A stretch of 64,000 nucleotides of DNA from Thermofilum uzonense. GTDB taxonomy: Archaea; Thermoproteota; Thermoprotei; Thermofilales; Thermofilaceae. The translations under genes were made by a program, and so were the position numbers. Below the pieces are notes generated by a model. The model was given only the letters and a program-made list of their open reading frames with translations, was not told the origin of the DNA and did no database searches. The stretch lies in assembly GCF_000993805.1 (NCBI RefSeq), contig NZ_CP009961.1, positions 1,326,453-1,390,452 on the forward strand, given 5' to 3'. Below, one piece after another: positions 1 to 64,000 of the stretch (positions within the stretch are counted from its first letter, which is position 1; each line of letters begins with the position of its first letter).

Positions 1-532
1 CAGGCTCATATGTATGTGAAACCTCAAAGGCATCCCATCCCACCACGGTTGGCAGGAGCACACTCGTATCCTCTGCAACGCGATACGATAGAAGTGTAAA
101 GTCGTATACCTCCTGGGCAGAGGAAGCCACGAGCATGTTCCATCCGCTGTCCCTGAGTGCATAGAAGTCTGTGTGCTCGCTCCATATGCTCCAAGGGGGA
201 CCCAACGCACGCATAACAACCCCCATAACAATCGGAAGCCTCGCGCCTGAAGCCCACCATATAACCTCGTACATATAAAAGAGCCCCTGTGAAGAAGTAG
301 CGGTATACGTTCTGGCGCCGACGCCTGCCGCGCCTATAAGTGCTGCCATCGCGCTGTGCTCAGACTCAACACGCACGAATTTGGCGTTGAGCTCCCCACC
401 GTCTATAAAGTCTGCAATCTTCTCTATCACGGGAGTCTGGGGCGTGATAGGATAAGCTGAAATCACATCGGGTTCAGCATCACGAACCGCGTAAGCCGCA
501 GCATAGTTCCCAGTCAAGAGAAGCCTACTCAT
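1..532 (-). CDS. porA: 2-oxoacid:ferredoxin oxidoreductase alpha subunit, N-terminal part (partial)
   Basis: This reading frame runs off the left edge, leaving about 177 N-terminal residues. The translation starts MSRLLLTGNYAAAYAVRDA and contains SAYPITPQTPVIEKI, the signature of the alpha subunit of pyruvate- and related 2-oxoacid:ferredoxin oxidoreductases. Its ATG overlaps the stop of the delta subunit gene by an ATGA, so the two are translationally coupled. The enzyme oxidatively decarboxylates a 2-oxoacid to acyl-CoA and reduces ferredoxin in the cytoplasm. The gamma and delta genes lie directly upstream in the same operon; the beta gene would be expected beyond the window. Whether the substrate is pyruvate or a branched-chain oxoacid cannot be told from this fragment. 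Confidence 0.9.
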   Translation of the reverse strand, partial: MSRLLLTGNYAAAYAVRDAEPDVISAYPITPQTPVIEKIADFIDGGELNAKFVRVESEHSAMAALIGAAGVGARTYTATSSQGLFYMYEVIWWASGARLPIVMGVVMRALGPPWSIWSEHTDFYALRDSGWNMLVASSAQEVYDFTLLSYRVAEDTSVLLPTVVGWDAFEVSHTYEP

Positions 533-783
533 ACCTCCCTCACCATGCTTATTGCCTTCATCGGACACTCAGCTGCACAGACCCCGCACCCCTTACAGTA
601 CTCATAGTCTATCTCGACCCCTTTATCGGTGATCTCGATTACCCCGTCAGGGCAGTAGAGCCAGCATATCCCGCAGAGAGTGCACTTTGACTGATCCACG
701 ACCGGCCTCTCGGTTCTCCAGGTTCCAGCAGGTACGGCACCCACGACGGGCTTGCTTAGAAGAATTTCAACACGATTTGACAT
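529..783 (-). CDS. porD: 2-oxoacid:ferredoxin oxidoreductase delta subunit (2x[4Fe-4S] ferredoxin)
   Basis: An 84-residue ferredoxin-like subunit with two CxxCxxCxxxCP clusters: CTLCGICWLYCP at about residues 33-44 and CKGCGVCAAECP at about 63-74. It passes electrons from the catalytic subunits to external ferredoxin. I start it at MSNRVEILL rather than the upstream ATG because the extra residues would lie inside the gamma gene and do not look like the family. It overlaps the gamma gene by 17 bp and the alpha gene by 4 bp, the usual gamma-delta-alpha-beta order. Confidence in the family is very high. Confidence 0.95.
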   Translation of the reverse strand: MSNRVEILLSKPVVGAVPAGTWRTERPVVDQSKCTLCGICWLYCPDGVIEITDKGVEIDYEYCKGCGVCAAECPMKAISMVREV

Positions 784-1318
784 GTTCCCATCCCCTCTTG
801 ACAGCCTCAATGTTCTTATCAACATGCGCCTTGATAAGTTGTTTCACCGCTTCCTCTAATTCCGTTTTACCAACGAGCCCGCTAGCCCTGGCTACCGCAC
901 CTAGCATTGGCATGTTTACTAGAGCAAACCCCGCAACCTTTAAACCCAGGTCTTCGGCTATCCCGACAGCGTCTAACATATAGGTCTTAAAGTCCCCGGG
1001 GATCTCGGGGCACTTGGTCCCGGATGCGATGATAGTGCCTCCCGGCTTAGCGATCTTTTCAAGCTTATAGGACATGAGCAGTGAAGGATCCATAACTGCG
1101 ACTATATCACCTTGCTCTACTCGTGATCTAGAATAAATAGTACTGCTCGATATCTTATTGTATGCAAATACTGGCGCTCCACGTCTCTCAGCACCGAAGA
1201 AGGGTATCGCAAGCGCGTACAACCCCCTGTTGAGAGCGGCCTGGGCCAGCAGCATTGCAGCTGTTACAGCCCCTTGTCCTCCTCTCCCAAGCCATACTAC
1301 ATCAACTGATACATTCAT
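767..1318 (-). CDS. porG: 2-oxoacid:ferredoxin oxidoreductase gamma subunit
   Basis: A 183-residue subunit with the family hallmark WLGRGGQGAVTAAMLLAQAA near the N-terminus and IPFFGAERRGAPV at about residues 38-50, both typical of POR/VOR gamma chains. It is the first gene of the operon. It is divergent from the aminotransferase gene that starts about 50 bp away, so the short AT-rich gap must hold both promoters. Substrate class cannot be fixed from this subunit alone. Confidence 0.95.
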   Translation of the reverse strand: MNVSVDVVWLGRGGQGAVTAAMLLAQAALNRGLYALAIPFFGAERRGAPVFAYNKISSSTIYSRSRVEQGDIVAVMDPSLLMSYKLEKIAKPGGTIIASGTKCPEIPGDFKTYMLDAVGIAEDLGLKVAGFALVNMPMLGAVARASGLVGKTELEEAVKQLIKAHVDKNIEAVKRGWEHVKSC

Positions 1319-1367
1319 TTCAAATCCATTACTAAATTAATGTGGAAGAGTTTATATTTTATTGTTT

Positions 1368-2714
1368 ATGCTTAAATCTGTGTCAAAGCCTGAAATTAAA
1401 ACCCTTCCTCCGGGACCAAAATCCAAGTCCATTATCGAGAAAGATCAAGAGCTGATAATGCAGAGCTTCGCACGCTGGTATCCGTTCGTCGCTAAAAGAG
1501 GTTATGGTGTCTGGCTTGAAGACCCCGACGGTAACAAATACCTTGACTTTAACTCGGGAATAGGCGTAAACAATACTGGACACGCTCACCCAAAGGTAAT
1601 AGAGGCTATAAAGCGTCAGGCCGAGCTACTTCTCCACTACTCGCTTACCGACTTCTTATATGAGACGCCTGTGCAACTAGCAGAAAAACTAGTAAAGATC
1701 ACACCGGGGACCTTCCCGAAAAAAGTCTTCTATACGAACAGCGGAGCCGAGTCAATCGAAGCTGCAATAAAGGTTGCTAGAGGACACTTCAAAGGATCCC
1801 GCCCCTACATCATTGCCTTCTCAGGCTCATTCCATGGCAGGACAATGGGGGCACTCTCACTGACCGCCAGCAAGCCAGTACAGAGAAAAGGCTTCAGCCC
1901 CCTCGTCCCAAACGTAGTACACGTTCCCTACCCCTACTGCTACAGGTGCCCCTTCAGGCAAAAATATCCCGACTGCAACATGTGGTGCGTAGACTTCATA
2001 GAGGAATGGGTTTTGAAGAAATACGTCCCGCCAGAGGAGGTTGCTGCTATAGCTTTCGAGCCGATAGCCGGTGAGGGGGGATACATAGTCCCACCCCCTG
2101 ACTTCTTCAAGAGGCTTAAAAAACTCGCCGACAAGTACGGGATACTACTCATTGACGACGAGGTTCAGGCAGGCATCGGCCGCACAGGAAAATGGTTTGC
2201 GATAGAGCACTGGGGCGTAGAGCCAGACCTCATAGCCATCGCTAAAGGCATAGCATCTGGACTCCCACTAGGCGCCCTCGTAGGCAAACGGGAAATAATG
2301 GACCTCCCTCCAGGAACCCATGCCAGTACGTTCGGAGGAAACCCTGTAAGTTGTGCAGCAGCGATAGCCACACTGGAGGTAATCGAGCAGGAACGCCTCC
2401 TGGAAAATGCCCAGAAAGTCGGCGAGCACGCTATGAAGAGGCTAAACGAGATGAAAGAAGAGATCCCATCCATAGGCGACGTCAGAGGTAAAGGCTTGAT
2501 GATAGGCGTTGAGCTCGTTAAGCCGGACGGCTCGCCGAACCCCGAGCTCCTTAAAAACACGCTAGACATCGCCTTCAAGTCAGGGCTACTCGTCATAGGG
2601 TCAGGTCTAAGCACGATTAGAATCGCCCCGCCACTCGTAATAACACGTGAGGAAATGGACGTGGGCCTAGAAATCCTGAAGGCCTCCCTGAAAAAAGCAC
2701 TCGAGCAAACCTAG
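1368..2714 (+). CDS. class III PLP-dependent aminotransferase (archaeal acetylornithine/4-aminobutyrate family)
   Basis: About 448 residues, the usual length of class III aminotransferases. Visible motifs are NSGAESIEAAIK (phosphate-binding region), FHGRTMGALSLT, IDDEVQAGIGRTGKWFA (PLP aspartate region) and IAKGIASGLPLGA with the Schiff-base lysine, then THASTFGGNP. A cysteine-rich stretch YCYRCPFRQKYPDC is characteristic of the archaeal subgroup that includes broad-specificity amino acid racemases and ornithine aminotransferases in Thermococcales. The substrate is therefore open: GABA, ornithine or racemisation. An AT-rich TATA-like element lies at about 1350-1359; if transcription starts about 26 bp later, the true start could be the in-frame GTG at 1380. 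Confidence 0.88.
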   Translation: MLKSVSKPEIKTLPPGPKSKSIIEKDQELIMQSFARWYPFVAKRGYGVWLEDPDGNKYLDFNSGIGVNNTGHAHPKVIEAIKRQAELLLHYSLTDFLYETPVQLAEKLVKITPGTFPKKVFYTNSGAESIEAAIKVARGHFKGSRPYIIAFSGSFHGRTMGALSLTASKPVQRKGFSPLVPNVVHVPYPYCYRCPFRQKYPDCNMWCVDFIEEWVLKKYVPPEEVAAIAFEPIAGEGGYIVPPPDFFKRLKKLADKYGILLIDDEVQAGIGRTGKWFAIEHWGVEPDLIAIAKGIASGLPLGALVGKREIMDLPPGTHASTFGGNPVSCAAAIATLEVIEQERLLENAQKVGEHAMKRLNEMKEEIPSIGDVRGKGLMIGVELVKPDGSPNPELLKNTLDIAFKSGLLVIGSGLSTIRIAPPLVITREEMDVGLEILKASLKKALEQT

Positions 2715-2800
2715 ACCCATTAATACATATCAACAATTCTCGACAATCTAATGGTTGTAACTCCCCGAGCGATCGAGGACACCGTAAAAAATTCACCAGT

Positions 2801-4195
2801 TTAAGACTCGCTTACTGCTCTCAGTTCCGTCGTATCCGCCCGGAAGTATATCGTGTGCTCGCCAGAGCTAGCAGTATCCAAGATACCAAGAGAAGGTATA
2901 TAGAGGTATGCGTTAGCGTTGATCGTCACCTTGAAGTATAAGAGGGACTGGGCCTCCATAGTCGTGAGGGCCGCCATATAATATTGCTGTCCTGATCCGT
3001 CATAACTCGTAAGCCCCCACTTCCACCACGCTCTACTAGGGACGTACCCGTCATAGAACGCGCTGTAGCTACTTGAAAGATATGACTCGTAGGTTACGTT
3101 GGGATTAACATTTTGGGTGTAAGTAATGGCTCCACCCCATGGGTATGAGATCGTCACGCTGATCTGCCCATCCTGCCCAGGCCCCCCTGGCTCCGCACGG
3201 TTTATCCTTTGACTGGGCCAGAGATAGGTTTGAGAGTCAAAAGTAACAGTATTCGGAAACCATGCTAGAGGGACCTTGACTGGAGGGCTATATCCGTTCA
3301 AGGTCAATTCCCGATGATAATATAACATAAATATCCACTGGTATGTGTGCCATGTCGGGTCGTACGAGTTGCTGCCCCAGCCCGCGTCAATCTCAAAGTC
3401 GGTGTATCCCACTGTAGAGCCGGAAGACCTACCGGTGACATCGTAAGATTTGCTCGTATATTTTCCGATGTAGACCCAGGTAGGACTCACCTGTAAGAGC
3501 GGGACACTTATACGCGTGACAGCGTTTTCCAGCGACTCCGGTCTCACCCCACGGGGAGGCCCGCCTATATCCTCCATGATTGAAACGAGTGCCCTGGGAA
3601 GCATCTCCCTCGAGGGCAGCTCGGCCGCAACATAGTCCACGACAAACTTGCCGCTCGGCGACCTCTTCGCGCCGAGAAAAATCACGCTGCAGCCACAACC
3701 AGGGACAAGATAGCCCTCCCTCTCGACCAACGGCAAGAACGCAAACGGGTCGCTAGGCCTCCCCTTCTCTCCGAGCCTCACAGGCTTAACAATGCGCGAG
3801 AAGAGGGTCGTCAAAGCGTCTTGCCGGGGCTCGGCTACAGCGAGAACCCTGGACGAGTTTAAAAGAGATAATATGAACCCCGGCTCCTCTGAAATTCTCG
3901 GCAGAGCATCCCAGCCGATGATCACCAAGTCATAGCCTCTCGCCTCCCCAGCCCTCGATACTGAAAGGACTGCAAGCGTCTTAGGCTTCAACGCGACGCT
4001 AACATAACGGGCAAATTCCTGATCCTCGCTAATCACAGCCACCCTAGCATCCAACTGTACAGGCGACTGAGCTACAGCCTGCCCATACACCGGGGGCTCC
4101 TGGAGAATGCTCCGAGAGAAAACAACTACCAGTATTAATACCGCAAGAAAAGAGAAAACAACGGCGAGTTTTTTAAGTGAAAACACAAACACCAT
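2801..4195 (-). CDS. secreted or membrane-anchored protein of unknown function
   Basis: A 464-residue protein with an N-terminal signal or anchor (KKLAVVFSFLAVLILVVVF, residues 8-26) followed by a long extracellular part. The C-terminal half is rich in Trp, Tyr, Ser and Thr and beta-forming stretches, like archaeal surface or secreted proteins. One pair of close cysteines occurs in PGCGCSVIF. I recognise no catalytic motif. It stands alone between the aminotransferase gene and the tRNA-Met gene. A lipoprotein or S-layer-associated binding protein is possible but not shown. Confidence 0.75.
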   Translation of the reverse strand: MVFVFSLKKLAVVFSFLAVLILVVVFSRSILQEPPVYGQAVAQSPVQLDARVAVISEDQEFARYVSVALKPKTLAVLSVSRAGEARGYDLVIIGWDALPRISEEPGFILSLLNSSRVLAVAEPRQDALTTLFSRIVKPVRLGEKGRPSDPFAFLPLVEREGYLVPGCGCSVIFLGAKRSPSGKFVVDYVAAELPSREMLPRALVSIMEDIGGPPRGVRPESLENAVTRISVPLLQVSPTWVYIGKYTSKSYDVTGRSSGSTVGYTDFEIDAGWGSNSYDPTWHTYQWIFMLYYHRELTLNGYSPPVKVPLAWFPNTVTFDSQTYLWPSQRINRAEPGGPGQDGQISVTISYPWGGAITYTQNVNPNVTYESYLSSSYSAFYDGYVPSRAWWKWGLTSYDGSGQQYYMAALTTMEAQSLLYFKVTINANAYLYIPSLGILDTASSGEHTIYFRADTTELRAVSES

Positions 4196-4263
4196 TTTCT
4201 ATTCCATAATACAATACTATCTCCTGATATATATCGTCACCCCAAAAATCGTAACCCTAAAGT

Positions 4264-4362
4264 GGGCCGGCCGGGACTTGAACCCGGGACCCCCCGGTCT
4301 CCAAACAGGCCGATTGAGCCTGTTTATGAGCCGGGTGCTCTACCTGGCTGAGCTACCGGCCC
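4264..4362 (-). tRNA. tRNA-Met (CAT anticodon) with a 26-nt intron
   Basis: The complement folds as a class I tRNA: acceptor GGGCCGG pairs perfectly with CCGGCCC, the D arm is GCTCAGCCAGGTAGAGC, the anticodon stem CCCGG/CCGGG, and the T arm CCGGG-TTCAAGT-CCCGG. The mature loop is CTCATAA. A 26-nt insert at the canonical 37/38 position has a perfect 7-bp stem (AACAGGC/GCCTGTT), as expected for an archaeal bulge-helix-bulge intron. The first pair is not the A1:U72 usual for initiators, so this is elongator Met, or possibly the CAU-type Ile tRNA whose C34 is modified. Confidence 0.9.
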
Positions 4363-4436
4363 CCTCAAAGCAACTTACAATCTAGACTCATAAACTTTTC
4401 TTCGAAGATGCAGCTTCACAGTAAAAGCGATAAAGC

Positions 4437-4542
4437 GCCCCGGCCGGGACTTGAACCCGGGCAGGCCGACGCCAGCGGATTTCTAATTTTTCATCTCAGG
4501 ATCTTAAGTCCGCCCCCTTTGTCCTAGCTCGGGCACCCCCGC
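4437..4542 (-). tRNA. tRNA-Leu (TAA) with an intron and a non-pairing acceptor stem (possible pseudogene)
   Basis: The D arm, anticodon stem (GCGGA/TCCGC), long variable arm and T arm match the intact tRNA-Leu gene at 32035-32117. The anticodon loop is CTTAAGA with an insert of about 22 nt after position 37. The 5' acceptor strand is GCGGGGG, but the 3' strand is CCGGGGC instead of CCCCCGC, so three central pairs are G-G clashes. The T arm and the first acceptor bases are identical to the neighbouring tRNA-Met over 22 nt, which suggests gene conversion. It could be a broken gene or a sequence error. Confidence 0.7.
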
Positions 4543-4716
4543 CAGTGTTGATAATTTAGTAATAAGGGTAAAATATTTTTCTAGGCTATAGACCGCGAGG
4601 AGCATAATAATTTTCACTACAAACTCAGAGCACTTTTCTATGAGGCCCCAGGCAGACCGAAGCCATTCCCACCCTCTATAATCTCGGGTAGACCCCTGGT
4701 ATGTCTTCTCCGCCTC

Positions 4717-4985
4717 CTATTCCTCGAGGAGGATTTCAATCCTGCTTCGGAGTTCTTCTAGCTCTCTGAGCATCGCGTCCATGCTGTTGAGCGTCTTCCT
4801 GTATTCTGGGAGGATGCCCGCGTAGATTCTTAGAGGGGCTATGCGTGTGCGTCGAATGTTTACCTCCTCGACCGCCTCCGTCAGGGCGTACCACGCCCTC
4901 CCCGCGTGGTCAACCTGCCAGGCCTGCATAGCCCTGGACTCCCCCGGGTGTAGGTTGAGGCCACCGGCAAGGGACAACGCCCGGC
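4717..4985 (-). pseudogene. 3' part of an unknown helical protein gene carried by relic A
   Basis: The conserved part reads HAGRAWYALTEAVEEVNI, then RIYAGILPEYRKTLNS and ends in MLRELEELRSRIEILLEE, a likely coiled coil. Close relatives occur at 20637-20847 and, shorter, at 28575-28735; differences fall largely in third codon positions, so the family was once translated. The open frame extends further upstream, but there it is antisense to the TnpB fragment and is not a natural N-terminus. The protein family and function are unknown to me; a partner of the transposon is a guess. Confidence 0.6.
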
Positions 4986-4998
4986 TGTAAGCCTCCAA

Positions 4999-5157
4999 GG
5001 CCTCTACAAGTGCCCCCGGTGCGGCCTCGAGATCAACGCGGACATAAACGCATGCTTGAACATTGCCAGGAAGGCAGGATACACCCCGCCAACACCAAGC
5101 AAGATCGAGACCTACATCCCAACACACCAAGGCGTCGCAGCCGCCACCGAGAAGTAA
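4999..5157 (+). pseudogene. TnpB (IS200/IS605-type) C-terminal fragment
   Basis: The fragment starts at GLYKCPRCGLEINADINA and continues CLNIARKAGY to a stop at 5155-5157. This is the second zinc-finger CxxC plus the RuvC-III Asp-containing tail of TnpB. The first CxxC, the RuvC-I and -II motifs and the whole N-terminus are missing, so it cannot be an active nuclease. In intact IS605-family elements this stretch and the following right end encode the guide (omega) RNA. Confidence 0.8.
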
Positions 5158-5369
5158 GATACAACAACCAGGAGTAAAACAATAACCCCTCAGAGGGGTA
5201 ACCGGGAGCCCGCCCTAGTGACGCAGGGTGGGCTTGCAAGAGTATCTTGAATCGGGCAAATAGATTGCTTACGCCGTTAAGGTTTTCTCATGGATGTGAA
5301 AGTGGAAGAAAACTCTTTGCTCCCTAAAGCGTAATGCATATCAGTCATTACTTTAATCATTTTTACGGT

Positions 5370-5951
5370 ATGCCCATACCTACACCAGAGGAGCTTCGAA
5401 TGTTAAGGATTAAAGCGGGCCTAACGCAGAGCGAGGTAGCAAGACGGGCAGGAGTGAGTCAGAGCCTCATCGCTAGGATCGAGGCTGGTAAAGTTAACCC
5501 TCGTGTATCAACGTTGATACGGATTTATTCTGCCTTGAAGAGCTTCGTCGAGGACGAATTAACCGCGTGCGACGTCATGAGTTATCCGGTCGTCTTTGTT
5601 AAGCCTCAGACGAGCCTCGTAGAGGCGGCAAAGATAATGTGGGAAAAAGGGTTTAGTCAGCTCCCCGTCATGCGGGACGAGAATAGCGAAAACGTCGGGA
5701 CCTTGTTTGACGATGACATATTGACGGCATTCATGCATGAAGGAGACAGGGCTCCTCAATTGACTGTAGCTGATGTTATGTCGGATCCCCTCCCTATAGT
5801 ACCTTGCGGGACCAAAGTGAGAATTATTGCGCGTATGCTTGGGAAGGGCATACCGGCGGTTCTTGTAGAGCAAGAGATGCGTGTGGTCGGAATCATTACA
5901 AAGAGCGATATAGCTAAGCTCCTATTACCCGAGTACTCCCGGAAGACCTAA
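5370..5951 (+). CDS. HTH (XRE-type) and tandem CBS domain transcriptional regulator
   Basis: About 193 residues. An N-terminal Cro/CI-type helix-turn-helix is clear (LRIKAGLTQSEVARRAGVSQ, then SLIARIEAGKVNPRVSTL), followed by two CBS repeats, each with an M-xx-P/V-xx-V start (DVMSYPVVFV and DVMSDPLPIV). CBS pairs usually bind adenosyl ligands such as AMP or SAM, so this is probably a ligand-sensing DNA-binding protein. I chose ATG 5370 (MPIPTPEELRML); the longer frame adds 12 unlikely residues. The gene is followed by a hairpin at 6037-6066. Archaeal CBS-XRE proteins are common and their targets here are unknown. Confidence 0.85.
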   Translation: MPIPTPEELRMLRIKAGLTQSEVARRAGVSQSLIARIEAGKVNPRVSTLIRIYSALKSFVEDELTACDVMSYPVVFVKPQTSLVEAAKIMWEKGFSQLPVMRDENSENVGTLFDDDILTAFMHEGDRAPQLTVADVMSDPLPIVPCGTKVRIIARMLGKGIPAVLVEQEMRVVGIITKSDIAKLLLPEYSRKT

Positions 5952-6036
5952 CACAATGTAATTCAATCAAGGAAGGGGGCTGTACATTCTCATCGCAAAA
6001 GGCTTACGATTCCCTCTAAATATTTTCCCGTGATCC

Positions 6037-6066
6037 AGGTCCCGTAGCGAGCCACTACGGGGACCT
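6037..6066. terminator. inverted repeat between two convergent genes
   Basis: AGGTCCCGTAG at 6037-6047 pairs with CTACGGGGACCT ending at 6066, with one bulged G and a short loop. It lies between the 3' ends of the CBS regulator and the winged-helix gene, where a bidirectional stop or transcript-end hairpin would be useful. Archaeal termination depends mostly on T-tracts, so the role is uncertain. Confidence 0.45.
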
Positions 6067-6072
6067 TGCGAC

Positions 6073-6465
6073 CTACACATCCCTAACCATCAAGCTCTTT
6101 ATCCTGTAACGCGTGTTCGGTTTGGTCCCGCGCTTTACAAGCCTACCTTCAGATACCAAACGCGTAACGTATGTGGATACGGCTGTGATTTTAAGATCCG
6201 GGATCTGCCGCGAGGCGAGATTATACACGTCTTTAAGCGAAAACCAGGTCCCGTCGCCGAAGTTTTCAACGATGATGCGCCATATCTTATCCTTGATAGA
6301 CTCCTCGTCAGGATCTGGGGACGCGATCAAGGATGTTTCTTTAAGGGACTTCAACGCGGAGACGAGCTGGAGTATCTTAGCTTCGTCTAGTTCGCCTCCT
6401 TCGATAGACAGAGTGACTTTTTCCCCTGAGGGCAGAGTGTCCTCGATTTTGATCTTAGGCGCCAT
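6073..6465 (-). CDS. small winged-helix protein next to the candidate origin
   Basis: 130 residues. The N-terminal 45 residues look like a beta-rich segment (KVTLSIEGGELDEAKILQL) and the C-terminal 75 residues read as a winged helix: SIKDKIWRIIVENFGDG, WFSLKDVYNLASRQIPDLK, then AVSTYVTRLVSEGRLVKRG and a basic wing. The gene starts right at the edge of the AT-rich gap with ORB-like sites. It could be an origin-associated regulator or initiator accessory, but it is much shorter than Sulfolobus WhiP and I do not identify it. Confidence 0.7.
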   Translation of the reverse strand: MAPKIKIEDTLPSGEKVTLSIEGGELDEAKILQLVSALKSLKETSLIASPDPDEESIKDKIWRIIVENFGDGTWFSLKDVYNLASRQIPDLKITAVSTYVTRLVSEGRLVKRGTKPNTRYRIKSLMVRDV

Positions 6466-6660
6466 TAATCCCTGTTAAAGTATTTGTTATTGAGCTATAT
6501 AACTTAAACCCTTACAATTATACGGTACAGGTAGAAGATGTATAAAAACAAAAACGGCTTTTTATCCTTTTTTCATTACTAACTCCAATATTTATGGTAA
6601 ACAGAAAATATTTCTGTGTTTATAATGTTACTACAGTGATTTAACCAACTCTTCCACTTG

Positions 6661-6680
6661 CTCCAGTGGAAATCAAGGGG
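6661..6680 (+). promoter_or_regulatory. origin recognition box-like site 1
   Basis: CTCCAGTGGAAATCAAGGGG. It keeps the CCAGTGGAAA core and the G-run that Orc1 wing and AAA contacts need in known archaeal ORBs. Confidence 0.65.
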
Positions 6681-6761
6681 TTATTTAAACCCCCGTTCAA
6701 CACCCCACCATTAACGTTTATAACTGTATAATATCCTCTGAACTTGTATAACCTTCTCAGA

Positions 6762-6780
6762 CCCCTTGATTTCTTGTGGA
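6762..6780 (-). promoter_or_regulatory. origin recognition box-like site 2 (inverted)
   Basis: On the minus strand TCCACAAGAAATCAAGGGG. The 3' half (GAAATCAAGGGG) is identical to site 1 except for spacing context; the 5' half is weaker (CCACAAG instead of CCAGTGG). Confidence 0.55.
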
Positions 6781-6849
6781 ACATGTGGAATAAAGCTCAA
6801 GCTGTAAACATCTTTATACACAACTTGATTTTCGCCTCATAAAAGCTAT

Positions 6850-6869
6850 TTCCAGTAGAAACTGAGGGG
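6850..6869 (+). promoter_or_regulatory. origin recognition box-like site 3
   Basis: TTCCAGTAGAAACTGAGGGG, followed by TGG. One change from the TTCCAGTGGAAAC consensus core. Confidence 0.6.
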
Positions 6870-6982
6870 TGGCATTCTTCCTGTAAAAGTCTACGAGAAT
6901 TGACGGTAGATCATTGACCCTGGATCGAGGTTGTGCGAAACCTTTAAAAATCGATTAGTGTAGCTGGAATCGAGTAAAAGTA

Positions 6983-8572
6983 ATGAGTATAGACGAGAAG
7001 ATATACATACCTGATACTTCCGCTATATTAAGCGGGGTTCTACGGGAAGCCCTTAAAGAGGGCACGGTAGCTGGGCGTATCATCCTGCATGTAAGCCTCA
7101 TTAACTATTTTGAGGAGCTTGCGCGGAAGGGTGCGAGTAGTGGACTCTCTGGTTTAAGGGAGCTTAGCCTGCTACGCGAGACTATTGAGTCAATGCAGGA
7201 GCTTGTGGAGCTTGAATATGCATACGATATGCCGCAGGCCCTGAGGGGGGTTCGTGAAGCTAACCCTGATATAATTTCGCGTCTTGTAGCGTATGAGCAC
7301 GGGGGGATCTTGGTAACATGCGATGATGTCTCAGCTAAGGCAGCTAGGGCGCTTGGCATCGAGGTTCTCTACATTCCGACAAGAGGTCGTGACAAGTTCA
7401 TACTCGAAGAGCTTTTCGACCATGATATAATGTCGGTTCACTTGAAGGAGGGGGCACGACCCTATGCAAAGAAGGGGGTACCTGGCAAGTGGAGCTTTGT
7501 TGAGCTACGCGAGGAGCCGCTAACTCGAGAGGAGCTCGAAGACTATGTGAGGCAGATCTTTGAGAGAGTTAGGAATGAGAGCCAGACAGGGTTCATCGAG
7601 TATGAAGGCGTCGGTGTCGTGATAATACAGCTGGACACCTATCGAATCGTCATAACAAAGCCACCTTTCTCGGATGGCATAGAGATAACCGCGGTCAGGC
7701 CGGTAGCCAAGTTAAGACTTGAAGACTACAACCTTCCGAAAAAACTCATTGACAGACTTGAGAAGCAAGCCGAGGGCATTCTTGTCGCGGGCGCGCCCGG
7801 TATGGGTAAAACGACCTTCGCGCAGGCCCTGGCCGAGTACTATCACAGGAAGGGTAAAGTCGTCAAGACCATAGAGTCCCCTAGAGACATGCACCTGCCA
7901 CCAGAAATCACACAGTACTCGAAGTCACACGCGACATCCGAGGAAATACATGACGTTTTGCTTCTATCGAGGCCCGACTACACTTTCTACGACGAAATGA
8001 GGGACACTCGGGACTTTCAGATCTACGCAGATTTAAGGCTTGCAGGCGTAGGTATGGTTGGAGTAGTTCACGCTACGAGTCCAATAGACGCGGTACAGAG
8101 GTTCATAGGCAGAGTCGAGCTCGGCATGATACCCTCGATAGTTGACACTGTAATCTACATAAAGAACGGACAGGTCGAGAAAGTCTACTCGCTCGAGACC
8201 GTGGTAAAGATACCACATGGCTTAAAGGAAGAGGACCTAGCGCGACCTGTAGTCGTTGTCAGGGACTTTATGACGGGAGACCCCGAGTACGAGCTTTATG
8301 TCTTCGGCGAGAGGACCTTCGTGGTTCCCGTCAGGCGGGGACCAGCGAGGGTGAGCGTGGAGGACTATAAGATGAGGTCAGCGCTTGAAAGGACGCTGAG
8401 CAAGATGCTTGGAGACGGGGGCTTCGAGGTAACCGTTGATCCCAACACGTCTATGGTTGTGATTCAAGTATCCGCCGAGTACTACAACTACCTCACTGGC
8501 AAGCCGCGCAGGAAGCTTGAGAGAATAGTTAGGAGGTACGGCTACGGTCTAGAGCTTAAACCTTCATTTTAG
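6983..8572 (+). CDS. PINA-type ATPase (PIN domain, PilT-like ATPase, C-terminal KH)
   Basis: 529 residues. Residues 1-150 form a PIN domain (YIPDTSAILSG at the start, LVTCDDVSAKAARALG with acidic residues). A PilT/VirB11-like ATPase follows, with Walker A GAPGMGKTTFAQ near residue 270 and a Walker B/Asp-box region SRPDYTFYDEMRD. The C-terminal 80 residues look like a KH domain. This order matches archaeal PINA, which in Sulfolobus promotes Holliday-junction branch migration with Hjc and the Hel308/Hjm helicase. Its position next to the candidate origin suits a role in replication-fork repair. Confidence 0.88.
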   Translation: MSIDEKIYIPDTSAILSGVLREALKEGTVAGRIILHVSLINYFEELARKGASSGLSGLRELSLLRETIESMQELVELEYAYDMPQALRGVREANPDIISRLVAYEHGGILVTCDDVSAKAARALGIEVLYIPTRGRDKFILEELFDHDIMSVHLKEGARPYAKKGVPGKWSFVELREEPLTREELEDYVRQIFERVRNESQTGFIEYEGVGVVIIQLDTYRIVITKPPFSDGIEITAVRPVAKLRLEDYNLPKKLIDRLEKQAEGILVAGAPGMGKTTFAQALAEYYHRKGKVVKTIESPRDMHLPPEITQYSKSHATSEEIHDVLLLSRPDYTFYDEMRDTRDFQIYADLRLAGVGMVGVVHATSPIDAVQRFIGRVELGMIPSIVDTVIYIKNGQVEKVYSLETVVKIPHGLKEEDLARPVVVVRDFMTGDPEYELYVFGERTFVVPVRRGPARVSVEDYKMRSALERTLSKMLGDGGFEVTVDPNTSMVVIQVSAEYYNYLTGKPRRKLERIVRRYGYGLELKPSF

Positions 8573-8672
8573 AGCCCCGAGTCTTGGTCCCGTAGGAAGG
8601 TCTATCTCACAGGTATGCGTAACCTTTATTAGGCCAACCAATATAATGCGTTTCGCTAAAACGGTGAAATAA

Positions 8673-8951
8673 ATGAGCGCAGCAGAAGGAAGCGTACTGA
8701 TAGGGAACAAAAACGTAATGAACTACGTCTTAGCAACAGTAATTCAATTCAACCAAGGAGCGAAAAGGGTTTCAATCAAGGCTAGAGGCCGTGCAATCTC
8801 CCGCGCAGTAGACGTTGCCGAGATCGTTAAGAGCAGATTCCTCAAGGGCGAAGTCGACGTTGAGACAATCAAGATTGGAAGTGAGCAGGTCGGCGAGGCT
8901 GACAAGAAGCGAACAATCTCTACAATAGAGATCGTGCTAGCGAGGAAATAA
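8673..8951 (+). CDS. alba: Alba chromatin protein
   Basis: 92 residues, the normal Alba length. Features are [20 protein letters not shown] at the N-terminus, then the [20 protein letters not shown] helix and the [10 protein letters not shown]-terminal strand. Alba dimers coat DNA and RNA in crenarchaea. The GAAATAA spacer after CGGTG upstream could act as a weak ribosome-binding site; a TATA-like TTTATTA lies about 45 bp upstream of the start. Confidence 0.97.
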
Positions 8952-8973
8952 TCGCTAGCCCTGTTTTCTTTTC

Positions 8974-9411
8974 TTAGACTTTTTCAAGTATTTTCTCAAT
9001 AAGTCTATCCAACCGTTTACTCTCAGCGAGAACTCTCTGACTCTCCTCCAGGACTCTTGAAAGCATTGAACGGAGCAGGGGGTTTAAGCTTCCAGCTTGA
9101 ATCTTTCTAAGTTTCTCGACACTCGCCTCGAGATCGGTTACTCGAGCGATATACCCATAAACAACCCTCGTTACCTCGTCACGTTGAAAGAATTGATACA
9201 GTTGAAGTTTTGATCCTAGGTCCCGGAGCGAGAATTCAAGCTGTAAAAGTAGGAGGTACGTTGCAGCAGCCCTCTCAGGCGTGGCCTCCTCGCCATCCTC
9301 TAAAAGCTTAATACTCGAACTGAAGGCCTTTGCAATACCACTGAATATTAGATATGAGTAGATCAGATTCCCGCTTGGTAAAACGCGGGGCCGACTCTCT
9401 TGTTTATCCAT
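8974..9411 (-). CDS. helical protein of the crenactin neighbourhood, unknown function
   Basis: 145 residues, almost wholly alpha-helical by composition, with a C-terminal heptad-like region (SRVLEESQRVLAESKRLDRL). It is the last of three leftward genes that diverge from crenactin. Pyrobaculum crenactin clusters encode arcadins 1-4; I cannot tell from memory whether this is an arcadin or only a neighbour. Convergent with alba, with about 20 bp between stops. Confidence 0.7.
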   Translation of the reverse strand: MDKQESRPRVLPSGNLIYSYLIFSGIAKAFSSSIKLLEDGEEATPERAAATYLLLLQLEFSLRDLGSKLQLYQFFQRDEVTRVVYGYIARVTDLEASVEKLRKIQAGSLNPLLRSMLSRVLEESQRVLAESKRLDRLIEKILEKV

Positions 9412-9445
9412 CCTTAATTAGATTTTGAGATATTTATAAGACGGA

Positions 9446-9817
9446 TTACCCGAGTAGTGGGATAATTTTCTGCAGTAAGGGAGTGTCAGGCTGAATGTTT
9501 ATTATGGGAAGCGCCATGAAACCAGGCCGCGTCCCCTTTGACACTTCAACCGTTTCGCCGGCTTCATCGGACTTAAACAATACGTAATTTCCTTGCAGTT
9601 CTCTGTCAAACTCAATGTAATAGAACATTGGGAGGCCGTATAGCTTGTAGTAGTCACGGAATACTATGAAGATCCCGTAGTAGTGTTTTGAGGCAGCAGT
9701 GAAGTGTACAATATATGTCACGTGGCCAAGTGCGCTTGTACTGCCCGCTAGCCTGGCTAGATCGTTAAGCGTGGAGAGCTTTACAGGTATCATCGTCTCA
9801 ATATCTTTGTCAGGCAT
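9446..9817 (-). CDS. crenactin-cluster protein, possible arcadin
   Basis: 123 residues, beta-rich, with many Tyr residues (HYYGIFIVFRDYYKLYG, then MFYYIEFDREL). The first base of its start codon directly abuts the stop of the 129-residue gene, so the two are probably cotranslated from the promoter shared with crenactin. I recognise no enzyme motif. Candidate for arcadin-1 or arcadin-3 by position only. Confidence 0.65.
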   Translation of the reverse strand: MPDKDIETMIPVKLSTLNDLARLAGSTSALGHVTYIVHFTAASKHYYGIFIVFRDYYKLYGLPMFYYIEFDRELQGNYVLFKSDEAGETVEVSKGTRPGFMALPIINIQPDTPLLQKIIPLLG

Positions 9818-10207
9818 CTAGCCTTCACCGGCCCGAACAGTAATTGAGAGTGTTATCGTGTCGTTTGTTTTAAGCGTTGATAATGCCTCAAGCCCCTCGG
9901 TTATCTCGCCAGCCTTATAGAAGCGGAACCTCGCTTCTGGGGGGCGACTCAAGACTATGGCAAGCGAGCCAGCCGCGGGAGCCAGTAGTATATCGCCTGG
10001 CTTGAAGTCAGTGTATATGCTGCCCTCGTTTACCAGTTTTAATGGTAGGTTTATTATAAGGTAGCCGCTCATCGCGATAACGCTTGTGAGAGTCTTGCCG
10101 AGTTTTTTAATCGCGTCGAAGTTGAGGGGTACAAGTTGTCTACGTATTTCTCCTCTAGCGATGGTTGAGCCGAACTTTTTTATCTCTATCTCTAATACTT
10201 CGCTCAC
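9818..10207 (-). CDS. crenactin-cluster protein divergent from crenactin, possible arcadin-1
   Basis: 129 residues, predicted beta-rich (LEIEIKKFGSTIARGEIRRQ at the N-terminus and NDTITLSITVRAGEG at the C-terminus). The gene starts 38 bp from the crenactin start on the opposite strand, so both must share a compact divergent promoter. The arrangement matches the divergent partner of crenactin in Thermoproteales, but the arcadin numbering is an inference. Confidence 0.65.
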   Translation of the reverse strand: MSEVLEIEIKKFGSTIARGEIRRQLVPLNFDAIKKLGKTLTSVIAMSGYLIINLPLKLVNEGSIYTDFKPGDILLAPAAGSLAIVLSRPPEARFRFYKAGEITEGLEALSTLKTNDTITLSITVRAGEG

Positions 10208-10245
10208 GGGCTTTTGTGGAACACGTATTTATTTAAGCGTTTATA

Positions 10246-11541
10246 GTGGGTAAGGCTAGGGTGACTGTTTTGTCGGTGGCGACGTATAAACAAAGGTATG
10301 CTTACGGTGAGGACTACGGTACAAGCCAGTTCAAGTTCGGTCCCATTGGAGAAAAACCGATTGTTATAGAGAACCGTGGGCTCTTCCTAGGCGAATCCAG
10401 GACACTATTAAAAATTTATGGAATCGAGAAGGAAGTCGTCGTAGGTCCCGACGTCGTAAAGTATCTTGGAAGCATAGAGGATGTCTCACGCCACCTTGTC
10501 TACCCGATGCGCGACGGGCTAATAGACAAGAATGATGGACGCTCTTGGAGAATTATAGAGGAGCTCACGAGGTATGGCTTTCTAGTTTCAAGACCCCAGA
10601 CACGCGACTTCGACGGCTTTTATGTGACAGCCGCGCTCAGCGCGATTGCGCCGGACTACATGTATGAACGACTATTCGAGATACATGCAAAGATCGATAA
10701 GGAGGAGCGCAGCGTAAAAGCTGTAACTGTAATCCCTCAGCCCCTTGCGGTAGCGATCGCAGAGAAGTCTGTCACATGTGTTGTTGTTGAGAGTGGACAC
10801 GGGAATACTCAAATCACGCCGATATCAGCCTACCCTATTCGAAACGCCATCGTGGCTCTTAACCGTGGCGGAGCCGAGGCCGATGCCATAGCTGCGGAGA
10901 TATTGAAGGATCTAGGCTTCGGCGACAGGGTTCGTGAAGAAAAATTTGTTCGATTGTTTAAGGAGGCGGTCGGCCTCGTGCCCAGAAACCTTGACGCGGC
11001 TATAAAGGCTGCCCGGCAGAACCCCGAGAGATTTGCTGTGGCCTTCAAGATACCCGGGACAACTATTGAGGTAAACCTTGAGAGGAATGGCTGGATGAGA
11101 TTTCTAATTGGAGAGGTTATCTTCAACCCAGAACACGAGGTCTTTGAAAGCTACTATAAGAGGGGGATGCCCAGGCCAAGGGACACTGTGATGGGAGAAT
11201 TCGTGGTGCGTGGGACACTCCCATTAGTGAATGCGATACAAGAGGCTTTAAGCAGGGTGTCCATAGAGCTTCTCCCCAGGCTGTACAATGACATCATACT
11301 CAGTGGGGGTAATTTCTCATGGAGGGTGCCTAAAGGGCTGGAAGATGTAGCTGTTGACAGTGCTGAGAAAATCAGGCTTGGGCTTGCAGAGCTAGGGATA
11401 GACTCAAGGGTTCACATCGTAGCTGACCCGCTGTACTCGGTATGGAAGGGTGCCATAGTTTACAGCATAGCGCTCCCCGAGGACGTTGAGTGGGACTGGA
11501 GGAGTCGTGAGGGGTGGTATAAGCGTGGGGTTCACTACTAA
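10246..11541 (+). CDS. crenactin, actin-like cytoskeletal ATPase
   Basis: 431 residues, the length of Pyrobaculum crenactin. Actin-fold motifs are visible: CVVVESGHGNTQITPI (phosphate 2 loop), YPIRNAIVALNRGGAEAD, ILSGGNFSW (adenosine motif) and the C-terminal PLYSVWKGAIVYS. Crenactin forms double-stranded actin-like filaments. A GTG start is used. The cluster downstream holds arcadin-2 and the Rad50-like arcadin-4, as in the described arcade cluster. Family assignment is firm; cellular role (shape or segregation) is from the literature. Confidence 0.95.
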   Translation: MGKARVTVLSVATYKQRYAYGEDYGTSQFKFGPIGEKPIVIENRGLFLGESRTLLKIYGIEKEVVVGPDVVKYLGSIEDVSRHLVYPMRDGLIDKNDGRSWRIIEELTRYGFLVSRPQTRDFDGFYVTAALSAIAPDYMYERLFEIHAKIDKEERSVKAVTVIPQPLAVAIAEKSVTCVVVESGHGNTQITPISAYPIRNAIVALNRGGAEADAIAAEILKDLGFGDRVREEKFVRLFKEAVGLVPRNLDAAIKAARQNPERFAVAFKIPGTTIEVNLERNGWMRFLIGEVIFNPEHEVFESYYKRGMPRPRDTVMGEFVVRGTLPLVNAIQEALSRVSIELLPRLYNDIILSGGNFSWRVPKGLEDVAVDSAEKIRLGLAELGIDSRVHIVADPLYSVWKGAIVYSIALPEDVEWDWRSREGWYKRGVHY

Positions 11542-11597
11542 AGGGGGTTGTACGAAATTCTTTTAGGTTATATCGTGTTCATGTATTGTAATCGATA

Positions 11598-12224
11598 ATG
11601 GGGGTTGAGTCGAAAGAGGCTACTCTTAGCCGTGAAGACTTGATGTATGTTGATTATATTAAAAAGTTCATAGTAGATGTGAAGAGGGGTAGAGTGGACA
11701 GGGTTTCTGCACGTGACAATACTATCGAGATAATTGGCGTAGACTCGACGGGGGCTCGCCTCGCCGTACGTCTGATATCTTCTAGAATTCCGATAAGTTA
11801 CGTAAACACCGAGGTAACACATGAAGCTCATGAAGCAGAGGAGATTGACGCAGACTACGTTTATCTCGCGATACCCTCCAAGAAGCTCATATACATAGCG
11901 AAACGCACACGTGAAATTCTCAAGGAGAAAGGCGTTGGGCTTATAGAGGTCTATGCTCATGGAGACACTGTCGAAGTAATGTCTTCAAGCTTGAGAATCC
12001 AGAAGCCTGTTCAACCTAAAAGCCCCGTCGTTGAAAGGATCATACAGCCGAGACTCTCAGAGGAGGTGCGGTTACCTGCTAATCCGAGCTCAGAGCGTCC
12101 AGAGATGCCTTCAGAGAACATAGCCAGGCCTTCTACGGTTGATTCTGAGGAGAAGATACCGGATTTCGTCAAGGACAATCCGTGGCTGAGTGTTTTGAGT
12201 AGGCGTAGAGCAGGCGGTGGTTGA
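11598..12224 (+). CDS. arcadin-2, crenactin-binding protein
   Basis: 208 residues: a folded N-terminal domain (about 1-135), a proline-rich linker and a short conserved tail, PDFVKDNPWLSVL at residues 188-200 followed by SRRR. In Pyrobaculum calidifontis the C-terminal peptide of arcadin-2 (about residues 187-203) binds crenactin in its hydrophobic groove and disassembles filaments. The position, length and tail here fit that description well. The identical tail core appears in a zinc-finger protein at 55811-56182, the most notable link in the window. Confidence 0.85.
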   Translation: MGVESKEATLSREDLMYVDYIKKFIVDVKRGRVDRVSARDNTIEIIGVDSTGARLAVRLISSRIPISYVNTEVTHEAHEAEEIDADYVYLAIPSKKLIYIAKRTREILKEKGVGLIEVYAHGDTVEVMSSSLRIQKPVQPKSPVVERIIQPRLSEEVRLPANPSSERPEMPSENIARPSTVDSEEKIPDFVKDNPWLSVLSRRRAGGG

Positions 12225-12228
12225 AGCA

Positions 12229-12432
12229 ATGTCTGTCAGGCATATGGGTAAGGGATTAGAGGAGAGCATTCGAGAGGAGTTAAAGGAATTGCTTGGCGAC
12301 GATCAGGAGGCTTTAAGCATCGCTTTAAGCTTGCTTGAAAGATATGTTCAGGAGGGGTCAAGAGGCGTACGAAGACGAATAGCCGAGCTTTTAGAGGCTG
12401 GGAACATTGAAAGCGAAGCTACGGAGGCTTGA
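12229..12432 (+). CDS. small helical protein between arcadin-2 and arcadin-4
   Basis: 67 residues from ATG 12229 (71 from an upstream GTG that overlaps the arcadin-2 stop). It is helical and acidic (LEESIREELKELLGDDQEAL, then SIALSLLERYV). It overlaps the 5' end of the arcadin-4 gene by 26 bp, so it is clearly part of the operon. It may be arcadin-3 by position; I recognise no domain. Confidence 0.65.
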   Translation: MSVRHMGKGLEESIREELKELLGDDQEALSIALSLLERYVQEGSRGVRRRIAELLEAGNIESEATEA

Positions 12433-14809
12433 AGTCAACTGTTTCAGAGGATTTAGAAGTCAAAGGATGTTTGAATTTCCCGACGGTGTAACCGTTGTCG
12501 TAGGTCCCGTGGGATCCGGGAAGTCTAGCATACTTTCCGCAATTCAGTTCGCATTATATGGTTTCGACTTTAACACCGCAATGAATCTCTATCAGCGCGA
12601 GAGCCTTATAAACGTTGAATGTGAGAGAGCCGAGGTTCAGCTAACCCTTGAGGTTCCAGGGGATGGATTGTACCAGGTAGGTAGGAGCCTTGATAGAAGC
12701 GGGGGCAGGCTACGCGAAACAGTATTTCTAAAAACACCCCAAGGTGATGTTGTAAACGGATCAGTGGAAGTTGAAGCAATAATCGAGGAGCTTCTAGGGC
12801 TAGACTTTCAGGAGTTTATACGTTCCGTTTCGCTTGGATATGTTCTCGTGCATATGTTGGCCTATGGGCGTCAGGCCTCAAGGAGTAGGGCCCTCGACAT
12901 TCTTCTAGGGATTAGATCCATAAGGGCTTTCTACGAGTCCCTCAATCCCAGAAGGATTAAGAAAGAAGTTGATGAGCTACGCAGAAATCTTGAAGACCTG
13001 AGAAGAGAGTACAGTGAGACAGAGGAAAATTACTCTCGTGTCAAAACAAGGAAACGAGAGCTTGAATCAAAGAAAAGTGAGCTTCAAAAACGGCTATCCG
13101 ACATTCAGGGTCAGCTTAAACAACTTGAGGAGCCTGTAAGAAACTATTTAGACCTAAGCCGTAAAATCGAGGACAATAAAAACTACGCTAACAGGCTCAG
13201 AGAGAAAATCAAACACTCACCCTCTGAACTAGACCCCTACAGGATAATGGAAGAAGTGGAGTATGTCAAACGTGAGTTGCGGGACGTTTTCGAGAAGCTC
13301 GTGGTTTCACAGGATTACTTCAATACTCTCGAAAAAGTACAGGTTTCGAGTGAAAATCTCCACCAAACAGTTGCATTACTGGAAAAGCTGCTGGACGATG
13401 CTTGGAGGAGGTATGACAGGGTCTGGGAGGCTTTCCAGAGCTCGGTTAACGAGCTCGAGCAGAGGAGAGGCGAGCTGAGAGGATTGGAAAAACTGCTTGT
13501 CGAGCTCGAGCCGATTATATCCGAGTACGAGGAGGCTGAGGAGAGGCTACAAGAGCTGGAAGCTAAGTATGGGACACAAGAAAAGCTGGAGAAAGAGTTT
13601 AAGAAAATTGAGGAGGAACTTCGCGAAAATATGAAAAAACTACAACAGCTGAAGAGCATCCAGCAGCTTAAACAGTCCCTGGCCGAGAGTGCCCTACGCC
13701 GGACTAGCGTAACCTGTCCAGTTTGTGGCTCCCAAATTGATTCCTCGATTATAGACGAGTTAAGGAGCGAGTTAAGCCAAATCGCAAAACAAGTACTAGA
13801 TTACGAGAAGAAAATACAGGAAAACGAGAAAAGGCTCAAAGAGCTACGCGCTCTACTTGAGGATATAAGAGGGCTAAAAGTCACACTTGTTAGCCGTGAG
13901 CCCGACTATGACAGGTATAGAGATTTTATTCAGAGGAAAGAGGATCTAGAAGAGGAGATAAGAGAGGACGAGTTAGTGATAAAAGGCAAAGAACACGAAT
14001 ATAGGAGTATCTCCGCCGTCCTGACGAGTTTAGATGAAAAGATAGGTGATCTAAAAAGAAAATTAAACGAGTATTCATTAAGCCTCGAGATTCTGAAGAC
14101 CGAGAAGGAAATTGCTGAGCTTGAAGAACAAAGGAAAGAGTTAGAACCCTACTTTACCCAGTACACGAAACTGAAAGAAGAGGAAAAACAGGCAACCGAC
14201 GCATTAACAAAAGTCGAGGCAGAGCTCAGCGCGCTGGAAGAATCTTACGTTGAACAGCACCTCGAAGAACTTAGCAGGGAAATCTCCGGACTCGAATCCA
14301 AGATATCAAACCTTGAAAACCTTTACGTCAAGCTAGAAAAAGTGAGAAACACTGTTAGACAAATTCTCGATAAGCAACGGCGCGAAAAGATTGAAGCTCT
14401 GAACAGGAGAATAAATGAAATTATAAGAAAAGTTTACCCATCGGAGAGTATCCGCTCCGTAGAGCTGGAAATAATTGAAAAATACACTAGAAAGGGGGCT
14501 CCACCGGCAAGCTACTATGACATATATGTGAATACAGGTAGTGGTAGATACAAGTTTAACGAGCTGTTAAGCGACGGTCAGAAAACAATAGTAATACTCT
14601 CAGTACTCCTCGCTATATACTCGCAGACCAGACACAAAGCTGGATTCATAATGCTAGACGAACCACTACCTAACGTTGACGATGAGATAAAGCTGGCTTT
14701 CCTTACAACCCTCGCCGAGAGTGAGGACATACCACAGGTCATAGTTACGACGCAGGCTGAAGAGCTGACAACCAAGGTATCAGGTATAAACATTATAAGG
14801 CTTAGATAG
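12407..14809 (+). CDS. arcadin-4, Rad50/SMC-like ATPase with zinc hook
   Basis: 800 residues. Walker A GPVGSGKSSILS lies near residue 33, followed by two long coiled-coil arms around a zinc-hook motif CPVC at 437-440. The C-terminal half has the ABC signature LSDGQKTIVILSVLLA and Walker B FIMLDEPLPNVDDE. It resembles Rad50 in architecture but lacks an adjacent Mre11 gene and has an altered D-loop. In crenactin clusters this gene is arcadin-4. The TTG start at 12407 gives MKAKLRRLEV, the standard first strand of Rad50-like proteins. Confidence 0.88.
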   Translation: MKAKLRRLEVNCFRGFRSQRMFEFPDGVTVVVGPVGSGKSSILSAIQFALYGFDFNTAMNLYQRESLINVECERAEVQLTLEVPGDGLYQVGRSLDRSGGRLRETVFLKTPQGDVVNGSVEVEAIIEELLGLDFQEFIRSVSLGYVLVHMLAYGRQASRSRALDILLGIRSIRAFYESLNPRRIKKEVDELRRNLEDLRREYSETEENYSRVKTRKRELESKKSELQKRLSDIQGQLKQLEEPVRNYLDLSRKIEDNKNYANRLREKIKHSPSELDPYRIMEEVEYVKRELRDVFEKLVVSQDYFNTLEKVQVSSENLHQTVALLEKLLDDAWRRYDRVWEAFQSSVNELEQRRGELRGLEKLLVELEPIISEYEEAEERLQELEAKYGTQEKLEKEFKKIEEELRENMKKLQQLKSIQQLKQSLAESALRRTSVTCPVCGSQIDSSIIDELRSELSQIAKQVLDYEKKIQENEKRLKELRALLEDIRGLKVTLVSREPDYDRYRDFIQRKEDLEEEIREDELVIKGKEHEYRSISAVLTSLDEKIGDLKRKLNEYSLSLEILKTEKEIAELEEQRKELEPYFTQYTKLKEEEKQATDALTKVEAELSALEESYVEQHLEELSREISGLESKISNLENLYVKLEKVRNTVRQILDKQRREKIEALNRRINEIIRKVYPSESIRSVELEIIEKYTRKGAPPASYYDIYVNTGSGRYKFNELLSDGQKTIVILSVLLAIYSQTRHKAGFIMLDEPLPNVDDEIKLAFLTTLAESEDIPQVIVTTQAEELTTKVSGINIIRLR

Positions 14810-14932
14810 CACCCTCAGGTTTTTAAACTCGAATTTAAAGTATGGATGGGATGATGAAGATACTTATTATGCGATGTATGAGCGTGCGAGCAGCCACTGA
14901 CTCAAACCTCAAATACTCAGAGGTGATTGTTA

Positions 14933-15079
14933 ATGACACGCTGGATTCTGAAGTGTGAAAGCTGCGGGAATGAAAAAATACTGGATGTGGGCTTCAACCT
15001 TTACGAGTTTAAAAAGATATACATCTATTGTCCTAAGTGCAAGTCAAACACTTTTCACAGTATAGTGAGACATGATTAA
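14933..15079 (+). CDS. 48-residue zinc-ribbon protein
   Basis: Begins MTRWILKCESCGNEK and later has YCPKCKSN, giving a CxxC-x(about 24)-CxxC zinc ribbon, and ends IVRHD before TAA. A ribosome-binding-like AGAGGTGATT lies 6-14 bp upstream of the ATG. Such tiny ribbons are common in archaea as RNA polymerase-, ribosome- or nucleic acid-associated proteins, but no specific family is recognised. It is convergent with the tRNA-Arg gene. Confidence 0.7.
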   Translation: MTRWILKCESCGNEKILDVGFNLYEFKKIYIYCPKCKSNTFHSIVRHD

Positions 15080-15142
15080 CCTTGCAACCAGCGCTTATGT
15101 TTCTCAAAATTTATGTTCAAAACACGAAGCTAGAATATGAGC

Positions 15143-15252
15143 GGGCCCGCCGGGATTTGAACCCGGGACCTGCGGCTGGCTTCGCGCCAGCACATAGAAC
15201 TGCGGCGCTCCTAGAGCGTGGCCGCCGCGCTTCCTGACTGCGCTACGGGCCC
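15143..15252 (-). tRNA. tRNA-Arg (TCT) with two introns
   Basis: Acceptor GGGCCCG pairs with CGGGCCC; D arm GCGCAGTCAGGAAGCGC; anticodon stem GCGGC/GCCGC; T arm CCGGG-TTCAAAT-CCCGG. Between the stem halves there are 44 nt where 7 are expected. Removing 20 nt after position 32 and 17 nt at the canonical 37/38 site leaves the loop CTTCTAA, the expected Arg(UCU) loop. Each insert has internal complementarity (GCTCTAGGAGC and GCTGGCGCGAAGCCAGC). Intron edges may shift by a few bases. Confidence 0.85.
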
Positions 15253-15382
15253 TCGTGAAGCTTAGGTGGGGGGTAAGATAAATTTTTCTCGTTACAAGGA
15301 GTATGCTAAGGTTGAAACGAGGGTAGAGTAATGATAAGTACATATAAGGATTTACAAAGAACCTGATTTAGAGTGACTCTTT

Positions 15383-15934
15383 GTGATTCTAGTTACAACG
15401 ACTCGACATGCAACTCCACCCGTAAGGAGGCTTGCAAAGGAGCTAGCATGGGTACTAGGATACGCAAGGAGGATAAACAGGGGTAAAATGAGCATGAATG
15501 AGGTAGCTCTACTAGCACAAAGCATGAGAGCGTCGCGTGTAATTATTGTAGGTCGCGGGCTTCACGGAAACCCGGCGGGTGTTTCATTCCTTAAGATCAG
15601 CGATGACGGGACCAGCGAACAGATTCTAAGTTTAAGACTTAGAGGAGTGGTTTTCTCTCGAGTGAGTAACAGACCTAAAACTCCTGAGACAAAGTTACCA
15701 GTGGTTTCCATAGGCTCAAGCGAAGAGTACGGAGAGGACATTGCGTTAGCATTCGACACAGTATACCTGGGCAGATACTCGCTGGAAGACTTGAGGAGCT
15801 TCACATCTTACTCGCGTGTAATTGCAGTGGAAAGAGTGGAATCTAAAGGCATTACATTGGTTTTAAAGTTCCTGGAGATGGGGGAGCCTATCGGGCCGAA
15901 GCTCCTGGTGAGAAAGATAAAAACTTATTTTTAA
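15383..15934 (+). CDS. Brix-domain (IMP4-like) ribosome biogenesis protein
   Basis: 183 residues starting at GTG. The sequence begins ILVTTTRHATPPVRRLAKEL and later has the KLPVVSIGSSEEYG and DTVYLGRYSLEDLR segments, typical of single-domain archaeal Brix/IMP4 proteins that bind rRNA during small-subunit assembly. The Pcc1 gene follows after about 20 bp, a linkage often seen in crenarchaea. Confidence 0.85.
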   Translation: MILVTTTRHATPPVRRLAKELAWVLGYARRINRGKMSMNEVALLAQSMRASRVIIVGRGLHGNPAGVSFLKISDDGTSEQILSLRLRGVVFSRVSNRPKTPETKLPVVSIGSSEEYGEDIALAFDTVYLGRYSLEDLRSFTSYSRVIAVERVESKGITLVLKFLEMGEPIGPKLLVRKIKTYF

Positions 15935-15955
15935 CGAATTTCGCGAGGATTGGAT

Positions 15956-16201
15956 ATGAAGCACCACGCATATAAGGGGTGCATATACGTTTATGGCGAT
16001 GACTCGCTCGTCAACGTTTTCAAGGCATTACAGCCAGAAACACTTGGGACTAGAAGGTATAAGTCGAAATCTTCTGTAGAATACGAGGGGGAAATGCTTC
16101 AGGTGTGTATAGAAGCTGAACGTCTCTCCTCTTTTAGAGCGGCCTTCAACACTTTTCTAAGGCTTTTATCGATGATAGTCGAATTAGAAACGCCAGATTG
16201 A
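15956..16201 (+). CDS. pcc1: KEOPS complex subunit Pcc1
   Basis: 81 residues, the usual Pcc1 size. It has the two-strand start (GCIYVYGDDSLVNVFKALQP), the middle strand (SSVEYEGEMLQVCIEAERL) and the family helix FRAAFNTFLRLLSMI. Pcc1 is the dimerisation module of KEOPS, which makes t6A37 on ANN-decoding tRNAs; Kae1 and Bud32 are encoded at 28914-30595. I prefer ATG 15956 to a TTG two codons upstream. Confidence 0.85.
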   Translation: MKHHAYKGCIYVYGDDSLVNVFKALQPETLGTRRYKSKSSVEYEGEMLQVCIEAERLSSFRAAFNTFLRLLSMIVELETPD

Positions 16202-16253
16202 AAAACATACATATATATTCTAGGTTTTCTAAAAACTAGAACAGTGATTTAGC

Positions 16254-17366
16254 GTGGCGAATGGGCTGAGAAAGCCGAGAACATGTAATAATTGCCCGCT
16301 ATATATAGCCTCAAGGTCATACTGTCTCAAGCTAAAAACACAGGTTCCGGATCCACTACACCCTCCGTGCCTCTTTGGAGACACTCAAGCACCTCAGCCC
16401 CCCGTTCCTGAAGCAACGGCTGAACCCACATCGACACCGGTCGCAATTCCGGTTGCTAATTCTCCAGTCGAACAGGTAGCCTATGCCACACCTGTAGCCA
16501 GAGCAGAGCCCGAGGAGCCAGTGGAAGACTACTATAATCCCTCTCCGGAATACACAGGATACGAGACAGGATCCCTGGTCTCGAATACAGGGCTCATGAC
16601 ACGCCGACTAGATCTTTTCGCACCGACCGGCGTACCGGGTCTCGACGAGATCCTCGCAGGAGGTTTCCTCCGAGGTAAAACGTACCTCGTAGCTGGTGAA
16701 GCAGGCTGTGGAAAAACGATCCTCTCAGTCCAGTTTCTAATACATGGCGCTCTTCAGGGCGAGCCCGGACTATACATAGCTATTGACGAGCCTACAAATC
16801 AGCTTTTAAGGGGGCTTAGGCTCTTCGGCTGGGATTTAGGCGACCTGATATCCTCGCGTAAGTTAATGTTCCTAGATATGAGAACACACTTTAGCAAGAT
16901 ATACATGCGTGAAGAAAGGAAACATATTGAACCTCGTTACATAATCGAGCAAATACTCAACGCCGCAAAAAGGATAAATGCGAAGAGGCTCGTTATAGAC
17001 CCCATTGCGCCCCTAGTATACGGAGGCAGGGAGGAGGACGTTCTCTACGCTAGAGAGTTTCTAAGAGAAATGGTTTTTGCGATCGAGAAGACTGGAGAAC
17101 TTACAACCGTAATGACGAGTGAAATACCCACCGGCAGCTCCAAGCTGAGCAGATTCGGGGTAGAAGAGTTTCTAGCATCTGGAATAATTGTCCTTGGAAT
17201 CGAGGAGATATACGGTAACGTTGAGCGTATAATGTATATAAGGAAGGCCAGATGGGCCCCAGTAAAACCAAGCAAGTACGTCTTCGACATTGTATCGGGC
17301 AAAGGAATAGTTATAAGAGAACCGCTCAGCGAATATCTCAAAAGAGTCACGAGGGCCCGAGCCTAG
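16254..17366 (+). CDS. KaiC-like ATPase with N-terminal cysteine motif
   Basis: 370 residues. Residues 1-45 carry a putative zinc site (CNNCPLYIASRSYCLK, later CLF), then a long Pro/Ala/Glu-rich linker (about 45-110). The rest is a KaiC/RadA-type ATPase domain: GVPGLDEILAGGFLRGKTYL, Walker A GEAGCGKTILS, RLVIDPIAPLVYGG as Walker B, and TTVMTSEIP. Archaeal KaiC-like proteins are often regulatory ATPases. A partner is not evident in the neighbourhood; the NAD kinase gene follows about 45 bp later. Confidence 0.8.
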   Translation: MANGLRKPRTCNNCPLYIASRSYCLKLKTQVPDPLHPPCLFGDTQAPQPPVPEATAEPTSTPVAIPVANSPVEQVAYATPVARAEPEEPVEDYYNPSPEYTGYETGSLVSNTGLMTRRLDLFAPTGVPGLDEILAGGFLRGKTYLVAGEAGCGKTILSVQFLIHGALQGEPGLYIAIDEPTNQLLRGLRLFGWDLGDLISSRKLMFLDMRTHFSKIYMREERKHIEPRYIIEQILNAAKRINAKRLVIDPIAPLVYGGREEDVLYAREFLREMVFAIEKTGELTTVMTSEIPTGSSKLSRFGVEEFLASGIIVLGIEEIYGNVERIMYIRKARWAPVKPSKYVFDIVSGKGIVIREPLSEYLKRVTRARA

Positions 17367-17410
17367 TCAAGATTTTTTAAAACAACCAAGAATTTAATTC
17401 TAGAGCAGTT

Positions 17411-18250
17411 ATGCGTGTATGGGTAAAGTCGAGCGGTATAGACTCTAATATACTTGACTGGGTGAAAAAGTTGGATTCTTTTCTCGAGAATAACGGAGTC
17501 GAGGTTTACGTAGATCCTGTTCTAGGGCACGTGTTAAGGAGGGAGGTTCTTCCTGAGTCAGAAGCTGAGCGTGCGGATTTTGCGATAATTTTGGGAGGTG
17601 ATGGGGCTCTCTTACGCTCCGTCCAAAAGAGTAATGGCCGACTACCACCTGTAATCGGCTTCACCGTAATTGGTGTGGGTTTCTTCCTTTACTATAAAGT
17701 GGAAGACTACCCGAAAGTTCTAGCAAACATTTTTTCAGGAAAGTACGGGGTGGAAAGCGTAAGGCTTGGAGAATACGTCGCCGAGAGATTTAAGGGGGTT
17801 TTTCTCAACGAGTTATCTGTCTGGCCGCACACTGGCAGGCTAATCGAGTTCGAGGTTAGTGTGGGGGGTGAAAAACTCTACCATGCTAGATCAGACGGTA
17901 TAATAGTAGCAACAGCGGCGGGAAGCACTGCGCATGCTCTCTCATATGGCTCACCAATAATAATGCCACCTGACACTCCCGTTCTCGAGGTTGTTTTTCC
18001 CGGCGTGCTCTCACCATTGATCAAACCCTTAATAACATATTCCCATGAAATAGAGCTTCAAGTTATGACGTTACCTGCTCTCATGTCAGTTGACGGGCAA
18101 AACACTACAAACCTTGAACATGCGAGCATTATACGCGTAAAGCCCTCAGACATGGCGCTTAAACTGGTCAAAGTCAGCGATTACATGAGATCCTTCAACG
18201 AAAGGATAAGACTAAGGCTTACAGATAGAGGTCTCTCACGGATAATCTAG
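17411..18250 (+). CDS. nadK: NAD kinase
   Basis: 279 residues with the defining GGDGALLRS motif near residue 59 and the second conserved block SDGIIVATAAGSTAHALSYG, which forms the substrate pocket. It phosphorylates NAD to NADP in the cytoplasm. The 3' end overlaps the stop of the convergent gene at 18247 by a few bases. Confidence 0.93.
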   Translation: MRVWVKSSGIDSNILDWVKKLDSFLENNGVEVYVDPVLGHVLRREVLPESEAERADFAIILGGDGALLRSVQKSNGRLPPVIGFTVIGVGFFLYYKVEDYPKVLANIFSGKYGVESVRLGEYVAERFKGVFLNELSVWPHTGRLIEFEVSVGGEKLYHARSDGIIVATAAGSTAHALSYGSPIIMPPDTPVLEVVFPGVLSPLIKPLITYSHEIELQVMTLPALMSVDGQNTTNLEHASIIRVKPSDMALKLVKVSDYMRSFNERIRLRLTDRGLSRII

Positions 18251-18846
18251 GTTTTCTGGAAGATTATTCTTAGCGCCGTCTCATAATTGAGCTTGAGGGA
18301 TATCCTTCCACGATCCTCCGTCAAGAATCCCTGTTCTGACAGCTGTCTGATCGCCTCCTCCGTAGGGAGGTTTTTTGTCAGCGAGTACAACGCTATTAGG
18401 CGGCGGGCTTGAGCAGTTGCCTTTATCTCGAGAAGCTCACCGTAAAGTTTTGAAAGCTTTTCAACCATTTTCGTGAGCTGGTCCAGAGGGGCATTGGTAC
18501 GCAGCTTATCTCTAACCGCCTCTGCCTTGTACCCCTGTATCCTCAGGGTAGTTATGAGAAGCGAAAGAGGAATAGGCTGCTCAAGTCTTGACAAGGAAAA
18601 AACGGTGGAAATATCATAGTCTTTCACAAGGCCATAAGCGTAAGGCCTTCTCTTCTGATTATACAGCTCTCTGATTTTACGAATAACCTGCTCAGAGTTC
18701 TCCGACTCAGGGACAAAAACTTTAACCTTGTTAGTCTTGAGCTCGCCTAGAAAACTCTTCCCAGGCAGAATTCTCTCAAGCATCTCGAGAAACTCCAATG
18801 CTTCCTCGGGAGACGAGAAGACAAGCGTAAAGGTAGTCCCCCTCAA
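18247..18846 (-). CDS. conserved archaeal protein (DUF2067-like)
   Basis: 199 residues with an N-terminal alpha/beta half (FTLVFSSPEEALEFLEMLER) and a helical C-terminal half ending in a short helix-turn motif (ATAQARRLIALYSLTKNLPT). Length and layout recall the archaeal DUF2067 family, but I cannot verify this. It lies 3 bp downstream of csl4 and is surely cotranscribed with it, which hints at an RNA-related role. Confidence 0.65.
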   Translation of the reverse strand: MRGTTFTLVFSSPEEALEFLEMLERILPGKSFLGELKTNKVKVFVPESENSEQVIRKIRELYNQKRRPYAYGLVKDYDISTVFSLSRLEQPIPLSLLITTLRIQGYKAEAVRDKLRTNAPLDQLTKMVEKLSKLYGELLEIKATAQARRLIALYSLTKNLPTEEAIRQLSEQGFLTEDRGRISLKLNYETALRIIFQKT

Positions 18847-18849
18847 AAA

Positions 18850-19413
18850 CTAACCCCTCAGGGCGTACTTACTACTAGTCTTCCTCCGAGCCTTGGCCCT
18901 ACAAGCTGGACAGACCAACCGTAGCCCCCTCAGCTTCATGGGAGTAAGGCACTTAGGGCACCGGGCAACCAAGACGCCGTACTCCCGTCCTTTAATCGAT
19001 AACAGGTATGGTGGTCCCCCAGGTTCAGCTACATAGGCCCTAAGTATGTCCCCATAGCCTATGACGTCGTAGAGGCTTTTCACCCTTGATGAGGAGATGT
19101 TTGAAACCGTCAGTACTCCGGAGACAGGTGGCTGCAGCTCTGTTTTCTTATTTTCAACATAAAAGATCCTCACGTAAGCAACAGGGTCCCGGATGAACTC
19201 AACGCTCGCATACACTATGTCCTTCGGTGATAAGGGTAAAGCCGTACGTTTAACAGACTTTAACTCGAGGACACGGTGAATCATATCTAGTTGAGGGGTT
19301 CCGACAAGTTTAGCCTTCAAATACCCTCCATCAACATATACCCCGTACCCGGGAAGATACTCTTCTTCGACGCCTAGAGCATCTCCGGGTACAACTATGT
19401 CGCCCTCACTCAT
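18850..19413 (-). CDS. csl4: exosome subunit Csl4
   Basis: 187 residues: N-terminal domain (GDIVVPGDALGVEEEYLPGY), a central S1 fold (DIVYASVEFIRDPVAYVRIF) and a C-terminal zinc ribbon (CPKCLTPM and CPAC). Csl4 caps the archaeal RNA exosome and recruits RNA or DnaG. I start at MSEGDIV (19413); the longer frame overlaps the methyltransferase gene and has no family support. Confidence 0.9.
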   Translation of the reverse strand: MSEGDIVVPGDALGVEEEYLPGYGVYVDGGYLKAKLVGTPQLDMIHRVLELKSVKRTALPLSPKDIVYASVEFIRDPVAYVRIFYVENKKTELQPPVSGVLTVSNISSSRVKSLYDVIGYGDILRAYVAEPGGPPYLLSIKGREYGVLVARCPKCLTPMKLRGLRLVCPACRAKARRKTSSKYALRG

Positions 19414-19457
19414 ATTACCACCATAGTAATTTCTCGGGTATATATAATCAATCAGCT

Positions 19458-20078
19458 TTACACTCTCTCCAGGCGTATAACGACGACCGGAAAACAATGT
19501 CTTCTCTTCTTATGCCACTCGAACATCCACGGCAAACATATCTTCTCGCTGTAGACTTTCAATACTTTAAACCCCCAACCTATAGCATTCTCAACAACGT
19601 AATCAATACTTGATTCCTTGTGGATAGAGTAGACCACCCTCGCTACGCGAGAAGCGGTTCTCAAGAACGCCATGTCAGCCCCCCTCCTGTGAACCCCGAA
19701 AGGAGGGTTCTGTACGACCGTGTCGAATAAAAACCCTGAACGCAACGGGAGATTGTTTACGTCGGCAACAAGTGCGTCGAAGCGTATGTCAATACCGTAG
19801 TCCTTAACCCAAGTCCATGCCTGTCGGATACTCTCATCATCCACCTCGACAAGCACGACCTTATATGCGCCTAGAAGAGCAGCACCTATCCCAAGCCTTC
19901 CAGTACCCGCACCCAGGTCCGCGACAACCTTGTCAGCAATGTCCCCGAAGTGGTGTTCAGCTAGCCATAGAAGGGTTGCGGCTAGTGTTGATGGCGTAGC
20001 ATACTGTTCCAGCTCAGCTTTTGGACTCGGGTGATGAGGCACCGTGTTAAGGACACGCTCCAACTCGCGCTTAAGCAT
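19458..20078 (-). CDS. METTL5-like SAM-dependent RNA methyltransferase
   Basis: 206 residues. Motif I is VADLGAGTGRLGIGA and motif IV is NPPFG, the signature of amino-group methyltransferases acting on adenine. The N-terminus LEQYATPSTLAATLLW (Q-x-x-TP) is typical of the METTL5 group, which makes m6A in small-subunit rRNA. It lies upstream of csl4 in the same direction, consistent with an RNA-processing operon. Confidence 0.85.
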   Translation of the reverse strand: MLKRELERVLNTVPHHPSPKAELEQYATPSTLAATLLWLAEHHFGDIADKVVADLGAGTGRLGIGAALLGAYKVVLVEVDDESIRQAWTWVKDYGIDIRFDALVADVNNLPLRSGFLFDTVVQNPPFGVHRRGADMAFLRTASRVARVVYSIHKESSIDYVVENAIGWGFKVLKVYSEKICLPWMFEWHKKRRHCFPVVVIRLERV

Positions 20079-20113
20079 TCATACACTAATAGAAGTCTCG
20101 GCCTTAATTATTG

Positions 20114-20518
20114 TTATAAATGACTCTTAATGACTGATCCACCCTGCGCCACTAGGGCGGGCTCCCGGTTACCCCTCCTAGGGGTTATTCTTTGGCTCCC
20201 GGTGGTTGTCTTTTTCTTCTCGGTGGCGGCCACTACGCCTTGGTGTGTCGGTATGAAGGCTTCTATCTTGCTTGGTGCCGGCAGGGTGTAGCCGGCCTTC
20301 CTGGCAATGTTCAAGCATGCGTTTATGTCCGCGTTGGCCTCGAGGCCGCACCGGGGGCACTTGTAGAGGCCGCGGTGGATCTTGACGCCGTACTCCTGTG
20401 CCTTCTCCGCGATCCACCTCTCCCCAAAGCAACCCCCTGGGAGAGGGCTGGGCCCCGGCTCTGCGGTAAGGCTTATATAGGTGGTAAGGTTTATACCAGT
20501 GGTTCGGATCTTAATCAT
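20114..20518 (-). pseudogene. chimeric open frame ending in TnpB C-terminal fragment
   Basis: The real TnpB part is ERWIAEKAQEYGVKIHRGLY, then KCPRCGLEANADINACLNIA and RKAGYTLPAPSKIEAF. The first 33 or so residues (from MIKIRTTGINLTTYISL) come from the unrelated segment shared with 50749-50947. The frame also runs through the insertion end without the stop that relic A has. It is a mosaic, not a working nuclease: RuvC-I and -II are missing. Confidence 0.75.
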
Positions 20519-20612
20519 TGGCCCGGAGCGGGTTGGGCTCGGGCCTCATCGGGAGGACTATTTCATCACGGGCTTCATCGCCGGGGCTCAGCCCCCTCTA
20601 CTCTTTTTTTTT
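20500..20612 (+). ncRNA. candidate small RNA, copy 1
   Basis: A TATA-like box TTATATAG at 20473-20480 is followed about 27 bp later by a 110-bp stretch with no convincing ORF, ending in a hairpin GGGGCTCAGCCCC (20583-20595) and a run of nine or more T (20604-20612), a strong archaeal-style terminator. The stem GGCCC/GGGCC inside is kept in the second copy (50816-50926) although the loop differs. It has no matching known RNA family that I recognise, and the start point is inferred. Confidence 0.5.
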
Positions 20613-20636
20613 CCTAGAAGAGGATGTAGGGGCTAT

Positions 20637-20847
20637 ACAGGCTTTTCAGGTGAACCATGCAAGGAGGGCGTGGTACGCCCTGAGCGAGGCGGTCGAGGAG
20701 GTGAACATTCGACGCACACGCATCGCCTCCCTAAGGATATACGCGGCCATCCCCCCAGACTACAGGAAGACACTCGACAGCATAGAAGCGATGCTCAGAG
20801 AGCTAGAAGAGCACAGAGACACTCTTGAAAGCATCCTCGAGGAATGA
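20637..20847 (+). pseudogene. 3' part of the relic-associated coiled-coil protein gene
   Basis: Reads QAFQVNHARRAWYALSEAVE, then NIRRTRIASLRIYAAIPPDY and ends MLRELEEHRDTLESILEE. About 70 residues, closely related to the fragment in relic A. The open frame extends upstream through the T-rich terminator, but that part is not shared with relic A, so the N-terminus is artificial. Confidence 0.6.
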
Positions 20848-20963
20848 GAAGCGGGGAAGACATACTAGAACCCCAAAAATATAGATCAATTGATCTCGCG
20901 ATGTAATGAGAAACCGATTTTTGAATCAAGGAACTCCATCAAACGTGGAAGGATCCGGTAAAG

Positions 20964-22208
20964 CTACCTTTGCAAGCGGTATCTTAGTATTGCCCCAATG
21001 CCTCCAAACGTTCTAAGGAACTCTTTCCCCTCACTTGACTGGTCTGAGATCAATATTACCTCGGCTCCCCCCTGCTCGGCCAGCTCGGCCAGCTCCTCGA
21101 CAATGTCCTTGGCCTCTAGAATTTCCACTTCGCCCCCACACTTAGGACATTTAAGCAGCTGCATCTGGCCTTCACCCTGCACGGTAGTTGTAAACTCGTG
21201 CCTGCAAACCTTACAGGCTGCCTTGACGCGTGTCTTGTTAAGCGATTCCGAGATAAGCAGTTTTTCCACAGCGTTGTTCTTTAGGGCTTCTCGAACCTCC
21301 TCTTCACCATAGGTTATAAGCCCGTCGTCGCGTGAGAGGTGATACAGAAACTCATTAACAACTTCTCTCTCCCTCATAAACTGTACATCCTTTATAAGAT
21401 CCTTAGCCCTCTCGAGGAGTTCATATACACCCGCAGCCCCTCCGTAGCCTGTGTCAAATATACCGATAATCTTGTTCTTTAACTCGTAGTGCAGGTAGTC
21501 CCCCTCCGCGAACTCGTTCTTGGAGAGGCCGGGTCCCCCGATTATAATCCCCTTCAACTCGTCCTTGATTGGTAAAAGTATCTTGTTAGCGTGCTCCCCA
21601 ACTCTCTTATAAAACTCATGCACCAGTTGTTCACGGATTCGCTCAAAACGCCGAGCTGACTGTCCTCCGGCCCGGTGTTTTCCAGGTATCCCAGAGGTTA
21701 GTTCATCGACTATTTCAAGGCTTTTCCCCCGTAGGATGGCTATTGCTGCCTCATCCCTCTCGATAAGTATCAACGCATAAACATCTCTGACCTTAATCAT
21801 GTCTTCAAGAATCTCTGTGTAGAACTTCGAGTCGCAACGGTAAAGCCACACCTTTAGCTTTTGCGGAGGCTCCAATACATAGACCTCCATCTTTTCGCGG
21901 CCAGGAACATCACTCGCCGTATATCCTGCAAACATGACAAGTCCGTTAGGAGGAGTTTCCCGGAACAGTTTAAGCCTGTTAATAATCGTTGCCAGTGCAT
22001 CTAGCACGTGATGCCTCGTCGTCCTATCCTTAATGTTGGAGGCAGTAGCGTACTCATAGTTAAGCGTGTTCAAAACGTCAGCGATAGGTCTGCCGGCTGG
22101 GATATAGAGGGAGACGAGCTCAGTACCTCTCCCCTCTTTTTTCTTTAACTCTTCTATGAGCTTCTCAATCTTGTAGCGCTCGATCTCAACGTGAGTCTGC
22201 GTACTCAT
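20964..22208 (-). CDS. prf1: peptide chain release factor aRF1
   Basis: 414 residues, the normal length. The GGQ loop (GIPGKHRAGGQSARRFERIR) that triggers peptidyl-tRNA hydrolysis is intact. The stop-codon recognition loop reads TASNIKD instead of TASNIKS, while the YxCxxxF motif (YRCDSKF) is present. The C-terminal region has a CxxC zinc-type insertion (CKVC and CPKC). It is divergent from UMP kinase with about 70 bp between starts. Confidence 0.95.
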   Translation of the reverse strand: MSTQTHVEIERYKIEKLIEELKKKEGRGTELVSLYIPAGRPIADVLNTLNYEYATASNIKDRTTRHHVLDALATIINRLKLFRETPPNGLVMFAGYTASDVPGREKMEVYVLEPPQKLKVWLYRCDSKFYTEILEDMIKVRDVYALILIERDEAAIAILRGKSLEIVDELTSGIPGKHRAGGQSARRFERIREQLVHEFYKRVGEHANKILLPIKDELKGIIIGGPGLSKNEFAEGDYLHYELKNKIIGIFDTGYGGAAGVYELLERAKDLIKDVQFMREREVVNEFLYHLSRDDGLITYGEEEVREALKNNAVEKLLISESLNKTRVKAACKVCRHEFTTTVQGEGQMQLLKCPKCGGEVEILEAKDIVEELAELAEQGGAEVILISDQSSEGKEFLRTFGGIGAILRYRLQR

Positions 22209-22280
22209 TATGAACCCCTTACGCGGTTAAACAAACCTAATAAGTTTTTATTACTTTTGAGCATTTGACAAGACGAGACG

Positions 22281-22967
22281 ATGAAGAGGTTCGTTGTAAA
22301 GCTCGGGGGCAGCCTCTTATTCGACGATGATGGGTTGGTCAAGATAGACTTCGTGAAGAACACTCTTACAGTGCTTCGTGAAGCTGCTAAAGACGATACC
22401 AAGATAATCGTCGTCGTGGGGGGAGGAGTTACTGCCAGGAAGTACATACACCAAGCCCGCCCCTATGTAGAGAACGAGTCAGCCCTCGACCAGCTGGGTA
22501 TACTCGCCTCGCGTCTAAACGCTGCCTTACTCCACTCAATATATTATAAGACGTTCCCCGTTATACCTAGCTCGCTAGAGGAATTAGCCAGGATTGTTGC
22601 GTCAGCGCTCCCGGTGATATTTATGGGGGGTCTTCAACCCGGACAATCGACAACAACGGTTTCAGCACTAGCTGCCGAGGCCACTGGCAGTCAACTCATA
22701 ATCGCGACGGACGTTGAGGGGGTGTATACGGCAGACCCTAAGCGTGATCCCAGCGCCAAGCTCCTCAAAAGCGTGAGCATTGATTCCCTCATTGACATAT
22801 TTTCAAAGGTTCAGAAGGCAGGAGAATACAGGCTGTTTGACTCACTCACGCTACAGATAATTAAGAGAGCCAAGATTCATACAAGAGTTCTAAAGGGCGA
22901 CCCACCTGAAAACATAATAAGAGCCATTGAAGGCGAGGACATAGGGACTCTCATAGAGCCTGCTTGA
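22281..22967 (+). CDS. pyrH: UMP kinase (archaeal PyrH)
   Basis: 228 residues of the amino acid kinase fold: VVKLGGSLLF at the start, IVVVGGGVTAR, and IIATDVEGVYTADPKRDPSA. This combination and size match archaeal UMP kinases, which make UDP for RNA and DNA synthesis. Its last 17 bp overlap the 3' end of the convergent succinyl-CoA synthetase alpha gene. Confidence 0.93.
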   Translation: MKRFVVKLGGSLLFDDDGLVKIDFVKNTLTVLREAAKDDTKIIVVVGGGVTARKYIHQARPYVENESALDQLGILASRLNAALLHSIYYKTFPVIPSSLEELARIVASALPVIFMGGLQPGQSTTTVSALAAEATGSQLIIATDVEGVYTADPKRDPSAKLLKSVSIDSLIDIFSKVQKAGEYRLFDSLTLQIIKRAKIHTRVLKGDPPENIIRAIEGEDIGTLIEPA

Positions 22968-23823
22968 GAAGCACAGGTATCTCTTCGAGGGTACGCGCAA
23001 CCATTATCCCTGCACGCGTCAAAGCCTCAACCTTACTTTCATAAGTGCCTTGACGTCCATACACAATCGCACCAGCGTGACCCATCTTTTTTCCAGGCGG
23101 AGCGCTTCTCCCAGCTATAAAGGCAATTACGGGCTTCCTGTTCTCAGTTTTCGCGTAGAACTCCGCGAACTTCTCCTCCTTGTTTCCCCCAATCTCACCG
23201 ATCAACACGATTGCCCTAGTGGCCTGGTCCCGCTGAAACAAGAGATACACGTCCTCAAAGGAAAGACCGGTTACAGGGTCACCCCCTATACCGATAGCAG
23301 TAGAAACACCAAAACCCTGCTTGGAAAGCTCAAGCGATACCTCGTAGGTAAGGGTCCCGCTCCTAGAAACCAGTCCAACCTGGCCTGGCTTAAAATATTC
23401 ACCCGGCATTATGCCGACCTTAGCGTAGGGCGGAGTGATAACACCTGGTGTATTCGGTCCAACTATGGTAACATCACGGCTACGCGCATAGGAGACGAAT
23501 TTAAGGGTCTCATGAACAGGTATATGCTCGGTGATTACGACTATCCTCTTGATCCCAGAGTCAACCGCCTCGTAGACTGCGTCCGGTGCAGCTGGCGCCG
23601 GCACAAAAATTATAGAAGTGTTTATCTCAGGATGATTCCTCACAGCCTCGTCGACACTATCGTATACAGGGATCCCGTGAACAGTCGACCCCCTCTTTCC
23701 AGGCGAGACTCCTGCGACGATACGGGTTCCATACTTTAACATCTCTTCAGTATGCATTGCCCCCTGACGACCTGTAATACCCTGTACCACTACAACGGTG
23801 TCAGGACCCACGATTACGCCCAT
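22951..23823 (-). CDS. sucD: succinyl-CoA synthetase alpha subunit
   Basis: 290 residues. The CoA-binding Rossmann start VVVQGITGRQGAMHTEEML, the SRSGTLTYEV motif and KMGHAGAIVYG with the phosphorylated histidine are all present. With the beta subunit it interconverts succinyl-CoA and succinate with nucleotide phosphorylation. It starts 1 bp after the beta stop. A related NDP-forming acyl-CoA synthetase is an alternative specificity. Confidence 0.92.
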   Translation of the reverse strand: MGVIVGPDTVVVVQGITGRQGAMHTEEMLKYGTRIVAGVSPGKRGSTVHGIPVYDSVDEAVRNHPEINTSIIFVPAPAAPDAVYEAVDSGIKRIVVITEHIPVHETLKFVSYARSRDVTIVGPNTPGVITPPYAKVGIMPGEYFKPGQVGLVSRSGTLTYEVSLELSKQGFGVSTAIGIGGDPVTGLSFEDVYLLFQRDQATRAIVLIGEIGGNKEEKFAEFYAKTENRKPVIAFIAGRSAPPGKKMGHAGAIVYGRQGTYESKVEALTRAGIMVARTLEEIPVLLKQAL

Positions 23824-23824
23824 G

Positions 23825-24943
23825 CTATCTCACCACCTCTTTAAGAGCCTCATGGAACTCACGATACGCGGGGATACCAGCCTCGCTGAGTATCCTGCGG
23901 CCCTCCTCTTCTTTGAAGCCTGAAAGCCTGAAAACAACCTTGACATCGTTCCTCTTTGAATTCCTTAATGCCTCAAGTGCCCCTGTTGCTACCTCGTCGC
24001 AACGCGTTATGCCACCGAGAATATTTACTAGTATACGCTTTACGCTTGACTTCTCTAAGACTATTCCTAGGGCTGTTTTAACTCTCTCGGAACTAGCTCC
24101 TCCCCCAAGATCGAGGAAAAGGCCGGGCTTGGCACCTAGAGATACAACTGCGTCAAGAGTCGCCATAGTGAGGCCAGCCCCGTTGCCGATCACCGCTGTG
24201 TCCCCGTTGAGCAGGACCAGCGAGAAGCCCGCCTTCTTGGCCACGGCTTCCTCGGGCTCGAGTTCGGCTTCGTAACGCTTCTTTATCTCAGAAAGAAGCG
24301 GGTTCATGTCGAGGGCATCATCATCTACAATGGCTTTGGAGTCTAAGGCGAATATTCCCTCCTCGGTCACGGCTAGAGGATTAAGCTCGAGCAGGTGGAG
24401 ATTGTAATCCCAGAGCGTTGAGAACATGGCTCCCAGTATAACCTGTGCGGATTCATGCGGAATTCCGAGAAACGTTGCCGTACGCCGCACCATATACGCG
24501 CGTAGCCCCTCAAACGGGTCAATACGGATTCTAAGGAGCTCTCCCGAGGAAGCCTGGGACTCCACATCTATTCCACCTTCACGAGCCGCAAGCAATAGGA
24601 TCCCGGGAGGACTGTATTCTATCATCATGGACAAGTAGAGTTCTCTCTGGACACTCATACGTTTGGAAACTACGACATATCTTACCGGCTTCCCATTAAA
24701 GCTACGTGAAAGATACTCGTGGGCTAATCGTCTAGCCTCCCCGGCGTTATCGGCGAAGCCTATAAGCCCTGCCTTTGCCCTCCCCCAGCCCCTAACCTGA
24801 GCCTTGACGACATAAGGGGGAGGAAAACTGTCAAGGCATGACTCGAGGCTGTCAAGGTTTTCACTCGAGATTATACAGTGAGGCTCGACGGGGATTCCAC
24901 GCTGTGAAATAATATTCTTTATCTCGAACTCGTACGGGATCAC
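23825..24943 (-). CDS. sucC: succinyl-CoA synthetase beta subunit
   Basis: 372 residues. An ATP-grasp half (KAQVRGWGRAKAGLIGFADN) is followed by LLELNPLAVTEEGIFALDSK and the C-terminal CoA-ligase domain (LDLGGGASSERV, LVNILGGITRCDEVATG). The subunit is slightly shorter than bacterial SucC but complete. Cotranscribed with sucD; the promoter lies in the AT-rich gap near 24950-24980. Confidence 0.92.
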   Translation of the reverse strand: MIPYEFEIKNIISQRGIPVEPHCIISSENLDSLESCLDSFPPPYVVKAQVRGWGRAKAGLIGFADNAGEARRLAHEYLSRSFNGKPVRYVVVSKRMSVQRELYLSMMIEYSPPGILLLAAREGGIDVESQASSGELLRIRIDPFEGLRAYMVRRTATFLGIPHESAQVILGAMFSTLWDYNLHLLELNPLAVTEEGIFALDSKAIVDDDALDMNPLLSEIKKRYEAELEPEEAVAKKAGFSLVLLNGDTAVIGNGAGLTMATLDAVVSLGAKPGLFLDLGGGASSERVKTALGIVLEKSSVKRILVNILGGITRCDEVATGALEALRNSKRNDVKVVFRLSGFKEEEGRRILSEAGIPAYREFHEALKEVVR

Positions 24944-24999
24944 GAATTAATTACACAAGTAAATTTTAATATAATTTTAGCAGGTAACCCCGCTCCTTG

Positions 25000-25899
25000 C
25001 TATCGTAGCAGAGCATGAAGAATGTAGGAAGCGTTTAGCAAAGCTATAACAGACTTAGAGACCTCAACGTAATTCTTCAGTCCCAAGCTTACCTCAATAA
25101 CCTTAGCAGGCCTCCCAGACAACCTCTCATAGAGAGTAGTTGTGATCTTTACTCCTCTACCCGCTGTAAACCTATCCTCATCGCTGCCCTCGACGCAGAG
25201 CATATCTTCGTCAAGCTGACTTGTGGCAAGCCCCGAAAGCTCAGCAAGCACGTTTGCATAGCTCTCAGAGACGATAAAGCACGACTCATCTGCATCACGA
25301 CAGCTAAAATATAACGTTAGAAGAGGTTCCGGGAGATCCCTAAGTAGCACTTCCAGAGGAGATGTTAAAATCTCACTTCCCGGAACATTTAGCACCTTGA
25401 CCGATCCATCTCGTCGTATACCCAAGATCAAATAATCCTTGTACTCTTTCGCGAGATGTTCACTAAGCTGGCCCACCTCATCCTCATCTGTGAATACCAG
25501 GACAACGTTTCCCAGAATAAAAACTGTTTGAGCTTCTGTGTCGAAAATGGGCTTGTATTGCTTTAGAAGAGACTCTCTAAACAAGTCATAGTCTACGAGC
25601 TCAACGCCAGTCATTATCCTTGAGAGAGTCTTGATCCCCCCGGCAATACTGGGAAAAACACAGGGGACGACGAACAGGTGTGTGTCGCCCGTAAACCTTA
25701 GCACTGCGTCAGCTATAACTTCCGTCGCACGTGGACACCCATAGAAATCACTCACTAGGAGGATGGGCGGATGATCCTGTGATCCGAACTCGAACATCTT
25801 TACGGTCTCCCCGAAAAAGTCCCTACTCTCACGAGTTTTGCTTGAGAGGGGCTCCAATGATTCATATACTTCGCGGCAAAGCATAGCCTGAACATCCAA
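25000..25899 (-). CDS. conserved protein of unknown function
   Basis: 299 residues, alpha/beta, soluble. The block PPILLVSDFYGCPRATEVIA followed by VVPCVFPSI recalls the start of M14/AstE-type metallopeptidases, but the usual zinc ligands (HxxE and a later His) are not visible, so no function is proposed. It is divergent from the CPSF-like nuclease gene with about 55 bp between starts. Confidence 0.6.
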   Translation of the reverse strand: MDVQAMLCREVYESLEPLSSKTRESRDFFGETVKMFEFGSQDHPPILLVSDFYGCPRATEVIADAVLRFTGDTHLFVVPCVFPSIAGGIKTLSRIMTGVELVDYDLFRESLLKQYKPIFDTEAQTVFILGNVVLVFTDEDEVGQLSEHLAKEYKDYLILGIRRDGSVKVLNVPGSEILTSPLEVLLRDLPEPLLTLYFSCRDADESCFIVSESYANVLAELSGLATSQLDEDMLCVEGSDEDRFTAGRGVKITTTLYERLSGRPAKVIEVSLGLKNYVEVSKSVIALLNASYILHALLR

Positions 25900-25955
25900 T
25901 AGATATCAAAAAGCTTTATTTTTGGTTTTTAAAATGCTTGACTGGGTATAATTTA

Positions 25956-27224
25956 ATGAAAGTAAAACTCCTAGGAGCAGCTCAAGAGGTTGGGAGATCA
26001 GGGATACTCGTTGAGCTAGAGGACGGGAAGAAAATACTGCTAGACTATGGAGTCAGCCTTGAGGGTGAAGAACCACAGTTTCCCCTACCAGTCAAGCCGA
26101 GAGAGATAAACCTTGTCGCGGTCTCACATGCACATCTCGACCACAGCGGGGCAGTTCCATTGCTTTACATCTCGGGCTCACCCCAACTTCTAATGACGCC
26201 TCTAACTCTGAGCCTGTCCGACCTTCTAATAAGAGACTTCCTGAAACTCTCAAAGTACTATGTTCCCTACGAGTACGCAGAAGTGGAGAAGGCCATGGAT
26301 AACGCCATACTGAAGGGATACAATGAGGAATACGATATAGACGGCATCACGATACGGCTATCAGACGCCGGCCACATCCCAGGGAGCTCAATGATAAGCA
26401 TAGACACGGGAAGCTATACGATACTATACACCGGCGACTACGCGCTTCACGATACATGCCTCCTCCGCATGGGAAGCAAGTCAGAGTTCTCGAGGGCCGA
26501 CCTGATCATAACCGAGTCAACCTACGCGGAGTATGATCACCCGCCCAGGGACTGGGTCGAAAGAGAATTTATAAACACTGTACGCGAAGTCGTAGAGAGC
26601 GGGGGGACAGTCCTAATACCTTCTTTCGCTGTTGGAAGGGCTCAAGAAATCTTATGTGTACTAGCCAAGTATGACTTCCCGCACAGAGTGTACGTTGACG
26701 GAATGGCAAGAGCCGCAAACGATCTGATCCTCGAAGATGCCTATCTGTTGAGGGATCCAGGGCTCTTCGAGAAGGCTGTGGATATGGCGCGGAAAATCAG
26801 AGACTGGAACGACCGCAAAAAAGCAGTCGAGGAGCCATCAGTTATAATCTCGCCCGCGGGTATGCTTCACGGCGGCCCTAGCGAGTGGTACATGGAGAAG
26901 ATAATGGAGGCCGAGAAAAACGCCGTGGTCTTCGTCAGCTTTGCAATACCCCAGACTCCTGCAAGGCAAGTTCTCGAGACTGGGGTCTTCGCCTCCCCCA
27001 CGAAGAAGGGAAACGTAAAGGCAAGGATAGAATGGTTCGACTTCTCTGCGCACTCTGGGAGAAGCGAGCTAATAGAGTCCATCATGATATCCAAGAATAG
27101 TGCCAAGTTCCTTCTAGTACACGGGGAGCCGGAGGCCGAGAAGACCATGGCTAAGCATGTTGAGGAAAACGGCAGGATGGCTATTGCCCCAAGCCTCGGA
27201 GAAGAAGTAGAAATAAAAATGTAA
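25956..27224 (+). CDS. beta-CASP metallo-beta-lactamase RNase (CPSF-like)
   Basis: 422 residues without an N-terminal KH domain. Metallo-beta-lactamase motifs are SHAHLDHSG, DAGHIPGSS and YTGDYALHDT; the beta-CASP part has ESTYAEYDHP, PSFAVGRAQE and FSAHSG, with HGEPEAEKTM near the end. It matches the archaeal CPSF group lacking KH domains, a 5'-to-3' exo- or endoribonuclease for mRNA and rRNA maturation. I use ATG 25956 (MKVKLLGAA), six codons into the longer frame. Confidence 0.92.
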   Translation: MKVKLLGAAQEVGRSGILVELEDGKKILLDYGVSLEGEEPQFPLPVKPREINLVAVSHAHLDHSGAVPLLYISGSPQLLMTPLTLSLSDLLIRDFLKLSKYYVPYEYAEVEKAMDNAILKGYNEEYDIDGITIRLSDAGHIPGSSMISIDTGSYTILYTGDYALHDTCLLRMGSKSEFSRADLIITESTYAEYDHPPRDWVEREFINTVREVVESGGTVLIPSFAVGRAQEILCVLAKYDFPHRVYVDGMARAANDLILEDAYLLRDPGLFEKAVDMARKIRDWNDRKKAVEEPSVIISPAGMLHGGPSEWYMEKIMEAEKNAVVFVSFAIPQTPARQVLETGVFASPTKKGNVKARIEWFDFSAHSGRSELIESIMISKNSAKFLLVHGEPEAEKTMAKHVEENGRMAIAPSLGEEVEIKM

Positions 27225-27240
27225 TTTCAGTGGTCGACCT

Positions 27241-27750
27241 TTACTCGATCTTTATCTTTACTCCCCTCTCCTTTGCCTTCTTCTCCTTCTTCTCTACAGT
27301 TACTGTCAGAACGCCGTTCTTGTATTGTGCCTTCGCTGTGTCAGGCTTGATCGGCTCCTTGAAGGCAACCTCCTTGTAGTATTTCCGCTCGCCAGTCGTG
27401 GAAACTACAAGCGAGTTCTCAGTCGCCTCGATGTTGATTTCTTCTTTCTCGACGCCGGGGAGATCCATGATTACACGGTAATGGTCTCCCTCGTCAAATA
27501 TGTCGGTGAAAGGCTCGATACTCTCCTTAACAACAGGCCGCACAGGACCGGGGCGGATATTACCCCACTCACGCACCTTAGGCACCCCGTCTGGTCCAAT
27601 CTCGACTGAGAACCCGTAGTAGTATGGGCCTATCACTCGCGTCCTTCCCCCTTCTCCGATGAAGGGCTCCCGAACCATTTCCTCGAACATTTTGTCGAAT
27701 TCCTCCATTAGCTTTCTAACACGCCTAAACCACTGGTCAAAATCCTCCAT
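27241..27750 (-). CDS. Hsp20/alpha-crystallin family small heat-shock protein
   Basis: About 169 residues. The alpha-crystallin domain is clear (YRVIMDLPGVEKEEINIEAT, then VAFKEPIKPDTAKAQYKNGV and LTVTVEKKEKK). It prevents protein aggregation in the cytoplasm. I prefer ATG 27750 because GGTGATC, an anti-16S-like sequence, sits 7 bp upstream; an in-frame ATG three codons earlier is possible. Divergent from the S24e gene. Confidence 0.9.
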   Translation of the reverse strand: MEDFDQWFRRVRKLMEEFDKMFEEMVREPFIGEGGRTRVIGPYYYGFSVEIGPDGVPKVREWGNIRPGPVRPVVKESIEPFTDIFDEGDHYRVIMDLPGVEKEEINIEATENSLVVSTTGERKYYKEVAFKEPIKPDTAKAQYKNGVLTVTVEKKEKKAKERGVKIKIE

Positions 27751-27855
27751 ATGGATCACCGGTTCTTAAATCCGTGGAGGCTGGATAAATATCTTTACTG
27801 CTCGACAAGCAAGAAAATATTTAAAAGAGTAAAAGCATTGCCGGAAAAGGAGAGT

Positions 27856-28179
27856 ATGTCTCAAGGCGACATAAAGGTCATTAAGGATAGGTTCAACAAG
27901 CTGATACCCAGACAGGAGATTATCGTGGAGATAAACCATTTCGGCTCAGGAACCCCTAGCAGACAACAGATAGCTGAGAGAGTTAAAAACGCACTGGCCA
28001 TCCCAGCAAACAAAGTCGTCGTGGTGCGAAAAGCCGTGACAGCCTATGGTTCCTACGTGACACGGGCACTACTCCACGTCTATGACTCGATCGAGAGGGC
28101 AAAGGCATTCGAGCCAAAATACATCCTCAAGAGGAATGGGCTAGTCCAGGAACAGCAGGCTACCCAGCAGACACAATAG
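27856..28179 (+). CDS. rps24e: ribosomal protein S24e
   Basis: 107 residues from ATG 27856 (MSQGDIKVIKDRFNKLIPRQ). The family block PSRQQIAERVKNALAIPANK and the TAYGSYVTRALLHVYDS stretch are typical. The upstream frame would add 35 residues that overlap the Hsp20 promoter. S27ae follows after 12 bp, the standard archaeal pair. Confidence 0.93.
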   Translation: MSQGDIKVIKDRFNKLIPRQEIIVEINHFGSGTPSRQQIAERVKNALAIPANKVVVVRKAVTAYGSYVTRALLHVYDSIERAKAFEPKYILKRNGLVQEQQATQQTQ

Positions 28180-28191
28180 GGGTGAGCAGAG

Positions 28192-28350
28192 GTGGCCGAG
28201 ATAAACAAGCTATACGAGTACGACTACAAGACTGGCACAATCAAGCTAAAAAACAAGAAGTGTCCCAGATGCGGCTCCATAATGGCCCACCATAAGAAGC
28301 CCGTAGAGCGCTGGGCCTGCGGCAAGTGCGGCTACACCGAGTTTGTATAA
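28192..28350 (+). CDS. rps27ae: ribosomal protein S27ae
   Basis: 52 residues from a GTG start. [20 protein letters not shown] is followed by [11 protein letters not shown], a four-cysteine zinc ribbon as in archaeal S27ae. A ribosome-binding-like AGGGGTGAGC lies just upstream. Relic C begins at the base after the stop codon. Confidence 0.93.
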
Positions 28351-28735
28351 CTGACCCGCTCTGCGACACTAGGGCGGGCTCCCGGGTTACTCTTCTTGGG
28401 GTTATTCTCTGGCTCCTGGTGGCGTGTTTTTCTTCTCGTTGAGTGGTGTGACGCCTTGGTGTGTCGGTATGAAGGCTTCGATCTTGCTTGGTGCCGGCAG
28501 GGTGTATCCTGCTTTCCTGGCGATGTTCAAGCATGTGTTTATGCCAGCGTCGATCTCTAGGCCACAGTTCCTGCACAAGCATCGAAGCCTTCAGGGCGTA
28601 CACCGGCATCCCGCCAGACCTGGGGAAGGCACTCGACAGCATAGATGCAATGCTCAGGGAGCTCGAAGAACTCTCAGCCAGGATTGAAGTCCTTCTCGGA
28701 GGCTGGATTCTTTCTCTAGCCTTGACTTGAGAAGC
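28351..28735. mobile_element. insertion relic C (TnpB 3' end and shortened coiled-coil fragment)
   Basis: The left end (GACACTAGGGCGGGCTCCCG and hairpin) and the TnpB tail, read leftward as CGLEIDAGINTCLNIARKAG, are shared with relics A, B and D. The junction to the coiled-coil fragment falls just after the second zinc CxxC; the fragment reads AFRAYTGIPPDLGKALDSID and then MLRELEELSARIEVLL. The AGCGGAGAAGACATACTAG end is missing. The insertion directly abuts the S27ae stop without harming it. Confidence 0.7.
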
Positions 28736-28913
28736 TATCACCTCACCCCTCAAACGGGCGTTTTACAATCATTCAATCTCTCTGAGCAGCCTATTCTTCA
28801 GTCAGTCTCTGGATAAGCTGGCTTTATGAGTCGTGCAACACCAGGTGGAGGGACTTCTCTTACCATTCAACGTAAAGACAAAATACTGGGGTGCCAGATC
28901 TTTCTATGGTAAC

Positions 28914-29903
28914 ATGACGATTGTTCTCGGCATCGAGTCAACGGCGCACACTTTCGGGGTAGGCATAGCTACAGAGCGCGGCGAGATTCTCGCAAACGTT
29001 TTTAAGACGTATCGGCCCCCCTCGGGCGGTATAAAGCCAAGCGAGGCTGCCGAGCATCACAGCAAGGTAGCCCCTGGAGTTCTTAAGGAGGCCCTGAGGA
29101 AGGCCTCACTTGATCCCCCGGATCTTGACGCTATAGCCGTAGCCCTCGGCCCGGGTATGGGCCCATGCCTTCGCGTGGGGGCGACTCTGGCCAGATACCT
29201 GGCTTTAAAGTATGATAAGCCCCTCGTGCCTGTTAATCACGCGGTAGCACACATCGAGATTGCACTGCTAACTACGGGGTTTAAGGATCCCGTAATAGTC
29301 TACGTAGCCGGGGGGAACACAATCATATCCGCATTTAACGCTGGCAGGTATAGGGTCTTCGGGGAAACTCTAGACATACCCATTGGAAACTGTCTCGACA
29401 CCTTTGCCCGCGAGATAGGCTTAGGCTTCCCAGGTGTCCCAAAGCTGGAAGAGCTTGCAAGGAAAGGATCCAATTATATCGAGCTTCCCTATGTAGTCAA
29501 GGGTCAAGATCTCTCATACAGCGGGCTCTTAACATATGCGTTAAAACTCTACAAGGAGGGAAGCTATAAGCTCGAGGATCTCTGTTTCAGCCTCTTAGAA
29601 ACAGCGTACTCCATGCTTGTGGAGGTCACAGAGCGTGCAGTGGCTCACACGGGCAAGAGAGAAGTTGTATTGACGGGGGGAGTCGCCAGGAGCGAGCTAC
29701 TCTCAAGGAAACTACAGCTAATGGCTGAGTCTAGAGGGGTTTCCTTTGCGAGGGTATTGGGAGAACTAGCAGGGGATAACGGTGCGATGATCGCGTATAC
29801 AGGTGCACTCGCATACACGAGCGGAATCACGATCCCGGTAGAGGAGAGCAGGATAAGGCCTCTCTGGAGGCTTGACGAGGTGGACATACCTTGGAGGAAG
29901 TAG
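28914..29903 (+). CDS. kae1: KEOPS catalytic subunit Kae1 (TsaD family)
   Basis: 329 residues from ATG 28914 (MTIVLGIESTAHTFGVG). Metal-binding histidines appear in VNHAVAHIEIAL; ASKHA motifs include YVAGGNTIIS and TGGVARSELL; LAGDNGAMIAYTG closes the fold. Kae1 transfers threonylcarbamoyl to A37 of tRNAs. The longer frame overlaps no family sequence. Its last 13 bp overlap bud32. Confidence 0.95.
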   Translation: MTIVLGIESTAHTFGVGIATERGEILANVFKTYRPPSGGIKPSEAAEHHSKVAPGVLKEALRKASLDPPDLDAIAVALGPGMGPCLRVGATLARYLALKYDKPLVPVNHAVAHIEIALLTTGFKDPVIVYVAGGNTIISAFNAGRYRVFGETLDIPIGNCLDTFAREIGLGFPGVPKLEELARKGSNYIELPYVVKGQDLSYSGLLTYALKLYKEGSYKLEDLCFSLLETAYSMLVEVTERAVAHTGKREVVLTGGVARSELLSRKLQLMAESRGVSFARVLGELAGDNGAMIAYTGALAYTSGITIPVEESRIRPLWRLDEVDIPWRK

Positions 29904-30595
29904 CTAGACTACTGGAGGAGAAGATAGGGCTCTCGCCTGCAAGGATCATCGCTGTCGGGGCGGAAGCAGTTCTCGTGGAAGGCGTCCTCTCAAGTGAGAA
30001 AGTCGTGGCTAAATACAGGTTGCCGAAACCATACAGGGATCCACAACTCGACGTGAAGCTACGCAAGGCTAGGACAAGCTTAGAGGCACGCCTGTTGGCC
30101 AAGGCTGGGCTCTTAGGGGTAAATGTCCCGGACATCGTCTACCTAGACGCGGAAGATGGATTACTGGTTATGTCGTATATTGAGGGCCTGAAACTAAAGG
30201 AGGTAATTGAAAAGGGGAGCAATGAAGAAATTCCGCATCTCTTGCACCGTGCAGGCTCCATGGTTGCATCACTACACATGAACGGGATAATACACGGTGA
30301 CCTAACCACCAGCAACTTTCTTGTAAGCGGGAACGATGTGTGGCTCGTGGACTTTGGTCTCGGCTTTTTCTCGCAGAGAGAAGAGGACAAAGGCACAGAT
30401 CTCCACCTTTTTCTCCGCGTGCTCGAAAGCACGCATCCAATCTCAACTGATTTGTTGTTCTCGCATTTCATAGAAGGGTATAGGGAGCGGGCAGGTGACG
30501 AATCTACGCAGAGGGTTCTGAGCAGGATGCGCGAGATACGGCTTAGAGGTCGCTATGTTGCATCGAGGCGCAAAGGCTTGCCTGGAACATCCTAA
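29891..30595 (+). CDS. bud32: KEOPS kinase/ATPase Bud32
   Basis: 234 residues, starting at TTG inside the kae1 3' end (MEEVARLLEEKIG). It has the small kinase fold of Bud32: IAVGAEAVLVEG, the catalytic loop IHGDLTTSNFLV and the metal-binding DFGLGFFS. Bud32 is the ATPase of KEOPS. Some archaea fuse Kae1 and Bud32; here they are overlapping separate genes. Confidence 0.93.
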   Translation: MEEVARLLEEKIGLSPARIIAVGAEAVLVEGVLSSEKVVAKYRLPKPYRDPQLDVKLRKARTSLEARLLAKAGLLGVNVPDIVYLDAEDGLLVMSYIEGLKLKEVIEKGSNEEIPHLLHRAGSMVASLHMNGIIHGDLTTSNFLVSGNDVWLVDFGLGFFSQREEDKGTDLHLFLRVLESTHPISTDLLFSHFIEGYRERAGDESTQRVLSRMREIRLRGRYVASRRKGLPGTS

Positions 30596-31329
30596 CGTTC
30601 ATGCAGAATCTCTTCCAAGAATTCTTCCGGTCTACCAGTTTCCACGTTTAGGCTCCTGAAATACCTGTAAATATTGATGATATCGTTTCTCAGAAAGTCT
30701 ACAGCGTTGGGGTGCGACCTGAGAACCGCCGACCCGAAATCGATGACCATGATCTCGTCGTTCTCCTTTATCATGATGTTATATTCTGAGAGATCCGCGT
30801 GAACCAGCTCGCCTTCTAGGTAGAGCTTCTTAATAAAGCCCTTTATATCCTCTAAAACCTTTCCAGGGTCATCGGGGGGTCTATCCTTCAAAAGGGGGTA
30901 TGGGACGCCGCTCTCACCAAGAAACTCCATAATCAGAATGTTTTCCTCGAAGGCTATGGGCCGAGGAACCGGGAGACCAATAGAGTAAGCCCTTTTAAGG
31001 TTTCGAAACTCTTTCCTGCACCACGCGTTTATAAAACCTATTGGGTCTCGGGGAGCATTTTCAAACCTGGGATCGCCAAGGATATACTTAAGACGACTCT
31101 TCCTAAACTCCGACGTCCAGACAAGATAGATCTTGACTGCTACGTCATCGCCCTCAGGGGTAACCCCCCTGTAAACCCTTGCTTCTTTCCCCGTAGACAC
31201 GACTCCATAGAGCTTAGAAAGAACACCTTTGTTCATCAGCCTGTAAACCGCCATGATTGTCCGATAGTCGAATACATCCTCTAAGACTTTCCTAAGCTCG
31301 GAGTCCTTCTCAAGCCGGTCCGGACACAT
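30592..31329 (-). CDS. rio1: RIO1-type protein kinase
   Basis: 245 residues. GVVSTGKEARVYRG forms the glycine-rich loop, VHADLSEYNIMI the catalytic loop and VIDFGSAV the metal-binding motif, all of the RIO1 class. RIO kinases act in late small-subunit assembly. It lies 3 bp downstream of the KH protein gene; in other archaea this pair is conserved. The 3' end overlaps that of bud32 by 4 bp. Confidence 0.93.
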   Translation of the reverse strand: MCPDRLEKDSELRKVLEDVFDYRTIMAVYRLMNKGVLSKLYGVVSTGKEARVYRGVTPEGDDVAVKIYLVWTSEFRKSRLKYILGDPRFENAPRDPIGFINAWCRKEFRNLKRAYSIGLPVPRPIAFEENILIMEFLGESGVPYPLLKDRPPDDPGKVLEDIKGFIKKLYLEGELVHADLSEYNIMIKENDEIMVIDFGSAVLRSHPNAVDFLRNDIINIYRYFRSLNVETGRPEEFLEEILHER

Positions 31330-31332
31330 AAC

Positions 31333-31935
31333 CTATACCTGGCTCATCCTCTCCCACAAGTCAAGCCTACGCCTCCTCAATCCATAACTTTCACGCTCAA
31401 GGAGCTTGAGAACAGTCTGATGTGACTGGCCACGAATAAGACGCGAGATAGCATCCTTGGCCAGCCTCAGCTGCTCATAGTCCCCGATAAGCCCCACTAC
31501 TTTCTCGCCAATTACTATCTTTACTCCCGTTATCTCCTCGAGAGTACGCTTAAACTTGCCCTCAGAGCCTATCACGCGGGCCTTTATACGGGCCAGATCA
31601 GCCTGGTTCCTTGCAGCCTCACCAAGATCAACGACCTCGAAATCATAAACATCCTCTGCGAGCAGGACAACATCGTCAACGCTAAATCCAAGGGCCAAAG
31701 CCTCCACGGCCTTCTTAGCCCTAAAGACATTATACATCGTTGAATTCTCCCCAGGCTCCAGAAACACAAACCCCTTCTCACTGTCAACGTTAACCCTCAC
31801 ATTGAATGCCTCCTCTATCCTCCGCTTATTCGATCCGTCACGCCCAATAACAAGCGCTATACGATCAGGGTCGACGGGCACGGGAAGGCGTCCAGCCGTA
31901 CTCAACTCCAACACCTGCCTAAGATAAGCACCCAC
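31333..31935 (-). CDS. KH-domain ribosome assembly protein (Dim2/Krr1-like)
   Basis: 200 residues with two KH domains: first GxxG-like loop in IALVIGRDGSNKRRIEEAFN, second in RVIGSEGKFKRTLEEITGVK. This is the archaeal homologue of Dim2/Pno1, which binds the 3' end of pre-16S rRNA. It is cotranscribed with rio1. Confidence 0.88.
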   Translation of the reverse strand: MGAYLRQVLELSTAGRLPVPVDPDRIALVIGRDGSNKRRIEEAFNVRVNVDSEKGFVFLEPGENSTMYNVFRAKKAVEALALGFSVDDVVLLAEDVYDFEVVDLGEAARNQADLARIKARVIGSEGKFKRTLEEITGVKIVIGEKVVGLIGDYEQLRLAKDAISRLIRGQSHQTVLKLLERESYGLRRRRLDLWERMSQV

Positions 31936-31954
31936 AATTATAAAACACCACCGC

Positions 31955-32003
31955 CTGCGTCACCGGGGGCTCCCGGCTACCCCTCTCACGGGTTATTACT
32001 ATT
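31955..32003 (-). mobile_element. relic E: solitary insertion end
   Basis: CTGCGTCACCGGGGGCTCCC, followed by GGCTACCCC and GGGTTATT, matches only the last 45-50 bp of the right end seen in relics A-D. No TnpB coding sequence remains. It lies between the KH protein and a tRNA-Leu gene. Confidence 0.6.
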
Positions 32004-32034
32004 ATCAAACTTGAGCTTGTGAGGTAGAATAGTG

Positions 32035-32117
32035 CGGGGGCCGGGATTCGAACCCGGGCAGGCCGACGCCAGCGGAGCCTCAGTCCGCCCCCTTTGACCT
32101 AGCTCGGGCACCCCCGC
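32035..32117 (-). tRNA. tRNA-Leu (GAG)
   Basis: Acceptor GCGGGGG/CCCCCGC pairs fully. The anticodon stem is GCGGA/TCCGC with loop CTGAGGC and no intron. A class II variable arm (TGGCGTCGGCCTGC) and T arm CCGGG-TTCGAAT-CCCGG complete it. It serves as the reference for the damaged copy at 4437-4542. Confidence 0.95.
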
Positions 32118-32192
32118 GTCAAAAAGAATCAAGTATTGAGGGGCATAATAATTTTTTCTACGAATTCAGAGTACCTTCTATGCGGTCTTTAA

Positions 32193-33059
32193 ATGCCTGA
32201 GAGGATTGCCTTCAAGCCGAGAAAAGGGACGGTCTTGACCCCCTTTACTGCACGAATAATTCTCGAGCTGCCACTGGGACGACCCGTAAAGGTTCCCGTA
32301 GACTTTGGCCTTGGTCGAGCCGAGGCTGTGAGGAATGACGAGGGTGTTATACTTACTCATGCTTTGGGAGAGTCGATGATAGAGTTAGGAGTTGTAAAGA
32401 GGCTTGCAGAATCCGAGAAAGTTCTCTTCATATCAGCAGAGGGCGACTTCTATTTTGTTGAGATAAGAGCTAAGCATTACTACAAGCTGATGTACCTTGG
32501 CGAGAACGTGGCGCCGACAATAGAGATAGACGGCGTTCACATGCACAACATAAAGGAAACAACCCCCCTACAAGACGCTAGCCGGAAGGTGGGGATGCTC
32601 AGGGTCAAGAGGGGAGAGGTAGGGCTCGACATATGCACTGGTCTCGGCTACACCGCGATCGAGTCTTTAAACCGGGGAGCAGTGGTGACGACCATAGAGG
32701 CTGACCCAAACGTGCTATGGATTGCGGAGCACAACCCATTTTCCAGGAAGCTGGCTGACGCCGACATAGTTCTAGGCGACGCGCTAGACGTTCTCGACGA
32801 GCTTCCAGAGAAAAATTTCGACTTCGCGCTCCACGACCCGCCTGTCTTCGCGTTTTCCCCACGCCTCTACAGCCGCGAATTTTACGCAAAGCTCCACCGC
32901 GTACTTAAACCCGGAGCCAGGGTCTTCCACTACACGGGTGCACCGGGGAGGCAGAGAGGAGTGAATATCCAGCGAGGAGTAGCCGAGAGGCTCAGACTCA
33001 CCGGCTTCAAAATAATAAAAGTCGTGAAGGGCTACGGGATTCTTGCACTCAAAACATAG
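32193..33059 (+). CDS. predicted archaeal SAM-dependent methyltransferase (COG2521-like)
   Basis: 288 residues. A unique N-terminal half (about 1-130) precedes a Rossmann methyltransferase: VGLDICTGLGYTAIESLNRG is motif I, TIEADPN motif II, and DFALHDPPVFAFSP motif IV (DPP). This layout matches the archaeal COG2521 family. Its substrate, probably RNA, is unknown. Confidence 0.8.
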   Translation: MPERIAFKPRKGTVLTPFTARIILELPLGRPVKVPVDFGLGRAEAVRNDEGVILTHALGESMIELGVVKRLAESEKVLFISAEGDFYFVEIRAKHYYKLMYLGENVAPTIEIDGVHMHNIKETTPLQDASRKVGMLRVKRGEVGLDICTGLGYTAIESLNRGAVVTTIEADPNVLWIAEHNPFSRKLADADIVLGDALDVLDELPEKNFDFALHDPPVFAFSPRLYSREFYAKLHRVLKPGARVFHYTGAPGRQRGVNIQRGVAERLRLTGFKIIKVVKGYGILALKT

Positions 33060-33157
33060 GCTCAGCGGGGTCCGACTCAGCACAGATCAGTCCTCGCAAA
33101 GGCTCTTCACAGCCGTACTAAATAAACGGAGAAGGTTATAAGCATAAAGTCAGCCTG

Positions 33158-34927
33158 CCACCCTGCGTCACTGGGGCGGGCTCCCGGGTTACCCCTTCTA
33201 GGGGTTATTGTTTTGCTCCCGGTGGTTGTCTTTTTCTTCTCGTTGAGTGGTGTGACGCCTTGGTGTGTGGGGATGTAGGTCTAGATTCTCGTCGGTGTTG
33301 GCGGGGTGTATCCTGCCTTGTGGGCAATGCTCAGGCATGTGTTTATGTCCGCGTTGGCCTCGAGGTCGCGGCGAGGGCCTCCTTGTCCTCGTAGCCGAGG
33401 CGGTGGTGCTTTGGCAGCGGTGGAGGAGTCTCTACCGTTGCGAGTCGTGAAGCCCGCAGCAAAGCTTTTTTCACCGCTTCGAGTGTTCCAGTTGATGGGC
33501 TGGAGGCTGGCAGCCCTCGTGGCGGCTGTCCTGGCAGTGCTCGCCTTGTTGCTCGTCTTCCCGCCGTCGAGGCAGAGCGGTGGGCAACACGGCCTGCAGG
33601 GCGGTGGGGTGGAGGCGCCCAGGCAGGTCCTCGTCTCGGCCACCGTGCTGGGTGAGGGGGCGTTGTACGTGAACGGCTCACCCGTTGGTAACGCGTCGCT
33701 GCTCCTGGAGCCCGGCGTCGTCAGCTTGGAGGCCAGGCCTGCAAGCGGGTGGAGGCTCAAGCAGCTCCTCGTCAACGGCTCGCCCGGGGTCGCTGACTGG
33801 CTAAGGATCAGGGGCAACACGAGCGTAACCGTTGTGTTCTGGAGGGGGTTCGAGGTCAGGTTCACAGTGTATGGACTCGGGGGCAAGTTGTACGTGAACG
33901 GGACCCCTGTGGGCAACGCATCCCTCGTATTCGAAGAGCCCGTGCTCCTCTTCGTCGAGGCTGTGCCTTTGGAGGGCTTCAACGCGAGTCTGAGCGTGAA
34001 CGGTGAGCCGTTCAAGCCCTGCGCTGGATGCGGGGGAGCCGCGGGCGTGGGGTACAGGTTTGACTCGGACAGCGTGGTGGAGGCGCGCTTCCAGCGGAGG
34101 CTTTACAGGGTCGTCGTCAACCCGGCGGGCGGGCACGTCTACGTCAACGGGTCCAGGGTCGACGAGCCCGTGGAGCTCGCGCTACCCTACAACTCCACGC
34201 TCCTCCTCAGGGGCGAGATAATACCCCTTGACGAGAAAAGGGATCAGGTCCCCGTGTGGCGTGTATCCACGTTCATCGAGAAGGCTGGCGCCTGGCTGAA
34301 CTACACGCTGAATACCCCCAACGCGAGCCTCGTGGTCAGGGGGGACACCCTCATCGATGCAGCGTGGCTTGTCGGCTACAGGAGCCCAAGGGGCGGCGTG
34401 GGGGGCGTGTTGTACGGGGGCGTAGAGGTCCCGGCGAGGGTGGAGGCGAGCAAGCTCTACGTGATCCCCTTCACCGGGAACTACAGCTACCTCGGCAACG
34501 GCACGTGGAGGTTCTGGGGCGGGCTCGGGACCTTCTACGTCGAGCTGCCCAGGAACTGGAGCAGGGTTGTCCTCAGGGTCAACGTGAGGGAGGACCTGGG
34601 GGGCTACGCTGCTTTCACCGTGGTGTTGAAGAACGATGAGTACTTCCTGGCGAGGGGGGACAGCTGGGAGTCGGGCTTGGAGAGGTATACCGGGAGCCAG
34701 TTCACCTTCACCTTCTACAGGTGCATACTGGACGCCGCGAACCCAAACTGGGAAAAATGCTTCCAGATAACCCCCAAGCTGCCCTTCACAGGGCACCTTC
34801 AATGGGGGCCCAGCGACAAGGGGAGGATCATGCCGGGCGTCCAGGCCGGCTGGCTTCGTATAGACGTATCCGACCTCGACATCGAGGTTCAAGTCTTGGT
34901 GGAGCCCTAGCGGAGAAGACATACTAG
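33158..34927. mobile_element. cassette D: both relic ends flanking a GC-rich surface-protein gene
   Basis: The left end is CCACCCTGCGTCACTGGGGC followed by the TnpB 3' remnant read leftward to about 33380. The right end is AGCGGAGAAGACATACTAG at 34909-34927. These are the same two ends as relics A and B, but the interior is one 1.4-kb gene, clearly more GC-rich than its neighbours. This suggests the ends can mobilise or capture cargo. It lies between a methyltransferase gene and tRNA-Val. Confidence 0.65.
33495..34910 (+). CDS. membrane-anchored surface protein with repeated PEGA-like motifs
   Basis: 471 residues from ATG 33495. One N-terminal membrane anchor (MGWRLAALVAAVLAVLALLL) faces the outside; then three beta repeats, each with a G-x-LYVNG-x-PVGNASL core (EGALYVNGSPVGNASL, GGKLYVNGTPVGNASLVF, GGHVYVNGSRVDEP), like PEGA repeats of archaeal surface proteins. 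Many N-x-S/T sequons suggest glycosylation. The C-terminal part looks like a lectin-type beta sandwich. The longer frame begins inside the TnpB remnant and is unlikely. GC content and position show horizontal gain. Confidence 0.78.
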   Translation: MGWRLAALVAAVLAVLALLLVFPPSRQSGGQHGLQGGGVEAPRQVLVSATVLGEGALYVNGSPVGNASLLLEPGVVSLEARPASGWRLKQLLVNGSPGVADWLRIRGNTSVTVVFWRGFEVRFTVYGLGGKLYVNGTPVGNASLVFEEPVLLFVEAVPLEGFNASLSVNGEPFKPCAGCGGAAGVGYRFDSDSVVEARFQRRLYRVVVNPAGGHVYVNGSRVDEPVELALPYNSTLLLRGEIIPLDEKRDQVPVWRVSTFIEKAGAWLNYTLNTPNASLVVRGDTLIDAAWLVGYRSPRGGVGGVLYGGVEVPARVEASKLYVIPFTGNYSYLGNGTWRFWGGLGTFYVELPRNWSRVVLRVNVREDLGGYAAFTVVLKNDEYFLARGDSWESGLERYTGSQFTFTFYRCILDAANPNWEKCFQITPKLPFTGHLQWGPSDKGRIMPGVQAGWLRIDVSDLDIEVQVLVEP

Positions 34928-34952
34928 AGTCTCCCTCTGAGATTATAGAGAG

Positions 34953-35081
34953 TGGGCCCGCCGGGATTCGAACCCGGGACCACCGCCGCTCCTAGGAACC
35001 CCTTCATCAACTATCTTGTACTCGCCGCCCAGCGCCTTGCGCCGAGCTAGGGCGGCATCCTAACCACTAGACTACGGGCCC
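34953..35081 (-). tRNA. tRNA-Val (TAC) with two introns
   Basis: Acceptor GGGCCCG/CGGGCCC, D arm GTCTAGTGGTTAGGAT, anticodon stem CCGCC/GGCGG and T arm CCGGG-TTCGAAT-CCCGG are perfect and match archaeal tRNA-Val. There are 63 nt where 7 are expected. Taking out two inserts of 28 nt, one between positions 33 and 34 and one at 37/38, leaves the loop CTTACAC, the expected Val(UAC) loop. Exact edges depend on the bulge-helix-bulge fold. Confidence 0.82.
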
Positions 35082-35199
35082 TCTACACGGGAAAGGTCTG
35101 CAGGAATTATAAAAGCCTTGCGCAAAAGGGAGCGATGAGAAACAGGGGTGGAATGCTTTTAAGACAGTACTATTGTGGATAGACAAGGCTTGGTGTCTC

Positions 35200-37119
35200 A
35201 TGGCTGTTGAATCGCCGTCCTGGTTCCTCAGAGACAAGGTCAAAGAATATATCGGGAGGATTGCTGCCGAGGCCGGGGTAGAGGTAAATCTTGGACTGAT
35301 CGAGGCCAAAAGGGCTCAAAAACAGTACGGGGACGTCTCAGTGCCCCTTTTCAAGCTTTACAGGGCAACGGGGCTATCTGCCGAGGAGTTTTTCAAGAGG
35401 CTTGGGGAAGCCGCGGGGAGAGTTCCCGACAATCTTCTAAGATTCAAGGGCGTCGTGAACGGGTTTCTAAACCTCGAGGTAAACCCAAGCGAGTACGCGC
35501 CGGTCGTCTTGGAATCCATCCGTGTCCATGGCGACCGGTACGGGCATATCGCTTCAGAGAAGAGGGAGCGGGTAATCGTCGAGTTTGTAAGCGCCAACCC
35601 TATACATCCTTTGCACATCGGACACCTGAGGAACGGGATTCTCGGCGATGCTCTTCAAAGACTTCTCAAGTCACGGGGCCACGACGTAAAGGCACACTTC
35701 TATATCGACGATGTAGGGCTCCAGGTAGCGTTTGCCGTTTACGGGTTCCAGCGAGTCAAGGGTCTACGCGGCAGCGAGAAGCCAGACCACTTCGTGGGAG
35801 CCATTTACACGATGGTCAATCTCCTAGTCGAGCTCAAGAAGCTTAAACGAGAGGCTGAGAAAGAGCAGGATCCCCACAAGGTAGCCCAGATCAACTCCAG
35901 GATAGACGAGTATGTCTCGAGGCTCAAAGAGTACAGCGAGCAGTACCCCGAAGTATTCAACACTCTGGCTGACCTCGTCCGGGAGAGCGAGGATCCCGAG
36001 GCAGAGATAAGGAGGATAAACCGTGGGTACGAGGAAGGAGAGCCTTGGGCCGTCAAAGCAACACGTGAAACGATAAACACTTGTCTGGACGGGATAAAGG
36101 AGACACTCCACAGACTCGGAATAGTGTTCGACAGCTGGGACTGGGAGAGCGAGATAACAGTCTGGAGCGAGGCGACAGAGGATGCCCTCAGGAAGCTTTC
36201 AGAGACCGGGCTTGTCGAGAGGAAGGACGGGGCCCTCGTGTTTCGAGCCGACCTTTTAGCTGAGTCGCGGGAGGTGCGCGAGGCAGCTGGAATCCCAACA
36301 GGCTTCACGGTTGTTCCCTTAACCCTTAAACGCTCAGACGGCACGACGCTCTACACTACTAGGGACATAGCCTACTCCATCTGGAAGCTCGCAAGGGCTG
36401 ACAAAGTGATCAACGTGATAGCTACCCAGCAGTCCCTGGCCCAGGCTCAGCTCAGGCTAGCGCTATACGCTCTCGGCTACCGGGATATAGGCAGGAGGCT
36501 GCTGCACTACGCCTACGAGATAGTAATGCTTCCCGGGACAAGGATGAGTAGCAGGAAGGGGGTATACGTCTCTGCTGACGAGATAATCCAGGAAACCGTT
36601 GACAGGGCACGAACCGAGATAAAGAAGAGGGGTCTGGGAACCGAGGAAGACGCTGAGAAGATAGGTCTCGGCGCACTGAAGTTTTTCATGCTGAGCCAGA
36701 CGCCCAACCGCGTCATAACCTTCAGCTGGGAACGCGTCCTAGACTTCGAGCAGAACAGTGGACCCTTCATACAGTACTCCTACGTCAGGGCCGCCAGTAT
36801 CCTGAGGAAGGCAAGCGAGCAGGGAATCACGGGTAAGGGCGATCCAAGGCTCCTGGGCAGCGAGGAAAAGACAGTAATCCTACTTCTGGGAGAGTTTCCC
36901 TCAACCGTGGTCGAGGCTGCTGACAACCTTAGACCAGACATTGTAACATCTTACCTCAACACGTTAGCATCAGAGTTCAACAGATACTATGACTCGACGC
37001 CCGTCTTGAAGGCGCCTGAAGGCCTACGCGAGGCTAGACTAGAGCTGGTTAGAGCCGTAGCACAGGTCCTCAGCAACGGCATGAGTCTCCTAGGGATACA
37101 ACCACCCCAAAGGATGTAA
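35200..37119 (+). CDS. argS: arginyl-tRNA synthetase
   Basis: 639 residues from ATG 35200 (MAVESPSWFL); a TTG nine codons upstream is possible. Class I signatures are HIGHLRN (HPLHIGHLRNGILGD) and the MSSRKG loop (GTRMSSRKGVYVSADE). An N-terminal tRNA-recognition domain and the C-terminal DALR-type helical domain (SYVRAASILRKA to YYDSTPVL) are present. It charges tRNA-Arg. Confidence 0.96.
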   Translation: MAVESPSWFLRDKVKEYIGRIAAEAGVEVNLGLIEAKRAQKQYGDVSVPLFKLYRATGLSAEEFFKRLGEAAGRVPDNLLRFKGVVNGFLNLEVNPSEYAPVVLESIRVHGDRYGHIASEKRERVIVEFVSANPIHPLHIGHLRNGILGDALQRLLKSRGHDVKAHFYIDDVGLQVAFAVYGFQRVKGLRGSEKPDHFVGAIYTMVNLLVELKKLKREAEKEQDPHKVAQINSRIDEYVSRLKEYSEQYPEVFNTLADLVRESEDPEAEIRRINRGYEEGEPWAVKATRETINTCLDGIKETLHRLGIVFDSWDWESEITVWSEATEDALRKLSETGLVERKDGALVFRADLLAESREVREAAGIPTGFTVVPLTLKRSDGTTLYTTRDIAYSIWKLARADKVINVIATQQSLAQAQLRLALYALGYRDIGRRLLHYAYEIVMLPGTRMSSRKGVYVSADEIIQETVDRARTEIKKRGLGTEEDAEKIGLGALKFFMLSQTPNRVITFSWERVLDFEQNSGPFIQYSYVRAASILRKASEQGITGKGDPRLLGSEEKTVILLLGEFPSTVVEAADNLRPDIVTSYLNTLASEFNRYYDSTPVLKAPEGLREARLELVRAVAQVLSNGMSLLGIQPPQRM

Positions 37120-37184
37120 TCCTACCGCCGCACCGGGGGTTACATTATTTATAAGGTAGGGTTTAAGAAAAAGAGGGGGATCTT

Positions 37185-38453
37185 ATGGACAGTGAGTACG
37201 CGGAGGCTCTCAAGAAGCAGCCTCTCGTGAACGTAGGTACCGCAGGTCACGTAGACCACGGTAAAACCACACTCATCCAAGCATTAACAGGTATCTGGGC
37301 TTCTCATCACAGCGAGGAGCTTAAGAGGGGTATAACCCTTAAGATTGGCTACGCTGACACAGCTATCTACCAGTGCCCGAAGTGTCCACCACCGCAAAAA
37401 TACTACACTTCTGCTAACCTGCCTAGCGATATGAAATGTAAGTATTGTGGGACTCCCTTGGAATATGTGAGGAAGGTCTCTTTTGTGGATGTGCCCGGCC
37501 ACGAGATGCTCATGTCGATCATGCTGGCAGGCTCAGCCATGATGGATGCAGCGCTGCTTGTAATAGACGCTACGAAGGAGTGCCCACAGCCGCAGACCAG
37601 AGAACATTTTACGGCTCTCGACATAATTGGCGTGAGGAGGATCATAGTTGTCCAGAACAAGATAGACGTGGTGAGTAGGGAGAGGGCCAGGGAGAGCTAC
37701 AACGAGATAAAGAGGTTCCTCGAGGGCACCTGGGCTGAAGACGCTCCCATAATCCCTGTATCGGCGCTCCACAAGGTCAACATAGACGCACTAGTCTGGG
37801 CCATCGAGAAGTACGTGCCAACGCCCGAGCGCGACCACTCGCTACCACCCCGGATGCTCGTGGCTCGTAGCTTTGACGTGAACAAGCCTGGGACGCCGGT
37901 TCACGAGCTTGTAGGGGGAGTTCTTGGAGGAACGATCGTGCAGGGAAAGTTCAGGGTAGGCGACGAGGTAGAGATAAAGCCCGGCGTCAAGCTCAAGAAG
38001 GGCGGCCAGGAGGTCTGGGAGCCGCTCTATACGACTATAACGTCCCTCAAGTCGGGCGAGGAGCCCCTAGAGGTTGCTTATCCGGGGGGACTTATAGCGA
38101 TAGGGACAGAGCTCGATCCAAGCATATCCAAGGCTGACAACCTGATAGGCAATGTTGTGGGCAAGCCTGGAAGCCTGCCGGAGCCCTTGTATGAAATAGA
38201 TCTAGAGGTGCATTTGCTAGAGAGGGTCGTGGGAACAGATCAGCCGCTTAAAGTGGATCCCGTGCGGAACGGGGAAGTACTGATGGTCAATGTTGGGACA
38301 ATGCTTTCAGTAGGCGTGGTCACCACGGCTAGGCATGACGAGGTACACATGAAGCTCAAGATTCCCGTGGTTGCGGATGAAGGGACAAGGGTAGCATTGT
38401 CGAGACAGATAGCGGGGCGATGGCGCCTTATAGGATATGGTTTTCTCAAATAA
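37185..38453 (+). CDS. eif2g: translation initiation factor aIF2 gamma
   Basis: 422 residues. GTPase motifs GTAGHVDHGKTTL, SFVDVPGHEMLM and VVQNKIDVV are all present, as is the zinc knuckle CPKC-x(n)-CKYC. The protein carries Met-tRNAi to the small subunit as GTP-bound alpha-beta-gamma. A TATA-like TTATTTATAAGG lies about 35 bp upstream of the start. Confidence 0.97.
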   Translation: MDSEYAEALKKQPLVNVGTAGHVDHGKTTLIQALTGIWASHHSEELKRGITLKIGYADTAIYQCPKCPPPQKYYTSANLPSDMKCKYCGTPLEYVRKVSFVDVPGHEMLMSIMLAGSAMMDAALLVIDATKECPQPQTREHFTALDIIGVRRIIVVQNKIDVVSRERARESYNEIKRFLEGTWAEDAPIIPVSALHKVNIDALVWAIEKYVPTPERDHSLPPRMLVARSFDVNKPGTPVHELVGGVLGGTIVQGKFRVGDEVEIKPGVKLKKGGQEVWEPLYTTITSLKSGEEPLEVAYPGGLIAIGTELDPSISKADNLIGNVVGKPGSLPEPLYEIDLEVHLLERVVGTDQPLKVDPVRNGEVLMVNVGTMLSVGVVTTARHDEVHMKLKIPVVADEGTRVALSRQIAGRWRLIGYGFLK

Positions 38454-38499
38454 TTTTTACTAGAAGGATGCTAGCGGTACCTCTCTCTGAAGGAGTTAC

Positions 38500-39018
38500 T
38501 TAAGCGAGCTCGCAGTTTTCAGAATTCCTGTAGAGGTCCTTGTGGGCGACGAGCCTCCTGTAAGTGTCTTGAAGAGCCTCCGGTATAACTTTTGCATCCG
38601 CGATGACGGGCATGAAGTTCGTGTCGCCGTTCCACCGAGGAACAACATGAATGTGTACATGCGACTCGAGCCCTGCGCCTGCGACCCGTCCAAGGTTTAC
38701 CCCTATGTTGAACCCGTCAGGTTTCAGGGCTTCCCTGATGACTTCCACCGAGTTTTTAACGGTTTTTAGGAGAATGCACAGCTCCTTGTCTGTAAGTGCC
38801 TTTAGCTCGGGGATGTGGCGTGTAGGAGCAACTAACAAGTGACCGGTGTTGTAAGGGTATCTGTTCATAAGCACTATCACGCTTTCCCCCTTGTACACGA
38901 CGAGGTTTTTCTCGTCCTCATTGCTATTGGTGGCCTTACAGATGAAGCACTCACTATCCTGTTCGATTTTCGCATACTCGATGTATTTCATTCGCCAGGG
39001 GGCCCATAGAATATCCAA
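38500..39018 (-). CDS. HIT-family nucleotide hydrolase/transferase
   Basis: 172 residues with HIT motif HVHIHVVPRW and the N-terminal zinc-type pair CFICKATN. The NTNFMPV-like tail (GDTNFMPVIAD) is typical of the Ap4A-hydrolase/phosphorylase branch of HIT proteins. It follows the FAU-1 gene by 5 bp. Confidence 0.88.
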   Translation of the reverse strand: MDILWAPWRMKYIEYAKIEQDSECFICKATNSNEDEKNLVVYKGESVIVLMNRYPYNTGHLLVAPTRHIPELKALTDKELCILLKTVKNSVEVIREALKPDGFNIGVNLGRVAGAGLESHVHIHVVPRWNGDTNFMPVIADAKVIPEALQDTYRRLVAHKDLYRNSENCELA

Positions 39019-39023
39019 TGTTA

Positions 39024-40544
39024 TCAGCCCCTCAACCTATTCGAAAAGGACATTAGTATTTTTGTCGCTTCATCCCCCCAAACAGAGTCTTGCAGTCTCA
39101 CCAGGAAGTCCGGCCCTGTTAAAAGCTTTAAAGGTTCGTGAGATAAAAGCTCCCGTATCTTTCGGGCCGCCTCCAGGTAGTGTTCAATACTTCCCTTGGG
39201 GTATAACCCCGATACTCGAAGCACCTCGAACTCTGCCTGGTCTATTATCCTAGCCTCCTCGCCTGGAGTCCACGCGATGTCTAGCGCAAGGTCAAGGTAC
39301 CAGAGGCTCGGCGGTATCAGAGAAAAGTCTAGAGGCGTGTTGAGGTTAACATAGATGCCCTTCAAGTTATCCTCTTTGTCAACGTACTTGTGAACCAGGA
39401 AACGGCTAGACGGATATGTAAGGGTGAAAATCCGGTCCCCCTTCACCTTCTCTACCCTCAGCCCATCATACCATCCATTGGATTCCACTTCACGTTCTAG
39501 CTGTATATAGCCGGTGGGGCTGATGCTCGCTTTGGCTAGCCAAGTGTAGCCTCTACCCATCGCCTTCTCGTGGACCACCCTGACGGTCCCCGTTGACAGT
39601 ACCCTTATCAGTTCGTCGAAGTAATTCTCCGAGAAGTTGACGGAATCATCACTAGCCGAGGCCTCAAGCTCGTCCACCTTATTGCTGATATTGTTGTCGC
39701 CAAGGGATTTCACGAGGTGATGGCCCTGCACAGTCGGGTAATACCGTCTCCTGATAGTATCGAACCGCTCAAAACTCTTGAAGGAGAAATACATGAGGGC
39801 TATCGACTCACCCGCCCTAACCAGCGCGGGTGCGTCTATCTTCTCGGAGGCCTGTTTGACTCTTTCAGCCTCTCCGAGTAGCTTCTCCAGCTCCTCCATA
39901 ATCCTTAATATCTCTGTTCCCCGGCACGAGCTTCTGAACCTTACACCCCATTTTCCTCTAGCCTTGGTCGAGGCAAGCGTCAGAAGCTCTAGAGTGAATT
40001 GAGGGTCGTGTATGTGTTCACTTACAGAGTGTCTCTTCCCTTCAACCACGCGTACATAGTCTCCCGACACTGCTATTCCCTCCTCTAGTACTGGGGAAAA
40101 AATAGCCGGTTTGACGACATGGGCTGTCACGACATCTCCAATAGTGTGTCTTTGAAAGGTCCTGAGAAAACCCTTTCTCCTACCCGGGAGCTCGACAGTG
40201 TAGCCCCCCTTCACAGCCTCAATTATCCGGGCCCGGTAGACGGTGTAGGGGCCATCCCTTACAAAGATTGAGTACTCGCTCCCTATGCTCGACTCGATTA
40301 TAGAGTAAATGTTTGCGACAGCATCCTCCTCGCCTATAATGACTATTCCCTTATGGTGTTCTAGATCTTTTATCGTTGCACGAACACTCTCCGGTGAAAA
40401 CCTTAAGCCGGGGATCCTGCTCCTAGTCTTTTCGCTGATGTCGCTGAAAGTGTAGCCGGCCTCAGATAAAAGACCGGCAAGGGCTGTCGAGTATATCCCG
40501 CGTAGACGGATCAAGTCTCCCACCTCTGGTAGAGGGCAAGCCAC
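39024..40544 (-). CDS. FAU-1 family RNA-binding ribonuclease (RNase E/G-like)
   Basis: 506 residues. An S1-like N-terminal half (FVRDGPYTVYRARIIEAVKG, then YTVELPGRRKGFL) and a C-terminal DUF402 domain (GYIQLEREVESNGWYDGLRV through LDFSLIPPSLWYLDLALDIA) match archaeal FAU-1, which processes 5S rRNA and binds AU-rich RNA in Pyrococcus. Its start overlaps the RNase P component 4 gene by 34 bp, so the two are coupled. Confidence 0.88.
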   Translation of the reverse strand: MACPLPEVGDLIRLRGIYSTALAGLLSEAGYTFSDISEKTRSRIPGLRFSPESVRATIKDLEHHKGIVIIGEEDAVANIYSIIESSIGSEYSIFVRDGPYTVYRARIIEAVKGGYTVELPGRRKGFLRTFQRHTIGDVVTAHVVKPAIFSPVLEEGIAVSGDYVRVVEGKRHSVSEHIHDPQFTLELLTLASTKARGKWGVRFRSSCRGTEILRIMEELEKLLGEAERVKQASEKIDAPALVRAGESIALMYFSFKSFERFDTIRRRYYPTVQGHHLVKSLGDNNISNKVDELEASASDDSVNFSENYFDELIRVLSTGTVRVVHEKAMGRGYTWLAKASISPTGYIQLEREVESNGWYDGLRVEKVKGDRIFTLTYPSSRFLVHKYVDKEDNLKGIYVNLNTPLDFSLIPPSLWYLDLALDIAWTPGEEARIIDQAEFEVLRVSGLYPKGSIEHYLEAARKIRELLSHEPLKLLTGPDFLVRLQDSVWGDEATKILMSFSNRLRG

Positions 40545-40876
40545 GGTCTACGCGTCAAGCGGTCCTTCCAGTTCAGGGGATACCTCCGAGTATACCCGCA
40601 CTTCAGACAAGTCACACTGATATATTTCATTTTTCCCCTGTTCTTAACCCTGACGCGTATGGTGACACCCGGTACAAGGAATGCGCCGCATTTTCGGCAG
40701 ACCCGCGACTTGAGAAAGTCAGGGTATCTTAATCTCGCCTTCCTTGCGATAGCCATGGCGAGGCTGCCATACCTGTCGGCGAGCTCCGGCTCTATACTGT
40801 GGATTTTTTCCGCAAACTCTAATAGTCTCTCAATCCTCTCGAAGGCTAAATCTTTTAGCTCGAAGCGCTTCCTCAT
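40511..40876 (-). CDS. rnp4: RNase P protein component 4 (Rpp21 homologue)
   Basis: 121 residues. The N-terminal helices (FERIERLLEFAEKIHSIEPE) and the zinc ribbon CRKCGAFLVPG with CLKCGYTRRYPLNW are diagnostic. It stabilises the specificity domain of RNase P RNA. I start at MRKRFELKD (40876), since the 21 extra residues upstream would overlap nep1. The nep1 start is about 11 bp away on the other strand. Confidence 0.92.
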   Translation of the reverse strand: MRKRFELKDLAFERIERLLEFAEKIHSIEPELADRYGSLAMAIARKARLRYPDFLKSRVCRKCGAFLVPGVTIRVRVKNRGKMKYISVTCLKCGYTRRYPLNWKDRLTRRPWLALYQRWET

Positions 40877-40887
40877 CCGTGACGAAT

Positions 40888-41583
40888 ATGCGGAAAGCAC
40901 ATTTAATTCTTGCCGACGCCAGTCTCGAACTGGTTCCAAAAGAGATACAGTGGCATCCAGCGGTACTTAACTCAGCGAGGAGAATGGGTAAGAAGCCGGG
41001 AGAGATCCTTCTTGATAAGTCCCTACATTACCCGGCTATGCACACGCTGAGGTATAGGGAAAAGAGGGGTCGCCCCGACATTGTACACGTATGCCTCCTC
41101 ATTAGCCAGGGTAGCCTGCTAAACCAGCTAGGCCTCCTGAAGACAACCATTCACACCATTAGCGGCGAAGTGATCGAAGTCAACCCATCTACGAGAGTCC
41201 CTCGAAACTACAATAGGTTCCTAGGGGTTATGAGCCAACTTCTCTCAATAGGGAGAGTCCCCCCTTCGGGCGAGCCTATCTTGATGTGGAAGACTGGAAA
41301 GTCCCTCACCGACCATTTAAAAGAGAATAATACCGATTTCGTGGCACTCCTCAACGAGTCCGGCGCTCCGACAACCCCTAAGAGGCTAGCGGAAAAGTTG
41401 ATAGGCTACGAGAACCCCGCAGTGATAATAGGTGCCTACCCTCATGGAGACTTCAGCGATGAAGTCTATAATGTGGCAAACCAGGTCTTCTCTCTCGGGG
41501 GCCGTAGCCTTGACGCTTGGACAGTTCTAGCCAGGATTATCGCGAGCCTGGAGGACGCCCTTGGGCTCTGGGATGCCCTGTGA
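40888..41583 (+). CDS. nep1: Nep1/Emg1 16S rRNA pseudouridine N1-methyltransferase
   Basis: 231 residues. The SPOUT family features are visible: ILADASLELVPKEI, HYPAMHTLRYREKRGRPDIV and VIIGAYPHGDFSDEV (knot region). It methylates the hypermodified pseudouridine in the 16S rRNA and assists small-subunit assembly. ATG 40888 is preferred over a GTG three codons upstream. Confidence 0.94.
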   Translation: MRKAHLILADASLELVPKEIQWHPAVLNSARRMGKKPGEILLDKSLHYPAMHTLRYREKRGRPDIVHVCLLISQGSLLNQLGLLKTTIHTISGEVIEVNPSTRVPRNYNRFLGVMSQLLSIGRVPPSGEPILMWKTGKSLTDHLKENNTDFVALLNESGAPTTPKRLAEKLIGYENPAVIIGAYPHGDFSDEVYNVANQVFSLGGRSLDAWTVLARIIASLEDALGLWDAL

Positions 41584-41665
41584 CACTACTAGACTCAAGG
41601 AGTAGTAGAGGTCTTTTGAACCAAGTATTTTTCTACGTGACTTGCGGTCAATGAAGGGTTCATCT

Positions 41666-42748
41666 ATGCGGGTGCTCGAACTGGACGAGAGACGTGGAAG
41701 GCTGCAAGTGATCATCGAGACGCCTGAGGATCTCTACTACCTGTCCATGATCCTGAGAAAAGGGGATTTAGTCTATGCCTGGACTTTCCGTCAACTCAGG
41801 GTTGAGCGGGAGCTGGGTAGTGAGAAGGGTGAGAGGGTCAGGGTGTATGTAGGGATCGAGCTTGAGAAGATAGGTTACAGTAAGTTCACGAAGACGATGA
41901 GGCTGACCGGGAGGGTTGTTGAGGCTCCAGAGGATCTCCACATAAAGGGTAGTTTCCACACGCTAAGCATAGGAGTGGGAGACGAGGTCACAATAATAAG
42001 GAAAGAAGGCCTCGGTTACTTTGACAGGGAGATTCTTTCAAGGGCTACCTCCATCATACGGAGGGTTCTCGCAATCTCTATTGGCGACGACGAGGTCAGC
42101 ATAGGTGTACTCTCGCCCATAGGTGTTGAGTTGAAGGGTAGCTTCCCATACTATCCAAGGAGGACAGACAAGGATGCCAGTATTAGGGAGTCGGTACTTC
42201 CTGTTCTCAAGGAACACCTGGAAGTTGTTAGGAGTGCTTACGATCCTGCAAACTACGATGAGATACTTGTCCTTACCACTGAGAGGCTTGTCGAGGCCGT
42301 AAAGGAGACTCTAGAGAGCCTGGGCATCAAGGCGCGGATTATAAAAGTCAGCGAGGGGGGCGAGGCAGGAATCTACGAGCTTTTGAGGCGTCAGGATCTC
42401 AGGCATCTCTTCACCGAGATCAGATCTCTGGCTGAGGCACAAGAGGCTAATGCGCTTATAGAGGAGCTTCTTAAAGGTTCGCAGAGAGTGATCGTGGGCA
42501 TTGAAAATGTTGAACGCGTTACAGAGTGGGGGGTGGTGGAGAAGTTGATTGTCCTCGATGAGCTCTTCTTCGATGAAGCTACGAGGGAAAGGATCTTCAA
42601 CATAATTTCGAGACTTCAAAACTCGAAGTTTCTAATCGTTGACGGGGAGAGTGAAACTGGAAGAGTCCTAAAGAGGTTGGGCGGGATCGTAGCTAGGACT
42701 TTTTACACGCTTCCAGCGGCTGGCCGCCCACGCTCACCATCGTCATGA
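41666..42748 (+). CDS. pelA: pelota (Dom34), ribosome rescue factor
   Basis: 360 residues from ATG 41666 (MRVLELDERRGRLQVIIETP). The N-terminal Sm-like domain, the central domain (ISIGDDEVSIGVLSPIGVEL) and the C-terminal eL30-like domain (ALIEELLKGSQRVIVGIENV) are present. It frees stalled ribosomes with aABCE1. The usual hydrophobic end after LGGIVA differs: here it reads RTFYTLPAAGRPRSPSS, and the stop sits in a 27-bp tandem repeat at the start of the GC-rich region, so the last residues may have been altered by the insertion. Confidence 0.92.
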   Translation: MRVLELDERRGRLQVIIETPEDLYYLSMILRKGDLVYAWTFRQLRVERELGSEKGERVRVYVGIELEKIGYSKFTKTMRLTGRVVEAPEDLHIKGSFHTLSIGVGDEVTIIRKEGLGYFDREILSRATSIIRRVLAISIGDDEVSIGVLSPIGVELKGSFPYYPRRTDKDASIRESVLPVLKEHLEVVRSAYDPANYDEILVLTTERLVEAVKETLESLGIKARIIKVSEGGEAGIYELLRRQDLRHLFTEIRSLAEAQEANALIEELLKGSQRVIVGIENVERVTEWGVVEKLIVLDELFFDEATRERIFNIISRLQNSKFLIVDGESETGRVLKRLGGIVARTFYTLPAAGRPRSPSS

Positions 42749-42794
42749 GTCTGCCTCATCCCTCGCCCGTCATGGGTCTGCTTCATCCCTCGTC
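42741..42794 (+). repeat. 27-bp tandem repeat at the pelota 3' end
   Basis: Two units (42741-42767 and 42768-42794) differ at four positions; each contains CGTCATGRGTCTGCYTCATC. The pelota stop TGA (42746-42748) is in the first unit. This marks the visible change to GC-rich accessory sequence and may be a remnant of an integration junction. Confidence 0.6.
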
Positions 42795-42866
42795 GCCCCG
42801 GGCGGCAGGGCGCCCCCTGAGCCCTGAGGGCTCGGGGGCAACGGTTCGGGCCCCGAGGGGGTGGGG

Positions 42867-44012
42867 CTACAGAAGCGCTCTTGGGTGTTCTTGAAGCCAG
42901 CGCCGGAGGGCCTCGGCCGACTCCGGCGCCCTTTTCTGTAAGACTAGTAAGATTGCGCGAAAGGATGCATTGTAATCTCGATTCCACTCTATGTGGCAGT
43001 GCGGGCACTGGTACCTCCTCGGGGCGACCTCCACCCCCTTCCCCCCGCAGAGGGGGCAGAGCTTGCCGCTGACGCCGTTGCCGTTCCTGCCGAAGAGCGC
43101 CAGCGCCACGCCCTCGTAGAGAGCGAGGTTCTCCACCCGTCGGACGACCCTCAGCAGCGTACCCTGTAGCCCTGTACCCCTGAGCGTCTCCGGGTTTATG
43201 GGATCCATTGCGACCAGCACGGAGTAGCCCCGCCCCACTGCCTCGCGGATGAGGCGGCGGAGCAGGGCAAGAACGTGCTGCACGAAGGCTGCGTTGAGCC
43301 CCTTCTCCCTGTGACGCATCTTGCGTGCGAGGCGCCCGGCTCTCTCCGTCGTTAAGACGAAAGGGAGGGCCAGCGGCACCTCGCCCCTGCCCGTGTCTGC
43401 GTGACGCTGCAGCTCGCTCGTCAGCCGCTTCCGCCATCCGTGGTTGGGTGGCTTGAGCCGGAGGCGGCTGACGAGCCGAGCTCCGGTAGCTTCAATGTCG
43501 AGGCTAACGACTGTGATTCCGTGCCTACTGTTGATGTCGACCCCAATGACTCGGATCGGGAGCCGCAGCTCCGCCCGTGGGCGCCTGAAAGCGATGATGC
43601 GCAGCCTGCCCTGGGAAGTGATTTGCGCAATGAACTCGGGCCTCGGTGTAAGGCTGTTCTCCTCCCTGAGCGCCCTCGTCAGCGAGGGCTTGAGGGGGAA
43701 CCGGATCCCGGCGCGGGAGATCCGGAGCTCCCCCTGCGAACGCAAGTCGATGACGACGGGCGCATTATGGTTGCCCCTCACGACCCCGCCCAACTGGAAG
43801 CGGACGGGGAGGAAGAGGGGCGGCGACTTAAACCGCGTCCGCTTCTTCGACTTTTCTCGGGCCTCCTCGAACGCCTTTTGCCAAGCTTGCCAGTACTTCT
43901 TTAGATTATCCTTGGGCTCGTTGAGAAAGCTGCAGCGGAAGCCCAAGAGCTTCGTTCTGACTTCCTTTGAAGCCGATATTTTCCAGACCCTGTAACCGAA
44001 TTTTTTCTCCAT
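42867..44012 (-). CDS. TnpB-like protein with altered RuvC-II motif
   Basis: 381 residues from ATG 44012. RuvC-I Asp is in VIGVDINSRHG (D159), RuvC-III Asp in EWNRDYNAS (D346), and a four-cysteine zinc finger at C319, C322, C336 and C339 (CPLC and CPHC). The expected RuvC-II Glu (as in VVEDLN) is replaced: the matching stretch reads LVAMDPINPE, giving Met or Asp depending on alignment. Nuclease activity may be lost. It is a different TnpB subfamily from the relics. The upstream 400 bp (44013-44425) is very GC-rich with no clear gene. Confidence 0.75.
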   Translation of the reverse strand: MEKKFGYRVWKISASKEVRTKLLGFRCSFLNEPKDNLKKYWQAWQKAFEEAREKSKKRTRFKSPPLFLPVRFQLGGVVRGNHNAPVVIDLRSQGELRISRAGIRFPLKPSLTRALREENSLTPRPEFIAQITSQGRLRIIAFRRPRAELRLPIRVIGVDINSRHGITVVSLDIEATGARLVSRLRLKPPNHGWRKRLTSELQRHADTGRGEVPLALPFVLTTERAGRLARKMRHREKGLNAAFVQHVLALLRRLIREAVGRGYSVLVAMDPINPETLRGTGLQGTLLRVVRRVENLALYEGVALALFGRNGNGVSGKLCPLCGGKGVEVAPRRYQCPHCHIEWNRDYNASFRAILLVLQKRAPESAEALRRWLQEHPRALL

Positions 44013-44425
44013 CCCCGTCCCACCCCATCCGCCCGCTCGGTGCGGGGGTGGGATGGGGATGGCGCAGGCCTCGCACCGTCGGGCTTCATGCCCTCTCGGG
44101 CCCTGTCGCCAGCCCGGGGCTGGGTGAGCGTGCCCCCGTATTATAGCCCCGTCATGCCTGGACGCCCCCTGCGTCTCGGCGCCCACGCAGCCCACCCGGG
44201 AGCCGCCCCAGTGACAACCCCCCTCTTTACCCCCCACTCCCACCCATTCCAAACTCCGCGTGGGCTTAGCCGCGCCCAGGGGGCTTCAGGGGCTGTGGCC
44301 GGAGCCCTGGGGGCGGGCTGCCGGCCTGCTATTGGGGCGATCCAATAGGCGGACACCCCCATGATGGCCGGGGGCACCCCGGTGAGGGGTAGCGGGCGCG
44401 CGCCCCTAGCGCCCGCCCCGCGACC

Positions 44426-44615
44426 GCCAGCCCCCTCCCCTAAACCCCCCTCAGCGCCCCCGTTTCGCCTCGGGCTACTCCGGTGGGCGCCCCTCGGGCC
44501 CTGCGGCCCACGGGGCCGGCGGGGCCCTCACAGGACCCTCCACCCCCTCACAAGGGGGCGCCGCCACTAATGGCGGGAGTGAAGGGTAAAAAAAAGGAGG
44601 TTTAGGGGGAGGGGG
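44426..44615. repeat. 190-bp repeat with inverted ends, copy 1
   Basis: It is about 90% identical to 47962-48149. The ends CCCTCCCCTAAACC and GGTTTAGGGGGAGGG (one-base indel) are inverted. Inside are several GC hairpins, including CCGCC-ACTAAT-GGCGG at 44561-44576 and CCCCTCACAAGGGG just before it, then an A8 run. It is the first recognisable feature after the HerA ATPase gene that ends at 44888; the 275 bp between hold only a 10-bp stem (TTCCCCGAGA/TCTCGGGGAA) near 44697-44745 and AT-rich sequence. Confidence 0.7.
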
Positions 44616-44887
44616 TCTGGTTTCGGCCCATGGTATTTGCTGCGCCGGGCATGCGTGCTGTGCTTTGCCCCTCTCCCGCCCTGCCTGCTTTCTTTTCCCC
44701 GAGAGTGCAGGAGCACGTTCATGTGCCCCAGTTTTCTCGGGGAAGCACTGTGTAGCCGTCGAGGCCTTGTGCCCGCTCATCGCCTTTCTCGCGGGAGGGT
44801 TATTGTTGAGGGCCTGCGGCGGCCTGTATGATTAATATTATTATTCGGGTATAAAAAACCAATTGTTTACCTTTTTAAAGTTAATAT

Positions 44888-46696
44888 TTAATGCTTTTTA
44901 GCGTATGCTTGCCTGCACAGCTCTAGTAGTGCTTCTCCAAGCCTTGTGAGCCTGCCCCCCTCCCTTGCCTTGAGCTGTGCTAGGAGTGCCCTGTCCTCAG
45001 GCGTGCTTTTCCCCGCCGTGAAGCGTGCCAGTGCTATGCAATTCGTCCTGCTTAGCAGGCGCATAAGCTCTACAACGCTCACGCCGTGCTTCTCGGCTGT
45101 CTCGTGGATGGATAGTGGCCTCCTGGGCCTCCACGCCCCTCTCGCCTCGAGTATCTCGCGGGGCACGGTTATACTTATCAGCCTGTATGGCTCGCCCCTT
45201 GCTAGGATTAACGCCTGCCCCGTCTGGAGCCGTGAAGGGTCAGCCTTGACGTTAAGCATTTGTAGGTAGCGTATGTTCTCGGGGTCGCTGGAGGCGAAGA
45301 ATAACCTAACCCTGGCGTCCATCAGCTTTTTAGCGACGCGTGACACGCTGTGGCCTACAGCCCATATCGAGACGTTGTACTTCCTCAGCTCGTCCGCGAT
45401 CCGGTTCACTATTTCAGTGTCCCCCAGCCTGTCAGCCTCGTCCACCACCACAATACCGTCCCACTCTCCGCGCCTGGCCGCCGCGTACACCCCGTAGAGC
45501 AGCGTCAGCGTGAAGGCGGTCTTAGCCTCCTCCCCGGGCACAACGCTCAGGTCTAGCACCAGCCTACCCGTCGGCAGGGGCTCAAAGCCAAGCAGGGAAG
45601 GGCTCAAGAGGGGTTGAAGCCTTCTAAGCAGTGCGGCGGCCGCATTCCGCTCGTCTTCTCGCTGGCTGCTCAGTGCCACCTCCTCCGCTCGGCCCAGCGC
45701 CTCAGCGAGGTCCTCGGCGCCCCTCAGGCAGCTCTGTAGCGTGTGCAAAACTATCGGCGTGAGCCGCTCGCCCCAATACGCTTCGATGGCCCCGGCGACG
45801 ACTTCCAGTGCCTCAGCCTCGCCGAGTGCGAGCGGGTTCAGCTTGACGTCAAGGCCTGACAGCGCCACCTCGTACCCGAAGGCCTTGAGCCCGGCGTGCT
45901 CGCCTGTTGCGTCGAGCACCAGCACGTTGTAGTCCTCCGGCACGTGAGAGAGCATGTAGTCCAGCAGCACGCTCTTGCCCGTCCCCGGGGCCCCGATGAT
46001 CGCGAGGCTGTTGTCCATGCCGCGGGCGAAGCGAAGATTATAGCCGTCTACCAGCCTTACAAAGAACAAGCCCCTTAGCACGTTCTGTACGCTCTCAACC
46101 ATCTTGGGCAGCGGGGGCTCGTACTCTCCATGTGTAAGATCCCGCGTCAGGTTCGCGACGTCGAGCGGCGTCACCCTCGCCCTGGATATCTTCGCCAGCA
46201 GAGGCATGTCCAGCCTCTCAAGCAGCCTCGAAAGCCGAGCGTCCCCACCCTCCCCGAAGGTGAAGGCGAAGCACTTGTAGACGGTGCCGTACTGTATCGC
46301 GGTGTCCCTAGCCTCCTGCACGCTGCGGGGCATCTGTATACGTAGCCCAGTCCTCCTGTCGATGAACGCCCTCTCCAGCCTCACCACCCACCCTCCCGCA
46401 GGCTTCGCGTGGCACACCACGCCCCCGAGGCGGGGGCCACGCGTGACGGGCCAAACAGGGATGCTGTAGGGCTTGGCCGGCGGCAGGCCGGGTTCCTGCA
46501 CGGGCGTTAACCTCCAGCCGTACTCCTCTGCGGCTTGAAGGAATCGGGGCGCCTGCTCCGAGGGCACCCCCACCATCAGGCCCCTCCCGTAGTTCGCCAG
46601 CGCGAACCTCGAACATGATACGATGATCGGCTCTATCCACACGCCATCTACGCTGGGCACGCCGGCTGCAAACCACCTAGCCCTCACTTCCCCCAC
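44888..46696 (-). CDS. HerA/VirB4-family ATPase 1
   Basis: 602 residues from GTG. N-terminal 200 residues are specific; then a HerA-type motor with Walker A AIIGAPGTGKSVLLDYML (about 232-249), VLVLDATGEHAGL, Walker B GIVVVDEADRLGD and IWAVGHSVSRVA as sensor region. A C-terminal helix-turn segment follows. Such ATPases pump DNA or drive conjugation (CedB/TedB class). The gene overlaps the SWIM gene by 20 bp, forming an operon with it and the HTH gene. Confidence 0.82.
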   Translation of the reverse strand: MGEVRARWFAAGVPSVDGVWIEPIIVSCSRFALANYGRGLMVGVPSEQAPRFLQAAEEYGWRLTPVQEPGLPPAKPYSIPVWPVTRGPRLGGVVCHAKPAGGWVVRLERAFIDRRTGLRIQMPRSVQEARDTAIQYGTVYKCFAFTFGEGGDARLSRLLERLDMPLLAKISRARVTPLDVANLTRDLTHGEYEPPLPKMVESVQNVLRGLFFVRLVDGYNLRFARGMDNSLAIIGAPGTGKSVLLDYMLSHVPEDYNVLVLDATGEHAGLKAFGYEVALSGLDVKLNPLALGEAEALEVVAGAIEAYWGERLTPIVLHTLQSCLRGAEDLAEALGRAEEVALSSQREDERNAAAALLRRLQPLLSPSLLGFEPLPTGRLVLDLSVVPGEEAKTAFTLTLLYGVYAAARRGEWDGIVVVDEADRLGDTEIVNRIADELRKYNVSIWAVGHSVSRVAKKLMDARVRLFFASSDPENIRYLQMLNVKADPSRLQTGQALILARGEPYRLISITVPREILEARGAWRPRRPLSIHETAEKHGVSVVELMRLLSRTNCIALARFTAGKSTPEDRALLAQLKAREGGRLTRLGEALLELCRQAYAKKH

Positions 46697-47102
46697 CCTC
46701 CGGCCGGTACTCGGTTATTTTTACCTGCCGCCGTGCGAGCATCACGGCGGCGATGTGGGTGCAGATGCGGGCGCGCCTAGAGTAGCCGTAGGTGTGCGAG
46801 AAGCACGTACACTCGTACCTCCCATCCCTGAACGTTACGAAGTACGAGGCGTGCTTGTCGCCCAGAGCAGGTATTCCGTCAACCCTCCAAACCCCCTGTG
46901 AAACCTGGTGCACGGTCCTCAACGCGTATCGTGCCAACCCCCTCTCGAGCCAGCTCACGCGTGGCACGCTGTCATATAGCTCCCTCACGACGCTGCATAT
47001 GCTGCTCACGTCCCTCCCCTCTAGGCACTGCTTGACCTTTTCGCGAGCCATGATCAACGCCAGCCTCACCACCTTCTCGTTATAGTATTCAGGCCTCCTC
47101 AT
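46677..47102 (-). CDS. SWIM zinc-finger protein
   Basis: 141 residues. The motif YECTCFSHTYGYSRRARICT, then HIAAVML, gives CxC-x(n)-CxH, the SWIM finger that binds DNA or proteins. The remainder is helical with no other domain recognised. Its ATG is placed within the last 14 bp of the upstream gene. Fixed linkage to a HerA ATPase suggests a role in recombination or in loading that ATPase. Confidence 0.8.
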   Translation of the reverse strand: MRRPEYYNEKVVRLALIMAREKVKQCLEGRDVSSICSVVRELYDSVPRVSWLERGLARYALRTVHQVSQGVWRVDGIPALGDKHASYFVTFRDGRYECTCFSHTYGYSRRARICTHIAAVMLARRQVKITEYRPEGGGSEG

Positions 47103-47907
47103 AGCCCAGCGCCCACAACCCCTTAGCAGTCACTGCGACGAGCTCCCTCGACACCTCCAGGAAGCCCCACCTCACGAGCCGCTCCATAACCCGCAAGTGC
47201 TGCGGCTCCGCCCTCGCCAAGTCCGCGAGTGTCTTGACGGGTATGGTCCCGCTCGCGAAGACCTCCCTCAACATGGCCCTCGCATCGCTCGAGCCCCCCG
47301 GGAAGGCGACCTCCAGCGGGTCGGGCAGGCTCCTCTGCTCCAGCCCCGGGGGAGGCTGCGTGCAGGGGGAGCGGTAGGGCTCGAAAACCACCTCGCCGCT
47401 GTGGTCAATGCGGGGCGCGTGGTCCCGCTCAAGCTGAATACCGCTTAGATTCATCTCGCGTAGGCTAATTCTAAACCCTGGACGTCTAGCCGCTACTACA
47501 ACGTCGCCCGCCCCGCCGCCGTGAACCGCTAGCACGTCAACGTCTACGCCTGCCAGCAGCACGGCAACCCTCGGCGTCAGCCACGGGACCTCCAGTAGTA
47601 CCCTCCCCTTCCCCGCAAGGTAGAGCGATGACAAGGCCCCGAGCTCGGGCGTCGGGGCCCACATCACCGGGCTGGGGGCGTCGTAGTCGACCAGCGAAGC
47701 CAGGGCCCACCAGTAGCGCCAGTTATCGCTCACCACTGCCACCTGCTCTAGTCTGCAGCCCCCGAGCTCCGCGTACGCCTCTAGGACGTCTTTTTCCTCG
47801 GTGAGGAAGCATAGCTCCCGGCAATTTAAAGGCAGGTATAGCCTGGCGCCACACCTGAAGCTAATGGTATAGTCATAGCTATCCCTGTAGTTGAAAACTA
47901 AACGCAT
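47089..47907 (-). CDS. protein with C-terminal winged helix, unknown function
   Basis: 272 residues, first gene of the HerA-SWIM operon. The C-terminal 75 residues look like a winged helix (SGTIPVKTLADLARAEPQHL, then RVMERLVRWGFLEVSRELVA). The N-terminal 190 residues are alpha/beta with SLYLAGKGRVLLEVPWLTPR and LAVHGGGAGDVVVAARR; no known family. Possibly a regulator or an origin/replication component of the element. Confidence 0.65.
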   Translation of the reverse strand: MRLVFNYRDSYDYTISFRCGARLYLPLNCRELCFLTEEKDVLEAYAELGGCRLEQVAVVSDNWRYWWALASLVDYDAPSPVMWAPTPELGALSSLYLAGKGRVLLEVPWLTPRVAVLLAGVDVDVLAVHGGGAGDVVVAARRPGFRISLREMNLSGIQLERDHAPRIDHSGEVVFEPYRSPCTQPPPGLEQRSLPDPLEVAFPGGSSDARAMLREVFASGTIPVKTLADLARAEPQHLRVMERLVRWGFLEVSRELVAVTAKGLWALGYEEA

Positions 47908-47961
47908 ACATTATACCGGCTTGAAAACAAAATAATAAAAATTGCGAGCCCCCAGGGGCAC

Positions 47962-48149
47962 GCCAGCCCCCTCCCCTAAACCCCCCTCAGCGCCCCCGTT
48001 TCGCCTCGGGCTACTCCGGTGGGCGCCCCTCGGGCCCTGCGGCCCACGGGGCCGGCGGGGCCCTCACAGGACCCTCCACCCCCTCACAAGGGGGTGCCAC
48101 CACTAAAGGTGGGAGTAGAGGGTAAAAAAAGAGGTTTAGGGGAGGGCTG
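47962..48149. repeat. 190-bp repeat with inverted ends, copy 2
   Basis: The same element as 44426-44615 in the same orientation. The hairpin corresponding to the first copy reads CCACC-ACTAAA-GGTGG (48097-48112): both partners of the third pair changed together (G-C to A-T). It begins 54 bp upstream of the HTH gene and ends 2 bp before the helicase stop at 48152, so it fills the gap between two operons. Confidence 0.7.
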
Positions 48150-48151
48150 AA

Positions 48152-49552
48152 CTAGGAATCTTGAATGTGGAGTACTGGCTCGAAGTATTTGGCGAACTTT
48201 TTGAAGCGGTAGTCGGCGAGAATGATCTCTGGGCTTGCCTCTGGGCTGCGCGTGGCCCTGCCTATAGCCTGGAGTGTTGCTGTAACCATGGGTATCCACC
48301 AGGCGTTGTCGGGGTCGATGCCCATCCGGTAGTAGTACTTTCGCAGGCGCTCCGTCACGTCGGGTGGAAGGAAGGGGGCCCCAACCATTACAACAGCGTC
48401 TGCCGGCAGGTCTACCCCCTCGCTGAAACGCCCGAAGACATTAAACATTGCCAGGCCGCGCCAGTCGTCCGGGGGCTTTTCGTCGAGAAAGTCTATTACG
48501 CTCACCAGTTTGACTATGATCCTGTCAGTCGCGAATGCCAGGATGCGTTTATGCCTCTTTTTCAGGCTTGAAAGCAGCTTCATGTACCCCCATATCGTCT
48601 CCTCCCCGTACTTAGTGGTCACGTCGCCGACCACGAGGGCCTTCCTCGGCTCTGAAGGCACCCGGATAACGGCGGCTTGAAAGAGGTCTTCGATGGGTTT
48701 AGGAATAGTAGCGCTAAGGTAGATGCGGGGGCCGATGCTGGGCCTCCAGGGAGGCAGGGCGACCATGACTTTACCCTCTTCCCTGTAGACGATTCCCCTA
48801 GAAGCGGCTTTGAGAAACCTTACCAGGGGTAGTAGTCTCCGGGCCATGAATGACCCCTTCGCGAATTCTTCCCTGTAAACGATGAGCGTCTCTTCTATGA
48901 CATCCAAGTCTATTGAGGCTACCCCCTTATTGATAATCCCTCTTATCTTCTCCCCCAGTTCCGGGTTCAGTGCGTCTAGGGCGTCTAGGGCCTCTCCTAA
49001 ACCCTTTATCTCAACAATGTTGGGCTTCAAGAGGTTATGTGCCTCGTCCACAACTACTGCTCTGTAGCTTCCAACTACTCTCCGCCTATAGTTCTGAACC
49101 ACTACGTCGGCGGCGGCGATGTAGAAGTCTTGTGCATAGTACCTGCAGAGATGGGAGGGTATCTCCTCCCAACTCGTATAGAAGAGGTCTGGAACCCCCT
49201 CTTTCAAGTTTTGGAAGAAGGGGCAGCGTGACCTGTTAATCAAGCAGTATTCTTCCGGGTCGTCCGTCTTCACGCTGCAGGACCTGGCCCTCCCGGCTGC
49301 GATGAAGGGCTTCAAGTCTAGCCTTAAGGCATCCCCGCTTATCCTACTTCCGAGCTCCAGGCTCCTCACCAGCCACAAGACAGGAAGCCTCCCAGAAGAT
49401 CTAAAAGCAGACAATACGGCAAGGGTTTTTCCAAACCCTGTGGGCGCTACCAGTAATGCATCACCCTCGACACCAGCTAAAGCCTCAGCAGCCTCAACCT
49501 GTCCGGGCCTAGGCTTAAGCCCGGCCTTCTCGAATACCTCTAGGACACGCAA
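48152..49552 (-). CDS. XPD-like Fe-S DNA helicase
   Basis: 466 residues. Walker A LLVAPTGFGKTLAVLSA near residue 34, DEAH box AVVVDEAHNLL and the C-terminal motif VI LQAIGRATRSPEA are clear. Between motifs I and II four cysteines (RSCSVKTDDPEEYC, SRCPFF and HLCRYY) fit the Fe-S cluster of XPD/Rad3 helicases. It is shorter than chromosomal XPD. A 5'-to-3' unwinding role on the element is inferred. The N-terminus overlaps the coiled-coil gene by 13 bp. Confidence 0.85.
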   Translation of the reverse strand: MRVLEVFEKAGLKPRPGQVEAAEALAGVEGDALLVAPTGFGKTLAVLSAFRSSGRLPVLWLVRSLELGSRISGDALRLDLKPFIAAGRARSCSVKTDDPEEYCLINRSRCPFFQNLKEGVPDLFYTSWEEIPSHLCRYYAQDFYIAAADVVVQNYRRRVVGSYRAVVVDEAHNLLKPNIVEIKGLGEALDALDALNPELGEKIRGIINKGVASIDLDVIEETLIVYREEFAKGSFMARRLLPLVRFLKAASRGIVYREEGKVMVALPPWRPSIGPRIYLSATIPKPIEDLFQAAVIRVPSEPRKALVVGDVTTKYGEETIWGYMKLLSSLKKRHKRILAFATDRIIVKLVSVIDFLDEKPPDDWRGLAMFNVFGRFSEGVDLPADAVVMVGAPFLPPDVTERLRKYYYRMGIDPDNAWWIPMVTATLQAIGRATRSPEASPEIILADYRFKKFAKYFEPVLHIQDS

Positions 49553-49794
49553 GATTTTGCCACCTCTCCGGAGAATAGTCTCAAGGCTCTGATGATCTTC
49601 TCGCGCTCTGCCAGAAGCTTCTCTTTCTCACGCTCTAGCCTTGCTATTTCACTGTTTATTCTGCTTAGCTCCCCGTCAATCTCGTTAAGCCTATTCGTTA
49701 TCCGTGCAGAGATGTTTTCCTCAACCCCGAGGCTCCGCAAAAACGCCTCAAGATTTCTTATGCCTTTGCCGAGAGACTCACTATTACCCCTCAT
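49540..49794 (-). CDS. coiled-coil protein
   Basis: 84 residues from ATG 49794 (MRGNSESLGKGIRNLEAFLR), which overlaps the stop of the upstream ATPase by an ATGA. The middle is a clear heptad coiled coil (LNEIDGELSRINSEIARLER, then EKEKLLAEREKII). The longer upstream start would lie inside the ATPase gene. Probably a partner or adaptor in the same complex as the helicase and ATPase. Confidence 0.7.
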   Translation of the reverse strand: MRGNSESLGKGIRNLEAFLRSLGVEENISARITNRLNEIDGELSRINSEIARLEREKEKLLAEREKIIRALRLFSGEVAKSCVS

Positions 49795-50726
49795 ATTTTC
49801 ACCCAGGGTGGAAATTGTATTTTCCGTGCTTTTGTTCCCCGCACCCACCAAGCCTCGCCAGGCCTCAGCCCGGCGGGCGCGGGGATAGGCAAGCGAAGTT
49901 CTGACAGGAGTTTGTAAGCTATCGAACCGGCATCAAACAGCAGTAAGTCAAAATCTGCGATGAGCTCTGTGGGCGGCAGGGCGTGCGAGATGTAAATGAT
50001 ACGCACACCCCGCCGCCGCGACAAGTAAAGGAGTGAACGTAGAAAATATTGTGTGGCCCCCATCCCGGCCTCCTCAATCACCAGGAGGCTGGGATGGGTG
50101 CCGGGAGAGGCGGCAACGATATAACTTGCCAAAAACTGGGAGAGCATCGCCCGCTCCTCGGGATCCGGGATCATCGATAGGTCCCAGATCCCCGGAGCGG
50201 GGGGCTCGTCGTTGTTCAAAACGATGTACTTCTTCAGTACCCGGAGACGCGCCGCCGCAGCTGTGGCGGTTCGGTCGTTGTACATGGCCCGCAGCTCGCG
50301 CTCGACCGCCTCCAGGGATGCTGCCGATGCCGATGCCACGGCAAGGGCGATGCCATGTCCCCCCTCCCCCGGCCTTTCCATCTGTGCTAAGAGCCAGGGG
50401 AGCGGGGCACTGGAGGTAATAATGAAGGGCGGTGTGAAGCGAGGTAGAGGCAAATCGCTGTATTCATTGTCGAAGTCCAGGATGTGAACTTTGACACCAA
50501 AGGTGATGGCAGCGGTAACGAGCCACTTTGCCGCAGTTGTCTTCCCACTCCCCGTCCTCCCTATTAGGGCAATGTGGGACGGGGAGCGCATGAGGAGGTC
50601 TGTGACTTTCGCCCTCCCCCACAGCGCCCCCTGGGGGTGCGGTGCCGCCGCCCGGGGGCTTTGGCGGCGGTCACTGAACGCTTTCTTAACCCGGGTCCCC
50701 CAAACCCGGAGGGAAAAAAGCTTCAT
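49791..50726 (-). CDS. HerA/FtsK-family ATPase 2
   Basis: 311 residues. Walker A ALIGRTGSGKTTAAKWL near residue 54, VHILDFDNEYSDLP, Walker B LLVIEEAGMGATQYF and an IYISHALPPTEL sensor region. It is short and resembles the motor core only of HerA/TrwB-like ATPases. It opens the operon with the coiled-coil and XPD-like genes. A DNA pump or helicase loader is the likely role. Confidence 0.78.
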   Translation of the reverse strand: MKLFSLRVWGTRVKKAFSDRRQSPRAAAPHPQGALWGRAKVTDLLMRSPSHIALIGRTGSGKTTAAKWLVTAAITFGVKVHILDFDNEYSDLPLPRFTPPFIITSSAPLPWLLAQMERPGEGGHGIALAVASASAASLEAVERELRAMYNDRTATAAAARLRVLKKYIVLNNDEPPAPGIWDLSMIPDPEERAMLSQFLASYIVAASPGTHPSLLVIEEAGMGATQYFLRSLLYLSRRRGVRIIYISHALPPTELIADFDLLLFDAGSIAYKLLSELRLPIPAPAGLRPGEAWWVRGTKARKIQFPPWVKI

Positions 50727-50748
50727 TTCTTCTCACCCCCAGGGCAAT

Positions 50749-50947
50749 CCCCTGGGAGAGGGCTGGGCCCCGGCTCTGCCGTAAAGCTTATATAGGCGGT
50801 AAGGTTTATATCAGTGGTTCGGATCTTAATCATTGGCCCCGCGTGGGTTGGCGTGGGCCTCATCGGGAGGAAAGTTTCATCACGGGCTTCATCGCCGGGG
50901 CTCAGCCCCCTCTACTCCTTTTTTTCCTGGAAAAGGATGTAGGGGCT
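50749..50947 (+). repeat. segment shared with relic B (second copy)
   Basis: From CCCTGGGAGAGGGCTGGGCC to GATGTAGGGGCT it matches 20434-20636 at about 90%. It carries the TATA-like box, the 110-bp body and the terminator described for the candidate small RNA. The remaining stretch to 51158 is GC-rich with no convincing gene. It is upstream of the ATPase 2 operon, on the other strand. Confidence 0.75.
50816..50926 (+). ncRNA. candidate small RNA, copy 2
   Basis: TATA-like TTATATAGG at 50789-50797; hairpin GGGGCTCAGCCCC at 50897-50909; T run at 50919-50925. The differing loop sequence between the shared stem GGCCC and GGGCC leaves the stem intact in both copies. Transcript borders are inferred from promoter spacing and the T run. 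Confidence 0.5.
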
Positions 50948-51158
50948 GGTCCCGGCTCTACCCGCTCCCCCTCCTACCCGGTGGGACCCGAGCCAACCCG
51001 CGGGCCAATGATTAGGTTGTGGAGTGTTTTAGCGTCTAGGCTGGGCTGGCGTGCCCCTGCCTCCTCCCCGTCCCCCGGCCACGCGGGGCTCTACGGGTTC
51101 ATCGTCATCCTTGTGGCCGGGTTCATCGTAATAATTGGCGAGAAACGGTCATATATTG

Positions 51159-51956
51159 TTAACGCAGCTTGAAGGCTAGTCGTAGCAGGGATATCTTGTC
51201 TCCGTAGAGTGGGCCGAGCACTTGCTCTAGCACGCCTATTCTCACGTTGATGTCCTCGTGGGGTCTTACCTTCTTCCCCCACTCCAATGTTTCCACCGCT
51301 ATGGCCTGCAGTTTGTCGAGGCGGTTGAGCTCCCTCCTGAGCTCGCCGGCCCAGGACCTGTACAGCGCGGCCTCCTTGTAAGCCGATTCGAGGTACGGGT
51401 AGTCGGGCGGCTTTAATGCCTCCAGCATGCCGGCGAGCTCGTCCAGGTGATTGGACGCGTGGTTTAGGAGGGTGCTTATGTCGTGGATGCGGCTGCTGAT
51501 GACGAGCACTCTGGAGAGCATTACTAGTACGTGGTCCCCGGTGACGAGTGGCCTCCCATCCCTGCGCCCGATCACCCACCTCTCGCTCTTCCCGGGGTAG
51601 TCCAGGCGTACCCCCACGCTCTCGGTGACGTGTAGCACGTATTCCTCCACAGCCTCCTCGAGGTCCCGCTTGGTCTTCTCGAGTGCAAGGGAGTAGAGGC
51701 GGAGGCATGTCAGCACTAGCAGCCTGTTGATTTGAAGTATAGCGTTGAGCCACCTCGCCGAGAGACGCATTGTTTCCTCGTTCGGCCGCCTCAGTAGATC
51801 GACCATAAGCCCTGTGTACTTTCTTATGTAGTCCTCGAGCCAGAAGTCCCGGGGGAGAGGGGGGAGCGGGTAGAAGTCGGCTTTCGCCGCGTGCGACGCT
51901 ACCTCCTCGACTCTCTCTACAGCCCTCCTGAACTCGTCTACACTCATCGTATCCAT
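51159..51956 (-). CDS. helical protein of unknown function
   Basis: 265 residues, nearly all helix (SVDEFRRAVERVEEVASHAA, later RRELNRLDKLQAIAVETLEW). It contains short hydrophobic helices (LQINRLLVLTCLRLYSLAL) but no obvious membrane span. It is divergent from the large ATPase gene at 52000 with about 45 bp between starts, which suggests joint regulation. I do not recognise a family. Confidence 0.7.
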   Translation of the reverse strand: MDTMSVDEFRRAVERVEEVASHAAKADFYPLPPLPRDFWLEDYIRKYTGLMVDLLRRPNEETMRLSARWLNAILQINRLLVLTCLRLYSLALEKTKRDLEEAVEEYVLHVTESVGVRLDYPGKSERWVIGRRDGRPLVTGDHVLVMLSRVLVISSRIHDISTLLNHASNHLDELAGMLEALKPPDYPYLESAYKEAALYRSWAGELRRELNRLDKLQAIAVETLEWGKKVRPHEDINVRIGVLEQVLGPLYGDKISLLRLAFKLR

Positions 51957-51999
51957 TACGATGACAAGAAATTTAATTTTTGTGATGGAATAGTAACAC

Positions 52000-54141
52000 G
52001 TGATACCATATCTCCCAGGCCTAAGAGACTTAATCGTGCTTTTAGTTATAGTTGTACTAGCCCTGCTGGCACTAACCGTGAGCCCACAGCTCCCACTCTT
52101 AGCGCTTTCAATCCTTCTCGCCTACATAGTATATACCAGGAGGGAGTGGATTCTTGAGTTGCTCTACGGGGAGCGCGTCCTCCTCCTCCACCCAGCATTG
52201 GTTGAGTTTGTAGAGGTCAAGGGGCGGCGAGACCACGCTGTCATACGCCAGGCCAAGAAAACACTATACGCTGCCTCGCTACGCGTCAACGACTATGATC
52301 CTCCCCAAAACCTGGGGCGTGCTGCGGAGCGTTTCATCGCGTCGCTCCACAACCCATCAACCCGTGTCAGCATCGCTGCAAGGCTACAGGAGGGCGGCTA
52401 CTACTACTATGTGACAATGTATTCTGAGGACAAGCACGTGCTCCGCGAGGCAATAGCATCCACGCACAGGCAGCTCCTAGCGAACGGCGTCTACGTCCAG
52501 GCAGCCGACCCCGCTGAGTTCCTGCCGCACGAGTCCAGGCTCTTCGGGCTCTGCGCTCCACGCTTCACGCTCCTCGCGGCCGGGATACTAGTAGCCGTGG
52601 CGCTGACCCACGCGCCCCTTCTCGCACTCGCAGCGATACCCCTCCTGCCGCTCATACCCTTCGACCTCAAGGTCGCGAGGGGCGGCGAGACGGTTGTCGT
52701 CGAGCCTCTGGTCGAGCTCGAGTACCGTAGCACGCTCGCCGACGAGGCGGCAGCCGCCTCAGCGGTTCGAGTAGTTTCAACCCTGTCCATGACGGTGCCC
52801 GAGGGCGCGATGTTGCTCGCCTCGCTAGCCCCCGCGGACATAGCGCTGCTAGAGGCTCAAGCCAGGAGGGCCATGGAGGTACTCGACGCCGCGAGGGCCG
52901 GGGTGGGAAGACTAGCCCACGAGTTCAAGGCTATGAGGATATTCACTCTATGGCGTAGGCTGCAGGAGGGCGCCGCGCCGTTCCACGTCAGCCTCGCCTC
53001 CACACCGGATCTCGCCAGGGAGCTCATGAAGGCCGGTTTCACCCCGAAGCACCGGTCACGCATATCGGCGTTGAGAGTGCTTGGAGTCCTACCCTCGTAC
53101 CCCGACATATACATCAGCCACCAGCTCGCCCCGCTGAGCCCCTACGCCTTCCTTCGCCCCCGCACGAGGCGCACGCCCAAGGCAGTATACCTGGGCCACG
53201 GGCTTCGTAAGGACGAGGAGGTGTGGCTGGAGCTCGACCTCCTGGAGAACGTGCACGGGCTCATCGTGGGGCCCATGGGTAGCGGTAAGAGTACTACCGC
53301 GCGCACGCTGGCGCTCAGGGCGTTGAAGCATGGGTATACGCCTATCATAATCGACCCATCGGGGGAGTACAGGCTGTGGGCCAAAGCGGGGTTCGAGGTA
53401 GTCGACCTCTGGGACCGGCAGCTCGACATCTCGCGTGTCTCACCGGACGACCTCCGCCGCGCCTTCGATTATATTAGCCCGTTGACGGACTACGAGTTTC
53501 TAGTCTTGAAGAGGGCATTAGAGGCGGGGAAGAGTCTTTGGGAGCTGAACATGGGAAAGCTGGAGCTGATTAAGCCGTACTTCTCACGCGCTACGCTCAG
53601 GGTTGAAGACCTGCTAGACTCGGGTAAGCCGTTCATACTATGCCTAGGCTCCACGTCCAGCGGGAGGTACGTGCCAATCCCGGTGGAGTACCAGCGTTTC
53701 GCCGTCTCGGTCATGCTGGCTATGATGCGGGACCACGTCATCGCCAAGGGGGTTCAAGAGCCAAAGTGGCTGCTCATCGTCGACGAGGCCCACCTCTTCG
53801 CGAGGCCGCCCCACCGCGAGCGGGAGGCGGAGGTGGTAACGCTGGCGAGGATGCTGCGGAAGTTCGGCCTGGCAGTAATCCTCATTACGCATGACTGGCG
53901 GGACGTGGACGAGACGTACATAAGACACTGCGGCTGGAAGCTAGCGCTCTCGCACAGCTCTCCGGAGTACGTGCAGGACACGGCGTTCTACATGTCGTTG
54001 ACGCCTGCTGAGCTGACGTGGTTTCAGCGAGGCCTGAGGGGCAGGGCCGTCCTCAGGAGGGGCTTCGAGCCTCATAACGTCCTGCTGGAGATCGAGCCGG
54101 AGGAGTACGCGAAGCCCGAGGTATACTCGCAATTAGCATGA
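52000..54141 (+). CDS. membrane-anchored HerA/VirB4-type ATPase 3 (possible DNA-transfer motor)
   Basis: 713 residues from GTG. Two N-terminal membrane segments (LIVLLVIVVLALLALTVSP and LPLLALSILLAYIVY) and two more near residues 185-220 (LLAAGILVAVALTHAP, LLALAAIPLLPLIPF). The motor follows: Walker A LIVGPMGSGKSTTARTLALR near 423-442, IIIDPSGEYRLW, Walker B WLLIVDEAHLFARPP and VILITHDWRDVDE. This arrangement is like conjugative VirB4/TraG-type or Ced/Ted ATPases. With the pilus genes further on it supports a DNA-transfer system. Confidence 0.83.
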   Translation: MIPYLPGLRDLIVLLVIVVLALLALTVSPQLPLLALSILLAYIVYTRREWILELLYGERVLLLHPALVEFVEVKGRRDHAVIRQAKKTLYAASLRVNDYDPPQNLGRAAERFIASLHNPSTRVSIAARLQEGGYYYYVTMYSEDKHVLREAIASTHRQLLANGVYVQAADPAEFLPHESRLFGLCAPRFTLLAAGILVAVALTHAPLLALAAIPLLPLIPFDLKVARGGETVVVEPLVELEYRSTLADEAAAASAVRVVSTLSMTVPEGAMLLASLAPADIALLEAQARRAMEVLDAARAGVGRLAHEFKAMRIFTLWRRLQEGAAPFHVSLASTPDLARELMKAGFTPKHRSRISALRVLGVLPSYPDIYISHQLAPLSPYAFLRPRTRRTPKAVYLGHGLRKDEEVWLELDLLENVHGLIVGPMGSGKSTTARTLALRALKHGYTPIIIDPSGEYRLWAKAGFEVVDLWDRQLDISRVSPDDLRRAFDYISPLTDYEFLVLKRALEAGKSLWELNMGKLELIKPYFSRATLRVEDLLDSGKPFILCLGSTSSGRYVPIPVEYQRFAVSVMLAMMRDHVIAKGVQEPKWLLIVDEAHLFARPPHREREAEVVTLARMLRKFGLAVILITHDWRDVDETYIRHCGWKLALSHSSPEYVQDTAFYMSLTPAELTWFQRGLRGRAVLRRGFEPHNVLLEIEPEEYAKPEVYSQLA

Positions 54142-54182
54142 ATCGTAAAAAATTAAATTGAGTAGCGTACATTTAATTCATT

Positions 54183-55148
54183 GTGGAAGACATATTGGAA
54201 AAGTTGAAAGGGCTCGGCCTGGGACCGACACTCATAGGAAAGCTAAAGGCACAGGGCCTCCTGAGTGAGAGTGGCATGCGTTTCATCATCGCGTCAACAC
54301 CAGATGAGTTGATCGAGCTCCTCGGTTTGTCCGGCTACGATGTCGCACAGCGGCTTCGTCAGGCCGCCAAGTCGGTCGTCGGCTTCGACAATCGCGCGGT
54401 GACGGCGGCGGAGCTCCTAGAGCTCGAGGAGGCGGGGCCACGGCTCACCACCGGAGTCAAGGCGCTGGACGAGCTGCTAGGCGGAGGCCTGCGGCCCGGG
54501 GACCTCTACGAGTTCGCCGGAGAGTTCGGCACCGGGAAGACCCAGCTCTGCCACCAGCTCAGTGTGATGGTTCAGCTGCCCGCGGAAAAGGGCGGCCTGC
54601 AGGGCAAGGCTGTCTACATCGACACGGAGGGGACCTTCAGTCCTCCGAGGGTACAAAAGATTGCGGAGAGGTTCAACATAGACGGCACAGAGGCGCTAAA
54701 GAGTATTACTGTTTATAGACCGCTAAACACGGGCGAGCTCGAGAGCTTCGTAAAGGGCCAGCTGAACAGCTACCTTGAAGCCGGTGCCAGGCTTGTCATA
54801 GTGGACTCTGTTATAGCGCTTTATAGAGCCCAGTACAGGGGTATCGAGTGGCTCGCGAGGCGCCAGCAGGCGATCAACTACCTGCTTGACTGGGTTAAGA
54901 GGTGGGCTAGGGTGTACGGCGCCGTCGCGGTCATCACCAACCAGGTCCTCACCCACCCGTTGCCCAGCGGTATCGCGTTGAAGATACCGGCGGGCGGCAA
55001 CATTATAGCCCATGCAAGTACGCACCGCTTCCTTTTGAAGAAAACGGGCGATGCATTCCTCCTCGAGGTCTTGGACAGCCCGCGCGTCGCCCGTGGCGCG
55101 AGTGTAGAGTTTAGAATCGAGGAAGACGGGCTCCACGATGCCAGGTAG
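54183..55148 (+). CDS. RadA/Rad51-family recombinase paralogue
   Basis: 321 residues. An N-terminal helix-hairpin-helix region (GLGPTLIGKLKAQGLLSESG) precedes the ATPase core: LTTGVKALDELLGGGLRPGD, Walker A GEFGTGKTQLCHQLSVMVQL, AVYIDTEGTFSPPRV, Walker B RLVIVDSVIALYRAQ and VITNQVLTHP. It is complete but has an altered L1/L2 region relative to typical RadA, so it is likely a mobile-element paralogue. An AT-rich TATA-like sequence (AAATTAAATT) near 54150 leads to a nearly leaderless GTG start. Confidence 0.85.
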   Translation: MEDILEKLKGLGLGPTLIGKLKAQGLLSESGMRFIIASTPDELIELLGLSGYDVAQRLRQAAKSVVGFDNRAVTAAELLELEEAGPRLTTGVKALDELLGGGLRPGDLYEFAGEFGTGKTQLCHQLSVMVQLPAEKGGLQGKAVYIDTEGTFSPPRVQKIAERFNIDGTEALKSITVYRPLNTGELESFVKGQLNSYLEAGARLVIVDSVIALYRAQYRGIEWLARRQQAINYLLDWVKRWARVYGAVAVITNQVLTHPLPSGIALKIPAGGNIIAHASTHRFLLKKTGDAFLLEVLDSPRVARGASVEFRIEEDGLHDAR

Positions 55149-55671
55149 CCTTCTAGACGCCCAGCTGAGGGCTACACTCGAAAGGTGGGAGAAAGCCCGG
55201 GCCGCGAAAGACGTATACTACGTCACCGAGGTCGCCTCCGGGTCCCGTGGCCAGGGCAGGGGCGTCTCCGAGGGTCGCAGAGTACACTCCAAGATATGGG
55301 GTCTAGACCCATTCGAGGTTTTGAATCATTCAAGGATATCGCTCCCCCTCCCAGTGGCTTGGAGGTTCCGGTTTGGCTGGCTTCTCGGTGTGGTTGACCA
55401 GGTTCTATTTGTAGACGGCTTGCCTGTAGAGGTTGCCGAGCTGAAGAGTTATGACGGCTTCAAGAGCTATGAGAAAGTACAAGCTTCACTCTACGGCCTC
55501 CTAGTTATGCTTAACTTTCAATACCGTCCAAGAGTCTCGATCATAGGCATGAACGAGAAGCTGGAGATAAACAACTGGGAGGAAATAGCGATAGAGGCTT
55601 TAGTCTCGTTTTGTAGAAAGCGTAATACGTCGCAATGCGCCGGCGTAATGCGCCGCAATGCGCTATCTTGA
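55138..55671 (+). CDS. Cas4/RecB-like PD-(D/E)xK nuclease without Fe-S cysteines
   Basis: 177 residues. The core reads GVVDQVLFVDGLPVEVAELK then SYEKVQASLYGLLV: Asp, E-x-K and Gln motifs of the RecB/Cas4 nuclease group. Four Cas4 cluster cysteines are absent. It overlaps the RadA paralogue by 11 bp, so they are cotranslated and may act together on DNA ends. The last 17 residues (from RKRNTSQCAGVMRRNALS) are encoded by the palindrome array, so the true C-terminus may have been extended by the repeats. Confidence 0.75.
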   Translation: MPGSLLDAQLRATLERWEKARAAKDVYYVTEVASGSRGQGRGVSEGRRVHSKIWGLDPFEVLNHSRISLPLPVAWRFRFGWLLGVVDQVLFVDGLPVEVAELKSYDGFKSYEKVQASLYGLLVMLNFQYRPRVSIIGMNEKLEINNWEEIAIEALVSFCRKRNTSQCAGVMRRNALS

Positions 55672-55776
55672 ATTCAAAATACTGCATTACGACGTATTAC
55701 GTCGCCGTAATGCGTCGCATTACGTTGTCTTGAGCGTAATACGTCGCATTGCGCGGGCGTAATGCGTCGCACTGCG
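55621..55776. repeat. array of six 19-bp palindromes in three pairs (candidate centromere/operator)
   Basis: Units start at 55621, 55644, 55683, 55706, 55735 and 55758. The best unit, CGTAATGCGTCGCATTACG at 55706-55724, is a perfect palindrome around its centre. Others vary at one to four positions; the third is in reverse. Within each pair the units are exactly 23 bp apart; each pair is followed by a short ATCTTGA-like spacer. ParB is encoded 1.5 kb away and the zinc-finger gene starts 34 bp later. It could be a partition site, replication iterons or an operator. Confidence 0.85.
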
Positions 55777-55810
55777 TCATCTTTAAATCAGTGCTAATTA
55801 TATTATCACT

Positions 55811-56182
55811 GTGAAGTGTCCGAAGTGCGGGAGCAATGAGGTGCAATGCAGTGGCTCCAAGTGCCGCTGCCTGGTGTGCGGCAACGAGTTCTACACCTGC
55901 AGCATATGCGGTGAAGCCTTCTCAACCGCACAACAGCTCGCAGCCCACATGAAGAAACACAGGAGGAATGATGACCCGAGTCTACGGGAGCTTGTTCTAG
56001 AGCTGGAAGAGCTTAGAAAAACGGTTGAAGAGTTGCGCCAGGCCGTCGAGAGGCTAGAGGCTGCCCTGCATGGACTGCAAAGACAGCCTCTCACCCCTCA
56101 CCCTGCGACTAACGAGGAATTGCCGGACTTCGTGAAGGACAATCCATGGCTGCAGGTCCTTCACAAGAAGAGGGACACGTAG
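55811..56182 (+). CDS. zinc-ribbon/C2H2 protein with coiled coil and an arcadin-2-like tail
   Basis: 123 residues from GTG. C3, C6, C20 and C23 form a zinc ribbon; C30, C33, H46 and H50 form a C2H2 finger (YTCSICGEAFSTAQQLAAHM). A coiled coil spans about 57-92. The last 20 residues hold PDFVKDNPWLQVL (105-117), differing from the host arcadin-2 tail at one position within 13. DNA binding by the fingers and protein docking by the tail are inferred. It is translationally coupled to the ATPase gene (TAGTG). Confidence 0.85.
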   Translation: MKCPKCGSNEVQCSGSKCRCLVCGNEFYTCSICGEAFSTAQQLAAHMKKHRRNDDPSLRELVLELEELRKTVEELRQAVERLEAALHGLQRQPLTPHPATNEELPDFVKDNPWLQVLHKKRDT

Positions 56183-56748
56183 TGGCGGTCAAGCTTATAG
56201 AGCAGTTGCTGGCCCCGCCTCAAAAGCTCCTCTTCCGTGAGGACAAGCTACGCGAGACTCTCGAGCTACTTAGAGGCGGGGAAAGCCTAGTCATCAGGGG
56301 TCCAGTAGGAGTCGGCAAGACAACCCTGGCATTAATGGCTGCAAAAGGCTTCAAGCAAACCTACATCAACTGCTTCCAGTGCAGGACTTACGACTGCATA
56401 CGTCGGCGTATAGCCCCGGGGCTAATCATACTGGACGACTATACCCTGGCTAAAAGGACGGCCCAGTTGGTGAGGCTAGTTAAAGAGCTCCCTTGGAAGC
56501 TCGTCGTAATTCACCCGCAGCTCCAAGCAGAGGAGCTCAAAGATCTACCAATAGTAGAGCTAAAGCCGTACACTCTACAAGAGCTAGAAGAAATACTGAG
56601 AGAAAGAGTAATACGTCTAAACTTACCTTTAAGCGACTATGATATACGCTTGGCAGCCGAGGAGGGTGTCCGCAGAGGGGGAAACGCGCGCATAGCCCTT
56701 CTTAAGCTTGCCGAGCTAGCAGGGCTAACAGCCTCCTGGCAAGCTTAG
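56182..56748 (+). CDS. small Orc1/Cdc6-like AAA ATPase
   Basis: 188 residues from the GTG that overlaps the preceding stop (TAGTG). Walker A VIRGPVGVGKTTLALMAAK near residues 37-55, Walker B GLIILDDYTLAKRT, and a lid helix region PYTLQELEEILRERVIRLNL then GGNARIALLKLAELAG, like the sensor 2 part of Cdc6. No C-terminal winged helix remains, so it is far shorter than Orc1/Cdc6. A loader or regulator partner of the zinc-finger protein is likely. Confidence 0.75.
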   Translation: MAVKLIEQLLAPPQKLLFREDKLRETLELLRGGESLVIRGPVGVGKTTLALMAAKGFKQTYINCFQCRTYDCIRRRIAPGLIILDDYTLAKRTAQLVRLVKELPWKLVVIHPQLQAEELKDLPIVELKPYTLQELEEILRERVIRLNLPLSDYDIRLAAEEGVRRGGNARIALLKLAELAGLTASWQA

Positions 56749-56892
56749 CCGTCCTCCGGGTAAACCTTAGACCATTTACTTCTTCAAGCCCAGCATATAC
56801 AAGAACTCTTTCAAGCCTTTTCCTTAGTCTAGGCTTTTCACCGGGCCTCATGCCTGGAAAAACGCGGGGAAGGGCTATAAAGGGTAGGGGTT

Positions 56893-57216
56893 TTACTCCG
56901 GGGGGGACTCAATCAGGTATTTAAGCTTTTCGGCTACCCTTTTCCCGCACTCGTTGAGCCTGTAGAGCCGCACTACTCGCCGCGCGGTCCTGAAAACAAG
57001 CTCATCGACCAAGCCGGCCTGCTTCAGTGCATTGATGGCGGAAAGGGCGCGAGTGCTGCTGGTGAAGCGCTTACCACCCCCCAACGCGTAGCGTATGTCC
57101 ATTAGCGTCACGTAGTCATAAAAGGACATGAAGAGCAGGACTAGGATGTCTGGATCCCTGCCTGACTCGACCAGTTCTAGGGCTTTCCTCTGGGCTTCCT
57201 CCTCGTTACAAGACAT
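56893..57216 (-). CDS. winged-helix DNA-binding protein
   Basis: 107 residues. A compact winged helix is evident: VTLMDIRYALGGGKRFTSST, then RALSAINALKQAGLVDELVF with a basic wing RTARRVVRLYRL. It is divergent from parB with about 95 bp between starts and probably represses that intergenic promoter. The 140 bp before it (56749-56892) holds nothing I recognise. Confidence 0.75.
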   Translation of the reverse strand: MSCNEEEAQRKALELVESGRDPDILVLLFMSFYDYVTLMDIRYALGGGKRFTSSTRALSAINALKQAGLVDELVFRTARRVVRLYRLNECGKRVAEKLKYLIESPPE

Positions 57217-57312
57217 ATACTATTGATCATGCATTATAACTGATATGCATCATGGACGACTTTTAATTGACGTGTGCAAAACTTATTACGTTTATGCCTT
57301 TTTGTTTTCCCC

Positions 57313-58218
57313 GTGGAGCAGATTACTCTCATACCGTCAGATAAGCTGAAGCCCAGTATCGTTAATGTGAGGCAGCGCGTAGATCCCGAGCGGGTTCGCG
57401 CCCTCGCGGAGGATATCGCTGTTAGGGGGCTACTGCACCCCCTGGTTGTCAGAAGAGAGGACGACTATTATGGTGTTGTCAGCGGGAGGATGCGGCTCGA
57501 GGCGATCAAGCTCCTGCAGAGGGAGAAGCCCGAGGTTTTCGCGAAGCTCTTCGCCAACGGCGTCCCATGCCAGGTCAGGGAGCTCAGCGACCAGGAAGCC
57601 CTCGAGCTCAGCCTAGCCGAGAACCTCCGCCAAAACACCCTCACCCCAGAGGAAGTGGGCCTAGGCCTCGCACGGCTCCACGAGCTCGGGCTCAGCGAGG
57701 AGGAAATCTCCCTCCGCTTAATGCTCGCCCTTGACCAAGTAAGGCGTGCACTGAGGCTGTATAGGAAGGTGCAGCATATCCAGGAGCGCGTCCATGGGAG
57801 CAGGCCAGGCAGGCCTCCGAGTTCGGAGAGGAGGAGGGGCGTGAGCCGCACGGGTATCGCTGTCGTCGCATCGGTTCTCGACAGGCTGTCGGCACGGGGC
57901 GAGATAAAGCCCCAGGAGAGGGATGCCCTGCTCGACTACGTGGCAAGGAGGGCGGGAGAGCTCGGCTTATCGACCTCCGAGCTGGAGATCGTTGCGAAGC
58001 GAGTATGGACTAACCCCAGCCTCGCCGAGCCTTCAAGGCTCGAGCGCGTGATGAGGGAGGTCGCGCGGCTCGAAATGGTGGAGCGTGTAGTCGCGCTGCG
58101 CCGCGACCTTGTGGAGCGTGTGGAGGACTACGCGAGGTCCCGCAGTGTAACGTTCGACGAGGCTGTGAACGAGCTCCTTGAAGAGGGGCTGGCAAAGAGA
58201 GCCAAGATTGGCTCGTAG
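57313..58218 (+). CDS. parB: ParB-family partition protein
   Basis: 301 residues from GTG 57313. The ParB N-terminal domain is clear: NVRQRVDPERVRALAEDIAV, VVSGRMRLEAIKLL and LSLAENLRQNTLTPEEVGLG, followed by a helix-turn-helix (LSEEEISLRLMLALDQVRRA). The C-terminal region ends in a ribbon-helix-helix-like segment. ParB binds centromere DNA; the palindrome array at 55621-55776 is the nearest candidate. The partner ParA would be at 60191-60859. Confidence 0.88.
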   Translation: MEQITLIPSDKLKPSIVNVRQRVDPERVRALAEDIAVRGLLHPLVVRREDDYYGVVSGRMRLEAIKLLQREKPEVFAKLFANGVPCQVRELSDQEALELSLAENLRQNTLTPEEVGLGLARLHELGLSEEEISLRLMLALDQVRRALRLYRKVQHIQERVHGSRPGRPPSSERRRGVSRTGIAVVASVLDRLSARGEIKPQERDALLDYVARRAGELGLSTSELEIVAKRVWTNPSLAEPSRLERVMREVARLEMVERVVALRRDLVERVEDYARSRSVTFDEAVNELLEEGLAKRAKIGS

Positions 58219-58247
58219 AGTCCAATTTTGGCTCGTAGAGTCCAATT
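58208..58247 (+). repeat. 20-bp tandem duplication at the parB 3' end
   Basis: TTGGCTCGTAGAGTCCAATT occurs twice back to back (58208-58227 and 58228-58247). The parB stop lies in the first unit. It may be a slippage product; too short for a confident role. Confidence 0.6.
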
Positions 58248-58259
58248 GTGGTCAGCGGC

Positions 58260-58478
58260 CTAGGTGAGCTCCTCAGGGAGAACAGGCTCCTCCTCCAGGC
58301 GTACGGAGAAAAGCCCTCCCGCTCTCCTCCTTTTTCTCGCCCTCTTCTCGGTTTCAACAGTGGCTTTTACGGTAGCTCTCGCTAGCCTCCTTGCCTCTTC
58401 AATCTCTCTCTTCAATGGATCCTCCTCGTCCATGAGCCCAAGCCTCTTCAACAACTCCTCTAGTACTCTAAAAGTCAC
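58260..58478 (-). CDS. small basic helical protein downstream of the secretion ATPase
   Basis: 72 residues from GTG 58478, overlapping the ATPase gene end by 11 bp. It is helical with a basic middle (RARKRRRAGGLF) and ends in EEEPVLPEELT. It is the last gene of the ParA-coiled-coil-ATPase operon and convergent with parB. No family recognised; possibly a pilus accessory factor. Confidence 0.6.
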   Translation of the reverse strand: MTFRVLEELLKRLGLMDEEDPLKREIEEARRLARATVKATVETEKRARKRRRAGGLFSVRLEEEPVLPEELT

Positions 58479-59769
58479 CTGTATCCACCCCGAGAGGTAT
58501 AGCCTCAAACTTCTGGAATATGTAATCCTTCCCTTTGGCGTCCAAGGCCTCCTTCACCCTACTGTATACCGTCTCAGCCTCATTTGATTCTCCAAGCCCC
58601 AGCTGGAGCTCGGGCGGCAGGAGGCTCAGGAACTCCTCCTCGGGCAGGTATCTCCCCTTGAAGATTGGCGTGAAGCCCTCCTCTGTCAGCACGTAGACAG
58701 CTTGTACGCCCCGCTGAATCCCCCCCTCGCTGCTTATAGTCTTGCCGCATACCGCCCATACCCTCACCGCGTCCAATACGCTCGCCTTCAGGCCTGAAGC
58801 CTGAATAAGCGTGTCTAGCCTCTTGACCGCGTCCACCAGCCCGGTGCTGTGCGCCGTAGTCAAGACGGGGATCCCGCTGCCCGCAGCTTCAAACCAGGAG
58901 GGCACCTCCTCACCCCTCAGCTCGCCCACCACGAGCAGGTCGGGCCTGTCGTACCTGCGCGTTGCACGTATGTTGTCCGTCACCGTCCTGCCGCCGAAGC
59001 TGAAGTACTTGACGATGCTGGGGCCGTAGACCCGCGTCGCCACCTCCGGCTCCTCCTCGACGATAGATACCCTTAAAGAGGGCCACAGCTTCACGATTGT
59101 GCTGAGGACCCCGATGAGCGCGGTGGTCTTGCCGCTGCCCGGCGGGCCCACGAAGACTATGCTGGACGGCGACGCCGCGAGGGTCACAAGGCGCGCCAGC
59201 AGCAGGGGCTCCGCTTTGAAGGGCTCCGTCTTGACTACTATCCTCGCTGCGCTGATCTGCCAGCCCCCTGATAATTGTGGCAGAGAGATGTTTACCCTCC
59301 AGCCGTGAAAGTCGCCCGAGTCCTGTGGGTTCTTCTCGCTAAGCGGTATCCCGCTCACGATGGCTATACGCTGTGCTAAGGCCTCGACGTTCAACCCCTG
59401 GTGCTCAACAACATATCGTCTGCCACCTATCCCGGCCGTGACGTGTACTTCGCCGTTATCCTCCCTGATAAACACCTCTTGGGTGCCCGGGTAGTCGATG
59501 AGCGGCTGCAAGGGCCCCCAGGGCCCCTCAACCGTAGGAAATACTCTTACAACACCATTCCCAAATACAATATAGCCACTCTTAACCCTCAACGCCTCTC
59601 CCTGGATGGGCTCGTGTATCTGTGGCTCCCCGCTGCTAAGCTTGCCCCTGGGGGGTCTGAGAACCTGAAGGCCCAGCTTGAACCTTGAGGGCTTCTTCTC
59701 AGTAGGCTGACTTTCCGGCCCTCCTCGTGGCTCACGCTTTTTAGATATTTTTATCCTGGTCAGCGGCAT
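58468..59769 (-). CDS. TadA/GspE-type secretion ATPase (type IV pilus assembly)
   Basis: 433 residues. VFVGPPGSGKTTALIGVLST is Walker A (about residue 200), VSIVEEEPEVATRV the Asp box, PDLLVVGELRGEEVPSWFEA Walker B and VLTTAHSTGLVDAVKRLD the His box. This is the hexameric motor that drives archaeal type IV pili and archaella. The N-terminal 90 residues are charged and probably bind the coiled-coil protein or membrane. Pilin-like genes lie 1.2 kb away on the other strand. Confidence 0.9.
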   Translation of the reverse strand: MPLTRIKISKKREPRGGPESQPTEKKPSRFKLGLQVLRPPRGKLSSGEPQIHEPIQGEALRVKSGYIVFGNGVVRVFPTVEGPWGPLQPLIDYPGTQEVFIREDNGEVHVTAGIGGRRYVVEHQGLNVEALAQRIAIVSGIPLSEKNPQDSGDFHGWRVNISLPQLSGGWQISAARIVVKTEPFKAEPLLLARLVTLAASPSSIVFVGPPGSGKTTALIGVLSTIVKLWPSLRVSIVEEEPEVATRVYGPSIVKYFSFGGRTVTDNIRATRRYDRPDLLVVGELRGEEVPSWFEAAGSGIPVLTTAHSTGLVDAVKRLDTLIQASGLKASVLDAVRVWAVCGKTISSEGGIQRGVQAVYVLTEEGFTPIFKGRYLPEEEFLSLLPPELQLGLGESNEAETVYSRVKEALDAKGKDYIFQKFEAIPLGVDTGDF

Positions 59770-59771
59770 GC

Positions 59772-60167
59772 CTAGATGCCCATTTTCGCCAAAATGCTAC
59801 GGGCGTAGCGGAGCGTTTCAAGTTGCTTTTTCTTCTCCTCTATCTCTTTCTCAAGCATTTGAATGCGATTGTCCAGCTCTAAGGTCAGGCTCTTAAGCTC
59901 CTCGAGGGGCTTGGGGTTTACTCCAGCCTCTCTTAGTGCATTCATGATCTCGTCCAGCTTTGTGATAAGAGGGGGTTCACCGACAGCCTGATTCCCTAGG
60001 GGCGATGGCTTTACTTCTTTAACATTCTTGTCTAGAGCTTGGGGCAGGCTCGCGTAAGGCGCGTCTTGCCCAGCTTTAACCTGCTCCACTGGCTCCCGAA
60101 CCATGCTGAAGAAGTCCTCGGTCGGATCCATTCTCTTGTCCTTATCTTTCTTAAGTATGAAGCTCAT
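59772..60167 (-). CDS. coiled-coil protein between ParA and the secretion ATPase
   Basis: 131 residues. A disordered N-terminal half is followed by a coiled coil (LKSLTLELDNRIQMLEKEIE, then EKKKQLETLRYARSIL). It lies 23 bp after parA and 2 bp before the ATPase gene, so it is a fixed member of the operon. It may link ParA to the pilus motor. No known family. Confidence 0.7.
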   Translation of the reverse strand: MSFILKKDKDKRMDPTEDFFSMVREPVEQVKAGQDAPYASLPQALDKNVKEVKPSPLGNQAVGEPPLITKLDEIMNALREAGVNPKPLEELKSLTLELDNRIQMLEKEIEEKKKQLETLRYARSILAKMGI

Positions 60168-60190
60168 CGAAAACAGTATACCTGACGCTA

Positions 60191-60859
60191 TTATTTATTC
60201 TTTATGAGCCTTGCAAGCGATGCTATTGCCTTGTCAAAGCTCGGGGAGGTGTAGTTTAAGACGTTGACTGTGGCTGGGCTTAGCCTCGTTATCGCGGGCT
60301 CGTAGGGCACGAGCACGAAACCATAGCCGTGCCTCCTCGCGAAACTCTCAACTATCCTCCTATACGTGTCAACGGCTACGCCTGGCAGCGGCCTAGGCAC
60401 GTTTAGAGCCACTACCACCCGTTTCTCGCCGAAGCGCTTCAAGCCCGTGAGTATCGAGGGCTGTGTCGGCTCTACTACGCTTAGAATCGTGTCTGCAATG
60501 TAGAAAAGCGGCAAGTACCTCCTCATGGTTTCGATATCCGTGAGGGCGGGCAAATCAATTATGATTATGTCGAATTCGTTAAGTCCACGCACAAACTCGG
60601 CTACTCGACCAGGGTCTATTGCACCGCGGTTCACAGCCATGAACAGTGGCACTCCGTCGAAAAGCTCAACTCTCCTGAGGCTTCCGGCTGGATCCTGGCT
60701 AAGGTAGGGTGGCGGGGCATCCCCTAGCAAGTAGGAGGTTGCGCCGCCCTCGCTACTAGCATCTACTAGCAGGCTCGGCGACAATACTATTGATAAAGCT
60801 ATGGCTAAAGTCGTCTTGCCGACTCCTCCCTTGCTTCCGCTGAAGGTTACAACAATCAT
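60191..60859 (-). CDS. ParA/MinD-family ATPase (partition or TadZ-like)
   Basis: 222 residues from ATG 60859 (MIVVTFSGSKGGVGKTTLAI). The deviant Walker A KGGVGKTT, the switch region IIIIDLPALTDIETM and VVEPTQPSI are typical of ParA/MinD. Being the first gene of the secretion ATPase operon it resembles TadZ/CpaE, the ParA-like protein that positions Tad pili. It may instead work with ParB, encoded convergently 2 kb away. Confidence 0.87.
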   Translation of the reverse strand: MIVVTFSGSKGGVGKTTLAIALSIVLSPSLLVDASSEGGATSYLLGDAPPPYLSQDPAGSLRRVELFDGVPLFMAVNRGAIDPGRVAEFVRGLNEFDIIIIDLPALTDIETMRRYLPLFYIADTILSVVEPTQPSILTGLKRFGEKRVVVALNVPRPLPGVAVDTYRRIVESFARRHGYGFVLVPYEPAITRLSPATVNVLNYTSPSFDKAIASLARLIKNK

Positions 60860-60921
60860 ATCTCTGTTCACAAATATGGTGCTACGGGTATTAATTTTTT
60901 GCCTCCGCACAGGCGTCTTGA

Positions 60922-60938
60922 AAAATTATATATAAGGG
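60922..60938 (+). promoter_or_regulatory. TATA-type promoter of the first pilin gene
   Basis: AAAATTATATATAAGGG ends about 21 bp upstream of ATG 60959. The spacing allows a nearly leaderless transcript starting at or close to the ATG. Confidence 0.6.
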
Positions 60939-60958
60939 TCGCCAGAAGAGTATTATTG

Positions 60959-61396
60959 ATGACTCGAAGAAGAGCGGCCATTCCCCCTATTGTTACAGTG
61001 ATAATCATAATAGCTAGCGTCGTCGCAGCCGCTCTCGTCGCATACTTCCTCTACGCCTCCACTGCCCGGGGCACCAGGGCCACGCTCGTAAGCGTAGTCG
61101 GCCAGCCAACAGTCTACGCGAACGGCTCGCTCTACGTCACCCTGAAGAACGATGGCACGGCCCCCCTGGGCCTCACCGGCAGCCTCATCGTCGTCGGGGA
61201 CGTCAACAAGAACCCCGTCACCTTCACCTTCGCCGGCTGCCTGGGCGGCGCCACCAGCCTAGACCCCGGCAGGAGCCTCTCATGCAAGTATAGCGCCGGC
61301 GCGGGCTTCAACCTCGGCAACATACCTGACGGCGCGCTGGCCACCCTCCAGACCGCGGACGGCACCCAGGTTAGCTTCGCCGTGGCCAAGCCCTAA
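60959..61396 (+). CDS. type IV pilin-like protein 1
   Basis: 145 residues from ATG 60959. N-terminus MTRRRAAIPPIVTVIIIIAS then VVAAALVAYFLYAS: a positively charged leader, short prepeptide and a hydrophobic helix, as in archaeal prepilins processed by PibD-type peptidase, with IPP in place of the usual ISP. The globular part has beta stretches and Gly-rich loops. It is monocistronic or leads the pilus operon. Confidence 0.82.
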   Translation: MTRRRAAIPPIVTVIIIIASVVAAALVAYFLYASTARGTRATLVSVVGQPTVYANGSLYVTLKNDGTAPLGLTGSLIVVGDVNKNPVTFTFAGCLGGATSLDPGRSLSCKYSAGAGFNLGNIPDGALATLQTADGTQVSFAVAKP

Positions 61397-61467
61397 AAAG
61401 CCCTAAAAATCTACTTCTTTTTTTCCCTTGCGTAATATTTATAGTTACAAGTTGCGTTTTCTAAACG

Positions 61468-61872
61468 ATGAAGCGCGCTGGCGGGATACCACCCATTGTC
61501 ACTGTGCTGGTGACAATTGCTAGCATTGTGGCCGCGGGCCTCGTAACATGGTTCATCTTCTCTTCCACTTACAGCGCAACAAGGCAGCCAGTCATAGACG
61601 TCAGCGATGCCTACCTCGTTGGTGGTACCCTCTACATAACCTTCCGCAACTTGGGCGGCGCAGACGTGTCTATCAGCAGTGTTTCAGGCAACTGCCAGTC
61701 CGGCGGCAGCTTCTCCTGGAGCAGCAGTACTCCCCTTACCCTTCTCAAGGGCGGCACCAATGTAGTGAAAGCCACGGTTACGGGAAACGTGAACGACGGC
61801 GACTTGTGCACGGCGCAAGTGGTCATGGGTGGAAACAGCCTAGCTATTAGCTTTCGAGTGGTAAAGCCGTAG
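61468..61872 (+). CDS. type IV pilin-like protein 2
   Basis: 134 residues. MKRAGGIPPIVTVLVTIASI then VAAGLVTWFIFSST repeats the leader and helix of pilin 1, so the two are paralogues. Two cysteine residues (GNCQSG and DLCTAQ) may form a disulfide. A TATA-like ATATTTATAG lies 25-35 bp upstream of the ATG. It could be the major or a minor subunit. Confidence 0.82.
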   Translation: MKRAGGIPPIVTVLVTIASIVAAGLVTWFIFSSTYSATRQPVIDVSDAYLVGGTLYITFRNLGGADVSISSVSGNCQSGGSFSWSSSTPLTLLKGGTNVVKATVTGNVNDGDLCTAQVVMGGNSLAISFRVVKP

Positions 61873-61909
61873 CGTAAAGCTAAAAAATTAATTTTTCTGG
61901 TTAATCATA

Positions 61910-63127
61910 ATGAGTCTCAGCCTTACATGGATAAGGAGCGAGGCAGACGCAGTACCCTTAGCGCTTATAATGCTGTCTTCTCCCCAGCTACCCCTCACGA
62001 CTTTGAGGGAGGTGAGGCGCCACGGCTTCGACTACCTCCCGGATCCCGAGGATTTAGCCCTAGGCTCTGCGAGGCTGGACGGCTACAGCGAGCGGATGAG
62101 GCGTGTACTCGAAGCGGCGGTTGAGGTGCAGCGCAGCGGCTCACGAAGCGCTCTCGAGGAGAGGCTAAGGGACGTCCTCTCGGAGCTCCGCACGACCCTC
62201 GATACCGCGGACTACAACATCAGCAACCTCTACTCGCTCGTCAGCACGTTCACCTCGACGGTGCCAGCCACGATAGTCGCCACCCTAGCGCTCGTAGGCG
62301 GCGGAGCAGGCGCGGCAGCGCTCACGCTCATATCGGTCGGCTTGGTGCTCGCCTTCATCAGCGGAGTGGTCATCTTCCCCTGGGAGTTCGGCACCCCCAC
62401 GCCGCCCCTGCGCACTTACCTGGCGCTACTGGCAGCTCTACCGGTGGCCCTGCTCGCCTACCTGCTCCACGCCCCGCAGCCGCTGACCCTGTCGCTTGCT
62501 GTGGGCAGCGTCCCGGCAGCGGTTCTGCATCTCCACTGGTCCAGGCGGGAGCTTAAAAGCCTGGAGAGGGCTAGGGAGATGGTAAGGGTCGCGTCCAGGG
62601 CCGTCGTTAACCCCTTCCACTCTCTGGTTAGAGAGGGATTGATTCAGGACCCCGAGGATCTACTGAAGCCGGAGTGGAAAGGCTTCGCCAGGGCTGCCAC
62701 CCTGGGCTTGTGGCAGGTGCTATTGCACGGGGGCTACGAGAACCTGCACAAGCTCGAAGAGTACACGAGCCAGATCCTGGAGTTCGTAAAGAGGCTTAGG
62801 AGTAAGACCCGCGTATTCATGGTATACACGTTGATAGAGGCAGGGATAGTCGGAGCCATATACGCCGTGGTGCTCGCCACGTCAGCGCTCTTCGCGGGCG
62901 GCGGGGAGTGGCTCTCCAGGGCCGGCATCAGCTCCGCAGGCCTCCTCGAGCTCCAGCAACTCATCGACCCCGTACTCGCTCTGACCAGTCTAACGCTGGC
63001 GGCCGCCACTGCGGGAGCCAGGGAGGGCCGGCCCCACCTCCTCACGATATACTTACCCATAACCGCCGGCGCGGTCTGGCTGTTCTACACTGCTGCGAGC
63101 GCGCTGGCCCCCTCGCTGTTCGGGTGA
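61910..63127 (+). CDS. TadC/PilC-like polytopic membrane protein
   Basis: 405 residues. About 100 cytoplasmic residues come first, then four membrane segments between about 108 and 200, a cytoplasmic loop (SRRELKSLERAREMVRVASR) and three more segments toward the C-terminus. This matches the T2SS-F fold membrane platform that pairs with the GspE-type ATPase. It follows the pilin-like gene by 37 bp. Confidence 0.72.
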   Translation: MSLSLTWIRSEADAVPLALIMLSSPQLPLTTLREVRRHGFDYLPDPEDLALGSARLDGYSERMRRVLEAAVEVQRSGSRSALEERLRDVLSELRTTLDTADYNISNLYSLVSTFTSTVPATIVATLALVGGGAGAAALTLISVGLVLAFISGVVIFPWEFGTPTPPLRTYLALLAALPVALLAYLLHAPQPLTLSLAVGSVPAAVLHLHWSRRELKSLERAREMVRVASRAVVNPFHSLVREGLIQDPEDLLKPEWKGFARAATLGLWQVLLHGGYENLHKLEEYTSQILEFVKRLRSKTRVFMVYTLIEAGIVGAIYAVVLATSALFAGGGEWLSRAGISSAGLLELQQLIDPVLALTSLTLAAATAGAREGRPHLLTIYLPITAGAVWLFYTAASALAPSLFG

Positions 63128-63133
63128 CGAGGC

Positions 63134-63454
63134 GTGAAGGCTGGAGTTAAGGGTGAGGATCACAGCGCACTGCAAGCATCGACTAGTGGCGACTGGCACG
63201 AGCTGAGCAGAGTGCTCACGCGCTTCCTCGCCTCGCAGAGAGGCAGGGTCGCGGTGCTCACGCTGAAACGCCTCCAGCGAGCCGGCTTCAAGCACCCCAG
63301 AAACCTATCAGGCTTCTACGCTGTGCTCAGGGAGCTCTTCCTCCTCAACGGCCTCCCCGACCCCCTCGGCCGTGGCACCTGGAGGCTAGTCAGGGAGGAG
63401 CACGACCCCGTCAGGTTTGTCCTCTTCCTCGCGGGTGATGAGAGTGAGGGTTGA
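63134..63454 (+). CDS. small helical protein in the pilus cluster
   Basis: 106 residues from GTG. A helical segment (LSRVLTRFLASQRGRVAVLT) and a winged-helix-like end are seen (LKRLQRAGFKHPRNLSGFYA). It starts 6 bp after the membrane protein stop and overlaps the next gene. No family recognised. Confidence 0.65.
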   Translation: MKAGVKGEDHSALQASTSGDWHELSRVLTRFLASQRGRVAVLTLKRLQRAGFKHPRNLSGFYAVLRELFLLNGLPDPLGRGTWRLVREEHDPVRFVLFLAGDESEG

Positions 63455-63758
63455 CGCCGTTGTGGCTATGGCAGTGGCTGTGGGGGGCACCCTGCTACTA
63501 CTCGCGCTCTACGCGAGGCTTTACAGTGCATACGCCGGCGCTCTCGACTGCTACGCTGCGGCGCAGCGAGTAGCCAAGAACGCGTCGCTCTACGCCTCCA
63601 ACCCCCTCGCCTACACGCCACCGCGGGGGTTGAGGGTGACGTTCTACTACTCAAACGGGACCGTCGTGGCCAGGGGCTCGGCGTCGAGGTCCCGGTGCTA
63701 CGCCTACGCCCTCGCGAACGCGGGCGGGGTGGTCGTCCTTGTCAGGGTCGACGGGTAG
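63438..63758 (+). CDS. membrane-anchored pilin-like or accessory protein
   Basis: 106 residues from ATG 63438. A single N-terminal hydrophobic helix (VVAMAVAVGGTLLLLALYAR) is followed by a small extracellular domain with two cysteines and an N-x-S/T sequon. It overlaps the upstream gene by 17 bp. Minor pilin or anchor are both possible. Confidence 0.68.
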   Translation: MRVRVDAVVAMAVAVGGTLLLLALYARLYSAYAGALDCYAAAQRVAKNASLYASNPLAYTPPRGLRVTFYYSNGTVVARGSASRSRCYAYALANAGGVVVLVRVDG

Positions 63759-64000
63759 CCGGCTCGCCCTCCTCCTCGCTGCCTTGACGGTGCTCGCCGT
63801 CCAAGCGCTAGCCGACCCTGTAATCACGGGCGTCGCGTGCACTGACGGCCGTGTAGCCGTGCTCTACAACGGCACCGTGCTCTCGCTCCCCACGCTACAG
63901 AGGCTATTCGACGCCGGCAACCTTCTCTCCTGCGACGTGAACGGCTACATCGCGGTCCAGAGGTACGGGAGGGTGGACGTCTACGACCCTAGCGGCAGGC
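63739..64000 (+). CDS. secreted protein (partial, runs off the right edge)
   Basis: From TTG 63739 the frame reads a signal peptide (SRLALLLAALTVLAVQALA), then DPVITGVACTDGRVAVLYNG and a repeated beta-strand pattern (GYIAVQRYGRVDVYDPSG) that resembles beta-propeller repeats. It overlaps the previous gene by 20 bp. The start is uncertain because no ATG or GTG is close in frame. Confidence 0.6.
   Translation, partial: MSGSTGSRLALLLAALTVLAVQALADPVITGVACTDGRVAVLYNGTVLSLPTLQRLFDAGNLLSCDVNGYIAVQRYGRVDVYDPSGR

Follow-up and report, generated by a model that had tools for sequence, protein, structure and literature searches.

Why should a small zinc-finger protein encoded in a mobile element end in the same peptide as arcadin-2, a protein of the crenactin (arcade) cluster of its host? 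The question is raised by a stretch of 64,000 nucleotides of the Thermofilum uzonense genome (the window), in which both open reading frames are present, and the comparison involves the following features:

10246–11541, + strand: host crenactin (Pfam Actin; E=1.6e-116 to Pyrobaculum calidifontis crenactin, 4cj7/5ly3)
11598–12224, + strand: arcadin-2, with the tail PDFVKDNPWLSVLSRRRAGGG at 12159–12221; adjoins crenactin, with a tail homologous to the P. calidifontis peptide that was crystallised
12407–14809, + strand: arcadin-4, SMC/Rad50-like, assigned by position and size
55811–56182, + strand: zinc-finger/coiled-coil/tail protein of 123 amino acids, proposed DNA–crenactin adaptor (C2H2 finger at residues 28–50; AlphaFold2 model)
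56123–56179, + strand: tail of the crenactin-binding type, PDFVKDNPWLQVLHKKRDT, residues 105–123 of the zinc-finger protein, assigned by tail homology

The arcadin-2 gene lies directly 3' of the crenactin gene, and its 208-residue product ends in KIPDFVKDNPWLSVLSRRRAGGG, the zinc-finger protein in ELPDFVKDNPWLQVLHKKRDT. Over PDFVKDNPWLxVL, 12 of the 13 tail residues are identical, and outside the tail no similarity is evident; the recount agrees with the initial annotation, which had reported near-identical tails with one difference over 13 on otherwise unrelated proteins. The chance of a 12/13 match at any C-terminus in the genome is about 2e-10 under assumed amino-acid frequencies. Compared with the arcadin-2 family, the zinc-finger protein has, at the sequence level, the C-terminal helix of the crenactin-binding type, and lacks the N-terminal core; its gene is located about 44 kb from the arcade cluster, in the mobile element. 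Codons differ at 5 of the 12 shared residues, which argues against the tail being a recent copy or duplication of arcadin-2 DNA, and nothing points to its capture from arcadin-2. An origin of the tail by chance or as the product of an overlapping frame was ruled out by the pattern statistics, and the downstream ATPase gene likely starts after the tail (GTG at 56182).

The partner of such a tail has been characterised in P. calidifontis. The last 17 residues (R187–R203) of its 203-residue arcadin-2 were crystallised in the hydrophobic groove of crenactin, to which the peptide binds with a Kd of 31 nM and in which its tryptophan is the likely key contact (PMC5173319). In vitro the peptide disassembles crenactin filaments and sequesters monomers; the C-terminus is the only part of arcadin-2 that interacts with crenactin, and the authors liken the arcadin-2:crenactin complex to ParR on ParM (PMC5173319). 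The genome that is taken as P. calidifontis (G018) encodes an arcadin-2 of 203 residues with the C-terminus RGGIGENEWVKILRSKR, homologous to the tails described here; shared with the window tails is the order [DE]-N-x-W-hydrophobic-x-hydrophobic-L, followed by basic residues, and the tail consensus reads LPSF[LV][RK]DNPW[IVL]E[VI]L[RK]SR. Binding of the zinc-finger tail to crenactin is predicted from this homology.

A search of 398 Thermoproteota genomes with the pattern F-[VILMF]-x-D-N-P-W yielded 103 matches, compared with 4 for the reversed pattern. Every match was fetched, translated and judged by reading, and a C-terminal tail was scored as genuine. Crenactin was detected in 128 of the genomes, at least 70 of which carry genuine tails (the strict pattern misses many true ones, such as the Pyrobaculum type), as opposed to 1 of the 270 genomes without detected crenactin. 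Counted by genus, tails occur in 30 of 48 with crenactin and in 0 of 115 others (Fisher p=6e-41 by genome and 1.4e-20 by genus, with relatedness above the genus level uncorrected). The other matches in crenactin-free genomes, read singly, were internal, outside a plausible gene or without the rest of the tail. The initial annotation had proposed docking of the protein onto crenactin, and the wide spread of the tail in crenactin-free lineages that would argue against docking was not observed. The exceptions comprise G275, a 90% complete MAG of the same family that has a tail and no detected crenactin, and a 5.9-kb contig of G232 on which a tail was seen with a looser pattern. The third is G323, an 84% MAG in which arcadin-4 and its neighbours are on one contig with an HTH-tail gene (G323:C29; L317:1–2300) and in which neither crenactin nor arcadin-2 was found. 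These exceptions may result from incomplete assemblies or foreign contigs.

The same data bear on the idea that the tail is a general peptide motif whose partner is something else, such as a different arcade protein, and whose occurrence together with crenactin would be incidental. A partner has been measured only for the P. calidifontis version, which reads NEW, and G323 retains arcade genes and an HTH tail where crenactin was not found, both of which would fit this idea. All tails are, however, homologous to that of arcadin-2, whose sole crenactin-interacting part is the C-terminus (PMC5173319), and the co-occurrence of tail and crenactin is strong, so that a general motif is regarded as improbable.

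The motif is also found in other arrangements. Arcadin-2 of T. pendens (G105; L142:1235–1984) carries the tail in two tandem copies, PSFARDNPWLRIL ... PSFARDNPWLDFL. Genomes of the Thermoproteaceae type contain a conserved open reading frame of 19–25 codons with little beyond the motif, for example MDPRRNVWVKIIREKAKPIEA (L197 at G018:C1:251951, L200, L208, L212, L214, L220, L221 and L225), preceded in the copies that were read by an AT-rich, TATA-like stretch upstream of the ATG; this motif-only frame is a candidate thymosin-like micro-protein for crenactin.

At the DNA level, the pattern has three matches in the whole source genome, all three at protein C-termini, and the reversed pattern has none. 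Beside the zinc-finger protein and arcadin-2, the match is carried by a winged-helix protein of 125 amino acids (C1:912707–913081) that ends in VPTFVADNPWLKVLAQRGRERVGL, and a fourth tail, LPSFVQNNPWIEVLQKK, belongs to an HTH protein (C1:1200722–1201408) that ends in LPSFVQNNPWIEVLQKKTKSTSSLR. The four known tail proteins of this genome are accordingly arcadin-2 and three proteins with DNA-binding folds; its one crenactin match lies inside the arcade cluster.

The association with DNA binding extends to other genomes. An unbiased scan showed that 25 of 28 tail proteins other than arcadin-2 (two frame-shifted copies are included in the 25) are DNA-binding, with HTH, winged-helix, C2H2 or RHH folds, and that the remaining three have no recognised family; its carriers comprise the HTH family, two C2H2 proteins, two RHH-like proteins and one winged-helix protein. 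Seeded, and hence biased, searches add the C2H2 tail proteins L290, L291, L296, L298 and L299, the RHH proteins L294 and L303, the AbrB-like L301 and one plasmid protein, where the RHH and AbrB assignments are weak, with Pfam scores below cut-off. A profile of the HTH family detects the HTH-coil-tail gene in nearly all genomes of the window's class that encode crenactin, among them P. calidifontis, and in none of the four genomes sampled from f9 and f11, the families of this class without crenactin; N and W are invariant in all 44 distinct tails of the family. The winged-helix tail family is conserved in Thermofilaceae with NPW invariant, and its model adopts a winged-helix fold with best structural matches to ArsR/MarR proteins and a lower one to AspA of pNOB8, at E~2e-3, a level common to many winged helices. 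The plasmid gene is located on the circular pTPEN01 of T. pendens (NC_008696.1, 8952–9350; WP_011751374.1) and is the sole match among 72,556 plasmids; the N-terminal fold of its product has no Pfam match and gives only an impression of being Alba-like. Phage records contained no tail match, and pattern scans of IMG/VR for virus-borne tails returned only internal, frame-less or unrelated matches. The tail is thus a module on many DNA-binding proteins of hosts and elements, and its earlier designation as the tail of arcadin-2 is too narrow.

This distribution argues against the view that the element encodes an anti-crenactin factor, a mimic of arcadin-2 that disassembles or blocks host crenactin and binds DNA for self-regulation only. 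Near identity to the tail of the filament-disassembling arcadin-2 is in line with such a factor. Yet the same tail occurs on conserved host chromosomal DNA-binding proteins, and a poison would need neither a coiled coil nor the unique repeat array described below, which makes this role highly improbable.

The zinc-finger protein itself matches zf-C2H2 with 9e-07, above the curated Pfam cut-off, and has no Pfam match to ParB. Its AlphaFold2 model, built from 5 sequences with a mean pLDDT of 81, consists of the finger (residues 1–53), a long helix (58–90), a low-confidence linker (91–105) and a tail helix (112–122); Foldseek returned weak matches only, the best to C2H2 fingers. A search of genome_contigs for relatives over the full length gave only a tail match to the arcadin-2 of a Thermofilum MAG and a coiled-coil match. 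The closest homologue, 35–38% identical, is encoded in another genus, on contig G183:C37.

The surrounding element differs in GC content from its neighbourhood (55–66% vs about 50%) and extends from about 42.8 kb in the window to about 15 kb beyond it. The following features surround the zinc-finger gene:

52000–54141, + strand: HerA/VirB4-like ATPase (Pfam scan)
54183–55148, + strand: RadA/Rad51-family recombinase (Pfam Rad51, 8e-62), of a family that adjoins tail genes in several other loci
55138–55671, + strand: presumed RecB/Cas4-like nuclease, assigned by eye, with no Pfam match
55615–55790, no strand: centromere-like repeat array, with three ~58-nt repeats and six ~19-bp imperfect palindromes (CGTAATRCGYCGCAWTRCG)
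56146–56748, + strand: AAA-type ATPase gene with the probable start GTG 56182, conserved beside the G183 homologue
57274–58218, + strand: ParB-like protein (ParB_N, 2.6e-10)
58468–59769, − strand: T2SSE (pilus/secretion) ATPase (Pfam scan)
60191–60910, − strand: ParA-like ATPase (Pfam scan)

Its designation as a mobile element is well supported by the GC content, by the VirB4/HerA-, T2SSE-, ParA-, ParB- and RadA-like genes, by a duplicated helicase gene and by a related element on the G183:C37 contig. Pfam scans of the element's open reading frames revealed no actin domain. The AAA-type ATPase gene is probably translationally coupled to the zinc-finger gene. The helicase gene (window 48149–49571) has a 99% identical second copy at G000:C1:1198.8–1200.2 kb, preceded by ParA/T2SSE-like genes and closely followed by the HTH-tail gene. 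Within the nuclease gene, 239 bp (window 55345–55583) are 99.6% identical to a copy behind host RadA, whereas the RadA genes of element and host are only 74% identical, which indicates a recent exchange.

The repeat array is positioned directly upstream of the zinc-finger gene, just before its promoter. Each ~58-nt repeat holds two ~19-bp near-palindromes; the units start at 55621, 55644, 55683, 55706, 55735 and 55758 and are 23 bp apart within pairs. Repetitiveness reaches z=11.2 over dinucleotide shuffles, and all 11 matches of the palindrome pattern in the genome fall inside the array. The G183:C37 homologue also has an upstream array (z=10.2), which shares CGTAATACG; the 8 palindrome-pattern matches of that genome all lie within 4691–5068 of one contig. 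There, the same ATPase homologue follows the gene and homologues of the element's later genes precede it. Because the arrays are alike in both genera while the proteins have diverged, the array is read as the cognate, predicted binding site of the zinc-finger protein. The presence of a unique array upstream of the gene, conserved with the homologue in another genus, strengthens the proposal that element DNA docks on crenactin. No significant upstream array was found at the HTH, wHTH, RHH and other tail genes, and that of pTPEN01 is weak (z=3.6).

The position of the array also fits a crenactin-sensing or crenactin-titrating transcription factor, whose tail would bind the monomer and couple expression to the crenactin pool, with the array as an autoregulatory operator. 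RPEL motifs couple MRTF to the actin pool in a comparable manner. The sequestration of monomers by the arcadin-2 peptide (PMC5173319) and the HTH, wHTH, RHH and AbrB folds, which are typical of regulators, are consistent with such a role. Six palindromes over 176 bp, on the other hand, exceed a usual operator, and the repeated occurrence on elements and a plasmid of their own tail protein, on unrelated folds, is more easily explained by a requirement of the element DNA than by a common regulon. A transcription factor of this type is considered unlikely, although together with a coupling to recombination it is the main rival of the adaptor reading.

The latter is suggested by gene neighbourhoods. 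Tail genes of three folds, wHTH, C2H2 and AbrB, adjoin RadA-family genes: the order wHTH-tail, p199, RadA is conserved in Thermofilaceae (L318:8708–11087), C2H2-tail genes stand beside RadA-family genes in the window and in L305, L349, L350 and L351, and an AbrB-tail gene does so in L344. This linkage of many tail genes is not predicted by a pure partition model. The tail proteins might instead tether RadA-processed DNA to crenactin and so join DNA ends or incoming element DNA. Against this, within the sequence examined no RadA gene adjoins the tail genes of the HTH and RHH types, that of pTPEN01 or the homologue with the related array (L290); on the contigs of the RHH type the neighbours are HerA-like or wHTH genes. 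The coupling is judged quite unlikely. The RHH-tail genes are on short contigs (L340:3444–3797, L342 and L343:7646–7990), beside a gene for a wHTH protein of ~360 amino acids and, in L340, also near HerA-like and NYN-domain genes; these contigs may represent another kind of element equipped with a tail adaptor.

The best explanation, to which we assign a probability of about 60%, is that the zinc-finger protein is a ParR-like adaptor through which a centromere-like site would fasten the element's DNA to the crenactin of the host; both the binding and the partition are inferred from sequence. The C-terminal tail would be a portable crenactin-binding helix. A coiled coil, followed by a flexible linker, would connect it to a C2H2 finger specific for the palindromic array that precedes the zinc-finger gene. 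With several dimers on the palindromes, a cluster of tails would be available to occupy the hydrophobic groove of host crenactin. Element DNA attached in this way could be moved or kept in place by crenactin filaments or their ends, in the manner of ParR and ParM. The element would supply only the centromere and the adaptor, and the host the actin. Since the P. calidifontis tail depolymerises crenactin in vitro, the adaptor would be confined to monomers or to the ends of filaments. ParA and ParB of the element may contribute as well, and they could also do the partitioning themselves, which counts against the adaptor reading, as does the restriction of arrays to the zinc-finger pair and, weakly, pTPEN01. 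The host chromosome would probably be tied to the actin filament through similar proteins, namely the HTH-coil-tail protein, which is conserved, and the RadA-linked winged-helix-tail protein of Thermofilaceae.

The adaptor resembles ParMRC (type II plasmid partition, with ParM as actin, ParR as adaptor and parC iterons) in its predicted combination of DNA binding with a C-terminal peptide of a type known to bind the hydrophobic groove of an actin, and in the repeats that immediately precede the adaptor gene. It differs in that no actin is encoded with the adaptor in the element, host crenactin being assumed, and in that the adaptor is a C2H2 finger, RHH-like folds being found only in other tail proteins. 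With arcadin-2 it shares the tail after a variable linker; it differs in its unrelated N-terminal part, in having a DNA-binding domain and in its location outside the arcade cluster. In the AlpA/AlpC system of prophage CGP3 of Corynebacterium, a DNA-binding adapter likewise links element DNA to an actin-like filament (PMC5539076), there of an actin encoded by the prophage itself. The AspA-ParB-ParA system of Sulfolobus pNOB8 provides archaeal centromere binding and an AspA fold resembled by the winged-helix tail family, but is ParA-based and has no actin. Salactin of Halobacterium is an archaeal actin linked to DNA distribution, although it belongs to a different actin family and a text search of its report returned no occurrence of the term adaptor (PMC10746226). 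Unlike in ParABS (type I partition), the zinc-finger protein is not of the ParB type, and ParA and ParB are encoded elsewhere in the element.

A targeted search of openly available papers, with subscription papers mostly outside its scope, retrieved no report linking the arcadin-2 tail to DNA-binding proteins. The principle of a DNA-to-actin adaptor is already known from ParMRC and AlpAC; new, if true, would be the use of a host actin, the archaeal setting and the attachment of a single tail to several DNA-binding folds. By structure, few prokaryotic proteins are closer to eukaryotic actin than crenactin. Its role has been given in a review as shape or division (PMC7613921), and its part in division has been called unclear (PMC10936438). 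DNA-binding proteins that end in a crenactin ligand peptide provide a concrete hypothesis, with the proteins, the tryptophan and the DNA site named, in which host actin moves or anchors DNA. A wider reading, held tentatively and at somewhat less than even odds, is that crenactin is the DNA-positioning or DNA-segregating actin of Thermoprotei, with the HTH-coil-tail protein as its link to the chromosome, and that plasmids and integrated elements hitch-hike through centromere-adaptor modules of their own that carry the same tail on different DNA-binding folds. If true, the adaptor would bring the principle of ParR into the archaea, would be a case of elements that exploit a host actin, and would make crenactin-binding proteins easier to identify by sequence.
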